From contig NZ_LMRF01000005.1 in NCBI RefSeq assembly GCF_001424755.1, positions 206,797 to 270,796 on the forward strand: DNA of 64,000 nucleotides, read 5' to 3'. Source of the stretch: Marmoricola sp. Leaf446 (GTDB lineage: Bacteria > Actinomycetota > Actinomycetes > Propionibacteriales > Nocardioidaceae). A program made the position numbers and the translations under genes. Below are positions 1 through 64,000 of the stretch, piece by piece. The notes under the pieces are model-generated. The model did not search any database and was not told the DNA's origin. It was given only the letters and a program-made list of their open reading frames with translations. Positions within the stretch are counted from its first letter, which is position 1; the number at the start of each line of letters is the position of its first letter.

Positions 1-1
1 G

Positions 2-1033
2 GCGGCCGAATGGGTGGCCCACCACACCCGTCAGCGCCGGATCCACGCGCGCTCCGACCTCCGCCTGGCCCAGGTCCTGGAGCACCACCCCGCCACCGCG
101 ACCGCGATGGCCACCGGGGTCGTGAACGCCGACCAGGCCCGGGTGATCGTCCGGTCCGTCGACCGGCTCCCCACCCGCGGTGAGTTCGCCGTCGAAGACG
201 AGCAGCGGACCGCAGCCGAGCAGCACCTCGTCGCCCTTGCACGGCACCACGACGCCAAGGAGCTCGAGCTCCTGGGAGCCCGGTTGTTCGAGGTCATCGC
301 CCCCGACCTGGCCGAGGCCTACGAAGGACGACTGCTCGAGGCCCAGGAAGCAGCCGCAGCCCGCAAGACGTCGCTGACGATGGCCCAGACCTCCGACGGC
401 CTGTGTCGCGGCCGGTTCACGGTCCCGGCGTTGCACGGCGCGATCCTGTCCAAGGCGATCCTCGGGCTCGCCTCGCCCACGCGGTCGGACGATGTGGTCA
501 TCGACCCGGACCTGCCTACCCCGGTCCGTCACGGTGTCGCGTTCACGCAGCTCCTCGAAGCGCTCCCGGCCGAGGCCCTGCCGACGGTCGGGGGCGGTGA
601 CATCACGGTGGTGGTCACGATGCGGCTCGACCAGCTGCTCGCCGACCTGGCCACCGGCGGCGTCGCAACCCTCGACACCGGCACCCGCATCTCCGCCGGC
701 GAGGCCCGACGGCTGGCGTGCGCCCATCGACTGATCCCCGCCGTGCTCGGCGGTGCGTCGGTCCCGCTCGACCTCGGCCGGTCACGTCGGCTCCACAGCA
801 AGGCCCAGCGCCTGGCGCTCGCCCAGCGGGACGGTGGGTGCACCGCTGTGGGGTGTGACCGGCCGCCGGCGTTGTGTCACGCCCACCACGACGTCGCCTG
901 GTCCGACGGCGGCGCCACGTCGGTCGAGAACGGTCGGCTGCTGTGCGGCCACCACCACCGCCGCGTCCACGACCCGGCGTACCACCACCGCGTCAGACCC
1001 GACGGCGAGATCGACTTCCACCGACGCGAGTGA
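2..1033 (+). CDS. DUF222/HNH endonuclease family protein, 5' truncated by the window
   Basis: The reading frame is already open at base 2, so the true N-terminus lies outside; a GTG at 14 is only an internal possibility. The C-terminal 50 residues carry a clear HNH signature: a GCDRP cysteine, then CHAHH, W..GG, an N..LLC turn and a final HHHRRVH. Upstream is the helical DUF222 region typical of the actinobacterial '13E12 repeat' proteins, which are usually 400-500 residues; about 344 are visible here. The family is multicopy in Nocardioides-like genomes and its biological role is not settled. DNA nicking or cleavage is inferred from the HNH motif only. It ends 6 bp before the convergent MarR gene. 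Confidence 0.9.
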   Translation, partial: AAEWVAHHTRQRRIHARSDLRLAQVLEHHPATATAMATGVVNADQARVIVRSVDRLPTRGEFAVEDEQRTAAEQHLVALARHHDAKELELLGARLFEVIAPDLAEAYEGRLLEAQEAAAARKTSLTMAQTSDGLCRGRFTVPALHGAILSKAILGLASPTRSDDVVIDPDLPTPVRHGVAFTQLLEALPAEALPTVGGGDITVVVTMRLDQLLADLATGGVATLDTGTRISAGEARRLACAHRLIPAVLGGASVPLDLGRSRRLHSKAQRLALAQRDGGCTAVGCDRPPALCHAHHDVAWSDGGATSVENGRLLCGHHHRRVHDPAYHHRVRPDGEIDFHRRE

Positions 1034-1039
1034 GGCGGG

Positions 1040-1486
1040 CTACTCGACCTCACCCACGAGCAACGCATCCCGGCACGAGACGAGCGCGTCCCGCAGCTGC
1101 TCGGCCTGCGCGGGTTCGAGGTAGGCCGTCATCGCGGTCGCGACGCCCGCGACCCTTCCGTGCGCCTCACCGACCAGCGCATGCGCCTCCTCGGTCAGCT
1201 GCACCGCGAGCTCGCGCCGCGGGCCGGGGTGCTCGGACCGGACCACCAGGCCGCGCTCGACGAGCCCCTTCATCAGCACGCTCAGCGTCTGCCGGGTGAC
1301 GTAGCCGCGCCGGGCGAGCTCGGAGCTCGTGGCGCCGGGGTGCTCGAGCAGGGTGGCGAGGCAGACGTACTGCGGCATGGTCAACCCGAGCGGCCGCAGC
1401 GCCTCGTCCATGCGGCCGCGCAGCACCGACTGCGTCTCCTTGACCAGCTGACCGATCTCGAAGGACACCTGGTAGCGGACTGCCAT
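1040..1486 (-). CDS. MarR-family transcriptional regulator
   Basis: A 148-residue winged-helix regulator of normal MarR length. The ATG at 1486 was chosen because the protein then begins MAVRYQVSFEIGQLV; a longer frame upstream only shadows the neighbouring gene. The central segment (SELARRGYVTRQTLSVLMKG, about residues 60-80) is the helix-turn-helix, followed by the wing with the acidic-basic PGPRREL stretch. Its start codon overlaps the stop of the VOC gene by one base, so the two are co-transcribed. The palindromes just upstream of the VOC gene are the likely target, giving autoregulation of the pair. The ligand is unknown; a VOC partner suggests an electrophile or an antibiotic-like compound (inference). 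Confidence 0.88.
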   Translation of the reverse strand: MAVRYQVSFEIGQLVKETQSVLRGRMDEALRPLGLTMPQYVCLATLLEHPGATSSELARRGYVTRQTLSVLMKGLVERGLVVRSEHPGPRRELAVQLTEEAHALVGEAHGRVAGVATAMTAYLEPAQAEQLRDALVSCRDALLVGEVE

Positions 1487-1869
1487 CAGTCGTGCACCGT
1501 GATCAAGTAGCCGTCGGGGTCGAGGAAGCCGAACGTCCGACCGAACGGGCCGTCGAACGGCTCGACCGCGATCGGTACGCCGCCCCCTTCCAGCCGGTCG
1601 TGCAGCGCCTGCGCGTCGTCGGCCTTCAGCCACAGGGCTACCCCGGCACCGGGTCGCGGGCTGATCTGGTCGAGGTCGACCCCGGGCAGCGGCTCGCGCA
1701 CCGCGAACGGGATGGGGTTCGTCGCGAACACGACGGCGCCGGGCGGTGAGGCTCTTACACGCGATAGCCCGCAGCGGGACTCGTAGAAAGCCGCGGACGC
1801 CTCGACGTCGCGGACCTGGAGGGCGAGGAAGCTGGGGCCTTCGATGGTGGGGTTGCTGGTCGTCGTCAT
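1486..1869 (-). CDS. VOC (glyoxalase/bleomycin-resistance fold) protein
   Basis: A 127-residue protein of single-domain VOC size with the paired beta-alpha-beta-beta-beta pattern. It opens with FLALQVRDVEASAAFYE, contains a mid-protein PGAGVALWLKADDAQALHDRL, and ends with a GRTFGFLDPDGYLITVHD segment typical of the metal-binding C-terminal half. Such proteins bind or modify small molecules (glyoxalase, dioxygenase, sequestration), and the sequence does not settle which. It is the first gene of a two-gene unit with a MarR regulator. The start ATG lies 10 bp from a strong palindrome, so expression is probably repressed until an inducer is present. Confidence 0.88.
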   Translation of the reverse strand: MTTTSNPTIEGPSFLALQVRDVEASAAFYESRCGLSRVRASPPGAVVFATNPIPFAVREPLPGVDLDQISPRPGAGVALWLKADDAQALHDRLEGGGVPIAVEPFDGPFGRTFGFLDPDGYLITVHD

Positions 1870-1879
1870 GTCACAACAC

Positions 1880-1914
1880 TGACACTGGTCCGAGTCAGTG
1901 TCAACACATTGACA
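1880..1914 (-). promoter_or_regulatory. Candidate MarR operator upstream of the VOC-MarR pair
   Basis: Two overlapping dyads lie 11-45 bp upstream of the VOC start. The first is perfect, with 8-bp arms TGACACTG (1880-1887) and CAGTGTCA (1896-1903) around an 8-bp spacer. The second has TGTCAA (1899-1904) and TTGACA (1909-1914) around 4 bp. On the minus strand a TTGACA element that could serve as a -35 box sits inside the first dyad, so a bound dimer would block transcription. Assignment to the adjacent MarR protein is by position. Confidence 0.75.
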
Positions 1915-1926
1915 ACCGCGTTCACA

Positions 1927-2856
1927 TCAACGACGCCAGGTCGTCGACCTTCGCGCCACGTCGTAGATGGCGTCGACCTGCTCCTCATCCAACGTGGGAC
2001 CCAGGCGCAGCAGCCACTTCGCGACCTGCATGCGGAGCACGACGTGGACGCCGGTCGGCTGCGCCTTGACGACGAAGTCGCCCGCGTTGACCGTGACCAG
2101 CAAGCCGCCCACCGGCACCGCGAACCCGACGCACTCGCTCAGCAGCTCCGCGGCTCGTGAGGCCTCGAACCGGGCGTTGCGCACGCAGGGCTGCTTGTGA
2201 CCGTCGACGAGGAAGGTGTTGCCACCCACCCAGATCTTGGCCCCGGGGTGGTGCTTGGTGTTGATGGTGAAGACGCCGCCCGGACCGACGGCCAGGTGGT
2301 CGATGTCGGAGCCACGTGTGCCCACCGGGATCGAGTGCAGGAAGCGCCAGCGAGGGTCCCGGGCGGCCACCTTTGCCAGCTTGGCCGCCACCTTCTCCTC
2401 GCCGTCGGCCCCGATGCGCCACCCACGCTCCTCGGTGTGCACCCCGAGCACCCGAGCCAGGACGCTCTTCACCGGCGCGGCCTGGTGCGCCGCGACGGCG
2501 ATCTCCCGGATGCCCTCGGCCGGCTGGTTGGTGGCGAGGTCCACCCACGGACGCTCGGGTACGACAGGTGCGGGTGCCTCGGGGATGATGGCGGGAGGCG
2601 GCGGCGCTACAGCTGCAGGCGGCGACACCCTCGGGGTCGGCCCGGTCAGCTTCCAGGTCGCGGCAGCGTCGGCGACGGTGGAGAGCCACTCGGGACTCGC
2701 GGGGTGCGGCTCGTCGGTCTTCAGGTCCCAGTAGCCGAGGTCGAGCTCGTCGGCTCCCTTGACGTACAGGCGGTCGTGCCCGAACCGCTTCCAGCGCACG
2801 ACCTGGGCGGGTCCGTCACGCAGGGCATCGGCCCCCAGCTCGGCTTCGGCAGTCAT
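1927..2856 (-). CDS. NERD-domain protein (nuclease-related domain)
   Basis: A 309-residue protein. Residues 1-55 are a small folded head, 60-115 a proline-rich linker, and about 145-260 a NERD domain. The diagnostic stretch reads GADGEEKVAAKLAKV, LHSIPVG, DIDHLAVGPGGVFTINTKHH. NERD is a restriction-endonuclease-like fold; the D of DIDH and the NTKHH strand correspond to the D...(E/Q)xK core, but with T-K in place of E-x-K. Catalysis is therefore uncertain. NERD proteins are common in actinobacteria and are proposed to act in DNA processing. A GGGGGA ribosome-binding site precedes the ATG. No operon partner is evident. Confidence 0.87.
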   Translation of the reverse strand: MTAEAELGADALRDGPAQVVRWKRFGHDRLYVKGADELDLGYWDLKTDEPHPASPEWLSTVADAAATWKLTGPTPRVSPPAAVAPPPPAIIPEAPAPVVPERPWVDLATNQPAEGIREIAVAAHQAAPVKSVLARVLGVHTEERGWRIGADGEEKVAAKLAKVAARDPRWRFLHSIPVGTRGSDIDHLAVGPGGVFTINTKHHPGAKIWVGGNTFLVDGHKQPCVRNARFEASRAAELLSECVGFAVPVGGLLVTVNAGDFVVKAQPTGVHVVLRMQVAKWLLRLGPTLDEEQVDAIYDVARRSTTWRR

Positions 2857-2943
2857 GACGTTCCCCCAACATGCTCAAATCGGACACCCACAGGATGCCG
2901 ACGAGCGGGACTGCGCGGGGCCGTTCTGGTCAAACTGGCGGAC

Positions 2944-3825
2944 TCACACCACCAACCGCAGCACCCGCTCCGCCACCCCAACGGTGACCTGCTGGCCCCA
3001 CCGCAGCGTGAGGTGGTCGGCCTCCATCCCGTCACCGAAGGCCACCAGGCCGTCGGTCTCGACGGTGACCACCAGAGGCTCGGAGAGGACGACGCCCTCG
3101 GTCGACGAGACCCCCGTCGCCGGCGAGGGCCAGGCCTCCCGGACGAACCACGCCAGCCGCGCCTCGGTCGGCGCCGGCAGGGCGAGCTGTGAACGGCGCT
3201 CGAGCCAGGCCGACCGGCACCAGCCGGTCGCACCCGTGCCCGTCGCCACAAGCAGCCCCGACGACGCCTGCCGCTCGGGCGCTCCCCCGGGCGCGGTCAG
3301 CGTGTAGCGCGCGGTCTGGTGGCTGGGGTGGCCGACGTACACCTCGTTGAGCGCGACCAGCACCTGCCCGTCGTCGGTGCGCGCCTCGACCATGGTGCGC
3401 GGCTCGATCCGCCCCTTCCCGTGGAGCAGCGCGGCGGTCGCCGAGGACCGGTGTCGCACCAGCACGCCGGGGTTGCGGCCAGGCTCGGGGTCGATGCCGA
3501 TGACCGGCTGGCCGCTGAGGTACTTCGCGACGTTGGCCACCAGCCCGTCCTGCCCCACCACGACCACCAGGTCGTCCGGCTCGAACAGGAACCGGTCGAG
3601 GTCGCCCCGTTCGACGCTCCCCCGGCGCCAGTCGAGCGGGATCGCCGCGCCCACCTCGGCCAGCGCCGATCGCTGCGCCTCGTCGCGGGCGTCCAGCTCG
3701 TCGAGGTCGCGGCCGCGGGTGGAGAGGAAGAACGCCGCCTGCCCGCGGGTGCCGTGGCGGGCGAGGAGCTCGGCGAGCTCGGTACGCCGGTGCACCACGA
3801 CCACCCGCGGGGCGAGGCCGGTCAC
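2944..3825 (-). CDS. NAD-kinase-like protein (ATP-NAD kinase fold)
   Basis: A 293-residue protein with the order of NAD kinase motifs in variant form. GQDG (91-94) stands in place of the usual GGDG phosphate loop and is followed by [22 protein letters not shown] (158-162) matches the NE motif, and TGTGATGW (195-202) takes the place of the TPTGSTAY strand. The fold assignment is good; whether it phosphorylates NAD is less sure because the first catalytic motif differs. It overlaps the upstream SPFH gene by 4 bp and lies in a unit divergent from an NrtR-type regulator, a family that controls NAD metabolism. That context favours a nicotinamide-nucleotide or related substrate (inference). Confidence 0.72.
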
Positions 3826-4829
3826 GACGCCTCCTTCGCGGCACCCAGCTTGGCGAGGACCGGCGCGAGCAGGTCAGGCGTCAGCACCAGGCTCTCGATG
3901 CGGGGCAGGTTGCCGGCCAGCTCCTTGACGGCCAGGCCGAGCAGCACGGCCTCGCTGAGATCGGCGTACGCCGCGACCCGCGCCGCCTCCGCCTCGCCCT
4001 CGGCCACACCGGCCGAGCGAGTCGCCTCGGCCTTCGCGACCGCCAGTCGTTCGGTACGCCGCGCCTCGGCGTCGGTGGCGATCTCGCCGGCCGCCGCGGC
4101 CTCCTCGGCCTGACGGCGGGCGTTGGCGCCGCGCTGGCTGACCAGCTCCTCCTCGCGCCGGGCGAGCTCGATCTGGGTCTGCAGCTCGTTCTGCCCGATC
4201 GCACGCTCGCGCTCGACGGCCATCGCGCGCCGCTCGTACGTCGCCCGGTCGGCGTCCTGCTGCACCTGCTCTCGCGTCGGGGTGCGCAGCGCCTTCTCGA
4301 CCTCCGGCTCGGGCCGGACCGCGACGACGCGGACCCCGATGACGGCGATGCCGGTCTCGCTGAGGCGGCCGTCGGCGGCCAGGCCCTCCGCGATCGCGGC
4401 GCGGATCGGCCGCACCCCGCCGGCCAGCACGGTGGTCAGCTCGGCCCCGGCGATGAGGTCGACGGCGTGCTGCTGGGCGCTCTCGGTGAGCAGCCCCGCG
4501 ACCTGGTCGAGCGGCGTACCCCTCCAGCGGCCGTGCTCGGGGTCGATCGAGAAGTCGATGCGGCCCGCGGCGACCGTCGGATCGACGACACGGAAGGTGA
4601 CCGTGGCCTGCACGCTCACGTCCTGGAAGTCGGCGGTGCGGGCGTGCAGCAGCAGCGCCAGGTCGCGGTCGTCGACCGGCACCTCGGTGAGGACCGCGCT
4701 GAGCGGGCGGTACCAGAAGGCCGCCCCGACCCCGGCGTGGACGGTCCTCCCGTTGCGCACGTGGGCGACGTGGGTGGTGGCGTTGCCGCGCAGGTGGCGG
4801 ACCAACGGGTAGCGGGCGATGTCAGCCAT
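3822..4829 (-). CDS. SPFH/Band 7 domain protein
   Basis: A 335-residue protein. The ATG at 4829 was chosen because GGAGG lies just ahead of it. Residues 1-190 form the SPFH (prohibitin-homology) domain. About 195-300 is a long charged, alanine- and glutamate-rich coiled coil ([20 protein letters not shown]), as in flotillins. No transmembrane segment is obvious, so membrane association would be by hairpin or partner. SPFH proteins form membrane-bound oligomeric scaffolds. It shares a 4-bp ATGA overlap with the NAD-kinase-like gene and faces an NrtR regulator across two operator-like palindromes, suggesting NAD- or ADP-ribose-responsive control. Confidence 0.85.
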
Positions 4830-4851
4830 GGTGACCTCCGGTGGATTGTTT

Positions 4852-4900
4852 TCGTCGTAATGACGATAAGCCTCCTGATCCGTTCTCGTCAACTCGACGA
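4852..4900. promoter_or_regulatory. Twin palindromic operators between the SPFH and nrtR genes
   Basis: Two copies of the dyad TCGTC-N5-GACGA occur in the 91-bp divergent intergenic region, at 4852-4866 (spacer GTAAT) and 4886-4900 (spacer AACTC). Centres are 34 bp apart, close to three helical turns. Site 1 is 23 bp from the SPFH start and site 2 is 20 bp from the nrtR start, so one regulator could control both directions. The obvious candidate is the NrtR protein encoded alongside. Confidence 0.8.
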
Positions 4901-4920
4901 TTAGTCGGTAGGGTCACACC

Positions 4921-5619
4921 ATGGCCTACGACCCGAGCGCCTTCGAGCCCTTCGCCGTCACCGTCGACCTCGTCGTCCTGACCATCCGAGACGACGAGCT
5001 GTGCGTGTTGACGGTGGAGCGGGGCGAGGAGCCGTACGCCGGCCGGCGCGCCCTCCCCGGCGGGTTCGTCCTGCCGGACGAGGACCTGGAGACCGCCGCG
5101 CTGCGCGAGCTCGCCGAGGAGACCGGGCTGACCGCCACGGACGTCCACCTCGAGCAGCTCCGCACGTACGGCGCCCCCGCCCGCGACCCCCGGATGCGCG
5201 TCGTCAGCGTCGCCCACCTGGCGCTCGCCCCCGACCTCCCGACGCCGCAGGCCGGCACCGACGCAGCGGCGGCCTCGTGGGTGCCGGTGTCATCGGTCGG
5301 GCCCCTCGCCTTCGACCACGACGAGGTCCTGCGCGACGGTCTCGAGCGCGCCCGCGCCAAGCTGGAGTACTCCCCCCTCGCCACCGCCTTCTGCCCGCCG
5401 GAGTTCACGATCGGCGAGCTGCGGCGGGTCTACGAGGTCGTCTGGGGCGTATCGCTCGACCCGCGCAACTTCCATCGGAAGGCGACGGCGACGCCGGGGT
5501 TTCTCGTGGCTACCGGCGAGCGGACGAACCGGCAGGGTGGGCGGCCGGCGGAGCTGTTTCGGCGGGGGGAGGCCATCGCGCTTCTTCCCCCGATGAACCG
5601 ACCGGCACCTCACAGCTAG
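4921..5619 (+). CDS. nrtR: NrtR-type Nudix-related transcriptional regulator
   Basis: A 232-residue two-domain protein. Residues 10-150 form a Nudix domain with an intact Nudix box at 48-70 (GX5E, then RELAEETGL), so hydrolase activity is possible, although most NrtR regulators only bind ADP-ribose. Residues 155-225 form the winged helix (FTIGELRRVYEVVWG, NFHRKATATPGFL, GRPAELFRR). NrtR proteins repress NAD biosynthesis genes and release DNA on binding an ADP-ribose-type ligand. The divergent SPFH/NAD-kinase-like unit and the two identical palindromes between the genes support local control and autoregulation. The target genes are not the usual nadABC or nadM set, which is unusual. Confidence 0.85.
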   Translation: MAYDPSAFEPFAVTVDLVVLTIRDDELCVLTVERGEEPYAGRRALPGGFVLPDEDLETAALRELAEETGLTATDVHLEQLRTYGAPARDPRMRVVSVAHLALAPDLPTPQAGTDAAAASWVPVSSVGPLAFDHDEVLRDGLERARAKLEYSPLATAFCPPEFTIGELRRVYEVVWGVSLDPRNFHRKATATPGFLVATGERTNRQGGRPAELFRRGEAIALLPPMNRPAPHS

Positions 5620-5782
5620 AACGCGCGTTCGCATCGACACCCCACCGAACTATCGTTAAGGCGCTCAGACCATCCCCTGGAACTTGACGACCATCTCGCA
5701 CTCGGCAGAAGGCACACGTCGTGGGTTCCACAACCGGCGGTGGTCTCAAACATCGCCGCGCCGCGCCCAACGTCAGAGGTAC

Positions 5783-6322
5783 CTAATATCCAACGAGAAG
5801 CACTCCGTCGAAAGGCAACTTCAGACGCCGGCTGGCATACACCGCCTCAAGCAGGCTTACAGTGCTTAGGTAGGCATGCTCGGTGCCTTGTCGAGCGCCG
5901 GATTTGAAACGGTAGGCGAGGGGTTGGGCTAGCACAAGGAACGCGGCGTCGAGGATCAGGCTGGTCCGCACGAGATCTCGATACTCAGCATTGCCTCGCG
6001 CCCCTCTGCCGGCCTCCACCTCAACAACGACGCCGTACCCCGAGTGGGCGGCGTCGACTTCGTAGGTCAGCGTGGGCACCCCACGTTCTCCGAAAAGGAC
6101 CGGGCGCCGAACTCGCCCAACATGGCCTTTGCCGTCCTCAACCTGGAATCCTAGCTTTATAAGCCCCGGCGAAAGCACGGCCAGTACAGCGTCGCTGCTA
6201 AGACCCGTCCTCGAATTTTCCGTCGAGATCGTCGCTTCGACGGAAGCAAAAACTCCTACCACCGATTCGACCCACGCTGGGGGTGCGGCGTTTGCGGGAA
6301 AGTACCTCCAGTTTGGATACAT
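5783..6322 (-). CDS. Putative restriction-endonuclease-like protein
   Basis: A 179-residue protein; the ATG at 6322 (MYPNWRYFP) was chosen over an upstream in-frame ATG at 6403, neither having a strong ribosome-binding site. The core reads YEVDAAHSGYGVVVEVEAGR: D90, then E101-x-E103. This resembles the D-(X)n-E-x-E or E-x-K active site of PD-(D/E)XK nucleases such as BamHI/BglII-type enzymes. Following helices (YRDLVRTSLILDAAFLVLA, ASRRLKLPF) fit a small alpha/beta nuclease. G+C is lower than in the flanking chromosome. It is divergent from the cytosine methyltransferase gene, so a restriction role is plausible but unproven. Confidence 0.6.
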   Translation of the reverse strand: MYPNWRYFPANAAPPAWVESVVGVFASVEATISTENSRTGLSSDAVLAVLSPGLIKLGFQVEDGKGHVGRVRRPVLFGERGVPTLTYEVDAAHSGYGVVVEVEAGRGARGNAEYRDLVRTSLILDAAFLVLAQPLAYRFKSGARQGTEHAYLSTVSLLEAVYASRRLKLPFDGVLLVGY

Positions 6323-6747
6323 AGGTCGCAGCTTGTCAGATCGCTGTCCCAAAGTGCCTGCTGCACGGACAGGTGCCATCTGATGCGGCCACTCACCTGT
6401 CATTCCAAGTTGCCAGTCCGAGCGGGTACGGGCAGTCCACTTCGAGGGGCAGACCGGCCCAACGCCCCACTAGAAGACCGGCATCACAATCAGACGCGCG
6501 TCTACAGTTCAGGCGGCCCGGTTGCGTTGCGGAGACTCGACGAGGCTCAGGCTAGGTGCGACCGCCCTAGGCGGACGAGCGTGAACCTCGTCCACAGACG
6601 ACGCTGGCGCCTCGGCGGGCCGAGCCCGAGGCGTGTACTCCACGGTCGGCACGCCGCAGCTAGCCGGGGGCGTGTCCAGCGGGCTAAGTTGCGCATTACT
6701 CTGGGTCCCACCGTTGTCGCTGGGGACTGCCATGAGGGACGTGTGTA
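6323..6747. other. Divergent intergenic region of the island, no confident gene
   Basis: About 425 bp separate the nuclease-like gene from the methyltransferase gene. A 74-codon frame at 6509-6733 on the minus strand and a 121-codon frame on the plus strand both lack recognisable domains and have uneven composition. They may be chance frames. The region probably contains the two divergent promoters; a GAGGG ribosome-binding site for the methyltransferase is at 6734-6738. No inverted repeat typical of a controller-protein box was seen. Confidence 0.4.
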
Positions 6748-7962
6748 GTGGGTCTTGTGTTGTCGTGCTTCAGCGGCGCCGGCGGCATGGACCTCGGCCT
6801 CGAAAGCGCCGGATTCGAGTCTGCAGGCTGCATCGAACTCGACCAGGTTGCGCGTGACACCGTGCATAAGAACCGCGCAAATGACGTATGGCCAGTTCTT
6901 GACATCACCGATGTTGTCGAGGCCGGAAAGTCGCTAACTCCTTCACACCTGGGAATTGCGCCGGGGGAGCTGACGTTGATCGCTGGAGGGCCTCCGTGCC
7001 AGTCCTTCAGCATGGCCGCGCAATGGAACCGGCCAAAGACGGGCATGAATGACGACCGAGGGCAAACAATCCATGGACTGCTCGACCTTACCGAGCGCAT
7101 GCTCCCGCAAGCCATCCTGATTGAGAACGTTGCAGGTTTTCTTCGCGGACAAAATTCTGCCGAAGCGGCGATCGGACACCGGCTTCGAGACATCAACTTC
7201 AAGCATAAAACAAAGTATCGCCTACACCACTGGGTTTTGAACGCCGCTGATTATGGCGTACCCCAAAATCGGCGACGCGTAATTGCTGTAGCTTTCCGGG
7301 ATTTGCCACACGACGTATTGCTACCCAAACCGCCGGCACCGTATAGCGATGAACATCTGACGGCCTGGGACGCGCTTGGTGGCCTGACACCGACTGTGGT
7401 GCCGGAGGCGGAGGGGCGCTACGCGGAGTTGCTGGCGTGCATCCCCGAGGGCGGAAACTATCAGCACCTGACAGCTAGAGGTGGCGGGAGGGATGTGGAG
7501 CTGTTTGGTTACCGCACCCGCTACTGGTCCTTCCTCTTGAAGTTGCGTCGAGATGCTCCAGCTTGGACCCTTCCGGCGAGCCCGGGGCCCTCGACGGGCC
7601 CCTTCCACTGGGAGAACCGTCCGCTGGCAATCGAGGAGCGGCTTGCCCTGCAGGGCTTTCCGGCGGGATGGCAGCTCGCCGGGAACAAGCGTGACGGAGT
7701 ACGCCTCGTCGGCAACGCGACGCCACCCCCCCTTGCTGAATCGATGGGGTTGTACATTCGATCCGTCATCGCGGACGGGGGACAAATGCTGTCCGTCGAC
7801 GATCTTCGGCCGCGGCTGGCCGTTCCGCGTCGAGGCGCGCCTCCCAAGCCAACACCTCCCGCTGAGCTGCCTAATGCCTGGCGACCCAAGGTCGGACCCA
7901 AGGAAGCGCATCCCGGCAAAGGCGAAGGGCCCGCAGGCCACGGCAGGAGTGTCGATGTTTGA
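6748..7962 (+). CDS. DNA (cytosine-5) methyltransferase
   Basis: A 404-residue C5 methyltransferase with its motifs in order. Motif I is FSGAGGMDLGLESAGF (8-23), motif IV is GGPPCQSFS with catalytic Cys84, motif VI is ENVAG (126-130), motif VIII is QNRRR (173-177) and motif X is GNATPPPLA (322-330). The target-recognition region is roughly residues 215-285. The GTG start follows an in-frame stop 12 bp upstream and has a GAGGG ribosome-binding site. The last 60 residues beyond motif X are basic and proline-rich. It leads a plus-strand unit with a ParB-like and a nuclease-like gene, which argues for a restriction-modification or modification-guided defence role. The recognition sequence cannot be read from the protein. 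Confidence 0.95.
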   Translation: MGLVLSCFSGAGGMDLGLESAGFESAGCIELDQVARDTVHKNRANDVWPVLDITDVVEAGKSLTPSHLGIAPGELTLIAGGPPCQSFSMAAQWNRPKTGMNDDRGQTIHGLLDLTERMLPQAILIENVAGFLRGQNSAEAAIGHRLRDINFKHKTKYRLHHWVLNAADYGVPQNRRRVIAVAFRDLPHDVLLPKPPAPYSDEHLTAWDALGGLTPTVVPEAEGRYAELLACIPEGGNYQHLTARGGGRDVELFGYRTRYWSFLLKLRRDAPAWTLPASPGPSTGPFHWENRPLAIEERLALQGFPAGWQLAGNKRDGVRLVGNATPPPLAESMGLYIRSVIADGGQMLSVDDLRPRLAVPRRGAPPKPTPPAELPNAWRPKVGPKEAHPGKGEGPAGHGRSVDV

Positions 7963-7998
7963 TCAAAGGCCGAAGGCGAGCATGAAGAGGCGGTTCTC

Positions 7999-9114
7999 GT
8001 GGAGACCTTAAGAGATAAGATCGAAGTGGGGTCACTACTTCTCGATCCAAAGAATCCTCGGCTGCCTGAGGATCTCCAAGGAGCGCAACAAGCAGTCATC
8101 CTGGCATATCTCTTTGAGCACGACGTCCTAGTGGAACTTGTCGACAGTTACGTCAGCAACGGGTTCTTCCCGAACGAGCAGCTGCTCGTTTTACCGCCTG
8201 ATGGCAACGGCAAACGGATCGTCGTAGAAGGCAACAGGCGACTTGGTGCACTCAAGTACTTGTTGCGCGACAAAACGGCGGTTGCCGCCGATCTTCCTGC
8301 GCACGTCACCGACCCCCCGCTTGCTGAAGAGGTTCTTAACAGCCTCCGATCTGTACCGGCGGTCGAACTTCGTGACCGAGACGAACTGTCGTCGTACCTT
8401 GGCTTTCGACACATCAACGGGCCAAAGACCTGGGCTCCCGAGGCAAAAGCGCGATATCAATACGGTGAAGTGGAGAAAGAGCACGACTCGGGCGACCAGA
8501 ATCCGTTCTACACCGTCGGACGTAAGGTCGGTAGTAACGCACTAGGGGTGCGAAACGCCTACCACGCGTACAACACGTTGCGATTTGCCCGGGACGAGCT
8601 GGACCTCCGCTCACTGGCTTCGGCAGTACTGAGTAAGCGATTCGGCGTCTGGACTCGCCTGCTAGGAACGGCGAACGCGGCGGACTTTATTGGCTTGGCA
8701 CCAATAAAACAGGATTATGACTCAGTGGTCGCCAGCACGAGCACGATCAAACGGGACAAAATGGAGTCCGTTCTTCGAGATCTAACGCCACAAGACGGTC
8801 GTCTGCGTCCACTCCTGAACGACAGCCGCGACGTGACCGGCTATTCCGACGTCCTTGGTGACGCGGCGGCGATGGAGGTACTGCGACGATATAACCGCCT
8901 AGACTTGGCGATCGAGATCGCAAACGGTTCGGACTTCGACAACCGCTTAACGCGGCTCAGTGAGTCGCTCAAGGTAGCGACCGGCGAAGTGCTGGAAGGG
9001 ATTTCGATCACTGAGAACTCACTCACGCTGACCCAGGCAATATTGCGTGAAGCTCGAAATCTCGATAGCCTGATTAGGACGAACTTTGCAGACGTCGGTG
9101 ACCTTGAGAGATGA
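7999..9114 (+). CDS. ParB/Srx-like nuclease-fold protein in the methyltransferase operon
   Basis: A 371-residue protein starting at a GTG preceded by AAGAGG. Residues 1-100 match the ParB N-terminal fold: LLLDPKNPRLPED, then NGFFPNEQLLVL and the hallmark EGNRRLGALKYL (77-88), equivalent to the GERRxxA box that binds nucleotide or phosphate in ParB/Srx proteins. The remaining 270 residues are mostly helical and unrecognised. This is not a chromosome-segregation ParB: there is no ParA, no second ParB motif and the C-terminus differs. It lies 36 bp after the methyltransferase and overlaps the next gene by 4 bp, so the three proteins probably act together. Confidence 0.8.
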   Translation: METLRDKIEVGSLLLDPKNPRLPEDLQGAQQAVILAYLFEHDVLVELVDSYVSNGFFPNEQLLVLPPDGNGKRIVVEGNRRLGALKYLLRDKTAVAADLPAHVTDPPLAEEVLNSLRSVPAVELRDRDELSSYLGFRHINGPKTWAPEAKARYQYGEVEKEHDSGDQNPFYTVGRKVGSNALGVRNAYHAYNTLRFARDELDLRSLASAVLSKRFGVWTRLLGTANAADFIGLAPIKQDYDSVVASTSTIKRDKMESVLRDLTPQDGRLRPLLNDSRDVTGYSDVLGDAAAMEVLRRYNRLDLAIEIANGSDFDNRLTRLSESLKVATGEVLEGISITENSLTLTQAILREARNLDSLIRTNFADVGDLER

Positions 9115-10028
9115 CCGGAACCTCCAGCCCACTCATTGATCCTCGTATTGACGTCTACGGCAAAGACGGACGAACCGGCGCCCTCGCCGACCTCATCGAA
9201 TTTCGGGCCATCAAAGGGCACGGAATGGCCGTCGCCGACCTGGTTGACCTGATATCGAACATGGGCTGGACGTCCAAACCGACGCGCCAGATCATCACTG
9301 GTCACCCCGAGGACGAAAATCCAGATTCTCTAGCAGAACAGACTTTCTCGCTGCTCGACGAGCGCCGCGAGGTACTGGGGGATCGATACCCTTTTAGGAT
9401 TGCATTCGGCCAACTGCGCGTCAAGGACGGTTTCGAACTTGCGGCCAGCCCCTACATCGCGATGCTTGCCATCACGATCGCCCACGCTTGGGACGTCGAC
9501 TGCGGGGCGGTGAAGCCTGAAGCAGCACTCGAGGCCCTAGTTGAGGCGGCGTTGCAAACTAGGATGCCGTCCGCTGGCCTGGGCACTGCCGACCGCAACG
9601 GGACATCGTTCGTGGACAATCTGCGCGCCGGCGCGGCTCGTGTCGGCCTAACCGCTTCCCCCAACCCGGTACCCCGACGAGTCCGTGCAAAAGACGGCGG
9701 GGTTGACACTTTAGCCGGCCACGTCTGGGCGGACCGGAGGGCGGGGCACTGGGTATTCATTGGCCAGGTGACGTGCGGACAGACAAGCACGTGGTCGGGC
9801 AAACTCAACGAACCGAAGCCCGCACTGTGGAAAGACTACCTGCAGGAGCTCTTGCCTCCCTTACGTTTTCTTGCCGTACCGCATCACGTCGACAGCGGCT
9901 TCTTTCACATGCTACAAAAGCAGGACGAAGGGCTGGTGATCGATCGGCTGCGGTTAGTGCTTGTGCTCGACACGGTTGTCGGATCGGTTGCCCCCATAAT
10001 TGATGCAGTGCTTGCCTCAGCTTCCTGA
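9111..10028 (+). CDS. Predicted nuclease-fold protein, third gene of the methyltransferase-ParB unit
   Basis: A 305-residue protein with an ATGA overlap to the ParB-like gene. Most of it is unrecognised. Residues 194-231 read AKDGGVDTLAG, then HWVFIGQVTCG and SGKL: an aspartate (D199), a beta strand ending in Gln219, and Lys231. This fits the D...(Q/E)...K layout of degenerate PD-(D/E)XK nucleases, where Gln often replaces Glu. If so, this is the candidate effector of the operon, with the methyltransferase as protector and the ParB-like protein as coupling factor (inference). A helical first half (residues 20-150) could be a recognition domain. It has the same lower G+C as its neighbours. Confidence 0.6.
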   Translation: MTGTSSPLIDPRIDVYGKDGRTGALADLIEFRAIKGHGMAVADLVDLISNMGWTSKPTRQIITGHPEDENPDSLAEQTFSLLDERREVLGDRYPFRIAFGQLRVKDGFELAASPYIAMLAITIAHAWDVDCGAVKPEAALEALVEAALQTRMPSAGLGTADRNGTSFVDNLRAGAARVGLTASPNPVPRRVRAKDGGVDTLAGHVWADRRAGHWVFIGQVTCGQTSTWSGKLNEPKPALWKDYLQELLPPLRFLAVPHHVDSGFFHMLQKQDEGLVIDRLRLVLVLDTVVGSVAPIIDAVLASAS

Positions 10029-10205
10029 AAGGTGTGCGCCGTTGAACGAAGGCTTTCGTAGGCATTGTCTACTCGTCAATCAGTGCGACGCGCGGCCAGA
10101 TTAGGCGGCGAATAGCTTGCCAAGCCGGGCGGCATGTTGCGGTCAGAAGAGACCGGCTAACCGTTTGTAAAGGCAGGCGATGGACCACGAGAAAATCGAG
10201 ATCAA

Positions 10206-11306
10206 CTATGTCCAGCCCGTGTTGATCAGGCGGCCCTCTCGTGGCAACGGGAGGTCGGCCAATATTTCGATCGAATCGTACGTGAGGACGCGGGTCCCAA
10301 CATCTACCCGCCGGGAGTGCATCCTGAAGTCTCTTCCTTCATGCGGAAGAGGGAAGTTCGTAACTCTATCGATCAGCGCATCGAGATCATCTGCCGGCAA
10401 AAGCGACTCCACCAGACGCAAGCTAGTTGTTGTGATGTCGTCGCCGCCGGCGTCGGGTCGGCTGTCGAGTTGCTGAGCCGAGGCGACCCACCAGTCCACA
10501 GTCGTCTGGCGGGTGGGGGAATGCCAGCCGGGCGGCCAGTCCACTAGAATCTCGCCGCTCTCTAACCTGCTGCGTATGCGTCGGATTTGGCCCTTGCCTT
10601 TATCGAAGGTGGCATCAACTTTGTAGCTCTCGGCGAGGGTCGCCGCATCTACCGGCCATTTTGCCTCCACGATGAGCATTCGCTTGCTTCGACGATCAAG
10701 CGCGACAACATCGAGGTCACCTGCCTTGCGGCGTTGCCTGTCACGAATGGGAACTTCTGTAATGACTTCGCATCCCGGTATAGAAGAAAGTCGTCGCTCC
10801 CAACGCGTCGCGCGGTCGCCAAGCACGTTCCCAAGATTCCCGGATGCTGCCGGGTTGGCGGTCGCTGCGCGCAAGAGTGTCCTCTCAACGGCAATAGGCG
10901 AGACCAGTTCTTGCGGGATTAAGAGTTGATCGTCATGCTCGAGTAACGGCGATGCGATCGCGCTGCGGTCCGAACTGTAAGTGAAAAGAGCAACAAACGC
11001 CTCGGCTTCCTTCTGAGTGACCCGACGACTCAATGCGCCGACTAGATTGTGGGGCCGGATGGCCCACAAGAAGAGCTCGGGCGTTCCGAGCAGCACGCCA
11101 GCGACGAAATTAATTCGAAGTTGACATATCAGGTAGGCGTAACACGTTCGGGCCGCGTCCAGGGACAATCCACCTAGGTCCGTGCCAGGCGGAACGGTGG
11201 TGTCCTGAAACTCAAGTTCGTCGACGACTTCTCCCCAAGCCTCATCAAGGAGGGACAAGGGAATCGTGTTCACCACGCGCCCGGCATTGGGGTGCCTGGG
11301 GCCCAT
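10206..11306 (-). CDS. PD-(D/E)XK nuclease-domain protein
   Basis: A 366-residue protein. The ATG at 11306 was preferred over a GTG at 11342 because an AGAGG sequence precedes it and it avoids running into the upstream gene. The C-terminal half has a textbook restriction-like core: KAGDLDVVALDRRSKRMLIVEAKW, with D199 and E214-x-K216. The N-terminal 150 residues are helical and unrecognised. The family is close in style to nuclease-domain proteins of defence islands and type IV-like enzymes that read modified or foreign DNA. It follows a 225-residue unknown by 13 bp and converges on the methyltransferase operon. Confidence 0.75.
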   Translation of the reverse strand: MGPRHPNAGRVVNTIPLSLLDEAWGEVVDELEFQDTTVPPGTDLGGLSLDAARTCYAYLICQLRINFVAGVLLGTPELFLWAIRPHNLVGALSRRVTQKEAEAFVALFTYSSDRSAIASPLLEHDDQLLIPQELVSPIAVERTLLRAATANPAASGNLGNVLGDRATRWERRLSSIPGCEVITEVPIRDRQRRKAGDLDVVALDRRSKRMLIVEAKWPVDAATLAESYKVDATFDKGKGQIRRIRSRLESGEILVDWPPGWHSPTRQTTVDWWVASAQQLDSRPDAGGDDITTTSLRLVESLLPADDLDALIDRVTNFPLPHEGRDFRMHSRRVDVGTRVLTYDSIEILADLPLPREGRLINTGWT

Positions 11307-11319
11307 ACCCGTTCCGCCT

Positions 11320-11997
11320 CTAGCGGTCTGCAGCGGGGCCACAGGAGGCTGAGCAAACCCCTGTAGCCATTCTCGTTAGCTTGTCGACCGGGTCTACCCC
11401 GAATCCCGGCGCGGGAGGGACCAACCTGTCAGTTCTTGTCACGCGGGGTCGAAGAGCAGTGACCTGGGCCAGACGTAAGTCAAGAACCTCTATCTCGGGC
11501 CGACGTTTGTTGGACAAGCGTGAATGTCGACCCTGAGTTGATTCGACAACCATGTCGCCTGCGCGCAGGCCAACCGAGATGGGGTTCAATTCCCACCAGT
11601 TGCTGGCCAGACGAACGGCGTCAGAATAGTCGCGCATTGTCACCTGCTCCGGTCGCGTGGGACGCCGCCGCGCCCGTCGCGCCGCTGACTTGTTTCGGGG
11701 AGTCGCAGGCTGGACATAGGGGGGAATCGGCGTCTCCGACAACATCCCGTAATCGGCGCTCCATTTGACTAGTGCACTGGCGGCGTGCCGCCACCGGTCC
11801 ACGTGGTCGGTCTGGAGGCGCTGATTCAGCCGTTCGCCCTCTGCGGCGCGTATGGATGCTCGTAAGCGGTCTGAATCTTTGAGCCGCTCGAGGACCACCA
11901 TCGCCATAAGCCTAGGTAAGGCCGCCGGCCCGTCGTGCCAGACCGCTAGGTTGGCGGGTAAGCCTTCGATGATCGACGCAAGAGTCCGCTCATTCAT
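11320..11997 (-). CDS. Unknown protein, operon partner of the nuclease
   Basis: I do not recognise this 225-residue protein. It starts at an ATG behind GAGAGGG. Residues 1-100 are helical (LMAMVVLERLKDSDRLRASI), 100-120 form a basic linker rich in arginine (SAARRARRRPTRPEQ), and the rest is mixed beta. The basic linker suggests nucleic-acid contact, but that is weak evidence. It ends 13 bp before the PD-(D/E)XK nuclease start, so the two are one unit. A frameshift joining them into a single protein was considered; both have a plausible own ribosome-binding site, so two genes are more likely. Confidence 0.6.
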   Translation of the reverse strand: MNERTLASIIEGLPANLAVWHDGPAALPRLMAMVVLERLKDSDRLRASIRAAEGERLNQRLQTDHVDRWRHAASALVKWSADYGMLSETPIPPYVQPATPRNKSAARRARRRPTRPEQVTMRDYSDAVRLASNWWELNPISVGLRAGDMVVESTQGRHSRLSNKRRPEIEVLDLRLAQVTALRPRVTRTDRLVPPAPGFGVDPVDKLTRMATGVCSASCGPAADR

Positions 11998-12224
11998 ACC
12001 GGCCCTCTCCCATGAATGTTGAGCTCATAAGACCAAAGCTAAGCAGATGCCGCTGACCGTTTGAGTCGTCCGTGACGTTGGCCCGTAGGTCCACAACAGC
12101 ACGACGGACGCTGCGTGCAGGCACGCAACTTCACGTGGGGTATTGCCAAGCGTCTGCCGCGCCACATCGAAAGGGGAAGTGTCTGGCGTGCACAAGGTGG
12201 GGTGCGACGTGGATGTTCGGGCCA

Positions 12225-13031
12225 TTACCTAATCCCCGACCGCGAGAACCCATCAACAAAGAACCGCTGCAGCGCCACGAACACCACGAGCAGCGGCACG
12301 CACGACAGCAGCGCCATCGCCATGAGCCCGCCGTAGTCGGCGTCGAACTGGCCCTGCAGGAACCGCAGCGCGACGGGGAGTGTGTAGAGGTCGGGGTCGC
12401 GAAGCGTGATCAGCGGCCAGAGGAAGTCGTTCCACTGGGTCATGAAGGCCAGCAGCACCATGACGGCGATCAGAGGCTTCGCCATCGGGAGTACGACGTA
12501 CCGCAGCGTCGCGACCGTGCCACAACCGTCGAGCCGGGCGGCGTCGAGCAGCTCGTCGGGCACCGACACGAAGAACTGCCGCGCCAGGAACACCCCCAGC
12601 GCCGTCGACGCCGAGGGCAGGATCACCGCCCAGAACAGGCCGATCAGGCCCATCCGGGCGACCAGCTCGAACTGCGGGATCATCACGGCCTGCGCCGGCA
12701 CCATCAGCGTGCTCAGCACCACGACCAGCACGAACGTGCGGCCGGCGAACTGCAGCTTCGCCAGCGCGAACCCGGCCGCCAGGTTGACCGCGACCGACAG
12801 CGCCGTGGTGAGCGTGGCGACGATCATCGCGTTGGAGAACCACCGCCAGACCGGGAAGCTGGCGAAGAGGTTCGAGAAGTTCGCTGTCGTGAAGCGCGAG
12901 GGCCAGAGGCTGGCGCCGCCGTCGAAGACCAGCTCGCGGGGGGTGAAGGCGACCACCACCATCGCGAACAGCGGCAGCACGAACACCGCCGAGACGAGCA
13001 GGCAGACGGCGAAGCGGAGCGGGCGGCTCAT
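12225..13031 (-). CDS. Sugar ABC transporter permease (MalG/CUT1 type)
   Basis: A 268-residue inner-membrane permease with six hydrophobic segments; the first spans residues 7-28. The EAA-loop equivalent, DAARLDGCGTVATLRYVVLP, which docks on the ATPase, lies around residues 175-195. The ATG at 13031 overlaps the stop of the MalF-type gene by one base. With the next two genes it forms a carbohydrate importer of the CUT1 family. No ATP-binding subunit is encoded here; such systems often share a general ATPase of the MsiK type from elsewhere (known for actinobacteria, inferred here). The gene lies immediately beside the right edge of the low-GC island. Confidence 0.92.
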   Translation of the reverse strand: MSRPLRFAVCLLVSAVFVLPLFAMVVVAFTPRELVFDGGASLWPSRFTTANFSNLFASFPVWRWFSNAMIVATLTTALSVAVNLAAGFALAKLQFAGRTFVLVVVLSTLMVPAQAVMIPQFELVARMGLIGLFWAVILPSASTALGVFLARQFFVSVPDELLDAARLDGCGTVATLRYVVLPMAKPLIAVMVLLAFMTQWNDFLWPLITLRDPDLYTLPVALRFLQGQFDADYGGLMAMALLSCVPLLVVFVALQRFFVDGFSRSGIR

Positions 13032-13978
13032 CACGCCTCCTGACGGCGGTTGACCCGCAGCTGCACGGCGGTGATGGCCAGGGTGATGACGAGCAGCACG
13101 AGGCCGACGGTGGCGCCGTACCCGAAGTTGCGCGACGGCCCGAAGCCCTCGTCGTAGGCGTAGGTGACCAGCATCGTCGTGGAGTAGCCGGGCCCGCCGT
13201 TGGTCATCACGTAGACGACGTCGAAGACCTGGAACGACCAGATCATGTTGATCACGACCAGGAAGAACGTCGTGGGCCGCAGCCACGGCACGATCACGTG
13301 GCGCACCCGGTTGAACCCGCCGGCGCCGTCCATCGTGGCCGCCTCGAGGACCTCCTTGTCGACGTCCTGCAGCGCCGCGAGGTAGACGAGCATCCCGAAG
13401 CCGACCCGCGTCCACAGCGTCATCACGACCACCGACAGCATCGCCAGCGCGCCGTTGCTCTGCCACGACACCGGCCCGACGCCGAGGTCCCGCAGCACGC
13501 CGTTGACGATGCCGACCGACTCGTCGAACAACAGCAGCCCGACCAGCGACACCACCAGCGAGCTGACCGCTATCGGCAGGTAGACGATCGTGCGGAACAC
13601 CCCGCGCCCGGGCAGCGCCTTGTCCATCAGCATCGCCAGGCCCAGGCCGAGCCCGACGCTGAGCGGCACCGTGGCGACGGTGAAGATCGCGGTGTTGAGC
13701 AGCGCCCGCCAGAACACGTCGTCGCTCAGCAGCCGGGAGAGGTTGGTCAGGCCCGACCACTCGCCCGGACCGAACGACCGCTTCGCCTGGAACGACATCA
13801 GCAGCGACCACACCAGCGGGACGAGCAGGAACAGCCCGATCAGCAGCAGGTTGGGCCCCAGCAGGGCGTACGCCGCCCGGTTGTCGCGCAGCCGGGACCT
13901 GGGCGCCTTGCCGGTCGGCGTGGCGTCCTGCCTCGGCGCCTCCTGGCCCGGTGCGAGGGCCGTCTTCTCGATCGTCAT
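13031..13978 (-). CDS. Sugar ABC transporter permease (MalF/CUT1 type)
   Basis: A 315-residue permease. A hydrophilic head (1-35) is followed by six transmembrane segments beginning AYALLGPNLLLIGLFLLVPL. The EAA loop reads EAATMDGAGGFNRVRHVIVP (about 220-240). NGGPGYSTTMLVTY near residue 265 is typical of MalF-like proteins. The ATG at 13978 overlaps the stop of the binding-protein gene by 4 bp, and this gene's stop overlaps the next start by one base, so the three genes are translationally coupled. The imported sugar cannot be read from the sequence. Confidence 0.93.
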   Translation of the reverse strand: MTIEKTALAPGQEAPRQDATPTGKAPRSRLRDNRAAYALLGPNLLLIGLFLLVPLVWSLLMSFQAKRSFGPGEWSGLTNLSRLLSDDVFWRALLNTAIFTVATVPLSVGLGLGLAMLMDKALPGRGVFRTIVYLPIAVSSLVVSLVGLLLFDESVGIVNGVLRDLGVGPVSWQSNGALAMLSVVVMTLWTRVGFGMLVYLAALQDVDKEVLEAATMDGAGGFNRVRHVIVPWLRPTTFFLVVINMIWSFQVFDVVYVMTNGGPGYSTTMLVTYAYDEGFGPSRNFGYGATVGLVLLVITLAITAVQLRVNRRQEA

Positions 13979-15309
13979 GAGACGTCCTGACGGTTGAGGT
14001 ACGCCGACTCGTCGACCTGTTCGGCCAGCGCCTGCAGCGTGTCGGCGGTATTGCGTCCCGAGAGGAAGCAGGTCTCCAGCTCGTTGGCCAGCGACAGGTT
14101 GACCTCGGCGAAGGTGGCGGTCGTGACGTCGGCGACGTCGCGGGGCTCGATGGTGGTCACCTGGTCGGCGTACACCGGCATCAGGTCGGCCGCGACGGCG
14201 AAGTCGAGCTCTCGGCTGAGCAGCGAGTCGCGGGTCGGCAGCAGCACCGAGGCCTCGCAGAAGTCCTTCATCTGCGCGGGCGCCGCCATGAAGGTCAGGA
14301 ACTCCGAGGCCAGCTCGGGGTTGGTGGCGCCCTTGGTCGCGACGAGCGCGTTGCCGCCGAGCTCGCTGGCCCGGCGCCGGTCGCGCGGCAGGTAGGTCAC
14401 GGCGTACTCGAAGCGGTCCTTGATGGTGTCCGCGAAGCTCGGCAGCAGGAAGTTGCCGGCGTACAGCATCGCCAGGCTGCCCGAGGTGAACAGCGCGTCG
14501 GGGTACGTCGCCGCCTTGGTCGAGCTGGTCTGCGGCACCAGGCCCTCGTCGAAGAAGGACTTGGTGAAGTCCAGCGCGCGGGCGGCGGCGTCGGAGGTCA
14601 GCAGCGAGCGGGTGCGGTCCTCGTCGTACACGTGACCGCCGGCCTGGAACAGGAAGTTGAGCCACCGGAAGGCGCCGAGCGCCTGCCAGTTGACCGCGAA
14701 CGCCGAGCTGCCGGCCGGCGCCGCGTCACGGAGCGTGGCGGCGACATCCGCGAACTCCTCCCAGCTCCACGCGTCCTCGGGCCGGTCGGGCACGGACGTG
14801 ATGCCGGCGTCGCGTAGCACGTCGGGCCGGTAGACCAGCGCGCTGGTGTCGACGTGCTGCGGGATGCCGAAGACGCGGCCGCGGTCGGTGACGGCGTCCA
14901 TGAACGCCTTCGAGGAGTCACCGGCGAGCTCGTCGAGGGAGTCCTCGAGGTCGAGCAGCTGGCCGGTGCTGGCGTAGACCCCCATCGTCGGGTAGTCCAC
15001 GCGGAAGATGTCGGGCGCGGTGCCCGAGACCAGCCCGGCGTCGATGCCGGTCGAGGCCTCGGCGAACGGCACCACGGTCACGTCGACGGTGACGCCGCGG
15101 TGCTGCTCCTCGAACCGGCGGGCCAGGACGTCGTAGATCTTGCCCTCGACGTCGGTGCCGTAGGTCTGGAAGGTGAGCGTGTCGCGACTGCCGCGGCTGG
15201 TGGAGGAGACGCGCTCGGTCAGGCCGGCGCAGCCCGAGAGGCCGAACGCACCGAGCCCGAGCGCGCTGCCGAACAGGGCGCGACGGCTGAGGGACGGGGG
15301 TGGTGGCAC
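13975..15309 (-). CDS. Sugar ABC transporter substrate-binding lipoprotein
   Basis: A 444-residue extracytoplasmic binding protein. The N-terminus has a twin-arginine-like signal (LSRRALFGSALGLGAFGLSGC) ending in a lipobox, LSGC, so the mature protein should be anchored by lipid at that cysteine. The rest is the two-lobed family 1 binding fold, with TAPDIFRVDYPTMGVYASTG, GIPQHVDTSALVYRPDVLRDAGI and GGNALVATKGATNPELASEFLTF pieces characteristic of CUT1 solute receptors. It is the first gene of the importer unit. No regulator is adjacent, so induction control is not evident locally. Confidence 0.92.
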   Translation of the reverse strand: MPPPPSLSRRALFGSALGLGAFGLSGCAGLTERVSSTSRGSRDTLTFQTYGTDVEGKIYDVLARRFEEQHRGVTVDVTVVPFAEASTGIDAGLVSGTAPDIFRVDYPTMGVYASTGQLLDLEDSLDELAGDSSKAFMDAVTDRGRVFGIPQHVDTSALVYRPDVLRDAGITSVPDRPEDAWSWEEFADVAATLRDAAPAGSSAFAVNWQALGAFRWLNFLFQAGGHVYDEDRTRSLLTSDAAARALDFTKSFFDEGLVPQTSSTKAATYPDALFTSGSLAMLYAGNFLLPSFADTIKDRFEYAVTYLPRDRRRASELGGNALVATKGATNPELASEFLTFMAAPAQMKDFCEASVLLPTRDSLLSRELDFAVAADLMPVYADQVTTIEPRDVADVTTATFAEVNLSLANELETCFLSGRNTADTLQALAEQVDESAYLNRQDVS

Positions 15310-15339
15310 GGGGTGGAAGTACCCCTGGCCCCGGCGTTC

Positions 15340-15363
15340 GGGCCCGTCGACGGTGGCGGGCCC
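15340..15363 (-). terminator. Possible hairpin terminator between the small acidic gene and the ABC operon
   Basis: A 7-bp perfect stem, GGGCCCG (15340-15346) with CGGGCCC (15357-15363), has a 10-base loop. It lies 30 bp after the stop of the upstream minus-strand gene. There is no thymine run, as is common in high-GC genomes, so function is uncertain. Confidence 0.35.
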
Positions 15364-15393
15364 CCGACACTCACGTCACTGGCCCGCGGACGG

Positions 15394-15573
15394 TCAGGCG
15401 CCGATGTCGTCCCCACCGGTGGGCTCGTTGGCCTCGGCGTGGTCGTCGTCCACTGCCTCGGCGCGGTCCTCGGGACGCTCGACGCCGTCCGGCACGGCCG
15501 AGCGCTCCGCCCGGTCGTCGGAGGTGCGGACCGGCGGTCCGGCGGGGTCGGGGCGGGGCTGGTCGTCGCTCAT
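15394..15573 (-). CDS. Small acidic hypothetical protein
   Basis: A 59-residue frame beginning MSDDQPRPDP and ending TGGDDIGA. It is strongly acidic and proline-rich, with no hydrophobic core, so it is probably disordered. It lies 29 bp downstream of the dihydropteroate-synthase-like gene on the same strand and could be the last gene of that unit. There is only a weak G-rich sequence before the ATG. No function can be assigned. The composition differs from random high-GC shadow frames, which are arginine-rich, and this is the main reason to include it. Confidence 0.45.
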   Translation of the reverse strand: MSDDQPRPDPAGPPVRTSDDRAERSAVPDGVERPEDRAEAVDDDHAEANEPTGGDDIGA

Positions 15574-15602
15574 CCCCCGGACGCTACCCCCGCCCCACGA
15601 CC

Positions 15603-16523
15603 TCAGCGCTCCGGAGTCGGCGGCTCCGTCGGGAGCCCGCGCACGGCGTCGAGCACGACCTTGACGCGCGGCACCTCGTGGGTGCGGTAGATGCCGGTCT
15701 GGCCGAGCGAGGCGAGCACCGCGAAGAACCCCTCGGCGGTGCGGACCTCCTCGCCGAACAGGTCGATCGCGCTCGGCAGCGCGTGGCACACCGGCGCGCC
15801 CAGACGGCGCAGCCGGAACGTCTGCAGCAGCACCGCCGCCTGGTAGCGCGCCCGATCGACCGGGTCGGGCAGCCAGGAGAAGCCGAAGCCGATGCCGGGG
15901 TCGACGGCCACGCTGTGCACCCCGAGCTCGTGCGCGTGGGCCAAGCGGCGCTCGAACTGCTCGAGCATCGCGGGGAACGGGTCGGCGTCGACGGCCCGCG
16001 CGGGGTCGGCGAGGTCGCGGGCGTGGCTGCCGACGATGTGGCACAGCACCACCGAGGCGCCGTACGCCGCGGCGAGGCCGAACATCTCCTCGTCGTCGGC
16101 CGACCCGCTGAGGTTGACCACGGCCGCGCCGGCCTTGAGGCACGCCTCGACGGTGGTGGGGTGGTAGCTCTCGACGCTGGTCGCGACGCCCGCGGCGGCG
16201 AGCTCCTCGATCACCGGGACCAGCTGGTCGGTCTGCCGCTGGGCGGTGACGCGCTCGGTCGCGGCGTCGCTGGACTCCGCGCCGACGTCGATGAAGTCGG
16301 CGCCCTGGGCGGCGAGGGTCCGGCCGCGGCGTACGGCGTGGGCGTGGGAGGTGGCGACGCTCTCGCGGTACCACGAGTCGTGCGACAGGTTGACGATCCC
16401 CATCAGGGCGGGGGTGGTGTCCGTGTCGAGGCTGCGGTCGCCCACGAGGAACGGCGCGACGGGGTGGTCGAGCTCGTCGCCGTGCTCCTCGACCAGCGCG
16501 GCCAGGGCGCGGAGGCTGATCAC
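15603..16523 (-). CDS. Dihydropteroate synthase-like protein (pterin-binding TIM barrel)
   Basis: A 306-residue TIM barrel. GTG at 16523 overlaps the upstream stop as GTGA. The barrel motifs are recognisable: ALMGIVNLSHDSWY (beta 1), GADFIDVGAESSDA (beta 2), VAVDPGIGFGFS (pterin loop) and a terminal TGIYRTHEVPRVK matching the R-x-H-D/E phosphate region. Canonical folP reads MGILNVTPDSFSDGG at beta 1; here the TPDSFSDGG loop that helps bind pAba is replaced. This may be a paralogue like mycobacterial FolP2 rather than the housekeeping enzyme. Its coupling to a RibD-like reductase suggests pterin or flavin-precursor metabolism (inference). Confidence 0.78.
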   Translation of the reverse strand: MISLRALAALVEEHGDELDHPVAPFLVGDRSLDTDTTPALMGIVNLSHDSWYRESVATSHAHAVRRGRTLAAQGADFIDVGAESSDAATERVTAQRQTDQLVPVIEELAAAGVATSVESYHPTTVEACLKAGAAVVNLSGSADDEEMFGLAAAYGASVVLCHIVGSHARDLADPARAVDADPFPAMLEQFERRLAHAHELGVHSVAVDPGIGFGFSWLPDPVDRARYQAAVLLQTFRLRRLGAPVCHALPSAIDLFGEEVRTAEGFFAVLASLGQTGIYRTHEVPRVKVVLDAVRGLPTEPPTPER

Positions 16524-17278
16524 GCGTCGTCCCGGCGGGTGTAGCGGGCCATCAGGAACTCCTCGGCCGCGATCACCTGGGTCAGCGCGAAGGAGCGCGG
16601 ATCGCCGAGCAGCTCGGTGTCGGGCGTCGAGGAGGTGCCGACGAGCATCGGCGAGAACGTCAGGTCGGCCTCGTCGAGACGACCCTGGTCGGCGGCGTCG
16701 CGCAGCAGCGTGGGCCCGCCCTCGCAGACGATCCGCCACAGTCCGCGCTCGACCAGTCGGTCGATCACCCACGACACCTCGACGCTGTCGCCGTCGGCCT
16801 GCACCACCTCGCAGCGCTCCCGCACCGCGGCCAGCCGCTCGGGGTCGGGGTCGGCGGTGGTGAACACCAGCGGGCGCTGCGTGGAGCCGGTGAAGCCGTC
16901 CTCGCCGAGCGGCAGGTCGAGCGAGCCGGACACGACGGCGATCACGGGGGCGGGGGCCTGCCCGGCAGCCTGGCGGGCGGCGGCGTCCTCGTCGGTGGCG
17001 TGCAACGGGCCGTACTCCTCGGACTTCAGCGTCCCGCCGCCGACGAGCACGGCGTCGGCGAAGCGGCGTACGGCGACGAACACCTCGCCGTCGGCGTCAC
17101 CCGAGATCGAGCCGCTCAGCCCGTCGGCGCCGGCGGCGGCACCGTCGAGGGTGCAGACCATCATCGCCCGGACGTACGCCGCCCCGTCGCGCTCGGGCCA
17201 CGGGTAGTGCCGCGGCAGGTCGTCGACGGCCACCGGGCCGCGCTCGGGGCCCCAGATGATCTCCACGCCGCACAACAT
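16520..17278 (-). CDS. RibD C-terminal domain (pyrimidine/dihydrofolate reductase-like) protein
   Basis: A 252-residue protein with only the reductase half of RibD. AAYVRAMMVCTLDGAAAG is the DHFR-like first strand, VLVGGGTLKSEEYGP the NADPH-proximal loop, and LWRIVCEGGPTLLRDA the phosphate loop with the GGP turn. The deaminase domain is absent. Start is either ATG 17278 or GTG 17266; neither has a clear ribosome-binding site. It overlaps the dihydropteroate-synthase-like gene by 4 bp. NADPH-dependent reduction of a pyrimidine or pterin intermediate is a family-based expectation; the true substrate is unknown. Confidence 0.82.
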   Translation of the reverse strand: MLCGVEIIWGPERGPVAVDDLPRHYPWPERDGAAYVRAMMVCTLDGAAAGADGLSGSISGDADGEVFVAVRRFADAVLVGGGTLKSEEYGPLHATDEDAAARQAAGQAPAPVIAVVSGSLDLPLGEDGFTGSTQRPLVFTTADPDPERLAAVRERCEVVQADGDSVEVSWVIDRLVERGLWRIVCEGGPTLLRDAADQGRLDEADLTFSPMLVGTSSTPDTELLGDPRSFALTQVIAAEEFLMARYTRRDDA

Positions 17279-17374
17279 AGGTCGGCAGTGGCTACACCCC
17301 GGCGGGTGACCGGGGTCGTCGACCGTCCCCGTGCCCCGGTGGCGGTGCGGCCGGCGAGTTGGTAGGCACGTCCC

Positions 17375-18121
17375 GTGGACGTGAGCGTGGACGACCAGGC
17401 GGTCAGCGAGATCTTCCGCGTGCTCGACCTCACCGGCGTCCTGGCCAACGCCGTGCTCGGCGGGGTGATCGCCCGGCGCGAGCGGCTCGACCCGATCGGG
17501 TTCGTGGTGCTGGCGACGCTGACCGGGCTGGGTGGCGGGCTGATCCGCGACACCCTGCTCCAGGCCGGCCCCCCGGTGGCGCTGACCGACCCGACGTACC
17601 TCCTGACGGCGCTGGCCGGCGCCGCCATCGCCTACGTCGTGCGCGTCGAGGGCCGCGCCTGGGACGGCACCTGGCCGGTCGTCGACGCGGTGGCGCTCGG
17701 CTGCTGGGCCTCGGTGGGCGCGCAGAAGACGCTCGACGTCGGCCTCGGCTGGCTGCCCGCGATCCTGCTCGGCACCATCACCGCGACCGGTGGCGGGGTG
17801 GTCCGCGACGTGGTGCTCCGGCGCGTGCCGGGGATCCTGGGCGGCGGCACGCTGTACGCCACCTCCGCGATCGCCGCGGCCGGGACGCAGGTCGCCGCCA
17901 CCGCGCTCGGCTACCCGGTGGCGGGCTCGCTGGTCGCCCTGGCCGTCGGCGCGGGACTGGTGCTGCTCGCCCGCCGGCGCGGCTGGATGCTGCCCGACGC
18001 GGACGCCTGGTCGCGGACGGTGGCCGCCCGCACGCGCTACCGGCGGCTGGCCGACCGGGCCCGGCCCGTGCGCCGGCTCCGGGACCGCCGCCACCCGAAG
18101 GATCCTCACGAGCAACCCTGA
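17375..18121 (+). CDS. TRIC-type cation channel family protein (former UPF0126/YadS)
   Basis: A 248-residue inner-membrane protein with seven hydrophobic segments built from two homologous halves. Each half carries the family hallmark glycine-rich kink followed by RD: GLGGGLIRDTLLQ (about 49-61) and TGGGVVRDVVLRR (about 135-147). The C-terminal 40 residues are basic and cytoplasmic. Bacterial members form trimeric potassium-permeable channels. The GTG start lies 96 bp from the divergent reductase gene. No operon partner is apparent. Confidence 0.9.
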   Translation: MDVSVDDQAVSEIFRVLDLTGVLANAVLGGVIARRERLDPIGFVVLATLTGLGGGLIRDTLLQAGPPVALTDPTYLLTALAGAAIAYVVRVEGRAWDGTWPVVDAVALGCWASVGAQKTLDVGLGWLPAILLGTITATGGGVVRDVVLRRVPGILGGGTLYATSAIAAAGTQVAATALGYPVAGSLVALAVGAGLVLLARRRGWMLPDADAWSRTVAARTRYRRLADRARPVRRLRDRRHPKDPHEQP

Positions 18122-18168
18122 TCGCCCGGGTCGTGTGCCTCAGCACGCGCCCTGGCGCGTCGTCAGGC

Positions 18169-18729
18169 TTACGACTCGGCGTGGAAGGCGACCTCGGTGG
18201 TCGGCACCACGGCGGTGGTGCGGCCCGGCGCCCCGGTGTGGGCCCAGTAGAGGTTGGTGAAGGTGATGATGTCGGCCGGCGCGATGTTGCCCCACCCGGT
18301 GGTGTCCTGGGTGGTGTGGGCGTCGGCGACCAGCGTCACGTCGTACCCCCGCGCGAGGGCGCCGTGGAGGGTCGAGCGGATGCAGGCGTCGCTCGCGGCG
18401 CCGGTGACCACGAGTCGGCCCACCCCGCGCGCGGCCAGGACGTCCTCGAGGTCGGTGTCCTCGAAGGAGTCGCCCCAGCTCTTGTGCACGAGCGGCTCGG
18501 CGTCGCGGCGCTGCACCTCGGGGACGTACTGCCACGGCTCGCTGTCGCGCGGCATCCCCTCGTCGGCGTGGGCGACGAACACGACGGGCACGTCCTCGGC
18601 GCGGGCGCGGTCGACGAGCCCGGCGATGTTGGCGACGACGGCGTCGCGGTCCTGGGCCCCCTCGACGACGTCCTGCTGGACGTCGACGACGAGCAGGGCG
18701 GTGGCGGGGCGGTCGGCCAGCGTGGTCAT
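18169..18729 (-). CDS. Isochorismatase-like cysteine hydrolase
   Basis: A 186-residue protein. The catalytic triad of the family is visible: Asp in LLVVDVQQD, Lys in LVHKSWGDSF and Cys in GAASDACIRSTLHGALARGYDV. The final VADAHTT with an acidic neighbour matches the family's cis-peptide region. Members cleave isochorismate, nicotinamide, N-carbamoyl groups or similar amides. The presence of cysteine points to amidase or carbamoylase chemistry rather than true isochorismatase, which lacks it. The ATG at 18729 was chosen because translation upstream of it looks like a shadow frame. Confidence 0.87.
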   Translation of the reverse strand: MTTLADRPATALLVVDVQQDVVEGAQDRDAVVANIAGLVDRARAEDVPVVFVAHADEGMPRDSEPWQYVPEVQRRDAEPLVHKSWGDSFEDTDLEDVLAARGVGRLVVTGAASDACIRSTLHGALARGYDVTLVADAHTTQDTTGWGNIAPADIITFTNLYWAHTGAPGRTTAVVPTTEVAFHAES

Positions 18730-18787
18730 GGGGCCACCGTAGGACGGGCTGCGGACAGGACGGGTCCGCTCGTGGTGGGGTGTCCGC

Positions 18788-19057
18788 GTGGACTCCCCTC
18801 GCGTCTCGTGGGCGCTCGCGACCTGGGTCGTGCCGGCGGTGCCGGTGGTGTGGTTCCTGGGCTTCGGGCTGCTCGGCAGCACGACCACGCTGACCGACCG
18901 CGAGGCCGGCGGCTACGCGACGGCGCTCGGTCTCGCGCTGGGGATCGCCGTGGTCGGCGCGGCGCTCACCCGCCTTCGCGCGCCGAGCCTCGGATTGGGC
19001 CTCGTGGCGGGCGGGCTCGCCTGCTCCGTGCCGAGCCTGTGGGTGCTGCTCGCGTGA
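18788..19057 (+). CDS. Small membrane protein, unknown
   Basis: An 89-residue protein from a GTG start. It has three hydrophobic segments at about residues 9-29, 43-60 and 68-88, with short charged turns (TDREAG, TRLRAPS) between. I do not recognise a family. Its stop overlaps the next small membrane gene as GTGA, so the two are coupled and may form one complex. It is divergent from the isochorismatase-like gene, with 58 bp between the starts. Confidence 0.6.
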   Translation: MDSPRVSWALATWVVPAVPVVWFLGFGLLGSTTTLTDREAGGYATALGLALGIAVVGAALTRLRAPSLGLGLVAGGLACSVPSLWVLLA

Positions 19058-19302
19058 GCGCGTTCCACGGGCCGATGAGCCCTCTGGGCGCCGGGCTCGG
19101 GGTGGTGGCCGCGTCGGCGCCGTACGCCCTCGGGGTGCAGGAGCCGCTCGCCTGGGTGCTCGTCGGCTCGGCGCCGCTCGTGGGCGTCCTGCTGGTGCTC
19201 CTGCCCGGTCGGGCCCGCCACCTCGGCACCGGCCTGGTCGCCTCGGCGCTCACGCTGCCGCTGCTGCTCCTCGCCCTGCTGGTGGTCGGCGCGGTCGCCT
19301 GA
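19054..19302 (+). CDS. Small membrane protein, unknown, coupled to the preceding gene
   Basis: An 82-residue protein beginning VSAFHGPMSPLG. It has hydrophobic segments at about 11-28, 31-48 and 58-80, separated by the basic turn GRARHLGT. The GTGA start/stop overlap with the gene before it indicates translational coupling. The pair has similar length and topology and may be a duplicated or heteromeric membrane unit. No function can be assigned. Confidence 0.6.
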   Translation: MSAFHGPMSPLGAGLGVVAASAPYALGVQEPLAWVLVGSAPLVGVLLVLLPGRARHLGTGLVASALTLPLLLLALLVVGAVA

Positions 19303-19326
19303 CGTACGCCGCCCGGCCGCCGGGAC

Positions 19327-20811
19327 TCAGCGCGCGGCGACCGGCACGGGGTCGGCCGCCGGGACCGCCTCGTCGAGGTCGGCGTCGGCGGTCGTGCGCG
19401 TGGCGACGCGCACCACCGGGACGAACACCGCGACGAGCGCGGCGAGGGCCGAGGTGACGACCAGCACCGAGAAGCCGTGGGTGTAGCCGGCCTCGACGGG
19501 CAGCCCGTCGGGCCGGGCGCCGGCCGTGACGACGCTGGCCAGGACGGCGCTGCCGAGGGCACCGCCGACGGTGCGGATGTTGGCGTTCATGCCGCTGGCG
19601 ACACCGGTCTGCGACTGCGGGACGGCGTCGACGATCAGGTTGGACAGCGCCGCGAAGGCCAGTCCGAAGCCGAGGCCCAGGACGGTCGACTCGGCGACGA
19701 GCTGCCACACGTGGTCGTGGAACAGCACGATGCCGAGCATGCCCATCGAGGTGATGGTGGCGCCGGCGACCAGGACGGCCTTGGAGCCGAACCGGGCGGC
19801 GAGGCGGCCCGACCACAGGCCGACCAGGAAGGTCGCCATGGTCTGCGGCAGCAGCATCAGGCCCGACTGGGTGACGCTCGCGCCGAAGCCGTAGCCGGTG
19901 AGCTCGCCCGGGGTCTGCAGGAACTGCGGGACGAAGGCGAACATCGAGTACATCCCCATCCCGAAGAGCAGCGCGACGAGGTTGACCGTCCAGACGGTGG
20001 GGATGCGCATCATCGTCATGTCGACGAGGGGCGAGTCGCTGTGCGCCTCGGCGTACACCCAGGTGGGCAGGACGATCACGGTGGCGACGAACAGGCCGAC
20101 CGTGATCGGCGAGCCCCAGCCCCACGAGCTGCCCTGGCTGACGGCGAGCAGCAGCGTGACCAGCCAGGTCGACATCAGCAGCGCGCTGGTGACGTTGATG
20201 CGGCCGGGCTGGCGCTCGGGCGACTCGGGCACGAACAGGTGCGCGGCCGCGGCGGCCAGCAGGGTCATGATCATGGGCAGCCAGAACAGCCAGTGGTAGC
20301 TCAGCGCCTCCACGATCGGCCCGGCCAGCACGAGGCCGAACCCGCCGCCGACGGCGAGCAGCGCGGCCGACGTGCCGACGGCCCCGGCGACCTTGTCGCG
20401 CGGGAACTCGTCGCGGATGATCCCGAAGGTCAGCGGCAGCACGCCGCCGCCGACGCCCTGGATGGCGCGGGCGGCGATCAGCACGCCCACGCTCGGCGCG
20501 ACCGCGGCGAGCAGCGAGCCGACGGCCAGCGCGAGCAGCGCGACGACGAGCATCCGCTCCTTGCCGACCTTGTCGCCGATGCGGCCGATGATCGGGGTGA
20601 AGACCGAGGCGGAGAGCAGGTACGCCGTCAGCACCCACGTCACCGTCGCCTGGTCGGTGTCGAGCGCGGCCTCGATGGTCGGCAGGACGGGCGTGACCAT
20701 CGACTGCAGCAGCGAGAAGGAGCTGACACCCGCGCACAGCACCACGAAGGTGACGCGGTAGTCGGTGCGGCGGCCGTTGCGAGGGGCCGGGCGTCGGGCG
20801 GTGCGTGCCAT
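19327..20811 (-). CDS. MFS transporter, DHA2/EmrB-QacA type
   Basis: A 494-residue membrane protein of the length and pattern of 14-segment drug:proton antiporters. Motif A-like GRIGDKVGKERML follows segment 2, and the antiporter motif C-like region AVGGGFGLVLAGPIVE is in segment 5. The C-terminal tail is acidic and proline-rich. ATG 20811 was preferred to a TTG two codons upstream. Exporters of this family remove drugs, biocides or metabolites; the substrate is unknown. It lies downstream of another MFS gene on the same strand but is separated from it by 246 bp containing a long inverted repeat, so it is probably transcribed separately. Confidence 0.9.
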   Translation of the reverse strand: MARTARRPAPRNGRRTDYRVTFVVLCAGVSSFSLLQSMVTPVLPTIEAALDTDQATVTWVLTAYLLSASVFTPIIGRIGDKVGKERMLVVALLALAVGSLLAAVAPSVGVLIAARAIQGVGGGVLPLTFGIIRDEFPRDKVAGAVGTSAALLAVGGGFGLVLAGPIVEALSYHWLFWLPMIMTLLAAAAAHLFVPESPERQPGRINVTSALLMSTWLVTLLLAVSQGSSWGWGSPITVGLFVATVIVLPTWVYAEAHSDSPLVDMTMMRIPTVWTVNLVALLFGMGMYSMFAFVPQFLQTPGELTGYGFGASVTQSGLMLLPQTMATFLVGLWSGRLAARFGSKAVLVAGATITSMGMLGIVLFHDHVWQLVAESTVLGLGFGLAFAALSNLIVDAVPQSQTGVASGMNANIRTVGGALGSAVLASVVTAGARPDGLPVEAGYTHGFSVLVVTSALAALVAVFVPVVRVATRTTADADLDEAVPAADPVPVAAR

Positions 20812-20927
20812 GAACAAGGGGGTGCTCTTCCGTCGGGTCGTCTGGTCGTGCTGAGGCGGCCGCGGCGTTGCGACAGTTGCACAAGGTCAACCAACGGCGA
20901 TTTGTTCCCGGCGGCCCGACGTACGTG

Positions 20928-21018
20928 GACGCGCGGACACAAGTTTCCGCCCGGTGCCCGACCTGTCCGGGTCGGTCCGGGTTCTCGGAGGCGTCGGCAG
21001 GACTTGTGTCCGCGCGTC
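20928..21018. repeat. 17-bp perfect inverted repeat between two MFS genes
   Basis: The arms GACGCGCGGACACAAGT (20928-20944) and its exact complement (21002-21018) are separated by 57 bp. They lie in the 246-bp non-coding gap between two minus-strand transporter genes. There is no thymine run. The structure could be an intergenic repeat element, a processive-transcription barrier or a paired regulator site. Confidence 0.75.
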
Positions 21019-21057
21019 TGCGAGATCTCGGGGTGGGCGGACCGGTGGGGCGGGGGG

Positions 21058-22251
21058 TCAGCGGGGGCGGCGGCCGGGGAGGGTGAGGGCGGCGAGGACC
21101 GCGGGGAGGGCGAGCAGGGCGAGGACGAGGAGCGCGACGCGGGGGTGGCCGAGCGCGGGCTGGACGGCGAGCACCAGCAGCACGCCGCCGAGGTTGCCGG
21201 CGAGCAGCAGGGCGCTGGTGGTGCGGGCGGCGTACGACGGGCCGCACCGCTCCTGCGCCCAGTCGAGCGCGACGGGCAGGCCGGGCAGCAGCACCGCGCC
21301 GACGACCACGAGGGCGACCGCCAGGGTGCCGGCGCTCCCGGTCAGCGCGGCCAGGCCGAGTCCGACCACGACGACGGCGGCCGCCAGGGCGAGGTACTCC
21401 CGGCGGCGGTCCCACCGCGCCACCAGCACCGGCACCACGGCCGAGGCCACCAGGCCGACCGCCGTCATCAGCGCGATCACGCCCCCGGCCACCCCCGGGT
21501 GCCCCATCCGATCGAGGAGCGCGTCGAGCCAGGTCGCCACGGCGTTGAAGGTGCCGACCCCGACCAGCACCACGACCGCCAGCGCCGCCACCGCGCGGTC
21601 GCGCCACACCCGGCCGCCGCGAGCCGCGGGGATCTCCGCCGCGGCCGGCCACGGCAGGGACCGGAGCAGCCCGACGAGCACGAGCGCGACGATGACCGCC
21701 ACCACGGCCTGCGCCCGCAGCGCGCCGCCGAACCCCGCCCCCGCCACGAGCGGACCGACGCCCAGCGCGGCGACCAGGATGCCGACGAACTGCGACGCGC
21801 TCGCGGCCGCGACCACCCCGGTGCGCAGCCGCGCCGGGGCGTACGCCGCGGCCATCGCCGTCGTCGCCCCCACCACCAGCGGCTGGCCGACCGACAGCAG
21901 CACCTGTCCCGCGAGGACCACGCCGTAGGAGTCCGGGGCCACGGCCCGCACGACCGCCCCCAGCGCGGTGGCCGCCGCCCCGGCGGTGAGCGCTGGGACC
22001 AGGGCGCGGTCGAGCCAGCGCCCCGCCGGGGTCGCGAGCACCACGAAGACCAGCGGCGTGACCACGGTGAGGTCGCCGACCGCACCGGCCCCCACCCCGA
22101 GCGCCGTCGCCGCCTCGGCCATCACCGGGGAGAAGCTCAGCCACAGCAGCTGGGTCACCACCACGAGCGCGCAGTACGCCGCGAGCAGCGCGCCCCGCAC
22201 CGCCCCCGCGCCGCGTGCGGCGAGGTCGCGGTGGGCCAGCCCGGAGGTCAT
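21058..22251 (-). CDS. MFS transporter, 12-segment
   Basis: A 397-residue membrane protein of MFS size. Twelve hydrophobic segments are recognisable, with the first at LLAAYCALVVVTQLLWLSFS. A motif A-like turn follows segment 2 (TPAGRWLDRALVPAL) and a basic central loop (LPGRRPR-like) ends the protein. ATG 22251 (MTSGLAHRDLA) is preferred; GGAGG is present but unusually close to it. Similarity is to the NarK/CynX-like metabolite branch in general shape only, and substrate and direction are unknown. It is divergent from the quinone oxidoreductase gene. Confidence 0.85.
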   Translation of the reverse strand: MTSGLAHRDLAARGAGAVRGALLAAYCALVVVTQLLWLSFSPVMAEAATALGVGAGAVGDLTVVTPLVFVVLATPAGRWLDRALVPALTAGAAATALGAVVRAVAPDSYGVVLAGQVLLSVGQPLVVGATTAMAAAYAPARLRTGVVAAASASQFVGILVAALGVGPLVAGAGFGGALRAQAVVAVIVALVLVGLLRSLPWPAAAEIPAARGGRVWRDRAVAALAVVVLVGVGTFNAVATWLDALLDRMGHPGVAGGVIALMTAVGLVASAVVPVLVARWDRRREYLALAAAVVVVGLGLAALTGSAGTLAVALVVVGAVLLPGLPVALDWAQERCGPSYAARTTSALLLAGNLGGVLLVLAVQPALGHPRVALLVLALLALPAVLAALTLPGRRPR

Positions 22252-22349
22252 GCCTCCAGCATCCGTCGCCGGGGTGCCCGACGGGCGCACGGCTCGCGAC
22301 GTCCTGGGTACGCGACCTCACGACCCCACCCACCACCAGAGGAGACCCC

Positions 22350-23366
22350 GTGCGCGCCATCGGTTACCGGTCCGTCGGAGACGCCAGCCAGCTCGAGGAC
22401 GTCGAGCTGCCCGACCCCAGCCCGTCGGGGCGCGACCTGCTCGTCGAGGTGCAGGCCACCTCGGTCAACCCGGTCGACACCAAGGTGCGTCGGCGGCAGG
22501 GCCCCGACGAGGGCGAGGAGGTCAAGGTGCTCGGCTACGACGTCGCCGGCGTCGTGCGCGAGGTCGGCAGCGACGTCACGTCGTTCTCGGTCGGCGACGA
22601 GGTCTGGTACGCCGGCTCCATCGTGCGGCCCGGCGCCAACAGCGAGCTCCACCTCGTCGACGAGCGGATCGTCTCGCGTCGCCCGAGCAGCCTCTCGGTC
22701 GCCGAGGCGGCCGCGCTGCCGCTGACCGCGATCACGGCGTGGGAGCTGCTCTTCGACCGGCTCGGTGTCGAGCGCGGCGGTGGCGAGGGCCGGACGCTGC
22801 TCGTGGTCGGGGCGGGCGGCGGCGTCGGCTCCGTGCTCGTCCAGCTCGCGGCCACCCAGACGCAGCTGCGCGTGGTCGGCACCGCGTCCCGTCCCGAGAC
22901 CCAGGAGTGGGTGCGCTCGCTCGGCGCCCACGACGTCGTGGACCACAGCCGGCCGCTGGCCGAGGAGCTGCGCGCGCTCGGCGTCGACGGCGTCGAGCTG
23001 GTCGCGGCGCTGACGCACACCGACGAGCACCTCGAGCAGCTCGTCGAGGTGCTCGCGCCGCAGGGCCGGATCGGCGTCATCGACGACCCGGTCGGCGGCC
23101 TCGACGTGATGCCGCTCAAGGGCAAGTCGGGCTCGCTGGTGTGGGAGTCGATGTTCACCCGCTCGACCTTCCAGACCGACGACATGGGCGAGCAGGGAGC
23201 CCTGCTCGCCGAGGTCGCGCGGCTGGTCGACGAGGGCGTGCTGCGCACCACCACCGCGGTCACCGACCCGGGCGTGATCAGCGCGGCCACCCTCCGCGAG
23301 GCCCACGAGTTCATCGAGTCCGGCCGGGCGGTCGGCAAGGTCGTGCTCGCGGGGTGGCCGGCCTGA
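22350..23366 (+). CDS. Zeta-crystallin-like NAD(P)H:quinone oxidoreductase (medium-chain reductase)
   Basis: A 338-residue protein. The GroES-like N-terminal domain (1-120) includes EVQATSVNPVDTKVRR and LGYDVAGVVREVGSDV. The Rossmann domain has VVGAGGGVGSVLVQLA at about 150-165. The structural zinc cysteines and catalytic Cys/His of alcohol dehydrogenases are absent, so this is the zinc-free quinone oxidoreductase branch. The GTG start at 22350 has a GAGGAG site. It overlaps the following 156-residue gene by 13 bp. Likely role: one- or two-electron reduction of quinones or enones using NADPH. Confidence 0.9.
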   Translation: MRAIGYRSVGDASQLEDVELPDPSPSGRDLLVEVQATSVNPVDTKVRRRQGPDEGEEVKVLGYDVAGVVREVGSDVTSFSVGDEVWYAGSIVRPGANSELHLVDERIVSRRPSSLSVAEAAALPLTAITAWELLFDRLGVERGGGEGRTLLVVGAGGGVGSVLVQLAATQTQLRVVGTASRPETQEWVRSLGAHDVVDHSRPLAEELRALGVDGVELVAALTHTDEHLEQLVEVLAPQGRIGVIDDPVGGLDVMPLKGKSGSLVWESMFTRSTFQTDDMGEQGALLAEVARLVDEGVLRTTTAVTDPGVISAATLREAHEFIESGRAVGKVVLAGWPA

Positions 23367-23824
23367 CCGAGCGTCGGGCCCGCCCCGGGACGCGTCGGCT
23401 CACCGTCGCGTCGCTGGGCGCCTGGCTGCTCAAGGGCGACCCACGGCACGACGAGATCGCGACGCTGCTGGGCACCGGGTTCGCCGGCCTGGGGACCCGG
23501 TGCGTGCGGCCGTCGTACCGCACCGAGCTGGTGGCCGCCGGCCAGCCCGTCCTGTACTGGGTCAGCGGCCGCGACCCGCTCCACCCGGCCGGCCTGCACG
23601 GCCAGGGCACGGTCACCGGGCCGGTGCACGTCGACCCCGACCTCGGTCCCGTGCTGCCGCTCCACCTGGCGCCCGTCGCCCCGCCCGTGCTGCGCGCCGA
23701 GCTGCTCGCCCACCCGGTGCTGGCCGACCTCGAGGTGCTGCGGATGCCGGCCGGCAGCAACCCGTCGTACGTCACGGGTGAGCAGCTCGCCGCGCTGCGG
23801 GCCGGGTGGCCGCAGGTGGACTGA
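23354..23824 (+). CDS. Hypothetical protein, possibly EVE/PUA-like
   Basis: A 156-residue protein beginning VAGLTERRARPG at a GTG inside the end of the previous gene. SLGAWLLKGDP at the start and VAAGQPVLYWVSGRDPLHPAGLHGQ in the middle resemble the strand pattern of EVE/PUA-superfamily domains, which bind modified bases in DNA or RNA. The resemblance is loose and I would not rely on it. The 13-bp overlap indicates co-expression with the quinone oxidoreductase. The remainder is beta-rich with a proline-rich turn. Confidence 0.6.
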   Translation: MAGLTERRARPGTRRLTVASLGAWLLKGDPRHDEIATLLGTGFAGLGTRCVRPSYRTELVAAGQPVLYWVSGRDPLHPAGLHGQGTVTGPVHVDPDLGPVLPLHLAPVAPPVLRAELLAHPVLADLEVLRMPAGSNPSYVTGEQLAALRAGWPQVD

Positions 23825-23854
23825 ACCCACCGCCCGCGGGGCACGGTGGGGGGC

Positions 23855-25015
23855 ATGGCTGACGAGGAGCTGGTGCCGTTCACGGTCGAGGTGCCGGAGG
23901 CGGAGGTGGAGGACCTGCGGGAGCGCGTACGCCGCACCCGCTGGCCCGCGCCCGCGCCGGGCGAGACCGTCGCCGGGCAGGAGTGGAGCCGCGGGGTGCC
24001 GGTCGGCTACCTGCGCGAGCTGGCGGCGTACTGGTCCGAGGAGTTCGACTGGCGCACCCACGAGGCGCAGCTCAACGCCCTCCCGCAGCTCACCACCACC
24101 ATCGACGGGGCGCGCGTCCACCTGGTGCACGAGCGGTCGCCCGAGCCGGACGCGCTGCCGCTGGTGATGACGCACGGCTGGCCGGGGTCGGTGCTAGAGT
24201 TCCTCGACGTGGTCGGGCCGCTGACCGACCCGGTCGCCCACGGCGGCGACGCGCGGGACGCCTTCCACGTGGTGGCGCCGTCGATCCCGGGCTACACCTG
24301 GTCGGGGCCGCTGACCGAGCCCGGCTGGGACCCCGCGCGGGTGGGGCGGGCGTTCGCGACGCTGATGGCGCGCCTGGGCTACGACCGGTACGCCGCGCAG
24401 GGCGGCGACTGGGGCTCCACGATCACCCGTGAGATCGGGATCGCCGACCCCGAGCACGTCGTCGGCGTGCACCTCAACATGCTGATCCAGCGCCCGCAGG
24501 ACCTCGACGCGCTCGAGGGCGAGGAGCGGGAGCGGGCCGCGGAGGTGCACCGCTACCTCTCCGACGGGTCGGGCTACCGCAAGATCCAGGCCACCCGGCC
24601 GCAGACGTTGGCCTACGCGCTGACCGACTCCCCGGTCGGGCAGCTGGCGTGGATCGTGGAGAAGTTCCGGGAGTGGACCGACCCGGGGACCGGCTCCGGG
24701 CTGCCCGAGGACGCCGTCGACCGCGACCGGGTGCTGGCCGACGTGTCGGCGTACTGGTTCACCCGGACCGCCGGCTCGTCGGCCCAGCTCTACCTCGAGG
24801 CGGCGGCGGCCAGGCGGGGCGTGGTGCGCTCGGAGGTCCCGACCGGCGTCGCGGTGTTCCCCCGCGACATCGCCCGGCCGATCCGCCGGCTGGCCGAGGA
24901 GCACGACCGGATCGTGCGGTGGACCGAGATGGACCGCGGCGGCCACTTCGCCGCGCTGGAGGAGCCCGACCTGCTGGTCGAGGACGTGCGGGCGATGTTC
25001 CGGGGGCTGCGGTAG
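23855..25015 (+). CDS. Epoxide hydrolase (EHN plus alpha/beta hydrolase)
   Basis: A 386-residue protein. Residues 1-110 are the N-terminal EHN domain (LRERVRRTRWPAPAP, FDWRTHEAQLNALPQ). The hydrolase core has HGWPGS for the oxyanion hole, GGDWGS with the nucleophilic Asp (about residue 190) and a late GGHFA with the catalytic His. ATG 23855 has a G-rich ribosome-binding site. The enzyme should open epoxides to diols through an alkyl-enzyme intermediate. The stop codon TAG runs directly into a copy of a dispersed 19-bp repeat (25015-25033). Confidence 0.92.
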   Translation: MADEELVPFTVEVPEAEVEDLRERVRRTRWPAPAPGETVAGQEWSRGVPVGYLRELAAYWSEEFDWRTHEAQLNALPQLTTTIDGARVHLVHERSPEPDALPLVMTHGWPGSVLEFLDVVGPLTDPVAHGGDARDAFHVVAPSIPGYTWSGPLTEPGWDPARVGRAFATLMARLGYDRYAAQGGDWGSTITREIGIADPEHVVGVHLNMLIQRPQDLDALEGEERERAAEVHRYLSDGSGYRKIQATRPQTLAYALTDSPVGQLAWIVEKFREWTDPGTGSGLPEDAVDRDRVLADVSAYWFTRTAGSSAQLYLEAAAARRGVVRSEVPTGVAVFPRDIARPIRRLAEEHDRIVRWTEMDRGGHFAALEEPDLLVEDVRAMFRGLR

Positions 25016-25041
25016 GTCTCGACGGGCCCGACCGGCGAGGC

Positions 25042-25118
25042 GGCCATCTCGACCCACAGTTCACGCCTTCTGCGTGATCCTGAGCCCGGATCGGGCCGAA
25101 CTGTAGGTGCAGATGGCC
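25042..25118. repeat. Imperfect 21-bp inverted repeat downstream of the epoxide hydrolase
   Basis: Arms 25042-25062 and 25098-25118 pair over 21 bp with 3 mismatches (outer GGCCATCT/AGATGGCC, inner ACAGTTC/GAACTGT) around a 35-base loop. It starts 27 bp after the epoxide hydrolase stop and could form a large hairpin acting as a terminator or messenger-end stabiliser. Confidence 0.65.
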
Positions 25119-25126
25119 GGGGCACC

Positions 25127-25235
25127 GCGACCAGCGATCCACCCGAACGACGATCAGTTGGGCGGACAGCCGGGCACGCCAGGCGGGGACGACGTCGGAC
25201 CGCTCGCGAACTGATCGTCGTTCGGGCGGCGGGTG
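25127..25235. repeat. 109-bp direct repeat, copy 1, with internal 18-bp palindromic arms
   Basis: Copy 1 of a 109-bp unit repeated 207 bp downstream. Within it, CCCGAACGACGATCAGTT (25142-25159) is the exact complement of 25209-25226, so the unit can fold into a long hairpin with a 49-base loop. No start codon, ribosome site or coding pattern is seen. Confidence 0.8.
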
Positions 25236-25322
25236 GTCGAGGAGGTCGCCCCGCGACCGTCACGAGACCCGGTGCCCGGGTGGCGGCGGGTCTCGTGACA
25301 GGACTTCGTCCTTCCTCGACCA
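25234..25322. repeat. Nested inverted repeats between the two 109-bp copies
   Basis: Outer arms TGGTCGAGGA (25234-25243) and TCCTCGACCA (25313-25322) enclose inner arms GTCACGAGACCCG (25259-25271) and CGGGTCTCGTGAC (25287-25299). Both pairs are perfect. The whole spacer between the direct repeats is therefore itself a palindromic element. Confidence 0.75.
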
Positions 25323-25333
25323 GCCGGGGCGGC

Positions 25334-25442
25334 GCGACCAGCGACCCACCCGAACGACGATCAGTTGGGCGGAGACCCGGGCACCCCAGGCTGGGACGAC
25401 GTCGGACCGCTCGCGAACTGATCGTCGTTAGGGCGGCGGGTG
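25334..25442. repeat. 109-bp direct repeat, copy 2
   Basis: Copy 2 of the 109-bp unit, differing from copy 1 at a handful of positions. Its palindromic arms are 25349-25366 and 25416-25433 with a single mismatch. It ends 43 bp before the operator-like dyads of the MAA operon. Confidence 0.8.
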
Positions 25443-25484
25443 ACCGGGGCCACGCCCACCTCACCCTTTCGGTGGTGGTGGAAG

Positions 25485-25534
25485 TTCAACAGCATGTTGA
25501 AGTATGTTCTGGGTAACCACTGATTACTTCAACA
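25485..25534 (+). promoter_or_regulatory. Palindromic operator/promoter region of the MAA operon
   Basis: TTCAACA-GCA-TGTTGAA (25485-25501) is a perfect 7-bp dyad. Its right half extends to TGTTGAAGTA (25495-25504), which pairs perfectly with TACTTCAACA (25525-25534). Three TTCAACA half-sites thus occur within 50 bp, 46-95 bp upstream of the first gene. The AT-rich patch stands out against the surrounding sequence and is the likely promoter. No regulator gene is adjacent. Confidence 0.7.
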
Positions 25535-25579
25535 AGCTGGTCGCACGGGCGGTCGGCACCCACCACGAGGAGCACCCCC

Positions 25580-26248
25580 ATGGCCGCCATCCTGTTCGGT
25601 TCGATCAGCAGTGTCGCCGACACCTCCGAGCTGCAGCGCGAGTCCTTCAACGAGGCGTTCGCCCAGCACGGTCTCGACTGGCGCTGGGAGCACGACGACT
25701 ACGTCGCGATGCTCGAGTCCAGCGGCGGGGCCGACCGCGTCGCGGCGTACGCGAAGGAGCGCGGCGAGGAGGTCGACGCCCAGGCCGTGCACGCCACCAA
25801 GTCCTCGATCTTCCAGGACAAGCTGATCAGCGAAGGCGTGGAGCCCCGCCCCGGCGTCGTGGAGACCATCGAGGCCGCGCACCGCGAGGGCCTCAAGGTC
25901 GGCCTGGTCACCACCACCAGCCCCGACAACATCGACGCCCTGGTCACCGCGCTGCGTCCCCACGTCGACCTGCGCGGCTTCGACGTCGTCGTCGACGTCA
26001 CCCAGGTCGAGCAGCCCAAGCCCGACCGCGACGCCTATGCCTTCGCCCTCGACCGGCTCGACGAGCAGGCCGGTGCCTGCGTCGCGATCGAGGACAACCT
26101 CGGCGGCGTCCAGGCGGCCACCGCCGCCGGCGTGACCGTCATCGCCTTCCCCAACACCAACACCGCGGGCCACGACTTCGCCGGCGCGCACTCCCGCGTG
26201 GACAAGCTCGACGCCGCCGCCCTCGTCGGCCTGGCACAGAGCGCCTGA
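25580..26248 (+). CDS. HAD-like protein lacking the catalytic aspartates, first gene of the MAA operon
   Basis: A 222-residue protein with the HAD subfamily I fold (CbbY/beta-phosphoglucomutase-like, with helical cap). Motif I, normally FDxDGxxxDS, reads [11 protein letters not shown]: Gly7 and Ile9 replace the nucleophile and the acid/base aspartates. The other motifs are intact: LVTTTS (110-114), Lys147 in QPKPD and IEDNLGG (170-176, Asp172). A classical phosphatase mechanism is therefore impossible, yet the rest is well preserved, arguing for a binding, regulatory or structural role rather than decay. GAGGAG precedes the ATG. It is 41 bp from mysA. Confidence 0.85.
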
Positions 26249-26289
26249 CCCACCCGGACCTCGATCCCAGACCCGAGAAGAGGAACCCC

Positions 26290-27501
26290 ATGTCCAGCGT
26301 GCACGCGACCCTCGAGGCCACCGACTCGGCCTTCCACGTCTCCGGCCGGGAGTCGATCGACTTCAGCCTGGTCTACAGCCGTGGCGTCTTCGACCTCGAC
26401 AACCCCGAGCTGGCCGACACCTACCGTGACTACGGCCGCTGCCTGGCCGTCGTCGACGAGCAGGTGAATGCGCTCCACGGCGAGCGGCTGACGGCGTACT
26501 TCGCCCATCACGGCATCGACCTCACCGTGTTCGCGATCAAGATCGGAGAGCAGCGCAAGACGCTCGCCACGGTCGAGAAGATCGTCGACGCCTTCGCCGA
26601 CTTCGGACTGCTGCGCAAGGAGCCGGTGCTGGTGATCGGCGGCGGGCTCACCACCGACGTCGCCGGGTTCGCCTGCGCGTCGTACCGCCGGAGCACCAAC
26701 TACATCCGCATCCCCACCACCCTGATCGGGCTCATCGACGCCAGCGTCTCGATCAAGGTCGCGGTCAACCACGGCAAGCACAAGAACCGGCTCGGCGCCT
26801 ACCACGCGTCGCAGAAGGTGCTGCTCGACTTCAGCCTGCTGGAGACCCTGCCCGAGGACCAGGTCCGCAACGGGATGGCCGAGCTCATCAAGATCGCGGT
26901 CGTGGCCAACGCCGACATCTTCGACCTGCTGGAGAAGTACGGCGAGGAGCTGCTGCGCACCCGCTTCGGCCACCTCGACGGCAACGACCAGCTGCGCGAG
27001 GTCGCCGACACGATCACCTACGAGGCGATCAGGACGATGCTCACCCTCGAGGTGCCCAACCTGCACGAGCTCGACCTTGACCGGGTGATCGCCTACGGCC
27101 ACACCTGGAGCCCGACGCTCGAGCTCACGCCCGAGGTGCCCTACTTCCACGGCCACGCCATCAACGTCGACATGGCGTTCTCGGCCTCGGTGGCCCACGA
27201 GCTGGGCTACGTCTCGGAGATCGAGCGCGACCGCATCCTCGGCGTGATGAGCAGCATCGGGCTCGCGCTCGACAGCCCGCACCTCACGCCCGAGCTGCTG
27301 CGCAAGGGCACCGAGTCGATCATGCAGACCCGCGACGGCCTGCTGCGCGCCGCGCTGCCGCAGCCGATCGGCACCTGCGTGTTCGCCAACGACCTCGATG
27401 CCGACCAGCTCGACGGCATGCTGACGCGTCACAAGGAGCTGGTGCGGGGCTACCCGCGCCAGGGCGAGGGCCAGGACATGTTCACCTCGCCGGCGGCATG
27501 A
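26290..27501 (+). CDS. mysA: Desmethyl-4-deoxygadusol synthase (sugar phosphate cyclase)
   Basis: A 403-residue dehydroquinate-synthase-fold cyclase. The NAD-binding and active-site stretch runs from [19 protein letters not shown] (116-134) to [20 protein letters not shown] (141-160). The metal ligands are Glu198 (GMAELIKIA), His271 (YGHTWSP) and His287 (HGHAINVD). The [10 protein letters not shown] and [12 protein letters not shown] stretches are typical of MAA-type cyclases rather than AroB. It should convert sedoheptulose 7-phosphate to desmethyl-4-deoxygadusol. The related 2-epi-5-epi-valiolone synthase activity is excluded mainly by context: the following O-methyltransferase and ligases are the MAA set. 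It overlaps mysB by 4 bp. Confidence 0.93.
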
Positions 27502-28337
27502 CCACGACCCGCACCACCCCACGACCGGTCACGCCGCTGGCCATCCTCGCGGCGAGCCTCGACGACGTCGTGGCCCGTCTCGACGAGGCCGGGGCCGGTC
27601 CCGACGGCGTCGCGCTGGATCCCGCCCTGGGCTCGGAGATCCGGCGCGCCGCCGCCCTGGCCGCGGGCCTCGACCCCTACACCGCCGCCCTGTCCACTCC
27701 CGAGTCGCCCGCCCTCCGCGCATTGTCGGAGCGCACCGCGGCCGAGGACTGGGCGGGCGACGGCTCCGGGCTCGAGCAGGAGATGCTGTCGGGCCACCTG
27801 GAGGGCCAGCTGCTCAAGATGCTGGTGCACGTCACCCGCGCCCGGCAGGTGCTGGAGATCGGGATGTTCACCGGCTACTCCGCGCTGGCCATGGCCGAGG
27901 CCGTCCAGGAGGTCGCGGGCGAGGAGGGCGTGGTCGTCGCGTGCGAGATCGACGAACGCGTCGCGGCGCTGGCGCAGGAGTGCTTCGAGGCCTCCCCGGC
28001 CGGCGACCGGATCGACGTCCACGTCGGGCCGGCAATGGACACGCTCCACGCCCTCGCCGACGCGGGCGCGCGCTTCGACCTGGTGTTCCTCGACGCCGAC
28101 AAGGCGGGGTACGCCGACTACCTCCGCGCGCTGCTCGACACCGGCCTGCTCGCCCGCCGCGGGCTGCTGGTCGTCGACAACACGCTGATGCAGGGCCAGC
28201 CCTGGACCGGCGAGGCGACGCCCAACGGCGAGGCCATCGCGGCGTTCAACCAGGTCCTCGCCGACGACCCCCGGGTGGAGCAGGTCGTGCTGCCGGTCCG
28301 CGACGGCGTCACCCTCGTGCGCCGCACCGCCGGATGA
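27498..28337 (+). CDS. mysB: O-methyltransferase making 4-deoxygadusol
   Basis: A 279-residue class I SAM-dependent methyltransferase of the catechol/caffeoyl-CoA type. The SAM loop is [19 protein letters not shown] (about 117-135), followed by [13 protein letters not shown] (motif II) and [19 protein letters not shown] with acidic metal ligands. The N-terminal 90 residues form the helical cap typical of MysB. It methylates desmethyl-4-deoxygadusol to 4-deoxygadusol. It is bracketed by 4-bp overlaps with mysA and mysC. The first 12 residues are threonine- and proline-rich and probably disordered. Confidence 0.92.
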
Positions 28338-29656
28338 CCCGCCTCGCCCACTCCGCCCGCACGCTCGGCGCGATGGGCCTGCTCGGTCTGGCGCTGCCGG
28401 TCAACGCCGCGCTGACCACGACCGCGCTGGTGCGCGGATGGGCTCGACCGGCGGCCTCCGCGGACCCCCGCCGGTCGAGCCCGTCGCGACCCCGCACCGT
28501 GATGGTGAGCGGCGGCAAGATGACCAAGGCGCTGGCGCTGTGCCGCGCCTTCCACGCCGCCGGTCACCGGGTCGTGCTGGTGGAGTCCGCGCGCTACCGG
28601 CTCACCGGGCACCGGTTCTCGCGCGCGGTCGACGCCTTCCACACCATCCCCGACGCCGGGTCACCCGACTACGCCGACGCCCTCGAGGCGATCGTCCGTG
28701 CCGAGGGCGTCGACGTCTACGTGCCCGTCTGCAGCCCCGCCTCGAGCATCGCCGACGCCCGGGCCAAGAAGCAGCTGGAGCAGGTCTGCGAGGTCGTGCA
28801 CCTCGACCCCGACCGGCTGGAGCTGGTCGACGACAAGTTCCGCTTCGCCCGGGCCGCGGCCGCGGCCGGGCTGGGGGTGCCGGACACGCACCTGGTCACC
28901 GACGCCCAGCAGGTCCTCGACCACGACTTCTCCGGCGCCACCCGGCCCTACATCCTCAAGTCCATCGCCTACGACCCCGTGCACCGGCTCGACCTGACCC
29001 GGCTGCCTCATCGCGACATGGAGGCCTTCGTGCGCTCGCTGCCCATCAGCGAGGCCAACCCGTGGATCCTCCAGGAGTTCGTCGAGGGCACGGAGTACTG
29101 CACCCACTCCACCGTCCGCGACGGCCGCCTCACCGTCTACTGCTGCTGCGAGTCCTCGGCCTTCCAGGTCAACTACGACCACGTCGAGCACCCCGGCATC
29201 CGCGCGTGGGTCGACACCTTCGTCGGCGAGGCGGGCCTGACCGGCCAGGTCTCGCTCGACTTCATCGTCGACGAGCACGACGAGGTGTTCGCGATCGAGT
29301 GCAACCCGCGCACCCACTCCGCCATCACGCTGCTCCACGACCACCCCGGCGTCGCCGCGGCCTACCTCGAGGACGACCCGGACGCCGAGGTCGTGGTGCC
29401 GACGGCGGCCGGCCGGCCGACGTACTGGACCTACCACGAGCTCTGGCGGCTGCTGGCCGAGCGCGGTCGCCGGGAGCGGCTGCGGGTGCTGCGCGAGGGC
29501 ACCGACGCGATCTTCGACTGGGACGACCCGCTGCCGTTCCTCGTGGAGCACCACGTGCAGGTGCCGTGGCTGCTGCTGCGCAGCCTGGTCGAGGGCCGGC
29601 CGTGGCTGCGCGTGGACTTCAACATCGGCAAGCTCGTGGAGGCCGGGGGTGACTGA
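28334..29656 (+). CDS. mysC: ATP-grasp ligase forming mycosporine-glycine
   Basis: A 440-residue ATP-grasp enzyme. There is a hydrophobic N-terminal segment (GAMGLLGLALPVNAALTTTALV, about 12-33), then a pre-ATP-grasp domain from TVMVSGGKMTKALALCRAF. ATP-grasp elements include YILKSIAYDP and ILQEFVEGTEYCTHS, and the magnesium ligands lie in FAIECNPRTHSAIT (about 325-338). MysC phosphorylates 4-deoxygadusol and couples glycine to give mycosporine-glycine. The extra hydrophobic N-terminus also occurs in cyanobacterial MysC and suggests membrane association. It shares a 4-bp overlap with mysB and an 8-bp overlap with mysD. Confidence 0.93.
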   Translation: MTRLAHSARTLGAMGLLGLALPVNAALTTTALVRGWARPAASADPRRSSPSRPRTVMVSGGKMTKALALCRAFHAAGHRVVLVESARYRLTGHRFSRAVDAFHTIPDAGSPDYADALEAIVRAEGVDVYVPVCSPASSIADARAKKQLEQVCEVVHLDPDRLELVDDKFRFARAAAAAGLGVPDTHLVTDAQQVLDHDFSGATRPYILKSIAYDPVHRLDLTRLPHRDMEAFVRSLPISEANPWILQEFVEGTEYCTHSTVRDGRLTVYCCCESSAFQVNYDHVEHPGIRAWVDTFVGEAGLTGQVSLDFIVDEHDEVFAIECNPRTHSAITLLHDHPGVAAAYLEDDPDAEVVVPTAAGRPTYWTYHELWRLLAERGRRERLRVLREGTDAIFDWDDPLPFLVEHHVQVPWLLLRSLVEGRPWLRVDFNIGKLVEAGGD

Positions 29657-30710
29657 GCGGACCGGACGCCTGCGCGTGCTCCACCTCGTCGGCTCCCCCA
29701 CGTCCCCGCAGATGGCCGAGCTCTCGCTGTTGTACGCCGCGGACTGCCTCGCCGCCACCCACGACCCCGAGCACCACGAGGTGCTCGTCGCCCACGTCTC
29801 GCCGGACGGCTCCTGGCGCTTCCCGGCCGACCTCGCGCCGGCCACCGTCGCCGCCGCCCCGGCGCTCGGCCTCGACGAGGCGCTGTCCCGGCTGCGCACG
29901 GAGGCCCCCGACGTCGCCGTGCCCCAGATGTTCTGCTTCGCCGGCATGACGACCTACCGTGCGCTGCTCGACCTGCTCGGCATCCCCTTCGTCGGCAACG
30001 CCCCCGACGTGATGGCCCTGACCGCCCACAAGGCCCGCGCCAAGGCCGTCGTCGCGGCCGCCGGCGTGCGGGTGCCGGCGGGCGAGGTGCTCGCGCCCGC
30101 GGAGCGGCCCACGGTCGGCCTCCCGGCGGTCGTGAAGCCGGTCGACGCCGACAACTCCTCGGGCGTCACGCTGGTGCGCGAGGCGTCGGAGTGGGACGTC
30201 GCGCTCGCGGCCGCCCGCGAGCACGGGCGCGACGTGCTGCTCGAGGAGTACGTCGAGCTCGGCCGCGAGGTCCGCTGCGGCGTCCTCGAGGTCGACGGCG
30301 AGCTGGTCGGCCTGCCCCTGGAGGAGTACGCCGTGGACCGCGACACCAAGCCGGTCCGCGACGCCTCCGACAAGCTGCGCCGCGACCCGACCGAGGACGG
30401 CGAGGGCAGCCTCGCCCTGGTGGCCAAGACCGAGGAGCACGCCTGGATCGTGGACCCGGCCGACCCGCTCACCGCGCGCGTCCACCGGGCGGCGTACGCC
30501 GCTCACCGTGCCCTGGGCTGTCGCGACTACAGCCTGTTCGACTTCCGGGTCGACGCCCACGGGGAGCCGTGGTTCCTCGAGGCCGGGCTCTACTGCTCCT
30601 ACGCCACCACCAGCGTCGTCGCCGTGATGGCCGCCGCCGCCGGTACCCCCCTGCCCGACCTGTTCCGCGCCGGCCTCGACCAGGCCCTGGCGCGGGGCGC
30701 CCACCGATGA
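29649..30710 (+). CDS. mysD: D-Ala-D-Ala-ligase-like enzyme forming disubstituted MAAs
   Basis: A 353-residue ATP-grasp ligase. The start is a GTG inside the end of mysC. FCFAGMTTYRALLDLLGIPFVGN is the N-terminal substrate region, LPAVVKPVDADNSSGVTLV and VLLEEYVELGREVRCGVL are ATP-binding elements, and WFLEAGLYCSYATTSVV is the magnesium loop. MysD-type enzymes add serine, threonine or alanine to mycosporine-glycine, giving shinorine, porphyra-334 or mycosporine-glycine-alanine. The alternative is an NRPS-like MysE, which is absent. The identity of the second amino acid cannot be read from the sequence. It ends 10 bp before the dioxygenase. Confidence 0.92.
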   Translation: MTERTGRLRVLHLVGSPTSPQMAELSLLYAADCLAATHDPEHHEVLVAHVSPDGSWRFPADLAPATVAAAPALGLDEALSRLRTEAPDVAVPQMFCFAGMTTYRALLDLLGIPFVGNAPDVMALTAHKARAKAVVAAAGVRVPAGEVLAPAERPTVGLPAVVKPVDADNSSGVTLVREASEWDVALAAAREHGRDVLLEEYVELGREVRCGVLEVDGELVGLPLEEYAVDRDTKPVRDASDKLRRDPTEDGEGSLALVAKTEEHAWIVDPADPLTARVHRAAYAAHRALGCRDYSLFDFRVDAHGEPWFLEAGLYCSYATTSVVAVMAAAAGTPLPDLFRAGLDQALARGAHR

Positions 30711-30720
30711 GGAGCACCCC

Positions 30721-31527
30721 ATGAGGACCACCGCCACCGAGCCCGTCGGCGTCGAGGTCACCGACCTCGACCTGCGCGAGGTCAGCGACGCCGAGGTCGA
30801 GCAGCTCCGGCTGCTGCTGGCCGAGCGCGGCGTCGCCGTCTTCCCCGGCCAGGACGTCGACGACGAGTCGTTCGTGGCGTTCCTGCGCCGCTTCGGCGAC
30901 CTCGCCTTCACGGTCGGCGAGACCCCGGTGGAGGGCTGCCCGGACCTCAACCTGATCAGCAACGTCGGGCGCACCACCCCGCCGCGCAGCCAGTTCCACG
31001 TCGACTCCAGCTACCTGCGCGTGCCGCCGGCGTACACCGCCCTGCGCACCGTCACCATCCCCGACGAGGGCGGCGAGACCCTGTTCACCAACCAGTACGT
31101 CGCCCACGACACGCTGCCCGCGGACCTGCGCGAGCAGCTCGAGGGCCGACGCATCACCCACGTCGTGACCGGGCTCGACCTCGACGACGACGAGGAGACC
31201 CAGGCCCAGCACCCGGTGTTCCGGCCGCACCCGGTGACCGGGCGTCCCGCGCTCTACCTCTCCACCGCCGCCCGCTGCGCCTCGATCAGCGGCATGGACG
31301 AGGCGGAGACGCAGGCGGTGGTGGCGCGGCTGCTCGAGCACTCCACCCGCCCGGAGAACACGTTGCGCCACGCCTGGTCGCCCGGCGACGTGGTGATGTG
31401 GGACAACGCCGTGGTGATGCACAAGGCCGACCACTCCGGCGTCGTGGGCGACCGCGTGATGCACCGCGGCATGGTCGCGGGGCACGGGTCGGAGGCCGGC
31501 TCCGGCGAGGACCACCCGGGCTGGTGA
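30721..31527 (+). CDS. mysH: Fe(II)/2-oxoglutarate dioxygenase of the TauD family, MysH-like
   Basis: A 268-residue TauD-fold enzyme. The iron ligands are His93 and Asp95 (QFHVDSSY) and His234 (VVMHKAD), and Arg245 or Arg249 is positioned for 2-oxoglutarate. GAGGAG precedes the ATG, 10 bp after mysD. In cyanobacteria MysH, an enzyme of this class at the end of MAA clusters, trims the glycine-derived group of disubstituted MAAs to give palythines. Position and family make the same role likely here; sequence-level orthology to MysH was not tested. It is the last gene of the operon, and 167 bp follow before the sigma factor. Confidence 0.8.
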   Translation: MRTTATEPVGVEVTDLDLREVSDAEVEQLRLLLAERGVAVFPGQDVDDESFVAFLRRFGDLAFTVGETPVEGCPDLNLISNVGRTTPPRSQFHVDSSYLRVPPAYTALRTVTIPDEGGETLFTNQYVAHDTLPADLREQLEGRRITHVVTGLDLDDDEETQAQHPVFRPHPVTGRPALYLSTAARCASISGMDEAETQAVVARLLEHSTRPENTLRHAWSPGDVVMWDNAVVMHKADHSGVVGDRVMHRGMVAGHGSEAGSGEDHPGW

Positions 31528-31694
31528 GCGCGCCCGACCCGGTGGCGCTCACCCCTACAGGTGGTTCTGCGCCCCAGGATTGCGCACCGCCCCCCTCCCA
31601 GGGTTACGTTGTAAGCCGGGCACCAGCCTGGAACCACAGGAATCGCTGTAGACACCGGCGACGTCTGAGACCGACACCCCTAAGCGGTGAGCTC

Positions 31695-32570
31695 ATGACC
31701 TCGCTCCTCCCCCAGCCCTCCACCTCGCCGGACGTCGCGGCAATCGCGACCACGACGCCGGACGACGTCCCCGTCGGTGCCGTCGCGCCCCCGCGCAACC
31801 GCCGCTCGCTGCGCACCTCCGAGCTCTTCGCCGAGCTCGCGGGCACCGACGACGAGGCCGAGCGCGCCCGGATCCTCGAGGCGGTCCTCGTCCTCAACAT
31901 CCCGGTCGCCGAGTCCATCGCGTCGCGCTACCGCGGCCGCGGCGTCGGCGACGACGACCTCGAGGGCGTGGCCCGGCTCGCGCTCGTCAAGGCCGTACGC
32001 CGCTACGACACCGGCTCGGGCCACGACTTCCTCTCCTTCGCGGTGCCGACCATCCGCGGCGAGATCAAGCGCTACTTCCGCGACTCCGGCTGGATGATCC
32101 GGCCGCCGCGCCGGATCCAGGAGGTCCAGGCCGGCATCGCCGCGGTCGAGAGCGAGCTGGGCGCCCGGCTCGGCACCTCGCCCCGGCCCAGCGAGCTGGC
32201 TGCGGCCCTCGAGGTCGACCTGAGCGACGTCGAGGAGGCGCTGGCCGCCCGCGGCTGCTTCGTCCCGGCGTCGCTGGACCGACCCGTCGGCGAGGCCGGC
32301 GAGATGCCGCTGGCCGACCTGCTGGGCGACGTCGACCCCGCGCAGGGCGCCGCCGAGGCGCGCGCGGTGCTGGGACCGCTGGTGAGCCGGCTCTCCGAGC
32401 GCGACCGGCGCGTCATCGAGCTGCGCTTCTTCTCCGGGCTCACCCAGCGCGAGATCGCCGAGGACATCGGGGTGACGCAGATGCAGGTCTCCCGCCTGCT
32501 GAGCCGGATCCTGCGCGACCTGCGCCGTGGTCTGGAGAGCGTCCCCGAGACCCTGGTCGAGGCCCGCTAG
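31695..32570 (+). CDS. RNA polymerase sigma factor, SigB/SigF/SigG family
   Basis: A 291-residue group 3 sigma factor. The N-terminal 45 residues are a variable, proline- and threonine-rich extension. Region 2 includes LNIPVAESIASRYRGRGV, DDLEGVARLALVKAVRRYD and FLSFAVPTIRGEIKRYFRD, and SGWMIRPPRRIQE is the family signature. Region 4 is LSERDRRVIELRFFSGLTQR with the HTH in EIAEDIGVTQMQVSRLLSRI. Such factors serve general stress, osmotic or light responses. No anti-sigma factor gene is adjacent. It lies directly after the MAA operon and before a GAF-ANTAR regulator, on the same strand. Confidence 0.93.
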   Translation: MTSLLPQPSTSPDVAAIATTTPDDVPVGAVAPPRNRRSLRTSELFAELAGTDDEAERARILEAVLVLNIPVAESIASRYRGRGVGDDDLEGVARLALVKAVRRYDTGSGHDFLSFAVPTIRGEIKRYFRDSGWMIRPPRRIQEVQAGIAAVESELGARLGTSPRPSELAAALEVDLSDVEEALAARGCFVPASLDRPVGEAGEMPLADLLGDVDPAQGAAEARAVLGPLVSRLSERDRRVIELRFFSGLTQREIAEDIGVTQMQVSRLLSRILRDLRRGLESVPETLVEAR

Positions 32571-32622
32571 CGTCGGAGGGCACGACACCGGGCGCACCGC
32601 GCCCCCACCACCGAGGAGCGAC

Positions 32623-33336
32623 ATGGCAGCCGAGCCCGGACCCGACCTCGCGCGTCTGCTGGCCCGCGTCAGCCGCGAGCTGATGGAGGGCCCCGAGGAC
32701 GAGTCCGCCGCCTCCCGGGCCGCGCGCCGGGCGCTCGACGTCGTGCCCGCCGCCGAGCACTGCAGCATCACGCTGCGCCGTCGCGGCGACCGTGTCGAGA
32801 CGGTGGCGGCGACCTCGGTGCTGGCCGAGACCTGCGACGGCTTCCAGTACGACCTGGGCGAGGGGCCGTGCCTGGAGTCGGTCTGGGGGGACGAGGTGCA
32901 CGTCAGCGACGACCTGCGCCGCGACGAGCGCTGGCCCCGGTGGTGCGCCCGGGTGGCCGAGTCGGGCGTCGGGTCGGTGCTCGCCGTACGCCTGGCCACC
33001 GAGCGCCGCACCATCGGCGCGCTCAACCTGTACGCCGAGCCGACCCACGCCTTCCGCGACCAGGACCGCGACGTCGCGCTGCTCTACGCCGTCCACGCCG
33101 CCAACGCCATCAGCTCCGCCGACGCCGTCGAGGGGCTCACCACCGCCATGGCCAGCCGCCACCTCATCGGCGTGGCCCAGGGCATCCTGATGCACCGCTA
33201 CGACCTCGGGCTGGAGCAAGCCTTCGAGGTGCTGCGCCGCTACTCCAGCCACGAGAACCTCAAGCTGCGCGACCTCGCCCGCACCGTGGTCGAGCGCGGC
33301 GACCTGCCGGCCCCCGACGCCGCCGGTCCGCACTAG
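32623..33336 (+). CDS. GAF-ANTAR domain RNA-binding antiterminator
   Basis: A 237-residue protein. Residues 15-160 form a GAF domain (HCSITLRRRGDRVETVAATS, YDLGEGPCLESVW, AVRLATERRTIGALNLYAE). The C-terminal 60 residues form an ANTAR domain with the conserved pattern AMASRHLIGVAQGILMHRYD, AFEVLRRYSSHENLKLRDLA. ANTAR domains bind paired RNA hexaloops to prevent termination. The GAF pocket would sense a ligand or redox state. GAGGAG precedes the ATG. The stop codon shares a CTAG with the stop of the convergent oxidoreductase gene. Confidence 0.92.
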   Translation: MAAEPGPDLARLLARVSRELMEGPEDESAASRAARRALDVVPAAEHCSITLRRRGDRVETVAATSVLAETCDGFQYDLGEGPCLESVWGDEVHVSDDLRRDERWPRWCARVAESGVGSVLAVRLATERRTIGALNLYAEPTHAFRDQDRDVALLYAVHAANAISSADAVEGLTTAMASRHLIGVAQGILMHRYDLGLEQAFEVLRRYSSHENLKLRDLARTVVERGDLPAPDAAGPH

Positions 33337-34829
33337 CCCCGTCGCTGCAGGGGCTTGGTCGCCGGCCCCTCCAGCACCTCGCCGTCGGGCGAGAACCGCG
33401 ACCCGTGCAGCGGGCAGTCCCAGCTGCGCTCGGCGTCGTTCCACTTCAGCACGCCGCCGAGGTGGGTGCACAGGCCGACCACGGCGCAGCGCTCGCCGTC
33501 GGGCGCCGTGGAGCGGGCGGTGGGCAGGCCCGTCTCGCGGCCGACGACGCCCATGCCCTCCGGCGGCGCCTCGGGCACCCGTCGGGCGAGGCCGCGCACC
33601 GCCCCGGTGGCCACCGACAGGCCCACGCCGAGGTTGAGCCGCACCAGCTCGCCGACGTCGGAGGGGCTCAGGCGCGCGCCCCCCAGCCGCTGGGCCCACG
33701 AGGGCTCGGCGCCCAGGATGTCGCCGGTCAGCGTCAGGGCGGCGGCCACCGCGTTGGTCATGCCCCACTTCTCGAAGCCGGTGGCGAAGCGCAGGTGGCC
33801 GCCGCCGCGGGGCACCCGGCCGACGAAGGGCAGCGCGTCGTGCGGGGCGTAGTCCTGCGCGGACCAGCGGTGCGTCTCGACCGCACCGGGGAAGTGCTCG
33901 TGGGTCCAGTGGCGCAGCCGCTCGACGTGCTCGAGCTCGGAGCGGGTGCGTCCGACGGTGTGGCCGGCGCCGCCGACCAGCAGCAGCCGCTCGTCGCCGC
34001 GGGGCACGTCACGGATGGAGCGCGAGTCCGAGCCCGCCGAGAGGAACATCCCGTCGGGCGCGGGCACCGACCCGGCGCGGAAGGTGAGGGAGTAGGACCG
34101 CTGCGGCTCCACCCGGGCGAAGTGCAGCCCGCGGTCGAGCAGCGGCGCACCGGTGGCCAGCACGACCTCGCGGGCCCGCAGCTCGGTGGCGTCCTGCAGC
34201 CGCAGCACGGGGCCGTCGTCGACCCCACCGGCGGCCGAGGCGCCGACCACGCGCTGGCCCTGGTGCAGCGTGCCGCCGTGCGACCGCAGCTGCTGCACGA
34301 GCGCCTCGAGCACGTCCATCGGGTCGAACTGCGCCTGGTCGTCCAGCGCGGTGGCGCGGTGCACCGGGAAGGGCGCGTCGACCTCGCCGAGCAGCCGCAC
34401 GGGCAGTCCCAGCGCGCTGGCGACGGCGTGCTCCTGCTCCACGGTCGAGACCTCGCTCTCGTCGGCCGCGTAGGTGTACGTCGTACGCCGCTGCACCGGC
34501 ACGCCGTGCTCCTCGCAGAACCGCAGCAGCCAGGCGAATCCCTCGCGCTGCGACTCGACGTAGGCCATCGCCACCTGCTGCCCCTGGTGGCGGCGCACCC
34601 GCGAGAGGTGGGTGCCCTGGAGCAGCGACAGCTTGGCGGTGGTGTGGCCGGTGGTCACCGCTCCGACGTGGCGCGCCTCGACCAGCGTCACCCCGCGGCC
34701 GGCGCGGGCCAGCAGCAGCGCCGTGGTGAGGCCGGTCAGTCCGGCGCCGACCACGACGACGTCGTGGTCGCCCGGGGCCAGCGGGTCGGAGGCGATCGGG
34801 GCGGAGGTGTCGAGCCAGAGCGAAGCCAT
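33333..34829 (-). CDS. FAD-dependent oxidoreductase with C-terminal Rieske domain
   Basis: A 498-residue fusion. Residues 20-400 form a DAO-type FAD domain with the dinucleotide fold VVVVGAGLTGLTTALLLARAG and a second FAD region LRFATGFEKWGMTNAVAAAL. The last 60 residues are a Rieske [2Fe-2S] domain: Cys-x-His in LCTHLGGVLKW and Cys-x2-His in CPLHGSRF. ATG 34829 was chosen because the frame upstream is a shadow. The arrangement is known in actinobacterial and Bacillus 'FAD-dependent oxidoreductase/Rieske' proteins of unknown substrate, often stress-induced. The gene is divergent from the zinc alcohol dehydrogenase. Confidence 0.92.
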   Translation of the reverse strand: MASLWLDTSAPIASDPLAPGDHDVVVVGAGLTGLTTALLLARAGRGVTLVEARHVGAVTTGHTTAKLSLLQGTHLSRVRRHQGQQVAMAYVESQREGFAWLLRFCEEHGVPVQRRTTYTYAADESEVSTVEQEHAVASALGLPVRLLGEVDAPFPVHRATALDDQAQFDPMDVLEALVQQLRSHGGTLHQGQRVVGASAAGGVDDGPVLRLQDATELRAREVVLATGAPLLDRGLHFARVEPQRSYSLTFRAGSVPAPDGMFLSAGSDSRSIRDVPRGDERLLLVGGAGHTVGRTRSELEHVERLRHWTHEHFPGAVETHRWSAQDYAPHDALPFVGRVPRGGGHLRFATGFEKWGMTNAVAAALTLTGDILGAEPSWAQRLGGARLSPSDVGELVRLNLGVGLSVATGAVRGLARRVPEAPPEGMGVVGRETGLPTARSTAPDGERCAVVGLCTHLGGVLKWNDAERSWDCPLHGSRFSPDGEVLEGPATKPLQRRG

Positions 34830-34954
34830 GTCGCCCGGTGCCCGTTCGCGGGCGGCCCACGCCCACCCGCGGGGGTGGAGTCCGACCCGCACCCACGGGT
34901 ACCGGGGGACCCACGGCCACCGGCTCGGCGGTCGCCCCACGAGAGGAGCACCCG

Positions 34955-36136
34955 ATGAAGGCAGTCACCTGGCAGGGCAAGCGCGACGTCCGCGTCGAGG
35001 AGGTCCCCGACCCCCGGATCGAGAAGCCCAACGACGCGATCGTGCGGGTCACCTCCAGCGGCTTGTGCGGCTCCGACCTGCACCTCTACGAGACGCTCGG
35101 CCCGTTCATGGGGCAGGGCGACGTCCTCGGCCACGAGCCGATGGGGATCGTGGAGGAGGTCGGCCCCGAGGCCGGCGACCTCGCGGTCGGCGACCGGGTG
35201 GTGATGCCGTTCCAGATCTGCTGCGGCCACTGCTGGATGTGCCAGCGGGGCCTGTTCACGCAGTGCGAGACCACCCAGGTCCGCGACCAGGGCATGGGCG
35301 CGGCGCTGTTCGGCTTCAGCAAGCTCTACGGCGAGGTCCCCGGTGGCCAGGCCGAGCTGCTGCGCGTCCCCGAGGCGCAGTTCATGCCGATCAAGGTGCC
35401 CCACGGCCCGCCCGACGAGCGGTTCCTGTTCCTCTCCGACGTGCTGCCCACCGCCTGGCAGTCCGTGGAGTACGCCGACACCCCCGAGGGCGGCACCCTG
35501 CTCGTCCTGGGCCTCGGCCCGATCGGCGACATGGCCTGCCGGATCGCGCTGCACCGCGGCCTGCGGGTGATCGGCGTCGACCGCGTCACCGAGCGCCTCG
35601 AGCGGGTCCGGCTGCGCGGCGCCGAGGTGCTCGACCTGCGCGAGGTCGACGACCTGGGCGAGGAGATCCGCTCCCGGACCGCCGGTCGCGGCGCCGACTC
35701 GGTCATCGACGCCGTCGGCATGGAGGCCCACGGGTCGCCCGTCGCCGAGCTGGGGCAGAAGCTGTTCAACGCCCTGCCCAAGCGACTCAGCGCCAGCATC
35801 ATGGCCAAGGCCGGACTCGACCGGATGGCCGCGATCTACAGCGCCATCGACAGCGTCCGCCGCGGCGGCACCGTCTCGCTGATCGGCGTGTACGGCGGCC
35901 AGAGCGACCCGATGCCGCTGCTGACGATGTTCGACAAGCAGCTGCAGCTCCGGATGGGCCAGGCCAACGTGCGCCGGTGGAGCGACGACATCATGCCGCT
36001 GCTGACCGACGACTCCGACCCGCTCGGCACCGAGGACTTCGCGACCCACCGGGTGGCGCTGGCCGACGCCCCGGCGGCGTACGAGAAGTTCCAGAAGAAG
36101 CAGGACGGCGTCGTCAAGGTCGTCTTCGCGCCCTGA
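34955..36136 (+). CDS. Zinc-dependent alcohol dehydrogenase, formaldehyde-dehydrogenase-like
   Basis: A 393-residue medium-chain dehydrogenase. Catalytic zinc ligands are in GLCGSDLH and GHEPMGIVEEVG. The structural zinc lobe is present with cysteines in ICCGHCWMCQRGLFTQC. The Rossmann motif is LVLGLGPIGDMACRIAL, about residue 185. The extra 30 residues after the Rossmann core (KLFNALPKRLSASIMAK) match the 'glutathione-independent formaldehyde dehydrogenase/threonine dehydrogenase-like' group. It follows a GAGAGGAG site. Likely oxidation of an aldehyde or alcohol with NAD; substrate unknown. Confidence 0.9.
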   Translation: MKAVTWQGKRDVRVEEVPDPRIEKPNDAIVRVTSSGLCGSDLHLYETLGPFMGQGDVLGHEPMGIVEEVGPEAGDLAVGDRVVMPFQICCGHCWMCQRGLFTQCETTQVRDQGMGAALFGFSKLYGEVPGGQAELLRVPEAQFMPIKVPHGPPDERFLFLSDVLPTAWQSVEYADTPEGGTLLVLGLGPIGDMACRIALHRGLRVIGVDRVTERLERVRLRGAEVLDLREVDDLGEEIRSRTAGRGADSVIDAVGMEAHGSPVAELGQKLFNALPKRLSASIMAKAGLDRMAAIYSAIDSVRRGGTVSLIGVYGGQSDPMPLLTMFDKQLQLRMGQANVRRWSDDIMPLLTDDSDPLGTEDFATHRVALADAPAAYEKFQKKQDGVVKVVFAP

Positions 36137-36199
36137 TCGCGCCCGTCCCTCACCAGGCCGTGGCGGGTCGGGGCCACCTCGACCCGCTACGGTCCGCAC

Positions 36200-37282
36200 G
36201 TGAACTCGCCCACGACGATCGTCTGGAGCAGCTTCGACGGCCGCTTCAGCGACAGCCCCCGCGCCCTCTACGAGCGCCTCCGCGCCGAGCGCGACGACCT
36301 CCACCACGTCTGGCTGGTCCGCGACGAGCTGCGCCACACCTTCCCCACCGACGTCACCCTGGTCACCAGCCGGACCCCCGAGGCGGCGCGGGCGCTGGAG
36401 TCGGCCGACCTCGTCTTCGCGAGCAGCCACATCGAGGTCGAGTGGGAGAAGAAGCCCGGGGCGACGTACGTCCAGACCTGGCACGGCACACCGCTGAAGA
36501 CCGTGCACTGGGACGTGCTGTGGGCGCCCGAGGGCAAGCTCGAGCAGCTCGACCGCGACGTGCAGCGCTGGGACCTGCTGCTCGCCCCCAACCCGCACGC
36601 CACCCACTTCCTCTCCCAGGCCTTCCGGTGGGAGGGCGAGCTGCTGGAGTCGGGCTACCCCCGCAACGACGTGCTCGCCGCCCCCCGCCACGACGCGCGC
36701 CGCGCCGAGGTCCGCGAGGCGCTCGGCATCGACCCGGGGACCACCGTGGTGCTCTACGCCCCCACCTGGCGCGACGCGGAGGGCTACGACACCTCGCTCG
36801 ACGTGCCCGTCCGGCTCGAGCTGGAGCAGTTCGGGGAGGCGCTCGGCGAGGACCACGTGCTGCTGCTGCGCGCCCACAACATGGTGGCCGGCCGCTGGCA
36901 CGTCGACTCCCACGAGTGGCTGCGCGACGTCTCGCTGACCCCGCCCGACGTCGCCGACCTCTACTGCGCCGCCGACGTGATGGTCACCGACTACTCCTCG
37001 ACGATGTTCGACTGGGCCGTCACCGGCCGGCCGCTGCTCTACCTCGCCTCCGACCTCGAGCAGTACGGCTCGGTCACCCGCGGCTTCTACCTCGACCTGT
37101 GGCCCGAGGCCCCCGGCCCGGTGCTGCGCTCCACCGAGGAGCTCCTCGCCGCGCTGGGCGACCTCCCGGCCGTCGAGCAGGAGTACGCCGCCCGCTACGC
37201 CGCCTTCCGCGAGCGCTTCACCCCGCACGAGGACGGCCACGCCACCGAGCGGGTCCTGCGCCACCTGGGGCTGATCGGCTGA
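36200..37282 (+). CDS. CDP-glycerol glycerophosphotransferase family protein
   Basis: A 360-residue GT-B-like transferase of the TagF/TagB family. The signatures YVQTWHGTPLK (about 91-101), ESGYPRNDVL, VVLYAPTWRD and the late ADVMVTDYSSTMFDWAVTGRP are all present. Such enzymes transfer glycerol phosphate or other CDP-linked units during teichoic acid or surface polymer synthesis. It is shorter than classical TagF and has no extra domain. It stands alone between a dehydrogenase and the iron-box-controlled gene, so the polymer it serves is not shown locally. The GTG start has only a weak ribosome site. Confidence 0.9.
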   Translation: MNSPTTIVWSSFDGRFSDSPRALYERLRAERDDLHHVWLVRDELRHTFPTDVTLVTSRTPEAARALESADLVFASSHIEVEWEKKPGATYVQTWHGTPLKTVHWDVLWAPEGKLEQLDRDVQRWDLLLAPNPHATHFLSQAFRWEGELLESGYPRNDVLAAPRHDARRAEVREALGIDPGTTVVLYAPTWRDAEGYDTSLDVPVRLELEQFGEALGEDHVLLLRAHNMVAGRWHVDSHEWLRDVSLTPPDVADLYCAADVMVTDYSSTMFDWAVTGRPLLYLASDLEQYGSVTRGFYLDLWPEAPGPVLRSTEELLAALGDLPAVEQEYAARYAAFRERFTPHEDGHATERVLRHLGLIG

Positions 37283-37297
37283 GCCCACTCGTCCACC

Positions 37298-37312
37298 AGG
37301 TAAGGGTTACCT
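37298..37312 (+). promoter_or_regulatory. Candidate DtxR/IdeR iron box upstream of the SIP gene
   Basis: AGGTAA-GGG-TTACCT is a perfect 6-bp dyad with a 3-bp centre. It agrees with the core of the IdeR/DtxR consensus (AGGTTAGSCTAACCT) at 12 of 15 positions. It ends 8 bp before the ATG of the siderophore-interacting protein, so iron-loaded repressor would cover the transcription or translation start. No regulator gene is adjacent. Confidence 0.8.
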
Positions 37313-37320
37313 TGGTCGCC

Positions 37321-38109
37321 ATGCACGCTCTCGTGGTCTCGACGACCCAGCTCACCCCCGGCATGGTCCGCGTCGTGCTCGGCGGGGAGGGTCTCGCCGG
37401 GTTCACGATGCCCGACGCGACCGATGCCTACGTCAACCTGGCGCTGCGGCCGGCCGGGGCGCCGTACGACGAGGTGTTCGACCCCAAGGCGGTCCGCGAC
37501 GAGCACCCGAAGGACGTCTGGCCCGCGCGCCGCCGCTACACCGTGCGCGCCTGGGACGACGCCCGCCGGGAGCTCACGCTCGACTTCGTCGTCCACGGCG
37601 ACCGCGGCGCGGCGGGACCGTGGGCCGCGCGGGCCGAGCCGGGTGACGTGCTGGTCCTCGAAGGTCCGGGCGGCGGCTACCGGCCCGATCCCGAGGTCGA
37701 CTGGCACCTCATGATCGGCGACGAGTCGGCGCTGCCGGCGATCGCGGCCTCGCTGGAGGCGCTGCCGCCCGGCTCTCGGGCGGTGGTGCGGCTGGTCTGC
37801 GACTCGACGGCGCACCAGCTCCCGCTGTCCACCGACGCCGACCTCGACCTGCTCTGGGTGCACCGCGACCGGCCCGACGCGCTGCTCGAGTCCGTGCGCG
37901 CCATCGCGGCGCCGGAGGGACGGGTGCACGCCTTCGTGCACGGCGAGGCCGACGAGATCCGGGCGATCCGGGCCCACCTCCTCGGCGAGCGGGGCCTGAC
38001 CCGGCAGGACATGTCGTGCTCGCCCTACTGGCGCCACGACATGGACGACGAGGCGTGGCGCCGCGTGAAGAAGGAGTTCGTGGCGGCCATGGAGGCCGAC
38101 GCCCCCTGA
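37321..38109 (+). CDS. Siderophore-interacting protein (FAD-dependent ferric-siderophore reductase)
   Basis: A 262-residue protein of the SIP/ViuB family. The FAD-binding barrel includes TTQLTPGMVRVVLGGEGLAG and the RRYTVRAWDDARRELTLDFV motif (RxYTxR). The NAD(P)H lobe has the hallmark LMIGDESALPAIAASLEAL (about 130-150), and the C-terminus matches SCSPYWRHDMDDEAWRRVKK. It reduces ferric siderophores in the cytosol to release iron. The ATG at 37321 sits 8 bp after an iron box, so expression should rise on iron starvation. There are no siderophore biosynthesis or uptake genes nearby. Confidence 0.93.
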   Translation: MHALVVSTTQLTPGMVRVVLGGEGLAGFTMPDATDAYVNLALRPAGAPYDEVFDPKAVRDEHPKDVWPARRRYTVRAWDDARRELTLDFVVHGDRGAAGPWAARAEPGDVLVLEGPGGGYRPDPEVDWHLMIGDESALPAIAASLEALPPGSRAVVRLVCDSTAHQLPLSTDADLDLLWVHRDRPDALLESVRAIAAPEGRVHAFVHGEADEIRAIRAHLLGERGLTRQDMSCSPYWRHDMDDEAWRRVKKEFVAAMEADAP

Positions 38110-38217
38110 CGCCCACCGGTCCGGTGTGGCGTGCATCACTCCTCGGCGAGGTGGGTATAGGGCTGGCAGGGGGAGCTGGAAGGGAGGCCAGCGCGTGCAC
38201 CTGCGCGCGCCCACGTC

Positions 38218-38898
38218 ATGAGGACCACGAACAGCACGACCACCGGGGGCACCGTCCCGGAGCTGACCACCGACACCACCTCAGGGGCCGGGACCGACGG
38301 GTCCCCCACCCTCGAGCAGCTCGAGCGCGACGTCCGCGCGCTCGTGCCCGACCTGGTCGGGCTGAGCCTGTGCCGCAGCGGGCCCGACGGTCCGGTCACG
38401 CTCGAGGCGACCACCCGCCGGGTGCGCCTGCTCGACGCGCTGCAGCACCTCGACGGCGGACCCGCACCGACCCGTGACCGCGACGTCACGATCAGCCGCG
38501 CCCGCTGGCCGCACCTGGCCCGCGGCGCCGCCGAGGCCGGGGTGGGGAGCACCCGCGCGGCCACGGTCTGCGAGGGCGAGGTGGTCGTCGGCGAGGTCCA
38601 CCTGTACGCCGCCGGCGACGACCCGTTCGCCGGCGTGGCCGACGACCTCGAGGCGCTGTTCGACGAGGCCCGGCTCTGCACCCGGGTGAGCGCGGCCCCG
38701 CCGTCGGAGGACACCCCGACCCAGGCCGCGCCGCGCTCGCTGCGGGGGGACGGCAAGGTGCACCGGGTCATCGGGCAGCTGTCGGTGCGGCTCGGGACCG
38801 ACCCGATCGCGGCCTACGACCGGCTCGAGGCCTCGGCCCGCCGGGCCGGTGTCGGCTGCGAGGACCTCGCGGCCGTGCTGGTCGACCTGCGGCCCTAG
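38218..38898 (+). CDS. ANTAR-like C-terminal domain protein, probable GAF-ANTAR relative
   Basis: A 226-residue protein. The first 35 residues are threonine/glycine-rich and disordered. The central region (LVGLSLCRSGPDGPVTLEAT, GEVVVGEVHLYAAGDDPFAG) has GAF-like strands. The last 50 residues (VHRVIGQLSVRLGTDPIAAY then LEASARRAGVGCEDLAAVLV) follow the three-helix pattern of ANTAR, but the conserved aromatic/alanine positions are partly lost. RNA binding is therefore less certain than for the GAF-ANTAR protein 5 kb upstream. A GGGTAT hexamer at 38153-38158, about 60 bp upstream, resembles a SigB/SigF -10 box, but no clear -35 is seen. Confidence 0.65.
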   Translation: MRTTNSTTTGGTVPELTTDTTSGAGTDGSPTLEQLERDVRALVPDLVGLSLCRSGPDGPVTLEATTRRVRLLDALQHLDGGPAPTRDRDVTISRARWPHLARGAAEAGVGSTRAATVCEGEVVVGEVHLYAAGDDPFAGVADDLEALFDEARLCTRVSAAPPSEDTPTQAAPRSLRGDGKVHRVIGQLSVRLGTDPIAAYDRLEASARRAGVGCEDLAAVLVDLRP

Positions 38899-38907
38899 GC
38901 CCGGCTC

Positions 38908-39558
38908 CTAGGACCGGCCCCGGCGCAGTCGCACGCCGGCCCCCTGCGCCACGGCCGTCAGCTCCGAGAGGTCGGCGACCACGAGGTCGGTGCCGGGGGC
39001 GCCCTCGGGCAGCGACACCCCGACCACGCGGGCCCCGGCGGCGACGCCGGCCTCGACGCCGGCCGGGCTGTCCTCGAGCACGACGCAGTCGGCCGGGTCG
39101 AGACCCAGCCGGGTGGCCGCCTCGACGTAGGGGTCCGGCGCCGGCTTGCCGTGGGCCACGTCGTCGGCGGTGACCAGCACGTCGGGCACCGGCAGCCCGG
39201 CCGCGCCCAGCCGGGCGAGCGCGAGCCGGCGCGTCGCCGAGGTGGCGACCGCCCACGGCAGCCCGGCCTCGGTGAGCGAGGTGAGCAGGGCGAGCGCGCC
39301 GGGCAACGCCACGGTCGCGCCCGAGGTGGAGAGCTCGAGCTCGTCGATCCGCTCGGTCGCCCGCACCACCTGGTCGGCGGGCAGCAGCGTGGCGACGGTG
39401 TCGGCCGCGCGCCGGCCGTGGATCAGTTCGAGCACGTGGGCGGCGTCGAGGTCGTGCTCCCCCGCCCACTGCGTCCACGCCTCGTTGCCGCTGGCGACCG
39501 AGTCGACCAGCACCCCGTCGTTGTCGAAGAGGAGTCCGGCGACGTCGAGGTGGGTCAC
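38908..39558 (-). CDS. HAD-superfamily phosphatase/phosphoglucomutase-like protein
   Basis: A 216-residue HAD subfamily I enzyme with all motifs: LLFDNDGVLVDS (9-20), VATSATRR (Ser/Thr motif II), GKPAPDPY (Lys) and VLEDSPAGVEAGVAAGA. The nucleophile and acid/base aspartates are present, though the middle position is Asn (FDNDG). Likely a sugar-phosphate phosphatase such as a 2-deoxyglucose-6-phosphatase or glycerol-phosphatase type. It lies 19 bp after the AEC transporter gene and is the last gene of a three-gene minus-strand unit. Confidence 0.88.
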   Translation of the reverse strand: MTHLDVAGLLFDNDGVLVDSVASGNEAWTQWAGEHDLDAAHVLELIHGRRAADTVATLLPADQVVRATERIDELELSTSGATVALPGALALLTSLTEAGLPWAVATSATRRLALARLGAAGLPVPDVLVTADDVAHGKPAPDPYVEAATRLGLDPADCVVLEDSPAGVEAGVAAGARVVGVSLPEGAPGTDLVVADLSELTAVAQGAGVRLRRGRS

Positions 39559-39577
39559 GGGGAGGACGCTACGGGGC

Positions 39578-40492
39578 TCAGCCGAGCACCAGCACGACGC
39601 CCACGATCACCGGCACCGAGGCGAGCGTGGTCAGCAGCACCGAGTCCCGGGCCAGCGTCTCGGCCCGGCGGTAGCGGCTGGCGATGATGAAGATGTTCTG
39701 CGCGGTCGGCAGCGCGGCGGTCACGACCACCGCGACGAGGGCGGGCCCGTCGATGCCGAGCAGCACCGCCACGGCGTACGCCGTCAGCGGCTGCAGCAGC
39801 AGCTTGCAGGCCACGATCACGCCGAGCTCGGCGCGGGCGCCCGCCTGGGCCAGGCCGGGCCCCAGCCGCAGCGCGATGCCGTAGGCGAGCAGCATCATCG
39901 GGATCGCCATCGCGCCGACGAGCTCGACGGGCGCCTGCACCGCGGTGGGCAGCTGCCACCCGGTCGCGGCGAGCACCAGCCCGGCGACCGAGGCCAGCGT
40001 CAGCGGCGTGCGCAGCGGCTGGCTGGCCACCTGCAGCAGCCCGGTGCGCCCTCGGGTGCGGCTCTCCAGCACGGCGAGCGACAGCGGCTGCAGGAGCAGC
40101 AGCTGCACCAGCAGTGCGGGCACGACGGCGGCGGCGTTGCCGAGCACGTAGCCCGCGATCGCCAGCCCGAGGTTGCCGGCGTTGACGTAGGTCGAGCACA
40201 GCACCCCCACGAGCAGGCCGTCGAGGTCGCGGCGCAGCCACCACCCGGCGTACGCCGCGTAGGCGCCGCCGGCGACCACGACCGAGGCCAGCGCCGCGAC
40301 GGTGCCGCCGACCAGGGCCGCGTCGAGGTCGGTGCCGGCCATCGTGGTGAGGATCAGCGCGGGCGAGGCCACCCAGAACGCCAGCCGGCTGAGCTCGCGC
40401 TGCGTGACCTCGGTGACCACGCCCAGGTGGGCGAGCAGCGCCCCCAGCCCGATGACGAGCGCCAGGGTGACGAAGCCGTTGAGCAGCGCCAC
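39578..40492 (-). CDS. AEC family transporter (auxin efflux carrier type)
   Basis: A 304-residue membrane protein with ten hydrophobic segments. It has the family features NAGNLGLAIAGYVLGN (about 105-120, the crossover helix) and a matching LPTAQNIFIIASRYRR in the second half (about 267-282). AEC/MdcF-type proteins are secondary transporters for dicarboxylates or other organic acids in bacteria. The GTG start lies one base after the stop of the MFS gene, so they are coupled. The substrate is unknown. Confidence 0.88.
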   Translation of the reverse strand: MALLNGFVTLALVIGLGALLAHLGVVTEVTQRELSRLAFWVASPALILTTMAGTDLDAALVGGTVAALASVVVAGGAYAAYAGWWLRRDLDGLLVGVLCSTYVNAGNLGLAIAGYVLGNAAAVVPALLVQLLLLQPLSLAVLESRTRGRTGLLQVASQPLRTPLTLASVAGLVLAATGWQLPTAVQAPVELVGAMAIPMMLLAYGIALRLGPGLAQAGARAELGVIVACKLLLQPLTAYAVAVLLGIDGPALVAVVVTAALPTAQNIFIIASRYRRAETLARDSVLLTTLASVPVIVGVVLVLG

Positions 40493-40493
40493 C

Positions 40494-41729
40494 TCAGCCG
40501 CCGGTCGCGCGGCGCGACCGCGCGGCCGGCACGACGAGCGCCGAGGGCACCAGCACGACCGCCACCACCAGCAGCGCGTCGAGGGTGCCGACGCGGTCGG
40601 CGACGAACCCGATGAGCGGCGGACCGGAGAGGAACGCGGCGTACCCGATGGTGGAGACCACGCTCACCCGCGCGGCCGCCCGACGGGGGTCGTCGGCCGC
40701 GGCGCTCATCCCGACCGGGAAGCCCAGCGACGCCCCGAGGCCCCACAGCACGACCCCGACGACCACGAGCACGAGGCTCTGGCCGAGCACGATCAGCAGC
40801 ACGCCGCCGCCCGCGGCCGCCATCGTGGCCCACAGCACCGGCACCCGGCCGAACCGGTCGAGCAGCACCGGGCCGCCCAGCCGACCAGCCGTCATCGCGG
40901 TCACGAACACCGCGAAGCCGGCGACGCCGACCCAGTCGGCCACGTCGTACCCGTCGACCAGCGCCAGCGCCAGCCAGTCGTTGGCCGTGCCCTCGGTCAG
41001 CGCCAGCGCCAGCACCATCAGGCCGATCAGCAGCGTGCGCGGCTCGGTCCAGGCCGACCACGACGACGGCGCCGGTCCCTCGTCGCCGCCCTGCGCCGCG
41101 ACCTCGTCGGGCAGGAACCTGCGGGTGCAGACCAGCAGCACGGTCACCGCCAGGACGGCCAGCACGGGCAGGTGGCCCGCGGTGGGCACCCCCAGCCCGA
41201 CGGCGGCCGCACCGACGGCCGAGCCCAGCACGGTGCCGAAGCTGAACGCGGCGTGGAAGCGCGGCATCACGGTGCGGCCCAGGTGCTGCTCGACGGCGGC
41301 GCCCTCGACGTTCATCCCGACGTCCCACACGCCGGTGCCGACGCCGTAGAGGAACAGTCCCACCGCCGCGACCGGCACCGAGGACACCCCGATCGCCACG
41401 GCGGTGAGCACGAGGCCGACGAGCGCGCTCAACCCGGCCACGCGCACGACGAGCGTGGTGCCCAGCCGCGAGATCAGCGCCCCCGACGTCGGCATCGACA
41501 GCAGCGACCCGGCGGCGATGGCCAGCAGCAGCAGGCCGAGCTGGCCGTTGTCGAGCCCCAGCGACCGCCGCGCCTCCGGGATCCGGGACACCCAGGTCGC
41601 GAACAGCAGCCCGTTGAGGAAGAAGGTCAGCGCCACCGCGTTGCGCGCCGCGAGGGTGCTCGCGCCGCCCGGGCCCGTCGGGCTCGTCGGGCTCGTGGAG
41701 GAGGGCCTGCTGGCGGTCGGTCCGGACAC
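40494..41729 (-). CDS. MFS transporter (FucP/YbjJ-like)
   Basis: A 411-residue twelve-segment transporter. The first 25 residues are a serine/threonine/proline-rich cytoplasmic head. FATWVSRIPEARRSLGLDNGQ between segments 1 and 2 and YGVGTGVWDVGMNVEGAAVEQHLGR in the first half are typical of the YbjJ/FucP-like group in actinobacteria. It is the first gene of a unit with the AEC transporter and the HAD phosphatase, one base apart from the AEC gene. Two transporters in one unit could serve exchange of related acids or sugars (inference). Confidence 0.88.
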   Translation of the reverse strand: MSGPTASRPSSTSPTSPTGPGGASTLAARNAVALTFFLNGLLFATWVSRIPEARRSLGLDNGQLGLLLLAIAAGSLLSMPTSGALISRLGTTLVVRVAGLSALVGLVLTAVAIGVSSVPVAAVGLFLYGVGTGVWDVGMNVEGAAVEQHLGRTVMPRFHAAFSFGTVLGSAVGAAAVGLGVPTAGHLPVLAVLAVTVLLVCTRRFLPDEVAAQGGDEGPAPSSWSAWTEPRTLLIGLMVLALALTEGTANDWLALALVDGYDVADWVGVAGFAVFVTAMTAGRLGGPVLLDRFGRVPVLWATMAAAGGGVLLIVLGQSLVLVVVGVVLWGLGASLGFPVGMSAAADDPRRAAARVSVVSTIGYAAFLSGPPLIGFVADRVGTLDALLVVAVVLVPSALVVPAARSRRATGG

Positions 41730-41866
41730 CGCACGAGCCTAGGTGGCCCACGGCGGGCGGCGGCACCGGGCGGGCCGCCGCCAGAAACCGGATTCCGTGC
41801 CGCGCCGACCAGGACAGGTGTTCACTGTCCCCAGCAGTCCCGCGCAGATCCCAGGAGCTCCTCCAA

Positions 41867-42175
41867 GTGCCAGCACCCGTGGTCGAGGCCCTCGTCCTGG
41901 GCCGCCCGTGCGCCGTCGCAGCGGCCCTGGTGACGTCCGTGCAGGTCCACGGCGGCTCGCTGACGGGGGTGGGTGGCTTCGGCAGCGTGGTGACCTGGCG
42001 GGTGCTCGACGCCCGGCTCGACCTGGTCGAGCTGCAGGCCGAGGTGGTCGACGCGCCCGGGCAACCGGGCGTGACACGGGTGCGGGTCACCCGGGTCGAC
42101 GCGGCCATCGCCTCGACCGAGCGGTTCGTCAGCCCGCCCCTCGGCGCCCGCGACGACGACCGCGGCACCGGCTGA
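41867..42175 (+). CDS. Small hypothetical protein
   Basis: A 102-residue protein beginning at a GTG preceded by AGGAG. It has alternating hydrophobic and polar residues consistent with a beta-rich fold (VVTWRVLDARLDLVELQAEVV, VTRVRVTRVDAAIAS), and the tail is charged. No family is recognised. It lies 8 bp upstream of the MOSC gene, so the two are probably co-transcribed. The minus-strand frame over the same bases is arginine-rich and looks like a shadow. Confidence 0.5.
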   Translation: MPAPVVEALVLGRPCAVAAALVTSVQVHGGSLTGVGGFGSVVTWRVLDARLDLVELQAEVVDAPGQPGVTRVRVTRVDAAIASTERFVSPPLGARDDDRGTG

Positions 42176-42183
42176 GCGACGCC

Positions 42184-43170
42184 GTGGAGCCGGTGGGCCG
42201 GGTCGCGCAGCTGTGGCGCCACCCCGTGAAGTCGATGGGCGGCCACCGGGTGCCCGAGGCGACGGTGGGGCGGCGCGGCGTACGCGCCGACCGGTTGTGG
42301 GCCGTCCGCGACCTGGAGACCGACGTGCTCGCGACCGCCCGTCGGCTGCCCGGGCTGCTGACCTGTGAGGCCCGCTTCGACGGCGAGCCACCCGCCGACG
42401 TCGGTCCGGGACGGTCGTGGCCCGTGGTGGTGACCTTCCCCGACGGGGAGGAGCTCGGCAGCGGCGACCCGCGCGTGCACGAACGGCTGGGCGAGCTGCT
42501 CGGGCGGCGGGTCCGGCTCCAGCCGCTGCCGCCGGTGGGCGACCGGCGGGCGCACCGGGCGGGCCTGCAGACCCCCGCGTCCGTACGCCGCGACCTCGGC
42601 CTCGACCGCGACGACCGGCTCCCCTCCCGCCCGGCCGTCCCGCTGCGGACGCTGCTGCGGCTGGCGCGCTACGCCACCCCGCCGGGCAGCCACGTCGACG
42701 TCTTCCCGGTCCACCTGCTGTCCACGACCACCCTCGCCACGCTCGCGGCCGAGGCGCCGGGGTCCGTGGTCGACGTACGCCGCTTCCGGCCCGACGTGGT
42801 GCTCGAGCTGGACCAGACGGCGGTGGCCGGGGCGGCCGACCCCGGCCTGCCCGAGCACGGCTGGTCGGGCGGCACGCTCCGGCTCGGCGGCGCCCGGCTC
42901 GCCGTCGTGACGCCGACGGTGCGGTGCGTCGTACCCACCCGGCCGCAGGCCGGCCTCGACCGCGACCGGGAGGTGATGCGCGCGGTGGCACGGCGCGCCG
43001 ACCGCTTCGCCGGGGCCTACGCCGAGGTGGCCGCCGAGGGGCTGGTGAGGGAGGGCGACGAGGTCCTGCTCGCGCCGGGGCGTCCCCCGGGCGTCGTGCG
43101 CCGCGCCGCCGACCGCGCCCTGGCCGCCGCCCTCCAGCGGGCCGTCCGGCTGGGCGCCCGGACCACCTGA
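42184..43170 (+). CDS. MOSC domain protein (molybdenum-cofactor sulfurase C-terminal type)
   Basis: A 328-residue protein. Residues 1-115 are the MOSC N-terminal beta-barrel domain (GRVAQLWRHPVKSMGGHRVP, ADRLWAVRD). The MOSC domain follows, with DVFPVHLLSTTTLATLA, VDVRRFRPDVVLE and the catalytic cysteine in TPTVRCVVPTRPQAG (about 250-262). MOSC proteins transfer sulfur or reduce N-hydroxylated compounds with the molybdenum cofactor (YcbX/mARC type). The GTG start was chosen because GRVAQLWRHPVKSM must be near the N-terminus. No molybdenum-cofactor genes are nearby. Confidence 0.88.
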   Translation: MEPVGRVAQLWRHPVKSMGGHRVPEATVGRRGVRADRLWAVRDLETDVLATARRLPGLLTCEARFDGEPPADVGPGRSWPVVVTFPDGEELGSGDPRVHERLGELLGRRVRLQPLPPVGDRRAHRAGLQTPASVRRDLGLDRDDRLPSRPAVPLRTLLRLARYATPPGSHVDVFPVHLLSTTTLATLAAEAPGSVVDVRRFRPDVVLELDQTAVAGAADPGLPEHGWSGGTLRLGGARLAVVTPTVRCVVPTRPQAGLDRDREVMRAVARRADRFAGAYAEVAAEGLVREGDEVLLAPGRPPGVVRRAADRALAAALQRAVRLGARTT

Positions 43171-43235
43171 GTCCCACAGCCGATCCACAGCCAGCACCCA
43201 CCCGGGCGCCAGGAACCGGTCGCAGGATCGTCCCC

Positions 43236-44720
43236 GTGACCGCCACCCACCCGCACCCCCCGGCCCGTCGTGCCCCCCGTGACGGGTCGCCGCCGGGTCG
43301 GGTGGCGGCACCCCCGTCGGACCCCGCGGCCCCGCGGCTGCACCCCGCCCGCCCGGCGGCCCACCCCGGCCGCCGGGCGAGGCAGGACGCCGTGGCCCGC
43401 ACGGGCGCCGGGGCCGCGCTGTGGCTCTCGCTGCTGCTGGTGACCTCCTGGTGGGTGGCCGGGCGCGGCGTCCAAGACCTCGGCGGCTGGGCGACCGGGC
43501 TGACCTCGGTCGGCCGGCTCAGCGGGCTGGTCGCCTCCGTGCTCCTGCTCGCCCAGGTGGTGCTGATGGCCCGGCTGCCGGTGCTCGAGCACGCCTTCGG
43601 CCAGGACCGGCTGGCCCGGATCCACCGCGTCGTGGGGTTCTGGTCCTTCGACCTGATGGTGCTGCACGTGGTCACCATCACCTGGGGGTACGCCGGTGGC
43701 GCCCTCCCCGACGTGCCGAGCACCCTGTGGGACCTCGTCACGACCTACCCCGGCATGCTGCTGGCCACCGCGGGTGCCCTCTGCCTGGTCATGGTCGTGG
43801 TGAGCAGCGTGAAGGCGGCCCGGCGGCGCCTGCGCTACGAGTCGTGGCACCTGCTGCACCTCTACGCCTACCTCGGCGTCGGCCTCGCGCTGCCCCACCA
43901 GCTCTGGACCGGCACCGAGCTCACCGGCTCGACCGCGCGCACCGTGTTCTGGTGGACGGCCTGGGGCCTGGCCGCCGCCGCGGTCCTGGGGTGGCGGGTC
44001 GGCCGACCGGTCGCGCTCAACCTGCGCCACCGGCTCCGCGTGGCCGCCGTCGTCGACGAGGGCGAGGGCACCTGGTCGGTCCACGTCGAGGGTCACCACC
44101 TCGACCGGCTCCCCGTCGAGGCCGGCCAGTTCTTCAGCTGGCGGTTCCTGGGCCGCCAGGGCTGGACCCGCGCCAACCCGTACTCGCTCTCCGCCGCCCC
44201 CGACGGCCGCACCCTGCGCATCACCGTCCAGGGCGTCGGCGACGGCAGCACCGCCTCGCGGGCGCTGCGACCCGGCGCCCGGGCGCTGGTCGAGGGGCCG
44301 TTCGGCCGGCTCGGCGAGCGGGCCCGCACCCGGTCCAAGGTCGCCTTCATCGGCGCCGGCGTCGGCATCACCCCGCTGCGCGCCCTGGCCGAGGAGCTCG
44401 CCTACCCGCCCGGCGGAGCGGCGTACGTCGAGCGCTTCACCGGCGCCCCGCTCTTCGCCGCCGAGGTCGACGCCCTGGCCCGCGACCGTGGCCTGCAGGT
44501 GCTGCGGTTGCCCGGCCACCGCCGCGACCCCGGCTCCTGGCTCGGCGACGGCATGGCCCCGCGGGACGACCTCGCCCACCTCCTCCACTGGGTCCCCGAC
44601 ATCGCCGAGCGCGACGTCTACGTCTGTGGGCCCGCCCCCTGGACCGACCTCGTGCGCCGCACCCTCGAGGCCGCCGGCCTCCCCCCTGCCCACCTCCACG
44701 TCGAGACCTTTGCCTGGTGA
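43236..44720 (+). CDS. Ferric-reductase-like transmembrane protein with ferredoxin-reductase domain
   Basis: A 494-residue fusion. A disordered proline-rich head (1-50) is followed by about six membrane segments (60-265) with paired histidines for heme: LARIHRVVGFWSFDLMVLHVV and ESWHLLHLYAYLGV. Residues 285-494 are a ferredoxin-NADP-reductase module: NPYSLSAAPDGRTLRITVQG (FAD), FIGAGVGITPLRALAEEL (NAD(P)H) and a terminal YVCGPAPWTDLVRRTLEAAG. It should carry electrons from cytosolic NAD(P)H across the membrane. The next two genes (exported FMN-binding protein and ApbE) supply an extracytosolic electron acceptor. The frame starts at GTG 43236. Confidence 0.9.
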   Translation: MTATHPHPPARRAPRDGSPPGRVAAPPSDPAAPRLHPARPAAHPGRRARQDAVARTGAGAALWLSLLLVTSWWVAGRGVQDLGGWATGLTSVGRLSGLVASVLLLAQVVLMARLPVLEHAFGQDRLARIHRVVGFWSFDLMVLHVVTITWGYAGGALPDVPSTLWDLVTTYPGMLLATAGALCLVMVVVSSVKAARRRLRYESWHLLHLYAYLGVGLALPHQLWTGTELTGSTARTVFWWTAWGLAAAAVLGWRVGRPVALNLRHRLRVAAVVDEGEGTWSVHVEGHHLDRLPVEAGQFFSWRFLGRQGWTRANPYSLSAAPDGRTLRITVQGVGDGSTASRALRPGARALVEGPFGRLGERARTRSKVAFIGAGVGITPLRALAEELAYPPGGAAYVERFTGAPLFAAEVDALARDRGLQVLRLPGHRRDPGSWLGDGMAPRDDLAHLLHWVPDIAERDVYVCGPAPWTDLVRRTLEAAGLPPAHLHVETFAW

Positions 44721-44724
44721 CCCC

Positions 44725-45198
44725 ATGAGACGCATCTCCGCCTTCGTGCTCAGCACGATCTCCGTCGTCGTCCTGCTGTTCGGCTACAGCACCTCCACGG
44801 CCGGACCGCTCGCGGCCACCACCCCGCCGGCCGCCGAGTCCGGCACCACCGCTGGGTCCACCGGGTCCGCCGGGTCCACCGGGTCCGCCGGGTCCACCTC
44901 GACCTCCGGCGGCACCTCGTCCGGCAGCACCGTCACCGGCCAGGTCGTCTCGACCCGCTGGGGACCGGTCCAGGTCGAGATCACCGTCGCCGACGGCCGG
45001 CTCACCGGCGTCCAGGTGCTGCAGCAGCCGACGGGCAACCCCAAGGACGAGGAGATCAACGCCTACGCGCTGCCGATCCTCACCCAGGAGTCCGTCGACG
45101 CCCAGAGCGCCGACATCGACATGGTCAGCGGGGCGACCGTCACCAGCGAGGGCTACGTCTCCTCGCTGCAGAGCGCGCTCGACCAGGCCGGGCTGTGA
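44725..45198 (+). CDS. Exported FMN-binding domain protein with flavinylation site
   Basis: A 157-residue secreted or membrane-tethered protein. Residues 1-25 are a signal/anchor (MRRISAFVLSTISVVVLLFG). Residues 35-70 are a low-complexity Gly-Ser-Thr linker with a repeated GSTGSA unit encoded by tandem DNA repeats. Residues 72-157 are the FMN-binding domain ending MVSGATVTSEGY, the SGAT sequence in which the threonine receives covalent FMN from ApbE. It lies 4 bp after the ferric-reductase-like gene and overlaps apbE by 4 bp, so the set is one operon. Confidence 0.92.
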   Translation: MRRISAFVLSTISVVVLLFGYSTSTAGPLAATTPPAAESGTTAGSTGSAGSTGSAGSTSTSGGTSSGSTVTGQVVSTRWGPVQVEITVADGRLTGVQVLQQPTGNPKDEEINAYALPILTQESVDAQSADIDMVSGATVTSEGYVSSLQSALDQAGL

Positions 45199-46022
45199 CC
45201 ACCGACCTGCGGGCGCTGCCGTCCCTGCCCGTCATGCCCGTCCACCGCCGGGTCGAGCACGTGATGGGGATGCCCGTCAGCCTGGCGCTGCGCGGCCGCC
45301 ACGCGGTCGACCACGAGGCGGACGCCGCGTGGGCGGAGGTGCTGGCCGCCCTCCGCGACGTCGACCGGGTCTTCAGCACCTACCGTCCCGACTCGGTGGT
45401 CTCCCGGCTCGACCGCGGCGAGCTCGCCCTCGCGGACTGCCCGACCGAGGTCCACGAGGTGCTGGCGCTGGGCGAGCAGGCGCGGCAGGAGTCCCGCGGC
45501 GCCTTCGACGTACGCCGCCCCGGGCCCTCGGGGCGGAGGGTGCTCGACCCCAGCGGGGTCGTCAAGGGATGGGCCGTCGAGCGGGCTGCGCGGGTGCTGG
45601 AGCGGCTGCGGGCCACCGACTCGTGCCTCTCGGCCGGTGGCGACCTCGTCTGCCGCACCGCCCTGCCGGGCTCGCCGGGCTGGCGGATCGGGGTCGAGGA
45701 CCCGGCCGACCCGTCGCGCGTCCTGGCGGTGGTGCCGGTCCGCGACGGCGCGGTCGCGACCTCGGGGCTGGCCCACCGCGGCGACCACGTCGTCGACGCC
45801 CGCAGCGGCGAGGTGCCGCGGGCGCTCGCCTCGGTCACCGTCGTCGCACCCGACCTGACCTGGGCCGACCTCGACGCCACCGCGGCCTTCGCGCTGGGCG
45901 CCGACGGGCCCGCCTGGTTGCGCGCCCGCCCGGGCCGCACCGGCGTCGTGGTCCACGCCGACGGCCGGGCCGAGAGGTTCAGTGGTCCGAGCAGGTCCCC
46001 ACGAGCTCGACGGTGTGGCTGA
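45195..46022 (+). CDS. apbE: FAD:protein FMN transferase
   Basis: A 275-residue ApbE-family enzyme. The N-terminal RVEHVMGMPVSLALRG is the usual start. The FAD-binding segment includes VLDPSGVVKGWAVERAARVL and SCLSAGGDLVCR, and the C-terminal DLDATAAFALGADGPAWL carries the metal-binding aspartate/threonine region. It has no evident signal peptide, which is somewhat unusual for a family that acts outside the membrane. It should attach FMN to the SGAT threonine of the adjacent protein. Its last 44 bp overlap the 3' end of the convergent Fur-family gene. Confidence 0.92.
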   Translation: MTTDLRALPSLPVMPVHRRVEHVMGMPVSLALRGRHAVDHEADAAWAEVLAALRDVDRVFSTYRPDSVVSRLDRGELALADCPTEVHEVLALGEQARQESRGAFDVRRPGPSGRRVLDPSGVVKGWAVERAARVLERLRATDSCLSAGGDLVCRTALPGSPGWRIGVEDPADPSRVLAVVPVRDGAVATSGLAHRGDHVVDARSGEVPRALASVTVVAPDLTWADLDATAAFALGADGPAWLRARPGRTGVVVHADGRAERFSGPSRSPRARRCG

Positions 46023-46386
46023 TGTCGCGGAAGCCGTGCGCCTCGGCCGTCCTGGCCGCCCACGTCTCGACCGCGGGGCCCCGGACCTCCAGCGCCTTGC
46101 CGCAGACGCGGCAGACCAGGTGGTGGTGGTGGCTCCCCGAGCACAGCCGGTAGGTGACCTCGCCGGTCTCGGAGCGCAGCGAGTCGAGCTCGCCGCCCTC
46201 GACCATCGCCTGGAGCGTGCGGTAGACCGTGGCCAGGCCGACGCGCCGGTCGGCACGACGCATCGCCTCGTGCACGTCCTGGGCGCTGCGGAAGTCCTCG
46301 AAGCCCGCCAGCGTCTCGGCGATCGCCGCGCGCTTGGTCGACGTGCGTCCGCGCGGCGGGGGCGTCGGGTCGCTCACGCGGGCCAC
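45979..46386 (-). CDS. Fur-family metal regulator (Zur-like)
   Basis: A 135-residue Fur/Zur protein. The winged helix is in residues 15-80 (SAQDVHEAMRRADRRVGLAT, VYRTLQAMVEGGELDSL). The metal region has SGSHHHHLVCRVCGKALEV, with a CxxC structural zinc pair and a histidine run. A terminal CSDH ends the protein, where many Fur proteins have a second CxxC. Similarity and length fit Zur best. The GTG at 46386 was taken as start; a GTG three codons later is possible. It converges on apbE with a 44-bp overlap and is divergent from the phosphoglucomutase gene. Confidence 0.87.
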   Translation of the reverse strand: MARVSDPTPPPRGRTSTKRAAIAETLAGFEDFRSAQDVHEAMRRADRRVGLATVYRTLQAMVEGGELDSLRSETGEVTYRLCSGSHHHHLVCRVCGKALEVRGPAVETWAARTAEAHGFRDISHTVELVGTCSDH

Positions 46387-46436
46387 CCTAGCCAGGGCGG
46401 AGGGGCCCCGGAGGACGGCACGGCATGGCGCGGAGG

Positions 46437-46461
46437 CACCGGTGGTCTACTCCCACCGGTG
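46437..46461. promoter_or_regulatory. Two CACCGGTG palindromes in the fur-pgmB intergenic region
   Basis: The 8-bp palindrome CACCGGTG occurs at 46437-46444 and 46454-46461, centres 17 bp apart. It lies 54-78 bp upstream of the phosphoglucomutase start and 51-75 bp from the Fur-family start. It could be an operator for either direction; it is short and GC-rich, so chance is possible. Confidence 0.35.
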
Positions 46462-46514
46462 ACCTCGTCCACATCGATGCCACGGCCGACCGGCATCGCC
46501 CCTACGCTTCTCGG

Positions 46515-47282
46515 GTGCTCCATGACTCAACTACCCCGGTCGACTGGTCCGACTACGCCGCCGTGCTGTTCGACCTCGACGGCGTGGTGACCCCGACCGC
46601 CGAGGTGCACATGCGCGCCTGGGCCGAGATGTTCAACGCCTTCCTCTCCGAGGGCGACGCCGGCGGCGGTGACCGGGCGGCGTACACCGACGCGGACTAC
46701 TTCGCCCACGTCGACGGCAAGCCCCGCTTCGACGGGGTCCGTGACTTCCTGTCCTCGCGCGGCATCGAGCTGCCCGAGGGCGAGGACGACGACCCGGCCG
46801 ACCGCGAGACGGTCAAGGGCCTGGGCAACCGCAAGAACGACGCCTTCAACGCGGTGCTCGCGCGCGACGGCGTCGAGGGCTACCCCGGCTCGGTGCGCCT
46901 GCTCGACCACCTGCGCTCGCTCGGCCTGCCGCTGGCCGTGGTCTCCTCCTCGGCCAACGCCCCGGCCGTGCTCGAGACCGCCGGCCTGCGCGACCGCTTC
47001 GCCGAGGTCGTCGACGGCGCCGTGGCCAAGGCCGAGGGCCTGCCCGGCAAGCCCGCGCCCGACACCTTCGTCCGCGCCGCCGAGCTCCTCGGCACCGACG
47101 CCGCGCACTCCGTCGTGCTCGAGGACGCCGTCTCCGGCGTCCGCGCGGGGGCGGCCGGCGACTTCGCGCTCGTCATCGGCGTCGACCGCGGCGCCGGCGT
47201 GCAGACCCTCACCGACGCCGGGGCACACCTCGTGGTCGCCGACCTCGACGAGCTGGTGCCGACCACGCAGGACGCGCCGTGA
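46515..47282 (+). CDS. Beta-phosphoglucomutase family HAD enzyme
   Basis: A 255-residue HAD enzyme of the PgmB group. AVLFDLDGVVTPTAEVHMRAW holds the nucleophile and acid/base aspartates. The extended cap (FNAFLSEGDAGGGDRAAYTD to KPRFDGVRDFLSSRG) and GLGNRKNDAFNAVL match actinobacterial beta-phosphoglucomutase family proteins. AVVSSSANAPAVL and PGKPAPDTF, VLEDAVSGVRAGAAG complete the motifs. It should convert beta-glucose 1-phosphate to glucose 6-phosphate. The GTG start at 46515 was chosen for family length. It overlaps the GH65 gene by 4 bp, a classic functional pairing. Confidence 0.9.
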   Translation: MLHDSTTPVDWSDYAAVLFDLDGVVTPTAEVHMRAWAEMFNAFLSEGDAGGGDRAAYTDADYFAHVDGKPRFDGVRDFLSSRGIELPEGEDDDPADRETVKGLGNRKNDAFNAVLARDGVEGYPGSVRLLDHLRSLGLPLAVVSSSANAPAVLETAGLRDRFAEVVDGAVAKAEGLPGKPAPDTFVRAAELLGTDAAHSVVLEDAVSGVRAGAAGDFALVIGVDRGAGVQTLTDAGAHLVVADLDELVPTTQDAP

Positions 47283-49846
47283 ACCGCCGCCAGAAGGTCG
47301 CCCACCCGATGGACCGCGGCCGCTTCCCGGCCGACCCGTGGCGGCTCGTGGAGACCACCCACCGCTACGAGGACCTCGGCACCACCGAGACCCTGTTCGC
47401 GGTCGGCAACGGCTACCTCGGCATGCGCGGCAACCCCGAGGAGGGCCGCGACGCCGTGGCCCACGGCACCTTCGTCAACGGCTTCCACGAGACCTGGCCG
47501 ATCCGTCACGCCGAGGCCGCCTTCGGCTTCGCGCGCACCGGGCAGACGATCGTCAACGTCCCCGACGCCAAGCTGATGAAGCTCTACGTCGACGACGAGC
47601 CCCTCATCCTCGGCACCGCCGACCTCGAGCACTACGAGCGCAGCCTCGACTTCCGCGACGGCATCCTGCGGCGCAGCCTGGTCTGGCGCACCCCCTCGGG
47701 CAAGCGGGTCCTGGTCGAGTCGACCCGGATGGTCTCCATGACCCAGCGCCACCTCGCCGTGATGACGCTCGAGGTCACCATGCTCACCGGCGACGCCCCG
47801 ATCGTGATCTCCTCGCAGCTGCTCAACCGTCAGGACGGGCAGGACGAGTACCACACGCCGTACGAGGCGATGGGCGAGGGCACGGACCCCCGCAAGGCCG
47901 CCGCCTTCGACCAGCGGGTGCTGCTGCCGCGGATGCACTACGCGACCGAGGACCGGATGATGCTGGGCTACCAGTGCGCCCGGTCGCAGATGACCATCGC
48001 CGTCGCCGCCGACCACCAGCTGCAGACCGAGAACGAGCACGAGGTGCTGGTCCGCGGCAGCGAGGACCTCGGCAAGACGGTCTTCCGCGTCGAGGCCCGC
48101 GAGGGCCGGTCGATCCGGCTGGAGAAGGTCGTGAGCTACCACACCTCGCGCGGCGTGCCCGTGCGCGAGCTCTCCGACCGGTGCGACCGCACCCTCGACC
48201 GCGCGCTGCGCCACTCGGTGGCGCACTACGAGGAGGAGCAGCGCGGCTGGTACGACCGCTTCTGGGCCACCAGCGACGTCGAGCTCGACGGCGACGCCGA
48301 GCTGCAGCAGGGCGTGCGCTTCAACCTGTTCACCCTCGCGCAGGCCAGCGCCCGCGCCGACCGCCAGGGCGTGCCGGCCAAGGGCGTCACCGGCTCGGGC
48401 TACGAGGGCCACTACTTCTGGGACACCGAGATCTACGTGGTCCCGTTCCTGTCGTTCACCCAGCCCCACGTCGCGCGCAACCTGCTCCACTTCCGCAACC
48501 GGATGCTCCCGGCCGCACGGCAGCGCGCCCGCGAGATGGCGCAGAGCGGGGCGCTGTTCCCGTGGCGCACCATCAACGGCGAGGAGGCCTCGGCCTACTA
48601 CGCGGCCGGCAGCGCCCAGATGCACATCGACGCCGACATCGCCTACGCGCTGATGCAGTACGTCGGCGCCACCAACGACGTCGGCTTCCTCGTCCGCGAC
48701 GGCGTCGACCTGCTCGTCGAGACCGCCCGGATGTGGTCCGAGCTGGGGTTCTGGCGCACCAACGGCAAGCCCAGCTTCCACATCCACGGCGTCACCGGGC
48801 CCGACGAGTACACCACCGTGGTGAACAACAACCTGTTCACCAACGTGATGGCCCGCTACAACCTCGAGAAGGCCGCGCTGGTCGTCGAGCGGATCGCCGA
48901 GCACTACCCGATCGACCACCAGAAGCTGGTGCACCGGCTCGGCCTCGGCGCCGACGAGGTCGAGACCTGGAAGCGCTGCGCCGAGGGGATGGCCATCCCC
49001 TTCGACGAGGGCCTGGGCATCCACCCGCAGGACGACTTCTTCCTCGACCGCGAGGTGTGGGACCTCTCCCGCACGCCGATGGAGAACCGGCCGCTGATGC
49101 TGCACTACCACCCGCTGGTGATCTACCGGTTCCAGGTGCTCAAGCAGGCCGACGTGGTGCTGGCGATGTTCTTGCACGGCGACCGGTTCACCGACGAGCA
49201 GAAGCGCGCCAACTTCGAGTACTACGACCCGATCACCACCGGCGACTCCACCCTGTCGGCGGTCGTGCAGTCGATCATGGCGGCCGAGGTCGGCTACCAC
49301 GAGGTCGCGATGGACTACTTCCGCCAGGCGGTCTACGTCGACCTCGGCGACCTGCACGAGAACACCGTCGACGGCATCCACGTCGCCTCGGCCGGTGGCG
49401 TGTGGAGCGCGATCGTCTTCGGCTTCGCCGGCATGGGCGACCGGGAGGGCCGGCTGAGCTTCGACCCGCGCCTGCCCGCGGGCTGGGACGCGCTGCGCTT
49501 CCCGCTCGCGTGGCGCGGCTCCCAGCTGCGCGTGGAGATCACCCAGGACTCGCTCGCGGTCACCTGCGTGTCCATGGGCGAGGAGAAGGTGCACGTGCGC
49601 GTCGGCGGCGAGCTGCACAAGGTCTGTGTCGAGGAGCCGCTCGTGGTGGCCCTCGCCGGCCAGGGCCCGCGCATCGACGGCCTGCTCGGCGACAAGCCCC
49701 AGGTCGGCGGCACCCGCGCCGACGGCACCAAGATCACCGCGGGCGTGCCCGAGCCGATGATGTTCGTCGAGGACGTCGCCCCCGAGATGGACAGCCCGAT
49801 CGAGCTGCTCGTCGGCGACGGCGACAACGCCTTCGGCCGCGGCTGA
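47279..49846 (+). CDS. GH65 family disaccharide phosphorylase (trehalose/kojibiose/maltose type)
   Basis: An 855-residue glycoside hydrolase family 65 enzyme. Residues 15-290 are the N-terminal beta-sandwich (FAVGNGYLGMRGNPEEG). The (alpha/alpha)6 barrel holds the substrate stretch GVTGSGYEGHYFWDTEI and the catalytic glutamate in HGVTGPDEYTTVVNNNLFTN. LHYHPLVIYRFQVLKQADVV is a late family block. A phosphate-binding serine pair is expected near GDSTLSAVVQS. Phosphorolysis of an alpha-glucoside would yield beta-glucose 1-phosphate, which the upstream beta-phosphoglucomutase uses. Which disaccharide is cleaved cannot be told by eye. A strong hairpin follows the stop. Confidence 0.93.
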   Translation: MNRRQKVAHPMDRGRFPADPWRLVETTHRYEDLGTTETLFAVGNGYLGMRGNPEEGRDAVAHGTFVNGFHETWPIRHAEAAFGFARTGQTIVNVPDAKLMKLYVDDEPLILGTADLEHYERSLDFRDGILRRSLVWRTPSGKRVLVESTRMVSMTQRHLAVMTLEVTMLTGDAPIVISSQLLNRQDGQDEYHTPYEAMGEGTDPRKAAAFDQRVLLPRMHYATEDRMMLGYQCARSQMTIAVAADHQLQTENEHEVLVRGSEDLGKTVFRVEAREGRSIRLEKVVSYHTSRGVPVRELSDRCDRTLDRALRHSVAHYEEEQRGWYDRFWATSDVELDGDAELQQGVRFNLFTLAQASARADRQGVPAKGVTGSGYEGHYFWDTEIYVVPFLSFTQPHVARNLLHFRNRMLPAARQRAREMAQSGALFPWRTINGEEASAYYAAGSAQMHIDADIAYALMQYVGATNDVGFLVRDGVDLLVETARMWSELGFWRTNGKPSFHIHGVTGPDEYTTVVNNNLFTNVMARYNLEKAALVVERIAEHYPIDHQKLVHRLGLGADEVETWKRCAEGMAIPFDEGLGIHPQDDFFLDREVWDLSRTPMENRPLMLHYHPLVIYRFQVLKQADVVLAMFLHGDRFTDEQKRANFEYYDPITTGDSTLSAVVQSIMAAEVGYHEVAMDYFRQAVYVDLGDLHENTVDGIHVASAGGVWSAIVFGFAGMGDREGRLSFDPRLPAGWDALRFPLAWRGSQLRVEITQDSLAVTCVSMGEEKVHVRVGGELHKVCVEEPLVVALAGQGPRIDGLLGDKPQVGGTRADGTKITAGVPEPMMFVEDVAPEMDSPIELLVGDGDNAFGRG

Positions 49847-49886
49847 CGTCCGAGGCCCGGGGCCTCCTGCTGGTCGGGGGGTCGGA

Positions 49887-49927
49887 TGGCGCCCCGCCGG
49901 CGTCGTGGACGACGCGGCGGGGCGCCA
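49887..49927 (+). terminator. Strong hairpin terminator after the GH65 gene
   Basis: A stem of 19 pairs with one bulged G: left arm 49887-49906, right arm 49909-49927, outer 12 bp TGGCGCCCCGCC perfectly paired. It begins 41 bp after the stop codon. There is no T tract, as is usual in high-GC actinobacteria. The rest of the 327-bp gap to the next gene holds only this and the following hairpin. Confidence 0.75.
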
Positions 49928-50130
49928 CCCTCGGCACCACCGTGGCTCGCTGCTTGACCAACGTGAGATGCCGCGGACGATCACCTCGGGCCTGGGCTGC
50001 GCACCCGAGGTGGCATCCGCTCCTCACGTACCCAGCGCGCGTGGTCTGACCCTCGCCCCCCCGCCCGACCGGTGGGACGGCCCCGCCACAGGTGCCCCGC
50101 CGGCCTGCCGCGGGAGCGGCTCCTGTGACG

Positions 50131-50166
50131 CTACGGAGACCGTGGCACGTGCCACCCTCTCCGTAG
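50131..50166 (-). terminator. Hairpin terminator after the CynX-type MFS gene
   Basis: CTACGGAGA (50131-50139) pairs with TCTCCGTAG (50158-50166), enclosing a perfect 14-bp palindrome GTGGCACGTGCCAC (50142-50155) with C-C mismatches between. It lies 8 bp downstream of the minus-strand stop and faces the GH65 terminator, isolating the two convergent units. Confidence 0.75.
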
Positions 50167-50173
50167 TCCTCGC

Positions 50174-51451
50174 CTAGGTGTGCGAGCGGCGCTGCGAGGC
50201 GCCGGCCAGGGTGCCCATGACGGCGAAGGTGGCCGTGGTGCCCAGCACGATCAGCACCGGGGCGGTCCAGGCGTCGGTCGCGTCGTGGGCCAGGCCGAGC
50301 ACCGCCGGGCCGGTCGCCGCCACGACGTAGCCCACGCCCTGGACGAACGCCGAGAGCTGGGCGCTCTCCCGGTCGGTGCGCGAGACCTGCACGACGATGG
50401 TGAAGATGGCCGCGAAGCCGCCGCCCTGCGCGACGCCGCCCAGGACGCTGCCGAGCAGGTAGAGCTCGGGGGCGAGCAGCAGCTGCAGCGGGAAGCAGAC
50501 CCACAGCAGGCCCACGACCGCGATGGTGGGGGCGGGCGAGAGCCGCGTGGCGAGCAGGGGCACGCCGAACGCCCCGACGACCGCGCACACCTGGAACACC
50601 GACGACGCGGTGCCCGCGCCCGTCGCCCCCAGCCCGATCTCGTCGGCCAGGAGCGAGGGCAGCCAGGCGGTCAGGGCGTAGTAGGAGCTCGCCTGCCCGG
50701 CGAAGGCCAGGCCCAGCAGCCACGCGATCGGGGTGCGCCACACGATCCTGACGTCCGACGGGGACGTCGCCGGCTCCGCCCCGGCCGACGTCGGTCGACC
50801 CCCGCCCGTCGGTCGACCCCCGCCCGTCGGTCGACCTTTGCCCGCTGGTCGAGCCCGTCGAGACCCCGACCGGCCGCGCCACCACCGCCACGCCCCGAGG
50901 GCCAGCACGGCGGGCAGGGCCCACACGGCCAGGGCGAGGCGCCAGCCGAACGCCTGGGCGACCGGGGCGGTGGCCAGGGTGACCACCATCGAGCCGAGGT
51001 TCATCGCGGTGACGTAGACCCCGGTCACCACGCCCGCCTGCGGGAGCGGGGTCTCGCGCCGGATCACCACGGGCACGACGACGTTGCCGACGGTGATGGC
51101 GGCGCCGATCACCACCGTGCCGAGCACCGCGAGCGGGTAGCCGCCCAGGCTCCGGACCACCGAGCCGACCACCACCAGGCCGAGGCAGATCGAGACCGCC
51201 TGCTCGATCCCGGAGCGCCGGATCACGGCCAGGGCGACCGGCGCGAGCAGGCCGAAGCAGAGCACGGGCAGGCTGGTCAGCAGCCCGACCGCCGCGCTGC
51301 CGACCCCGAGGTCGGTGCGCAGCTCGCCGGTGATCGGCGCCACCGCGACGAACGGCGAGCGCAGGTTGAGCGAGACCAGCACCAGGACGGCCACGAAGAC
51401 CCACGGCAGCGCCCCGGGACGCACGCCAGGGCGCGGACGGGGAGGTGTCAT
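50174..51451 (-). CDS. MFS transporter, CynX/NimT type
   Basis: A 425-residue twelve-segment transporter. SLNLRSPFVAVAPITGELRTD (about 28-48) is the hallmark start of the CynX/NimT (cyanate/2-nitroimidazole) group, and VVIRRETPLPQAGVVTGVYVTAMNLG is the matching central block. The cytoplasmic loop between halves (about 195-235) is expanded by a tandem GRPTGG repeat encoded by 18-bp DNA repeats, so the linker length is probably variable between strains. The ATG overlaps the stop of ppc by 4 bp on the same strand. Transport of an anion or small amide is the family expectation. Confidence 0.88.
   Translation of the reverse strand: MTPPRPRPGVRPGALPWVFVAVLVLVSLNLRSPFVAVAPITGELRTDLGVGSAAVGLLTSLPVLCFGLLAPVALAVIRRSGIEQAVSICLGLVVVGSVVRSLGGYPLAVLGTVVIGAAITVGNVVVPVVIRRETPLPQAGVVTGVYVTAMNLGSMVVTLATAPVAQAFGWRLALAVWALPAVLALGAWRWWRGRSGSRRARPAGKGRPTGGGRPTGGGRPTSAGAEPATSPSDVRIVWRTPIAWLLGLAFAGQASSYYALTAWLPSLLADEIGLGATGAGTASSVFQVCAVVGAFGVPLLATRLSPAPTIAVVGLLWVCFPLQLLLAPELYLLGSVLGGVAQGGGFAAIFTIVVQVSRTDRESAQLSAFVQGVGYVVAATGPAVLGLAHDATDAWTAPVLIVLGTTATFAVMGTLAGASQRRSHT
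50790..50866. repeat. Tandem 18-bp repeats plus dispersed 19-bp element inside the MFS gene
   Basis: Three 18-bp units starting GTCGGTCGACC occupy 50790-50843; the third is diverged at its 3' end. Directly adjacent, 50847-50865 reads GGTCGAGCCCGTCGAGACC, the reverse complement (one mismatch) of the element that overlaps the epoxide hydrolase stop at 25015-25033. Both fall in the sequence coding for the cytoplasmic linker. Confidence 0.7.
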
Positions 51452-54135
51452 CCGGTGTTGCGCATCCCCGCCGCGATGCCGTTGATGGTCAGCAGCAGCG
51501 CCCGCTCGAGGTCGGGGCTCTCCTCACCGGCCCGCAGCCGCGAGAGCAGCTGCACCTGGAGCAGGTGGAGCGGCTCGAGGTAGTTCTCGCGCACCTCCAG
51601 CGTCTGCCGCAGCACCGGCTCCCGCTCGAGCAGCCGCTCGTCGCCGGTGACGGCCAGGACCCGGGCGCAGGTGAGGTCGTACTCCTCGCGGATCACGGCC
51701 AGGATGCCGTGGGTGTGCTCGGGGGCCAGCGTCGTGACGTAGCGCTCCGCGACCTCGAGGTCGGCCTTGAACAGCGTCATCGCGACGTTGTCGAGGAAGG
51801 TGCGGAAGAACGGCCACGCGGCGTACATCTCGCGCAGGTCCTCCTCGCTCCCGTCGACCGCGGCGAGGCCGGTGCCGACGCCGAACCAGCCCGGCACGAT
51901 CTGGCGCGACTGCGTCCAGCCGAAGACCCACGGGATGGCGCGCAGGCCGTCGAGGCCGGCGTCCTGCTGCGGGCGCTTGGAGGGCCGCGAGCCGATGTGC
52001 ATCGAGCCGAGCAGGTCGACGGGGGTGCAGGCCAGGAAGTACTCCGCGAGGTCGTCGCGCTCGACGAGGTCGCAGTAGCGGCGGTGCGCGTGGGCGGAGA
52101 CCTGGTCCATCAGGTCGTCCCAGCGCTTCGCCTGCTCCGGCGTACGACGGTCCTGGCGGTGCAGCAGCGAGGCCTCCAGCGTGGCCGCGACCAGCAGCTC
52201 GAGGTTCTCCCGGGCCAGCACGGGCAGGGCGTACTTGTCGCTGATCACCTCGCCCTGCTCGGTCAGCTTGACCTCGCCGTCGACGGTGCCGAAGGGCAGC
52301 GCCATGATCGCGTCGTACGTCGGGCCGCCGCCGCGTCCGACGGAGCCGCCGCGGCCGTGGAAGAACCGCAGCCGTACGCCGTGGCGCCGCGCGACGTCGC
52401 GGGCCAGCCGCTGCGCCCGCTGGATCTGCCACTGCGAGGTGGCGATGCCGCCGGACTTGTTGGAGTCGGAGTAGCCGAGCATGACCTCCTGCACGTCGCC
52501 GCGCAGCCGCAGCAGCTCGCGGTAGGACGGCTCGGAGAGCAGTCCCTCGAGGATCGGTTCGGCGCGCTCGAGCTCCTCGACGGTCTCCAGCAGCGGCACG
52601 AAGCCGATCCGGGCGACGCCGCCGGCGAGGTCGACCAGGCCGGCCTCGCGCGCCATCACCACGGCGGCGAGGACGTCGTCGACGTCGCGGGTCATGGAGA
52701 TGATGTAGCTCTCGATCGCCCGGCTCCCGAGGCTGTCGAGCGCCTCGCGGACCACGCCGAACACCTCGACGGTGCGGCGGCCGTCGTCGTCGATCGGCGG
52801 CGGCTGCTGCGAGAGCGGCCGGTGCACGGCCAGCTCGCGGGCGAGGACCTCGGTGCGCTCGGGCTGGGTGAGGTCGGCGTACGGCTTCTCGAGGGTGCCG
52901 AGGCGGTCGAGCAGCTGGCCGAGGGCGTGGTGGTGCTTCTCGGCGTGCTCGCGGACGTCGAGCGTGGCCAGCGTCAGGCCGGACGCGGCGACGGTGCGGA
53001 CCAGGCGCTGCAGGTCGCCGCCGGCCAGCAGCGGCCCCTGGTGCTCCAGCACCGAGGCGTGCAGCAGCGCGAGGTCGGCGAGCAGCTCGGCGTCGTCGCG
53101 GTAGTCGCGTCCGGGCTCGTGGGGCGCACCGGCGCGGATCCGGCGCTCGGTGACCTGCAGCCGCAGGTCGACGCAGGTCAGGAACAGCCGGTAGGGCTCC
53201 TCGACGTTGAGCCGGCGGTAGCGCGGCTCGACCTCGGGCAGCCCGTCGAGCATCTCCTCGGTGCGGGCCACGAGGTCCTCCGAGACCGTGGAGAGGCGCA
53301 CGCTGACCGAGAGGGTGCGGCGCAGCTCGTTGACCTTGCGGCGGATCACCGCGATGCCGTGGGTGGCCTGGAGCCGCAGCACCTCGCGGGTGGTGTCGGG
53401 CGTGACGTTGGGGTTGCCGTCGCGGTCGCCGCCCATCCAGGTGCCGAACCGCAGCGGGGTGGTCTCCAGCGGCAGCGCGACACCCCACTCGGCCAGCTGC
53501 TCCTCGAGCTCCTCGAGCACGTCGAGCACCGCGGCCGAGGTGAGGCCCTCGAGGTAGTAGATGCCGTTGCGCGCCTCGTCGACGACCTCGGGCCGGTCGA
53601 TGCGCAGCTCGTCGGTCTGCCAGAGCAGGTCGACGGCGCCCTCGAGCTGGCGGGTCCGGCGCGGGGTGTCGGGCTCCTCGAGCAGCGCCGCGACCGAGCG
53701 CAGCTTGTCGAGGGTCGTGCGCCGCGCGACCTCGGTCGGGTGGGCGGTGAAGACCGAGCGCACCGCGACCTGGGCGACGGTGGCGGCGACGTCCTCGGCG
53801 TCGGTGCCGGCCTCGCGGACCCGGCGCATCGCGCCCGCCAGCGGCCCGCCGTGCTCGCCGCGCTGCTCCAGCAGCGACCGACCGCGGTGCTCCTGCTCGG
53901 TGACGTTGGCGAGGTGGAAGTAGGCCGTGAACGCCCGCGCCAGCGTCATCGCGGTCGGCAGGTCGAGCTCGGGCAGGTCGAGCGAGTCGTCCTTGGCGGC
54001 GTGGCGGACGCTCTCGACGAGGTCGAGCAGCTCCTGGCCGTGGGTACGCGTCAGCGTCTCCCCGAGCATCGAGGTGACGAGCCGGATGTCGCGGCGCAAC
54101 GGCGCCTCGGCGGCGGGGGGCAGGTGCTCGGACAT
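51448..54135 (-). CDS. ppc: Phosphoenolpyruvate carboxylase
   Basis: An 895-residue enzyme of normal PEPC length. The catalytic histidine lies in VFTAHPTEVARR (about 148-159). FGTWMGGDRDGNPNVTPDTT is the family signature 1, GYSDSNKSGGIATSQW the second block, and FFHGRGGSVGRGGGPTYDA the bicarbonate/PEP loop. A late R-P-S-K-R segment (GSRPSKRPQQ) and the terminal GIAAGMRNTG complete it. It carboxylates PEP to oxaloacetate, an anaplerotic step. Together with PEP synthase at the right end it frames PEP metabolism in this window, but the genes are 8 kb apart and not in one unit. Confidence 0.97.
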   Translation of the reverse strand: MSEHLPPAAEAPLRRDIRLVTSMLGETLTRTHGQELLDLVESVRHAAKDDSLDLPELDLPTAMTLARAFTAYFHLANVTEQEHRGRSLLEQRGEHGGPLAGAMRRVREAGTDAEDVAATVAQVAVRSVFTAHPTEVARRTTLDKLRSVAALLEEPDTPRRTRQLEGAVDLLWQTDELRIDRPEVVDEARNGIYYLEGLTSAAVLDVLEELEEQLAEWGVALPLETTPLRFGTWMGGDRDGNPNVTPDTTREVLRLQATHGIAVIRRKVNELRRTLSVSVRLSTVSEDLVARTEEMLDGLPEVEPRYRRLNVEEPYRLFLTCVDLRLQVTERRIRAGAPHEPGRDYRDDAELLADLALLHASVLEHQGPLLAGGDLQRLVRTVAASGLTLATLDVREHAEKHHHALGQLLDRLGTLEKPYADLTQPERTEVLARELAVHRPLSQQPPPIDDDGRRTVEVFGVVREALDSLGSRAIESYIISMTRDVDDVLAAVVMAREAGLVDLAGGVARIGFVPLLETVEELERAEPILEGLLSEPSYRELLRLRGDVQEVMLGYSDSNKSGGIATSQWQIQRAQRLARDVARRHGVRLRFFHGRGGSVGRGGGPTYDAIMALPFGTVDGEVKLTEQGEVISDKYALPVLARENLELLVAATLEASLLHRQDRRTPEQAKRWDDLMDQVSAHAHRRYCDLVERDDLAEYFLACTPVDLLGSMHIGSRPSKRPQQDAGLDGLRAIPWVFGWTQSRQIVPGWFGVGTGLAAVDGSEEDLREMYAAWPFFRTFLDNVAMTLFKADLEVAERYVTTLAPEHTHGILAVIREEYDLTCARVLAVTGDERLLEREPVLRQTLEVRENYLEPLHLLQVQLLSRLRAGEESPDLERALLLTINGIAAGMRNTG

Positions 54136-54265
54136 GGGTGCTCCCGGTGGTGTGGAGATCGGTCCGGTCAGAGGGCCGGCGACGTCGGCGGCACCCGCAG
54201 GGCAGCACGAACCTAGTGGATCGGAGGGTTCCCTCGCATCCGGAGGTCGTGGGGTGGGACGCCGC

Positions 54266-55558
54266 TCAGGCGCGCACCGGCAGGGTGCGCCAGCCGCGGA
54301 TGACGGTGGTGCCGCGGGGCTCCGGCCGGGCGGCGCGGCGTACGCCGGGCCAGCGCTCGAGCAGCAGCCGCAGCGCCACCTCGCCCTCGAGCCGGGCGAG
54401 CGGGGCGCCGACGCAGTAGTGCGCGCCCCCGGAGAAGGCCAGGGTGTCGCGACCCTCGGGCCGGGTCAGGTCGAAGACGTCGGCGTCCTCGTGGACCGCC
54501 TCGTCGCGCCCGGTCGAGCCGAGCAGCACCAGCACGACCCGGTCGCGGCGCACCTCGACCGGCCCGACCCGCACCGGCTCGTGGGCCACCCGCGCGGTGA
54601 GCTGCACCGGCGGGTCCCAGCGCAGCGTCTCGGTCACGACGCGCCCGGCGAGCGTGGGGTCCTCGGTCGCCATCGCCAGCTGGTCGGGGTGCTGCAGCAG
54701 CGCCTGCACCGCGTTGCCGATCAGGTTGGTGGTGGTCTCGAACCCGGCGAGCAGCAGCAGCTGCGCCAGCGCGACCACCTCGTCGGCCGTGACCGCGTCG
54801 GGCCCGTCGGCGGCGGTCGCGAGCCGGCTCAGCAGGTCGTCGCCGGGGTCCGCGCGGCGCTCGGCGACCAGCCGCTCGAAGAGCGCCCGCAGGTCGGCCT
54901 GCGCCCGGAGCAGCCGCTTGTGGTGCAGCACCGAGGTGACGCCGTCGAGCGAGGCGCCCAGCGTGCTCCCCCAGGCGGCGAACTGCCGGGCGTGCTGCGG
55001 TGGGATCGCGAGCAGGTCGCTGATCACCGCGACCGGCAGCGGGCTGGCGTACGACGCGACCAGGTCGACCGGCCCCCGGGCGGGGTCGAGGGCGTCGAGC
55101 AGCCGCGTGGCGGTCGCCTCGACCTGCGGCCGCACCGCCTCGATCCGCCGCGCCGAGAACGCCGGCGTCGCCAGTCGTCGCAGCCGGCCGTGGTCGGGCG
55201 GGTCGAGCCCGAGCAGCGACATCTCCAGCACGTCGGGCTCGGTGCCCTCGTGGACCGGGCCCCCGGTCACGTCGAAGGGCTGCTGCCCGTTGGCGAGGCG
55301 TACGCCGAACCGCCGGTCGCGCAGCACGGCGTGGGCGTCGTCGTAGGTGCTGGCCACCCAGATCCCCGACCGGCTCCACATCAGCCGGCGGTCGCAGCGC
55401 AGCCGCTCGTGAACGGCGTACGGGTCGTGCTTCCACGGCGCCTGGAACAGCCGCGCCACCGGGTCGCCCACTGCGGCCAGCCCGAGCGTCCCGGCGCGCA
55501 GCGTCGCCAGCCGCCGGCCCAGCCGCAGGTCGGCCCGCGCGGTGTCCAGCAGGCTCAT
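54266..55558 (-). CDS. Cytochrome P450
   Basis: A 430-residue soluble bacterial P450. The I-helix oxygen motif reads LLLAGFETTTNLIGNAVQAL (about 245-265). The ExxR pair is in VVTETLRWDPPVQLTARV. The heme-ligand loop is FSGGAHYCVGAPLARLE, with Cys as iron ligand. It lacks a membrane anchor. ATG 55558 has GGAGG only one base away, so translation efficiency may be low. No ferredoxin or ferredoxin reductase is adjacent. The substrate is unknown. Confidence 0.93.
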   Translation of the reverse strand: MSLLDTARADLRLGRRLATLRAGTLGLAAVGDPVARLFQAPWKHDPYAVHERLRCDRRLMWSRSGIWVASTYDDAHAVLRDRRFGVRLANGQQPFDVTGGPVHEGTEPDVLEMSLLGLDPPDHGRLRRLATPAFSARRIEAVRPQVEATATRLLDALDPARGPVDLVASYASPLPVAVISDLLAIPPQHARQFAAWGSTLGASLDGVTSVLHHKRLLRAQADLRALFERLVAERRADPGDDLLSRLATAADGPDAVTADEVVALAQLLLLAGFETTTNLIGNAVQALLQHPDQLAMATEDPTLAGRVVTETLRWDPPVQLTARVAHEPVRVGPVEVRRDRVVLVLLGSTGRDEAVHEDADVFDLTRPEGRDTLAFSGGAHYCVGAPLARLEGEVALRLLLERWPGVRRAARPEPRGTTVIRGWRTLPVRA

Positions 55559-55650
55559 GCCTCCATGGTGCGCCCCCGGTGGGCGGTGCGCCACGGGGCG
55601 GGGTGGGGTGGTGGTGGGTCGCGGTGAGCGGGTCGCGGTGGGTGGGTCCG

Positions 55651-55736
55651 GTTTCCCAGGTGATGAACCCGAACTGCCTCTCTGCACACCACGCGTGGTG
55701 TGCGAGGACCCGGTCTGGGTTCATCACCCGGGAAAC
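55651..55736. repeat. Nested palindromic element upstream of the P450 gene
   Basis: Outer arms 55651-55670 and 55717-55736 are 20 bp with one mismatch (GTTTCCCAGGTGATGAACCC versus its partner). Between them is a perfect 20-bp palindrome GCACACCACGCGTGGTGTGC (55684-55703). The element fills the middle of the 317-bp gap between the P450 start and the ilvA stop; the remainder holds nothing recognisable. Confidence 0.8.
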
Positions 55737-55875
55737 TGCCGGGTCGGCGGCCGGCGTACGACCTCGATCGGACATCTCGGGCGGCTCGGCAGCCTTTCCA
55801 GGTGCTTGGCGGGCATCGCGACGCCTGCCGAGCACCACATTCCCCGGACGTCCGGGGAACCAGCAGCGGCGGCCC

Positions 55876-57147
55876 CTAGGTCAGCCAGCGGGTGAGCGGC
55901 GAGTCGGGCGGGAGGTGCTCGATGCGGGAGGGCGAGGCGGACATCCGCTCGAGCAGCCCGGCCAGGTCGCCCGCGTCGCCGAGCTCGACGCCGACCAGCG
56001 CCGGGCCGGTCTCGCGGTTGTTGCGCTTGACGTACTCGAAGAGCGTGATGTCGTCGTCGGGGCCGAGCGTCTCGTCGAGGAAGGCCCGCAGCGCGCCGGG
56101 CTCCTGCGGGAAGTCGACGAGGAAGTAGTGCTTCAGGCCGGTGTGGACGAGCGAGCGCTCGAGGATCTCGGCGTAGCGGCTGACGTCGTTGTTGCCGCCC
56201 GAGAGCACGCACAGCACCACGGCGTCCGGGCCGAGGCCGAGGGTGGGGAGCAGCGCCGGCAGCGCGGCCGTGGCGAGCGCGCCGGCGGGCTCGGCGATGA
56301 TCCCGTCGGACTGGTAGAGCGAGAGCATCTCGGTGCAGACCTGGCCCTCGGGCACGGCCACGACGGTGGCCCCGGAGGCGCTGACCTGCCGGTAGGTCAC
56401 GTCGCCGACCCGGCGTACGGCGGCACCGTCGACGAACGGGTCGACCTCGGGCAGCTCGACCGGCTCACCGGCGGCGAGCGCCGCGGTGAGGGACGCGGCC
56501 CCGGAGGGCTCCACCCCGACCACGCGTACGCCGGGATGCCGCTCGCCCAGCCACGCGACCGTCCCGGCCAGCAGCCCGCCACCGCCGACGGGCACGACCA
56601 CGAGGTCGGGCACGACGCCGAGCTGCGTGACCGCCTCGCGCACCACGGTGCCCTGGCCGGCGACGGTGGCCGGGTGGTCGAAGGGCGGCACCAGCACCCG
56701 CTGGGTCGCCTCGGCGTGCCGGCGGGCGGCCCGGGCGGCGTCGTCGAAGGAGTCGCCCTCGACGACCACGGTGACGTGCTCGCCGCCGAGCCCGGCGACG
56801 CGGTCGCGCTTCTGCCGGGGGGTGGTGCGCGGCAGGTAGACCCGCGCCGAGACCCCCAGCGCGGCGCACGCGAAGGCGACGCCCTGGGCGTGGTTGCCGG
56901 CGCTCGCGCAGACCACGCCGCGCGCCCGCTCCTCCGGCGTCAGCCGGGCCAGGAAGTGGTAGCCGCCGCGCGACTTGTAGGACCGCACCGGCTGCAGGTC
57001 CTCGCGCTTGAGCACCACCCGCACCCCGTGGCGGGCCGAGAGCCGGAGGCTGTCCTCCAGCGGCGTCACCGGGACGGTGCCGGCCAGGACGTCGGCGGCG
57101 GCGTCCACGTCGGCGGCGCTCACGAGGGTGACGGGTGCGGGACTCAC
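55876..57147 (-). CDS. ilvA: Threonine dehydratase (threonine ammonia-lyase)
   Basis: A 423-residue PLP enzyme of fold type II. The Schiff-base lysine is in PVRSYKSRGGYHF (about residue 58). CASAGNHAQGVAFACA is the substrate-binding stretch, VVPVGGGGLLAGTVAW is the phosphate loop, and the catalytic domain ends near LCVLSGGNNDVSRYAEIL. The last 90 residues (LKHYFLVDFPQEPGALRAFL) are a single short ACT-like regulatory domain, as in actinobacterial IlvA. It deaminates threonine to 2-oxobutyrate for isoleucine synthesis. GTG start, with a G-rich ribosome site. Confidence 0.95.
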   Translation of the reverse strand: MSPAPVTLVSAADVDAAADVLAGTVPVTPLEDSLRLSARHGVRVVLKREDLQPVRSYKSRGGYHFLARLTPEERARGVVCASAGNHAQGVAFACAALGVSARVYLPRTTPRQKRDRVAGLGGEHVTVVVEGDSFDDAARAARRHAEATQRVLVPPFDHPATVAGQGTVVREAVTQLGVVPDLVVVPVGGGGLLAGTVAWLGERHPGVRVVGVEPSGAASLTAALAAGEPVELPEVDPFVDGAAVRRVGDVTYRQVSASGATVVAVPEGQVCTEMLSLYQSDGIIAEPAGALATAALPALLPTLGLGPDAVVLCVLSGGNNDVSRYAEILERSLVHTGLKHYFLVDFPQEPGALRAFLDETLGPDDDITLFEYVKRNNRETGPALVGVELGDAGDLAGLLERMSASPSRIEHLPPDSPLTRWLT

Positions 57148-57266
57148 CCCCCGATCATCGCGCGGCCGGGGTCACGGGCCCCCCGGGGGGTCAGGGGGGG
57201 CCGAGCGGGTACACGGCCCCCGTCCTGTCCCCCGTCCTGCCCCACGACCCCGGAGGTGAGCTGCCC

Positions 57267-58331
57267 GTGCCGACCCCCGATGACGTTCCCGTCCACGTCG
57301 TCCCCGGTCCCCGCGGCCACGGGGTCGACCTGTGCGCGCGCCAGCTCGCCGCCGCCGTCGGCGCCACGGTGGTGGCCGAGGTCCCGGAGGGCGGCTCCGG
57401 GCCGCTGCACCTCCACGTCACCGACCGGGTCTGGGGCGCGACGCCCGAGGCGGCCGCCGCCGCGGTGGTCGCCGTGTGCCGCAGCCGCCCGACCACGCTC
57501 ACGCTCCACGACGTGCCGCAGCCCCACGACGGGCGGGCGCTGTTCCCCCGTCGCCGCGCGGCGTACGCCGCCATGGCCCGCGCCGCCACCGGCGTCGTCG
57601 TCTCCTCGTCCCACGAGCGCGGCCTGCTCGCCCGGGTGCTCGGGGACGAGCCGGGACCCCGCACCCCGGTCGAGGTCGTCCCGCTGCCCACGGTCACCCG
57701 CCAGGACCCCACCAGCACCACCGCCGCGGGAGCCGCCCACCGCCTCGCCGACGACGGCGGGCGCTGGCGCCGCCCGGGCCGCGGCACGCTGGGCGTGGCC
57801 GGCTGGGTCTACCCCGGCAAGGGCCACCTGCAGGCGCTCGGCGCCGCCGCCGCGCTCGCCCGCCGCGGCCTGGTCGTCGACGTGCTCGCGCTGGGCGCCG
57901 TCGCCCGCGGCCACGACGCCGACGCCGAGGAGCTCGTGCGCCGCGGCGCCCGGATCGGCGTCGAGGTGCAGATCAGCGGCTGGCTGGCCGACCACGAGCT
58001 CGACGAGGCGCTGAGGTGCGTCGACGTGCCGTACGCCGGGCACCGCAACGTCTCGGCCTCCGGCTCGGTCAACTCCTGGCTCTCGGCCGGCAGGCGGCCC
58101 CTGGTGCGGCGCGGGCCCTACTTCGAGGAGATGGCCCGGCTCCGCCCCGGCACCCTGCGCCTCGTCGACGTCGCCGGGCTGCCCGACGCCGTCGCGGCCG
58201 CCCTCGCCGACCCCGCGAGCACCCGGCTGCGACCGGGCGCGGGCCTCGCCCACGACCTCGACGACGCCGCCCGCGGCTACGAGCGGTTCTGGGGGCGGGT
58301 GCTGCTCCAGGGCAGCGGCCGGGTCGCGTGA
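57267..58331 (+). CDS. Glycosyltransferase, GT-B/group 1-like
   Basis: A 354-residue protein with GT-B features. PGPRGHGVDLCARQLAAAVG is the N-terminal glycine-rich donor-side turn, TLTLHDVPQPHDGRALF the acceptor-side strand, and GVAGWVYPGKGHLQALGAAAAL the start of the C-terminal domain. NVSASGSVNSWLSAGRRPLV matches the E-x7-E-like region, although the canonical glutamates are not clear. The GTG at 57267 has GGAGGTG ten bases upstream. It is coupled by a GTGA overlap to a GT2 gene, suggesting synthesis of one surface glycan or glycolipid. Confidence 0.78.
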   Translation: MPTPDDVPVHVVPGPRGHGVDLCARQLAAAVGATVVAEVPEGGSGPLHLHVTDRVWGATPEAAAAAVVAVCRSRPTTLTLHDVPQPHDGRALFPRRRAAYAAMARAATGVVVSSSHERGLLARVLGDEPGPRTPVEVVPLPTVTRQDPTSTTAAGAAHRLADDGGRWRRPGRGTLGVAGWVYPGKGHLQALGAAAALARRGLVVDVLALGAVARGHDADAEELVRRGARIGVEVQISGWLADHELDEALRCVDVPYAGHRNVSASGSVNSWLSAGRRPLVRRGPYFEEMARLRPGTLRLVDVAGLPDAVAAALADPASTRLRPGAGLAHDLDDAARGYERFWGRVLLQGSGRVA

Positions 58332-59602
58332 CCCCTCCCTGGGGCCGACCGCCCGCCGACGACGAGGAGTGGACCGACGAGGAGCCGCCGCACCGCACCG
58401 TCGGCGTCGTGGTCACCCACTTCGAGCAGCCGGCCGAGCTGGCCCGCACGTTGCACGCCCTTGCGCGCCAGACGCTGCCGCCCGACGAGGTCGTGGTCTC
58501 CGACGACGGGTCGGCCGTGCCACCCACCGTCCCGCGCGGCACCCGGCTCGTGACGCAGGAGGACCGCGGCTTCCGGGCCGCCGCCGCCCGCAACCACGGC
58601 GCGGCCCAGCTGGGCACCGACGTCGTGGTCTTCCTCGACGCCGACACCGCGCCGGAGCCCGGGCTGCTCGCGGCGCTCACCCGGCTGCCACGGCGGCAGC
58701 CCGACGTCCTCGTGGTCGGTCGTCGGCGCCACGCCGACCTCGCCGGGCTGCCGGTCGACGCACCGGTCGAGGTGGCCGGGCCGGCGCACGAGCTCGCCGA
58801 GCCGGCGTGGCTGCGCTCGGCGTACGCCGCCTCGCGCGACCTGCGCGACGCCGACGACCTGTCGTGCCGGTTCGTGATCAGCGCCGTGATGGCCTGCTCG
58901 AGGTGGTGGTTCGAGGAGCTGGGCGGGTTCGACGAGGGGTTCACGGCGTACGGCGGGGAGGACTGGGAGCTCGCGCACCGCAGCCGCCTCGCCGGCGGCC
59001 TGCTCGCCCACGAGCCGACGGCGGTCGCCTGGCACGACGGACCCGACGCCGGGGAGCGTCCGCGCGGCGTGAAGACCGCCGAGACCGCCGCGATCGCCTC
59101 CCGGGTCGGTGTGCCCGGGCTCTCACCGCGCGGCCTGCTCGGTCTCGCCGGTCGGGCCACCCCGGTCGACCGGCTGCTGGCGCCGGACGCCTCCCTCGAC
59201 GACCGCACGCTGCTGCTGGTCTGCGACGCCGCGCTGGCCGCCGACCCCACCGCCCACCTGCTGCTCGACGACCGGCAGGCCGAGGTGCTGGCCGGCGAGC
59301 CACGCGTGCTGCGCCACCACGGCGACCCGCTCACGGTGGCCACGGCCTCGCCCGCGCGGCTGCTGGTCGAGCTGCACCGGGCGCGGCAGCTCGACGCCGA
59401 GGCCTGGCGCGGGCTGCTCGCCGGTCGTCACCCCGGCGTGGCGACCGACCACGACGCGCCGGTCGCGACCACCACCGAGCTCCGGCTCGTGCGCCGCGCC
59501 CGTCGCTGGGGCACCACCCCGCCCGCGCCCCCGCTCGCGCCCGCACCGGGGCGACCGCTGCCCGACGACCTCTCCCTGGAGGCGTGGCTCGGCGGCTGGT
59601 GA
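58328..59602 (+). CDS. Glycosyltransferase family 2 protein
   Basis: A 424-residue GT-A enzyme. TVGVVVTHFEQPAELARTLH opens the nucleotide fold, EVVVSDDGSAVPP and VVFLDADTAPEPG hold the DxD metal site, and LGGFDEGFTAYGGEDWELAHR is the acceptor/catalytic ED block (about 195-215). The C-terminal 170 residues form an additional helical region with no known domain, ending in a proline/alanine-rich tail. It overlaps the preceding glycosyltransferase by 4 bp. The next gene, an alditol-oxidase-like flavoprotein, starts 14 bp after the stop and may belong to the same unit. Confidence 0.88.
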   Translation: MTPPWGRPPADDEEWTDEEPPHRTVGVVVTHFEQPAELARTLHALARQTLPPDEVVVSDDGSAVPPTVPRGTRLVTQEDRGFRAAAARNHGAAQLGTDVVVFLDADTAPEPGLLAALTRLPRRQPDVLVVGRRRHADLAGLPVDAPVEVAGPAHELAEPAWLRSAYAASRDLRDADDLSCRFVISAVMACSRWWFEELGGFDEGFTAYGGEDWELAHRSRLAGGLLAHEPTAVAWHDGPDAGERPRGVKTAETAAIASRVGVPGLSPRGLLGLAGRATPVDRLLAPDASLDDRTLLLVCDAALAADPTAHLLLDDRQAEVLAGEPRVLRHHGDPLTVATASPARLLVELHRARQLDAEAWRGLLAGRHPGVATDHDAPVATTTELRLVRRARRWGTTPPAPPLAPAPGRPLPDDLSLEAWLGGW

Positions 59603-59616
59603 CATGCTCTGCTGAT

Positions 59617-60885
59617 GTGAGCGCACCCACCCCCGACGAGCTGGTCAACTGGGCCGGCAACCACCCCTACTCCGCGGGCCGCTACCTGCGGGCCGGGTCG
59701 GTCGAGGAGGCGCAGCAGGCGGTCGCCGACGCCGACCACGTCCGGCTCGTCGGCACCCGCCACTCCTTCAACGACCTGTGCGACACCCCGGGGACGCTGC
59801 TCGACCTCACCGCCCTCACGGCCGAGCCCGAGCTCGACGAGGCCGAGGGCACCGTCCGGGTGGCCAGCGGGACGCCGTACCGCGTGGTCGCGTCATTCCT
59901 GCAGGAGCGGGGCCTGGCGCTCGCCAACCTCGGCTCGCTGCCCCACATCTCCGTCGGCGGCGCCTGCGCGACCGGCACCCACGGGTCGGGGGCCGGCAAC
60001 CGGGTGCTGGCGGCCGGCGTACGACGCCTGGAGCTGATCGACCCCTCCGGCGAGCTGCGCACCATCGCCGACAACCACGTCGACTTCGACGGCTCGGTCG
60101 TCGCGCTCGGGGCGCTCGGGGCGGTCACCCGGCTGGACCTCGAGGTCGAGCCGACCTACCTCGTGCGCCAGGACCTCTACGACCACCTGCGCTGGTCGGA
60201 GTCGATCGAGCAGGTCACCGAGCTGCTGGGGTCGGCGTACAGCGTGAGCGTGTTCGGCCGCTGGAACGACACCGACCCGACCGAGGTGCTGGTCAAGCAC
60301 CGCGTCGAGACCGACGAGGCGCCCCTGGACTGGACGGGCGGGGTGCCGCCGATGGCCGCCGACGCGGCGTTCCGGCTGCTGCCCGGCGAGGACCACCTGA
60401 CGCTGCGTGGCGAGCCCGGGCCGTGGGCCGAGCGGCTGCCGCACTTCCGCGGCGACCGGCAGCCCAGCTTCGGCGACGAGATCCAGACCGAGTGGTTCGT
60501 CGACGCCGACGACGCCGTGCCCGCGCTGCGGGCGGTCACCGACCTGGCCGCCTCGCTCGGCGGCGAGCTCGAGGCGCTGCTCGCCGTCACCGAGATCCGC
60601 GCGGTCCGCGGCGACGACCTGTGGCTCTCCCCGGCACAGGGTCGGGAGACCGTGGCCCTGCACTTCACCTGGAAGCGCGACCCGATGGCCGTGCTGTCGA
60701 TGGCGCTGCGCATCGAGGACGCCCTGGCGTCGTACGCCGCCCGACCGCACTGGGGCAAGGTCCACGGCGCCGTCGACCCCGAGCTCTACCCGCGCCTGCC
60801 CGACTTCCGCGACCTGCTCGCCCGCACCGACCCGGCGGGGAAGTTCACCAACGACCACGTCCGGCAGGCGCTCGGCCTGGGGTGA
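59617..60885 (+). CDS. FAD-dependent alditol/sugar-lactone oxidase (VAO family)
   Basis: A 422-residue oxidase of the length of Streptomyces alditol oxidase. NWAGNHPYSAGRYLRAGS opens the protein. TRHSFNDLCDTPGTLLDL and LGSLPHISVGGACATGTHGS are the FAD-binding elements, the latter with the histidine that is covalently flavinylated in AldO. The C-terminal cap ends HWGKVHGAVDPELYPRLPDF and DPAGKFTNDHVRQ, characteristic of the D-arabinono-lactone oxidase domain. It should oxidise the terminal hydroxyl of an alditol with oxygen, releasing peroxide. The GTG start follows the GT2 gene by 14 bp. Confidence 0.9.
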   Translation: MSAPTPDELVNWAGNHPYSAGRYLRAGSVEEAQQAVADADHVRLVGTRHSFNDLCDTPGTLLDLTALTAEPELDEAEGTVRVASGTPYRVVASFLQERGLALANLGSLPHISVGGACATGTHGSGAGNRVLAAGVRRLELIDPSGELRTIADNHVDFDGSVVALGALGAVTRLDLEVEPTYLVRQDLYDHLRWSESIEQVTELLGSAYSVSVFGRWNDTDPTEVLVKHRVETDEAPLDWTGGVPPMAADAAFRLLPGEDHLTLRGEPGPWAERLPHFRGDRQPSFGDEIQTEWFVDADDAVPALRAVTDLAASLGGELEALLAVTEIRAVRGDDLWLSPAQGRETVALHFTWKRDPMAVLSMALRIEDALASYAARPHWGKVHGAVDPELYPRLPDFRDLLARTDPAGKFTNDHVRQALGLG

Positions 60886-60912
60886 GGGGCGGGGCGGGGC
60901 GCCCCGGGTCCG

Positions 60913-60985
60913 CCATGTAACGCGGAGTTGTTGATTCTGAACAAGGGGCGTACGCCGCACTCGGGCACCACAACCCCGCACCAGA
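60913..60985. repeat. 73-bp inverted repeat, left arm, flanking the HAD gene
   Basis: The 73-bp arm starting CCATGTAACGCGGAGTT matches the reverse complement of 61718-61790 at 67 of 73 positions. It begins 27 bp after the alditol oxidase stop and ends 22 bp before the stop codon of the HAD gene. No transposase or target duplication is seen. Confidence 0.9.
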
Positions 60986-61007
60986 GGTACGCCGCGCGAC
61001 CGGCTGG

Positions 61008-61652
61008 TCAGCTGCCGGTCGACAGGTGGTGGAGCACCTCGGCCGGGGTCGCCAGCACGGTGACCGCCCGCTCGGCGTCGAACAGGTGTCCCCAGCCGGC
61101 GGCCAGCGGCACGGCGCCTGCGTCGCGGGCGGCGCCGACGTCGAGGGGCGAGTCGCCGACATACACGCACCCCGCCGGGTCCACCCCGAGCTCCTGCGCC
61201 ACCCGCAGCACGCCGTCGGGCGCGGGCTTGGGCCGCTCGACCTGGTCGCCACCGACGACCACTTCGAACCAGCCACGCAGCCCGGCCGCCTCCAGCAGGA
61301 TCGCCGCGGCCCGCGCGCTGTTGCCGGTGAACACGCCCATCGGCACGCCGCGCCCGTGCAGCTCGGCCAGCACCTCGGCCACCCCGTCGTGCACGCGTAC
61401 GCCGCTCCCGACCTCGGCCAGCGTCGCGTGGTAGCGCTCGCCCAGCGCCGGGTCGGGCTCCCGGTCGAGCATCATCCCCAGCATCACGTGGGGCGCGCCG
61501 GCGTCGTAGTAGGCCACCACCTCGTCGCGCGTCATCCGCGGCCCGCCGAGCGCCAGCACCGTCGCGACGAACGCGTCCGGCACGATCGCCGACGAGTCGA
61601 CCAGGGTGCCGTCCATGTCCCACAGCACGGCTCGTACGTCGCGTCCGCTCAC
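61008..61652 (-). CDS. HAD-superfamily phosphatase (phosphoglycolate phosphatase-like), bounded by inverted repeats
   Basis: A 214-residue HAD subfamily I enzyme with intact motifs: AVLWDMDGTLVDSS (8-21), VFTGNSARAAAILLEAAGL (motif II), RPKPAPDGVL (Lys) and VYVGDSPLDVGAARDAGAV (motif IV). A GTG at 61652 (VSGRDVRAVLWD) is taken as start; the frame stays open upstream into the right inverted repeat, and a longer product from there is possible but unlikely. The gene and 86 bp of flank lie exactly between two 73-bp inverted arms, which suggests a cassette-like unit. Sugar- or glycolate-phosphate hydrolysis is the family expectation. Confidence 0.88.
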   Translation of the reverse strand: MSGRDVRAVLWDMDGTLVDSSAIVPDAFVATVLALGGPRMTRDEVVAYYDAGAPHVMLGMMLDREPDPALGERYHATLAEVGSGVRVHDGVAEVLAELHGRGVPMGVFTGNSARAAAILLEAAGLRGWFEVVVGGDQVERPKPAPDGVLRVAQELGVDPAGCVYVGDSPLDVGAARDAGAVPLAAGWGHLFDAERAVTVLATPAEVLHHLSTGS

Positions 61653-61717
61653 GCCGGTCAGCGTCCCAGACGGGTGGTCGGCGCCGCCGTACGGCCCGCG
61701 CATCGCGGCGGCGCCCA

Positions 61718-61790
61718 TCTGGTGCGGTGCTGTGGTGCCCGAGTGCGCCGTACGACCCTTGTTCAGAATCATTAACTCCGCGTTACATGG
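61718..61790. repeat. 73-bp inverted repeat, right arm, flanking the HAD gene
   Basis: The reverse-complement partner of 60913-60985 with six mismatches, lying 66 bp upstream of the chosen HAD start and 52 bp after the ppsA stop. Because it precedes the HAD gene it may contain that gene's promoter. Confidence 0.9.
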
Positions 61791-61841
61791 AACTCGGGCC
61801 ACGCCAGGCGACGCCGGGCGACGCCGGGCGACGCCGCCGAC

Positions 61842-64000
<2,159 letters not shown>

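What the first reader, a model, noticed from the sequence alone, without database searches (positions are those of the whole stretch)
25580..31527. Complete MAA operon with a palythine-type dioxygenase and a HAD pseudoenzyme
mysA, B, C and D are in pathway order with 4-8 bp overlaps, followed by a TauD-family dioxygenase at the MysH position and preceded by a HAD-fold gene. Known actinobacterial MAA clusters are best described for the four core genes. The six-gene form predicts palythine-type products and an extra, non-catalytic partner.
Basis: partly seen in the sequence, partly recalled or inferred. Interest (0 to 1): 0.8.

Follow-up and report, generated by a model that had tools for sequence, protein, structure and literature searches.

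The report
Sunscreen operon with conserved dead phosphatase
An actinobacterium carries a complete gene set for UV-absorbing sunscreen molecules, of a layout already reported, and its first gene encodes a phosphatase look-alike whose catalytic residues are gone in all 76 sunscreen-cluster copies compared, so it probably does something other than the usual catalysis.

Summary
Window 25580-31527 holds six co-directional genes: HAD, mysA, mysB, mysC, mysD and a TauD/TfdA dioxygenase. The layout is not new: a 2025 preprint (PMC11888242) reports HAD and TauD/TfdA as conserved in MAA clusters, Actinomycetota above all. It cites an unpublished result that such an operon from Rhodococcus fascians made shinorine, palythine and palythine-serine. 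The dioxygenase is not MysH (PhyH family); it belongs to the TauD family, like cyanobacterial MysI. MysA matches the solved MAA-type cyclase far better than a valiolone-type cyclase.

What my searches add concerns the HAD. It has the CbbY (xylulose-bisphosphate phosphatase) fold. The nucleophile and acid/base Asp are replaced by Gly and Ile/Leu in 76 of 76 distinct cluster HADs, within a GS[I/L][S/G] loop; nine other motif and cap residues are invariant. The gene is kept in 8 clusters whose genomes show no TauD relative (E<=1e-30) and in 4 without mysB. A non-MAA relative on a Roseobacter plasmid shares the dead motif. I read it as a conserved ligand-binding pseudoenzyme of unknown partner, not needed for mycosporine-glycine in published heterologous work.

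The parts
25485..25501 (.). perfect palindrome TTCAACA-GCA-TGTTGAA upstream of the operon, candidate operator
   Evidence: also in L071 and, as 9-3-9, in L072; function inferred only
25580..26248 (+). HAD-fold pseudoenzyme, CbbY-like, motif I LFGSISS instead of LFDxDGT
26290..27501 (+). mysA, desmethyl-4-deoxygadusol synthase type sugar phosphate cyclase
27498..28337 (+). mysB, O-methyltransferase
   Evidence: PF01596, 158.4 bits
28334..29656 (+). mysC, ATP-grasp ligase
   Evidence: NF005315 434.4 bits, over cut-off; 55.8% identity to the corresponding protein of a Nostoc mys cluster
29649..30710 (+). mysD, D-Ala-D-Ala ligase-like (GTG start)
   Evidence: 52% identity to the ligase of the Nostoc cluster, its only plasmid match at E<=1e-25
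30721..31527 (+). TauD/TfdA Fe(II)/2-oxoglutarate dioxygenase, putative palythine-forming enzyme
   Evidence: HxD (H93, D95), H234 and R245 conserved at >=98% in 50 rows

Best explanation
This is an actinobacterial mycosporine-like amino acid operon of the known HAD-mysABCD-TauD layout. MysA and MysB make 4-deoxygadusol from sedoheptulose 7-phosphate, MysC adds glycine, MysD adds a second amino acid (established for the families, inferred here). The TauD-family dioxygenase then most likely oxidises and removes part of an amino-acid side chain to give palythine-type products (inferred, about 0.75). The HAD is not a normal HAD phosphatase (about 0.95): both motif I Asp residues are gone. My preferred mechanism (about 0.4) is that it still binds a phosphorylated sugar or related anion in the CbbY-like pocket and acts as a non-catalytic accessory of the pathway, for example as a substrate-holding or sensing protein for the early enzymes. 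It is not essential for basic mycosporine-glycine synthesis. The gene order and the dead motif are shown; the chemistry and the HAD role are inferred.
For: Families and scores. TauD metal and 2OG residues intact. HAD fold: AlphaFold mean pLDDT 94.9, closest to CbbY (VIA-align Z 29.2, rmsd 2.2, 221 aligned to 4uar; best entry after the three bacterial CbbY entries 1te2 at 23.9). Dead motif: G7 and S8 in 76 of 76 distinct cluster HADs, I or L at 9 in 76 of 76, S10 in 71 and G10 in 5; R53, H71, K74, R90, T111, T113, K147, E171, D172 in 76 of 76. 13 live CbbY relatives all have D at both motif I positions. The HAD is about as conserved as its enzymatic neighbours (median identity to window 59.0%, n=51; MysB 59.6, n=46; MysC 58.6, n=49; MysD 57.9, n=49; TauD 61.3, n=45; MysA 67.3, n=50). 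HAD is kept in 8 clusters without TauD, and none of those 8 genomes has a TauD relative at E<=1e-30. It lies beside mysA in 75 of 76 (plus the window). Reported support for palythines.
Against: R. fascians MysA, MysB and MysC without HAD gave mycosporine-glycine in Streptomyces albidoflavus (passages of PMC11284840), so no strict need of the HAD for the core. Three mysABCD clusters have neither HAD nor TauD (L174, L177, L182), and the Nostoc cluster shows no HAD. One locus (L187) keeps HAD, mysC, mysD and TauD with no mysA or mysB in 18 kb, which argues against MysA as the only partner. Two of 12 dN/dS pairs are high (0.545 and 0.644), though synonymous sites may be held back by GC content there (my inference). 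TauD never occurs without HAD in an uncut cluster, which a TauD-partner role would also explain. No interaction, ligand or product was measured.
Confidence: 0.7

Rival explanations
1. The HAD is a dedicated partner of the TauD dioxygenase in the palythine-forming step.
For: TauD never occurs without HAD in an uncut cluster: 62 have both in full length (window included) and one more has TauD running off the contig (L025); 0 have TauD without HAD; L183, with TauD and no HAD in view, is cut. Both are absent together in L174, L177, L182.
Against: 8 clusters keep HAD with no TauD relative in the genome at E<=1e-30, and 3 keep HAD with a split or shortened TauD (L086, L171, L173). HAD stays beside mysA in 75 of 76 while TauD moves about.
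Confidence: 0.15
2. The HAD is a re-tooled catalyst: the GS[I/L]S loop with retained Lys, Glu and Asp forms a new active site for a non-phosphatase step.
For: The replaced loop is itself almost invariant and T111, K147, E171, D172 are 76 of 76; S16, Q19 and N173 are fixed or nearly so in the 52 compared and differ from the live relatives.
Against: No missing step is known in the pathway to mycosporine-glycine or shinorine (recalled); R. fascians MysABC suffice for the former.
Confidence: 0.25
3. The HAD is a decaying remnant that hitch-hikes in the operon.
For: Catalytic residues lost; three mysABCD clusters do without it; 2 of 12 pairs have dN/dS above 0.5.
Against: 76 of 76 distinct copies share the same loop and pocket residues; 10 of 12 gene pairs have dN/dS 0.05 to 0.28; about as conserved as the enzymes beside it.
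Confidence: 0.03
4. The cluster makes a valiolone-type cyclitol rather than an MAA.
For: MysA is a sugar phosphate cyclase related to valiolone synthases (269.6 bits to 4p53).
Against: 585.8 bits to 5tpr; mysB, mysC, mysD present, with mysC and mysD 56% and 52% identical to those of a Nostoc mys cluster.
Confidence: 0.02

Closest known systems
HAD-mysABCD-TauD clusters (GATOR-GC preprint, PMC11888242; outline and passages read)
   Same: Same gene content; HAD and TauD/TfdA named there as conserved partners in Actinomycetota (also found in Pseudomonadota and Bacillota); R. fascians example cited with palythine products.
   Different: The passages I read do not say that the HAD lacks its catalytic Asp residues, nor place it in the CbbY group.
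MysI of Nostoc sp. UHCC 0926 (PMC10510106; passages read)
   Same: TauD/TfdA family dioxygenase of an MAA pathway, proposed to give palythines.
   Different: Sits in a mysF-mysI-mysE cluster in cyanobacteria; orthology to the window enzyme not tested.
MysH palythine-forming dioxygenase
   Same: Same place in the pathway and same cofactor chemistry.
   Different: PhyH family (PMC10510106 passages; a PhyH gene also lies in the Nostoc HK-01 mys cluster), not TauD.
CbbY xylulose-1,5-bisphosphate phosphatase (4uar, 4uat)
   Same: Fold and many conserved residues.
   Different: Nucleophile and acid/base Asp replaced by Gly and Ile/Leu; different operon.

Membership tests
actinobacterial HAD-mysABCD-TauD MAA cluster | six genes co-directional and adjacent | tested here: met
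   33 of 51 related clusters have the identical order
actinobacterial HAD-mysABCD-TauD MAA cluster | makes MAAs, palythine type | not testable with these tools
   needs expression; unpublished R. fascians result cited in PMC11888242
desmethyl-4-deoxygadusol synthase (MysA) | closer to the solved MAA cyclase 5tpr than to the valiolone-type 4p53 | tested here: met
   585.8 against 269.6 bits. That 5tpr is the Anabaena MAA enzyme and 4p53 ValA is recalled, not from a call.
desmethyl-4-deoxygadusol synthase (MysA) | falls in the MysA clade of a tree with labelled valiolone synthases | not tested
MysH | PhyH family dioxygenase | tested here: not met
   the only Pfam match at E<=0.001 is PF02668 TauD
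MysI | TauD/TfdA family | tested here: met
MysI | orthologous to Nostoc MysI | not tested
   MysI sequences were not retrieved
Fe(II)/2OG dioxygenase | HxD...H metal triad and Arg for 2-oxoglutarate | tested here: met
   H93, D95, H234, R245 at >=98% of 50 rows; roles of the residues recalled
CbbY / HAD phosphatase | HAD fold with cap domain | tested here: met
CbbY / HAD phosphatase | motif I DxD (nucleophile and acid/base) | tested here: not met
   G7 and I/L9 in 76 of 76
CbbY / HAD phosphatase | motifs II (T), III (K) and IV (ED) | tested here: met
   T111, K147, E171, D172 in 76 of 76; motif definitions recalled
pseudoenzyme | no catalysis while ligand pocket is kept | not testable with these tools
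   sequence only; no assay

The most novel reading that the evidence does not exclude
A CbbY-type phosphatase lost its catalytic residues once, in a lineage that reaches beyond MAA clusters, and became a ligand-binding protein. It was then recruited as a non-catalytic component of actinobacterial sunscreen synthesis, where it holds or senses a sugar phosphate such as sedoheptulose 7-phosphate. Its loop GS[I/L][S/G] is the new functional site.
Probability: 0.3. Interest if true: 0.7.

Novelty: new member of a known kind. Interest (0 to 1): 0.47.

Why it matters
The 2025 preprint calls the role of the HAD in actinobacterial MAA clusters unvalidated. The sequence evidence here says that it cannot be a normal HAD phosphatase and that a fixed replacement loop is under selection. 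That turns an open question into direct tests of ligand binding and of a deletion. It also warns annotators: the Roseobacter relative with the same dead motif is annotated as a HAD-IA family hydrolase.

Tried and rejected
Rejected: valiolone-type product; MysH homology; decay of the HAD. 'HAD serves only the dioxygenase' was made unlikely by 8 clusters without TauD.

Led nowhere or was limited: Rfam at gathering threshold and tRNA search on the window gave nothing. A small search of 21 genomes added nothing. A three-row test alignment was not used. No paper that names the CbbY pocket residues was found; PMC10212915 passages mention catalytic and signature residues without listing them, so pocket roles rest on general HAD knowledge. 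MysC has no solved relative at E<=0.001. The spread of the dead motif outside Actinomycetota could not be followed beyond plasmids. Of 18 plasmid records I fetched 12 (the Roseobacter and 11 others); all 11 others keep a DxD motif. The genome-wide TauD search at E<=1e-30 did not report the shortened copies in G938 and G940 that a direct comparison shows, so damaged copies elsewhere could be missed; full-length ones score far better.

Rows dropped before counts: L090, L092, L185, L188 (same HAD as L018, L022, L030, L034), L035, L036, L096 (no MAA cluster found), L099, L100 (live paralogues). L183 and L194 (contig ends, no HAD in view) are left out of the HAD and TauD tally. L026 and L028 are cut: counted for the HAD motif, not for the TauD tally. 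L025 has TauD running off the contig and is told apart.

Papers: PMC11888242 outline and passages; PMC10510106, PMC10212915 and PMC11284840 passages; other papers only as search listings. I saw no statement in print that the HAD is inactive; this rests on searches of the held library only. One search found two papers with both 'mycosporine' and 'haloacid dehalogenase': the preprint and an algal transcriptome study seen as a listing.
Full report
Observation. Translation and family scans give HAD_2, DHQ synthase, O-methyltransferase, ATP-grasp, D-Ala-D-Ala-ligase-like and TauD. The overlaps of 4, 4 and 8 bases are real; the first and last gene are set off by 41 and 10 bases.

Core pathway. MysA scores 585.8 bits against PDB 5tpr and 269.6 against 4p53; that these are the MAA and the valiolone enzyme is recalled. 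MysC and MysD are 55.8% and 52% identical to proteins of a Nostoc HK-01 plasmid cluster that runs 3-dehydroquinate synthase-like, O-methyltransferase, MysC-like, a PhyH dioxygenase and a D-Ala-D-Ala ligase-like gene; the HAD search of plasmids did not hit that record. So the core is an MAA pathway by sequence. I did not build a tree of MysA with labelled valiolone synthases.

Dioxygenase. It is TauD family with the metal and 2-oxoglutarate residues kept in at least 98% of 50 rows. Its top-ranked plasmid homologue is only 35.6% identical. A TauD/TfdA enzyme called MysI is proposed to make palythines in Nostoc (PMC10510106, passages). The GATOR-GC preprint cites an unpublished expression of the R. 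fascians operon giving shinorine, palythine and palythine-serine. Palythine-type output is therefore a fair prediction, not shown here.

Prior art. PMC11888242 (outline and passages) reports HAD and TauD/TfdA as conserved in MAA clusters, found in Actinomycetota, Pseudomonadota and Bacillota and not in Cyanobacteriota, and says that the HAD role is unvalidated. The six-gene form is thus known. In the held library only two papers contain both 'mycosporine' and 'haloacid dehalogenase'; I saw no statement that the HAD is inactive, within the searches named.

The HAD. Among solved structures it is closest to CbbY by sequence and by predicted structure: AlphaFold mean pLDDT 94.9; Z 29.0 to 29.2 to three bacterial CbbY entries, next 23.9. 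Motif I, which carries nucleophile and acid/base Asp in HAD phosphatases (general knowledge), reads GSIS in the window. Across 76 distinct cluster HADs, position 7 is Gly in 76, position 8 Ser in 76, position 9 Ile or Leu in 76, position 10 Ser in 71 and Gly in 5. R53, H71, K74, R90, T111, T113, K147, E171 and D172 are fixed. Thirteen live relatives all keep Asp at both positions; at least five of the eleven plasmid ones lie beside rubisco, cbbX or phosphoribulokinase genes. The dead-motif proteins form one group of 53 rows with support 100/99, of which the 52 MAA rows form one with 99/98 (the 24 further Pseudonocardia-family HADs were not in this tree). The odd one out is a Roseobacter litoralis plasmid gene beside trkA, trkH and an L,D-transpeptidase, with no MAA gene annotated in the 16.6 kb read and none found there with MysA, MysB and TauD.

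How tightly it goes with MAA clusters. In a family sample, 18 of 197 genomes have a HAD match at E<=1e-25, all in MAA clusters. In a class sample, 11 of 394 genomes do (12 matches): 10 in MAA clusters and 2 live paralogues elsewhere. MysC searched in the same sample hits exactly the same 10 genomes. In a phylum sample, 7 of 396 genomes have MysA at E<=1e-65 (8 matches), and each of the 7 has a cluster with HAD; the eighth match is a further cyclase of one of them without the other genes near it. In the family of a Pseudonocardia genome, 36 of 390 genomes have MysC at E<=1e-60. Of these 36 regions, 26 show the dead HAD, 3 are mysABCD clusters without HAD and TauD, 5 are divergent C-A-B sets without HAD, and 2 are cut by contig ends.

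HAD against TauD. Of the 76 distinct HAD clusters, 62 have a full-length TauD (window included), 1 has TauD running off the contig (L025), 8 have none, 3 have a split or shortened copy (L086, L171, L173) and 2 are cut before that point (L026, L028). Three mysABCD clusters have neither gene; no uncut cluster has TauD without HAD, and L183, which shows TauD and no HAD, is a cut contig. The 8 genomes without TauD have no TauD relative at E<=1e-30, nor any remnant in the fetched regions. So the HAD outlives the dioxygenase. It also stays where mysB is missing (L016, L024, L027, L093) and, in L187, where neither mysA nor mysB is found in 18 kb. It lies next to mysA, among the six genes sought, in 75 of 76 (plus the window).

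Selection. dN/dS is 0.05 to 0.28 in 10 of 12 pairs and 0.545 and 0.644 in the other two, both of them window pairs, where GC content may hold back synonymous change (the reason is my inference). Median identity to the window protein, 59.0% over 51, is close to that of MysB, MysC and MysD. The protein looks functional.

Mechanism. Dead as a phosphatase, intact as a pocket, tied to the pathway but not clearly to one enzyme: I favour a ligand-binding accessory, perhaps for a sugar phosphate. Against a strict need stands the production of mycosporine-glycine by R. fascians MysABC alone (PMC11284840, passages) and the three HAD-less clusters. A new catalytic site built from the fixed loop is the main rival.

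Verdict. A sound, already described kind of operon, with a conserved pseudoenzyme that deserves a test.

Noticed in passing
window 25485-25532: Palindrome TTCAACA-GCA-TGTTGAA before the operon, also in L071 and as 9-3-9 in L072; longer 10-3-10 palindromes about 150 bases upstream of HAD in L017 and L022. A second pair TTGAAGTA/TACTTCAA was seen by eye only. Possible operator; regulator not sought.
   Followed up: partly
L112 7989-8660: Roseobacter litoralis plasmid HAD with the same dead motif (IIFGSIGT), not in an MAA cluster, beside trkA and trkH.
   Followed up: partly
L016, L024, L027, L093: Four Mycobacterium-type clusters lack mysB; their 4 genomes hold at most weak homologues (2 of 4 genomes at E<=1e-20, 38-40% identity). 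Either another methyltransferase acts or desmethyl products are made.
   Followed up: partly
L097 9891-11006, L098 7559-8722: Divergent MysA (37-39% identity) with SPRTCCDG in place of the usual K and N segment, in otherwise complete clusters with HAD, B, C, D and TauD.
   Followed up: partly
L187 6370-10283: HAD, mysC, mysD and TauD together with no mysA or mysB in an 18 kb stretch of a 6.2 Mb contig. The rest of that genome was not searched for them.
   Followed up: partly
L189-L193: Five genomes of the Pseudonocardia family carry a divergent mysC-mysA-mysB set (MysC 46-47%, MysA 37-39% identity to the window) without mysD, HAD or TauD nearby.
   Followed up: partly
L086 6610-7340; L171 9637-10158; L173 9656-10183: Damaged dioxygenase genes: split in two in G422, of the window's own genus, and shortened in two Pseudonocardia-family genomes.
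   Followed up: partly
L034 and L160: mysA appears in two overlapping frames in each: a frameshift, real or from sequencing.
   Followed up: no
window 31695-32570 and 23846-25015: Operon is followed by a sigma-70 family (regions 2, 3, 4) sigma factor gene and preceded by a gene with an epoxide hydrolase N-terminal domain.
   Followed up: no
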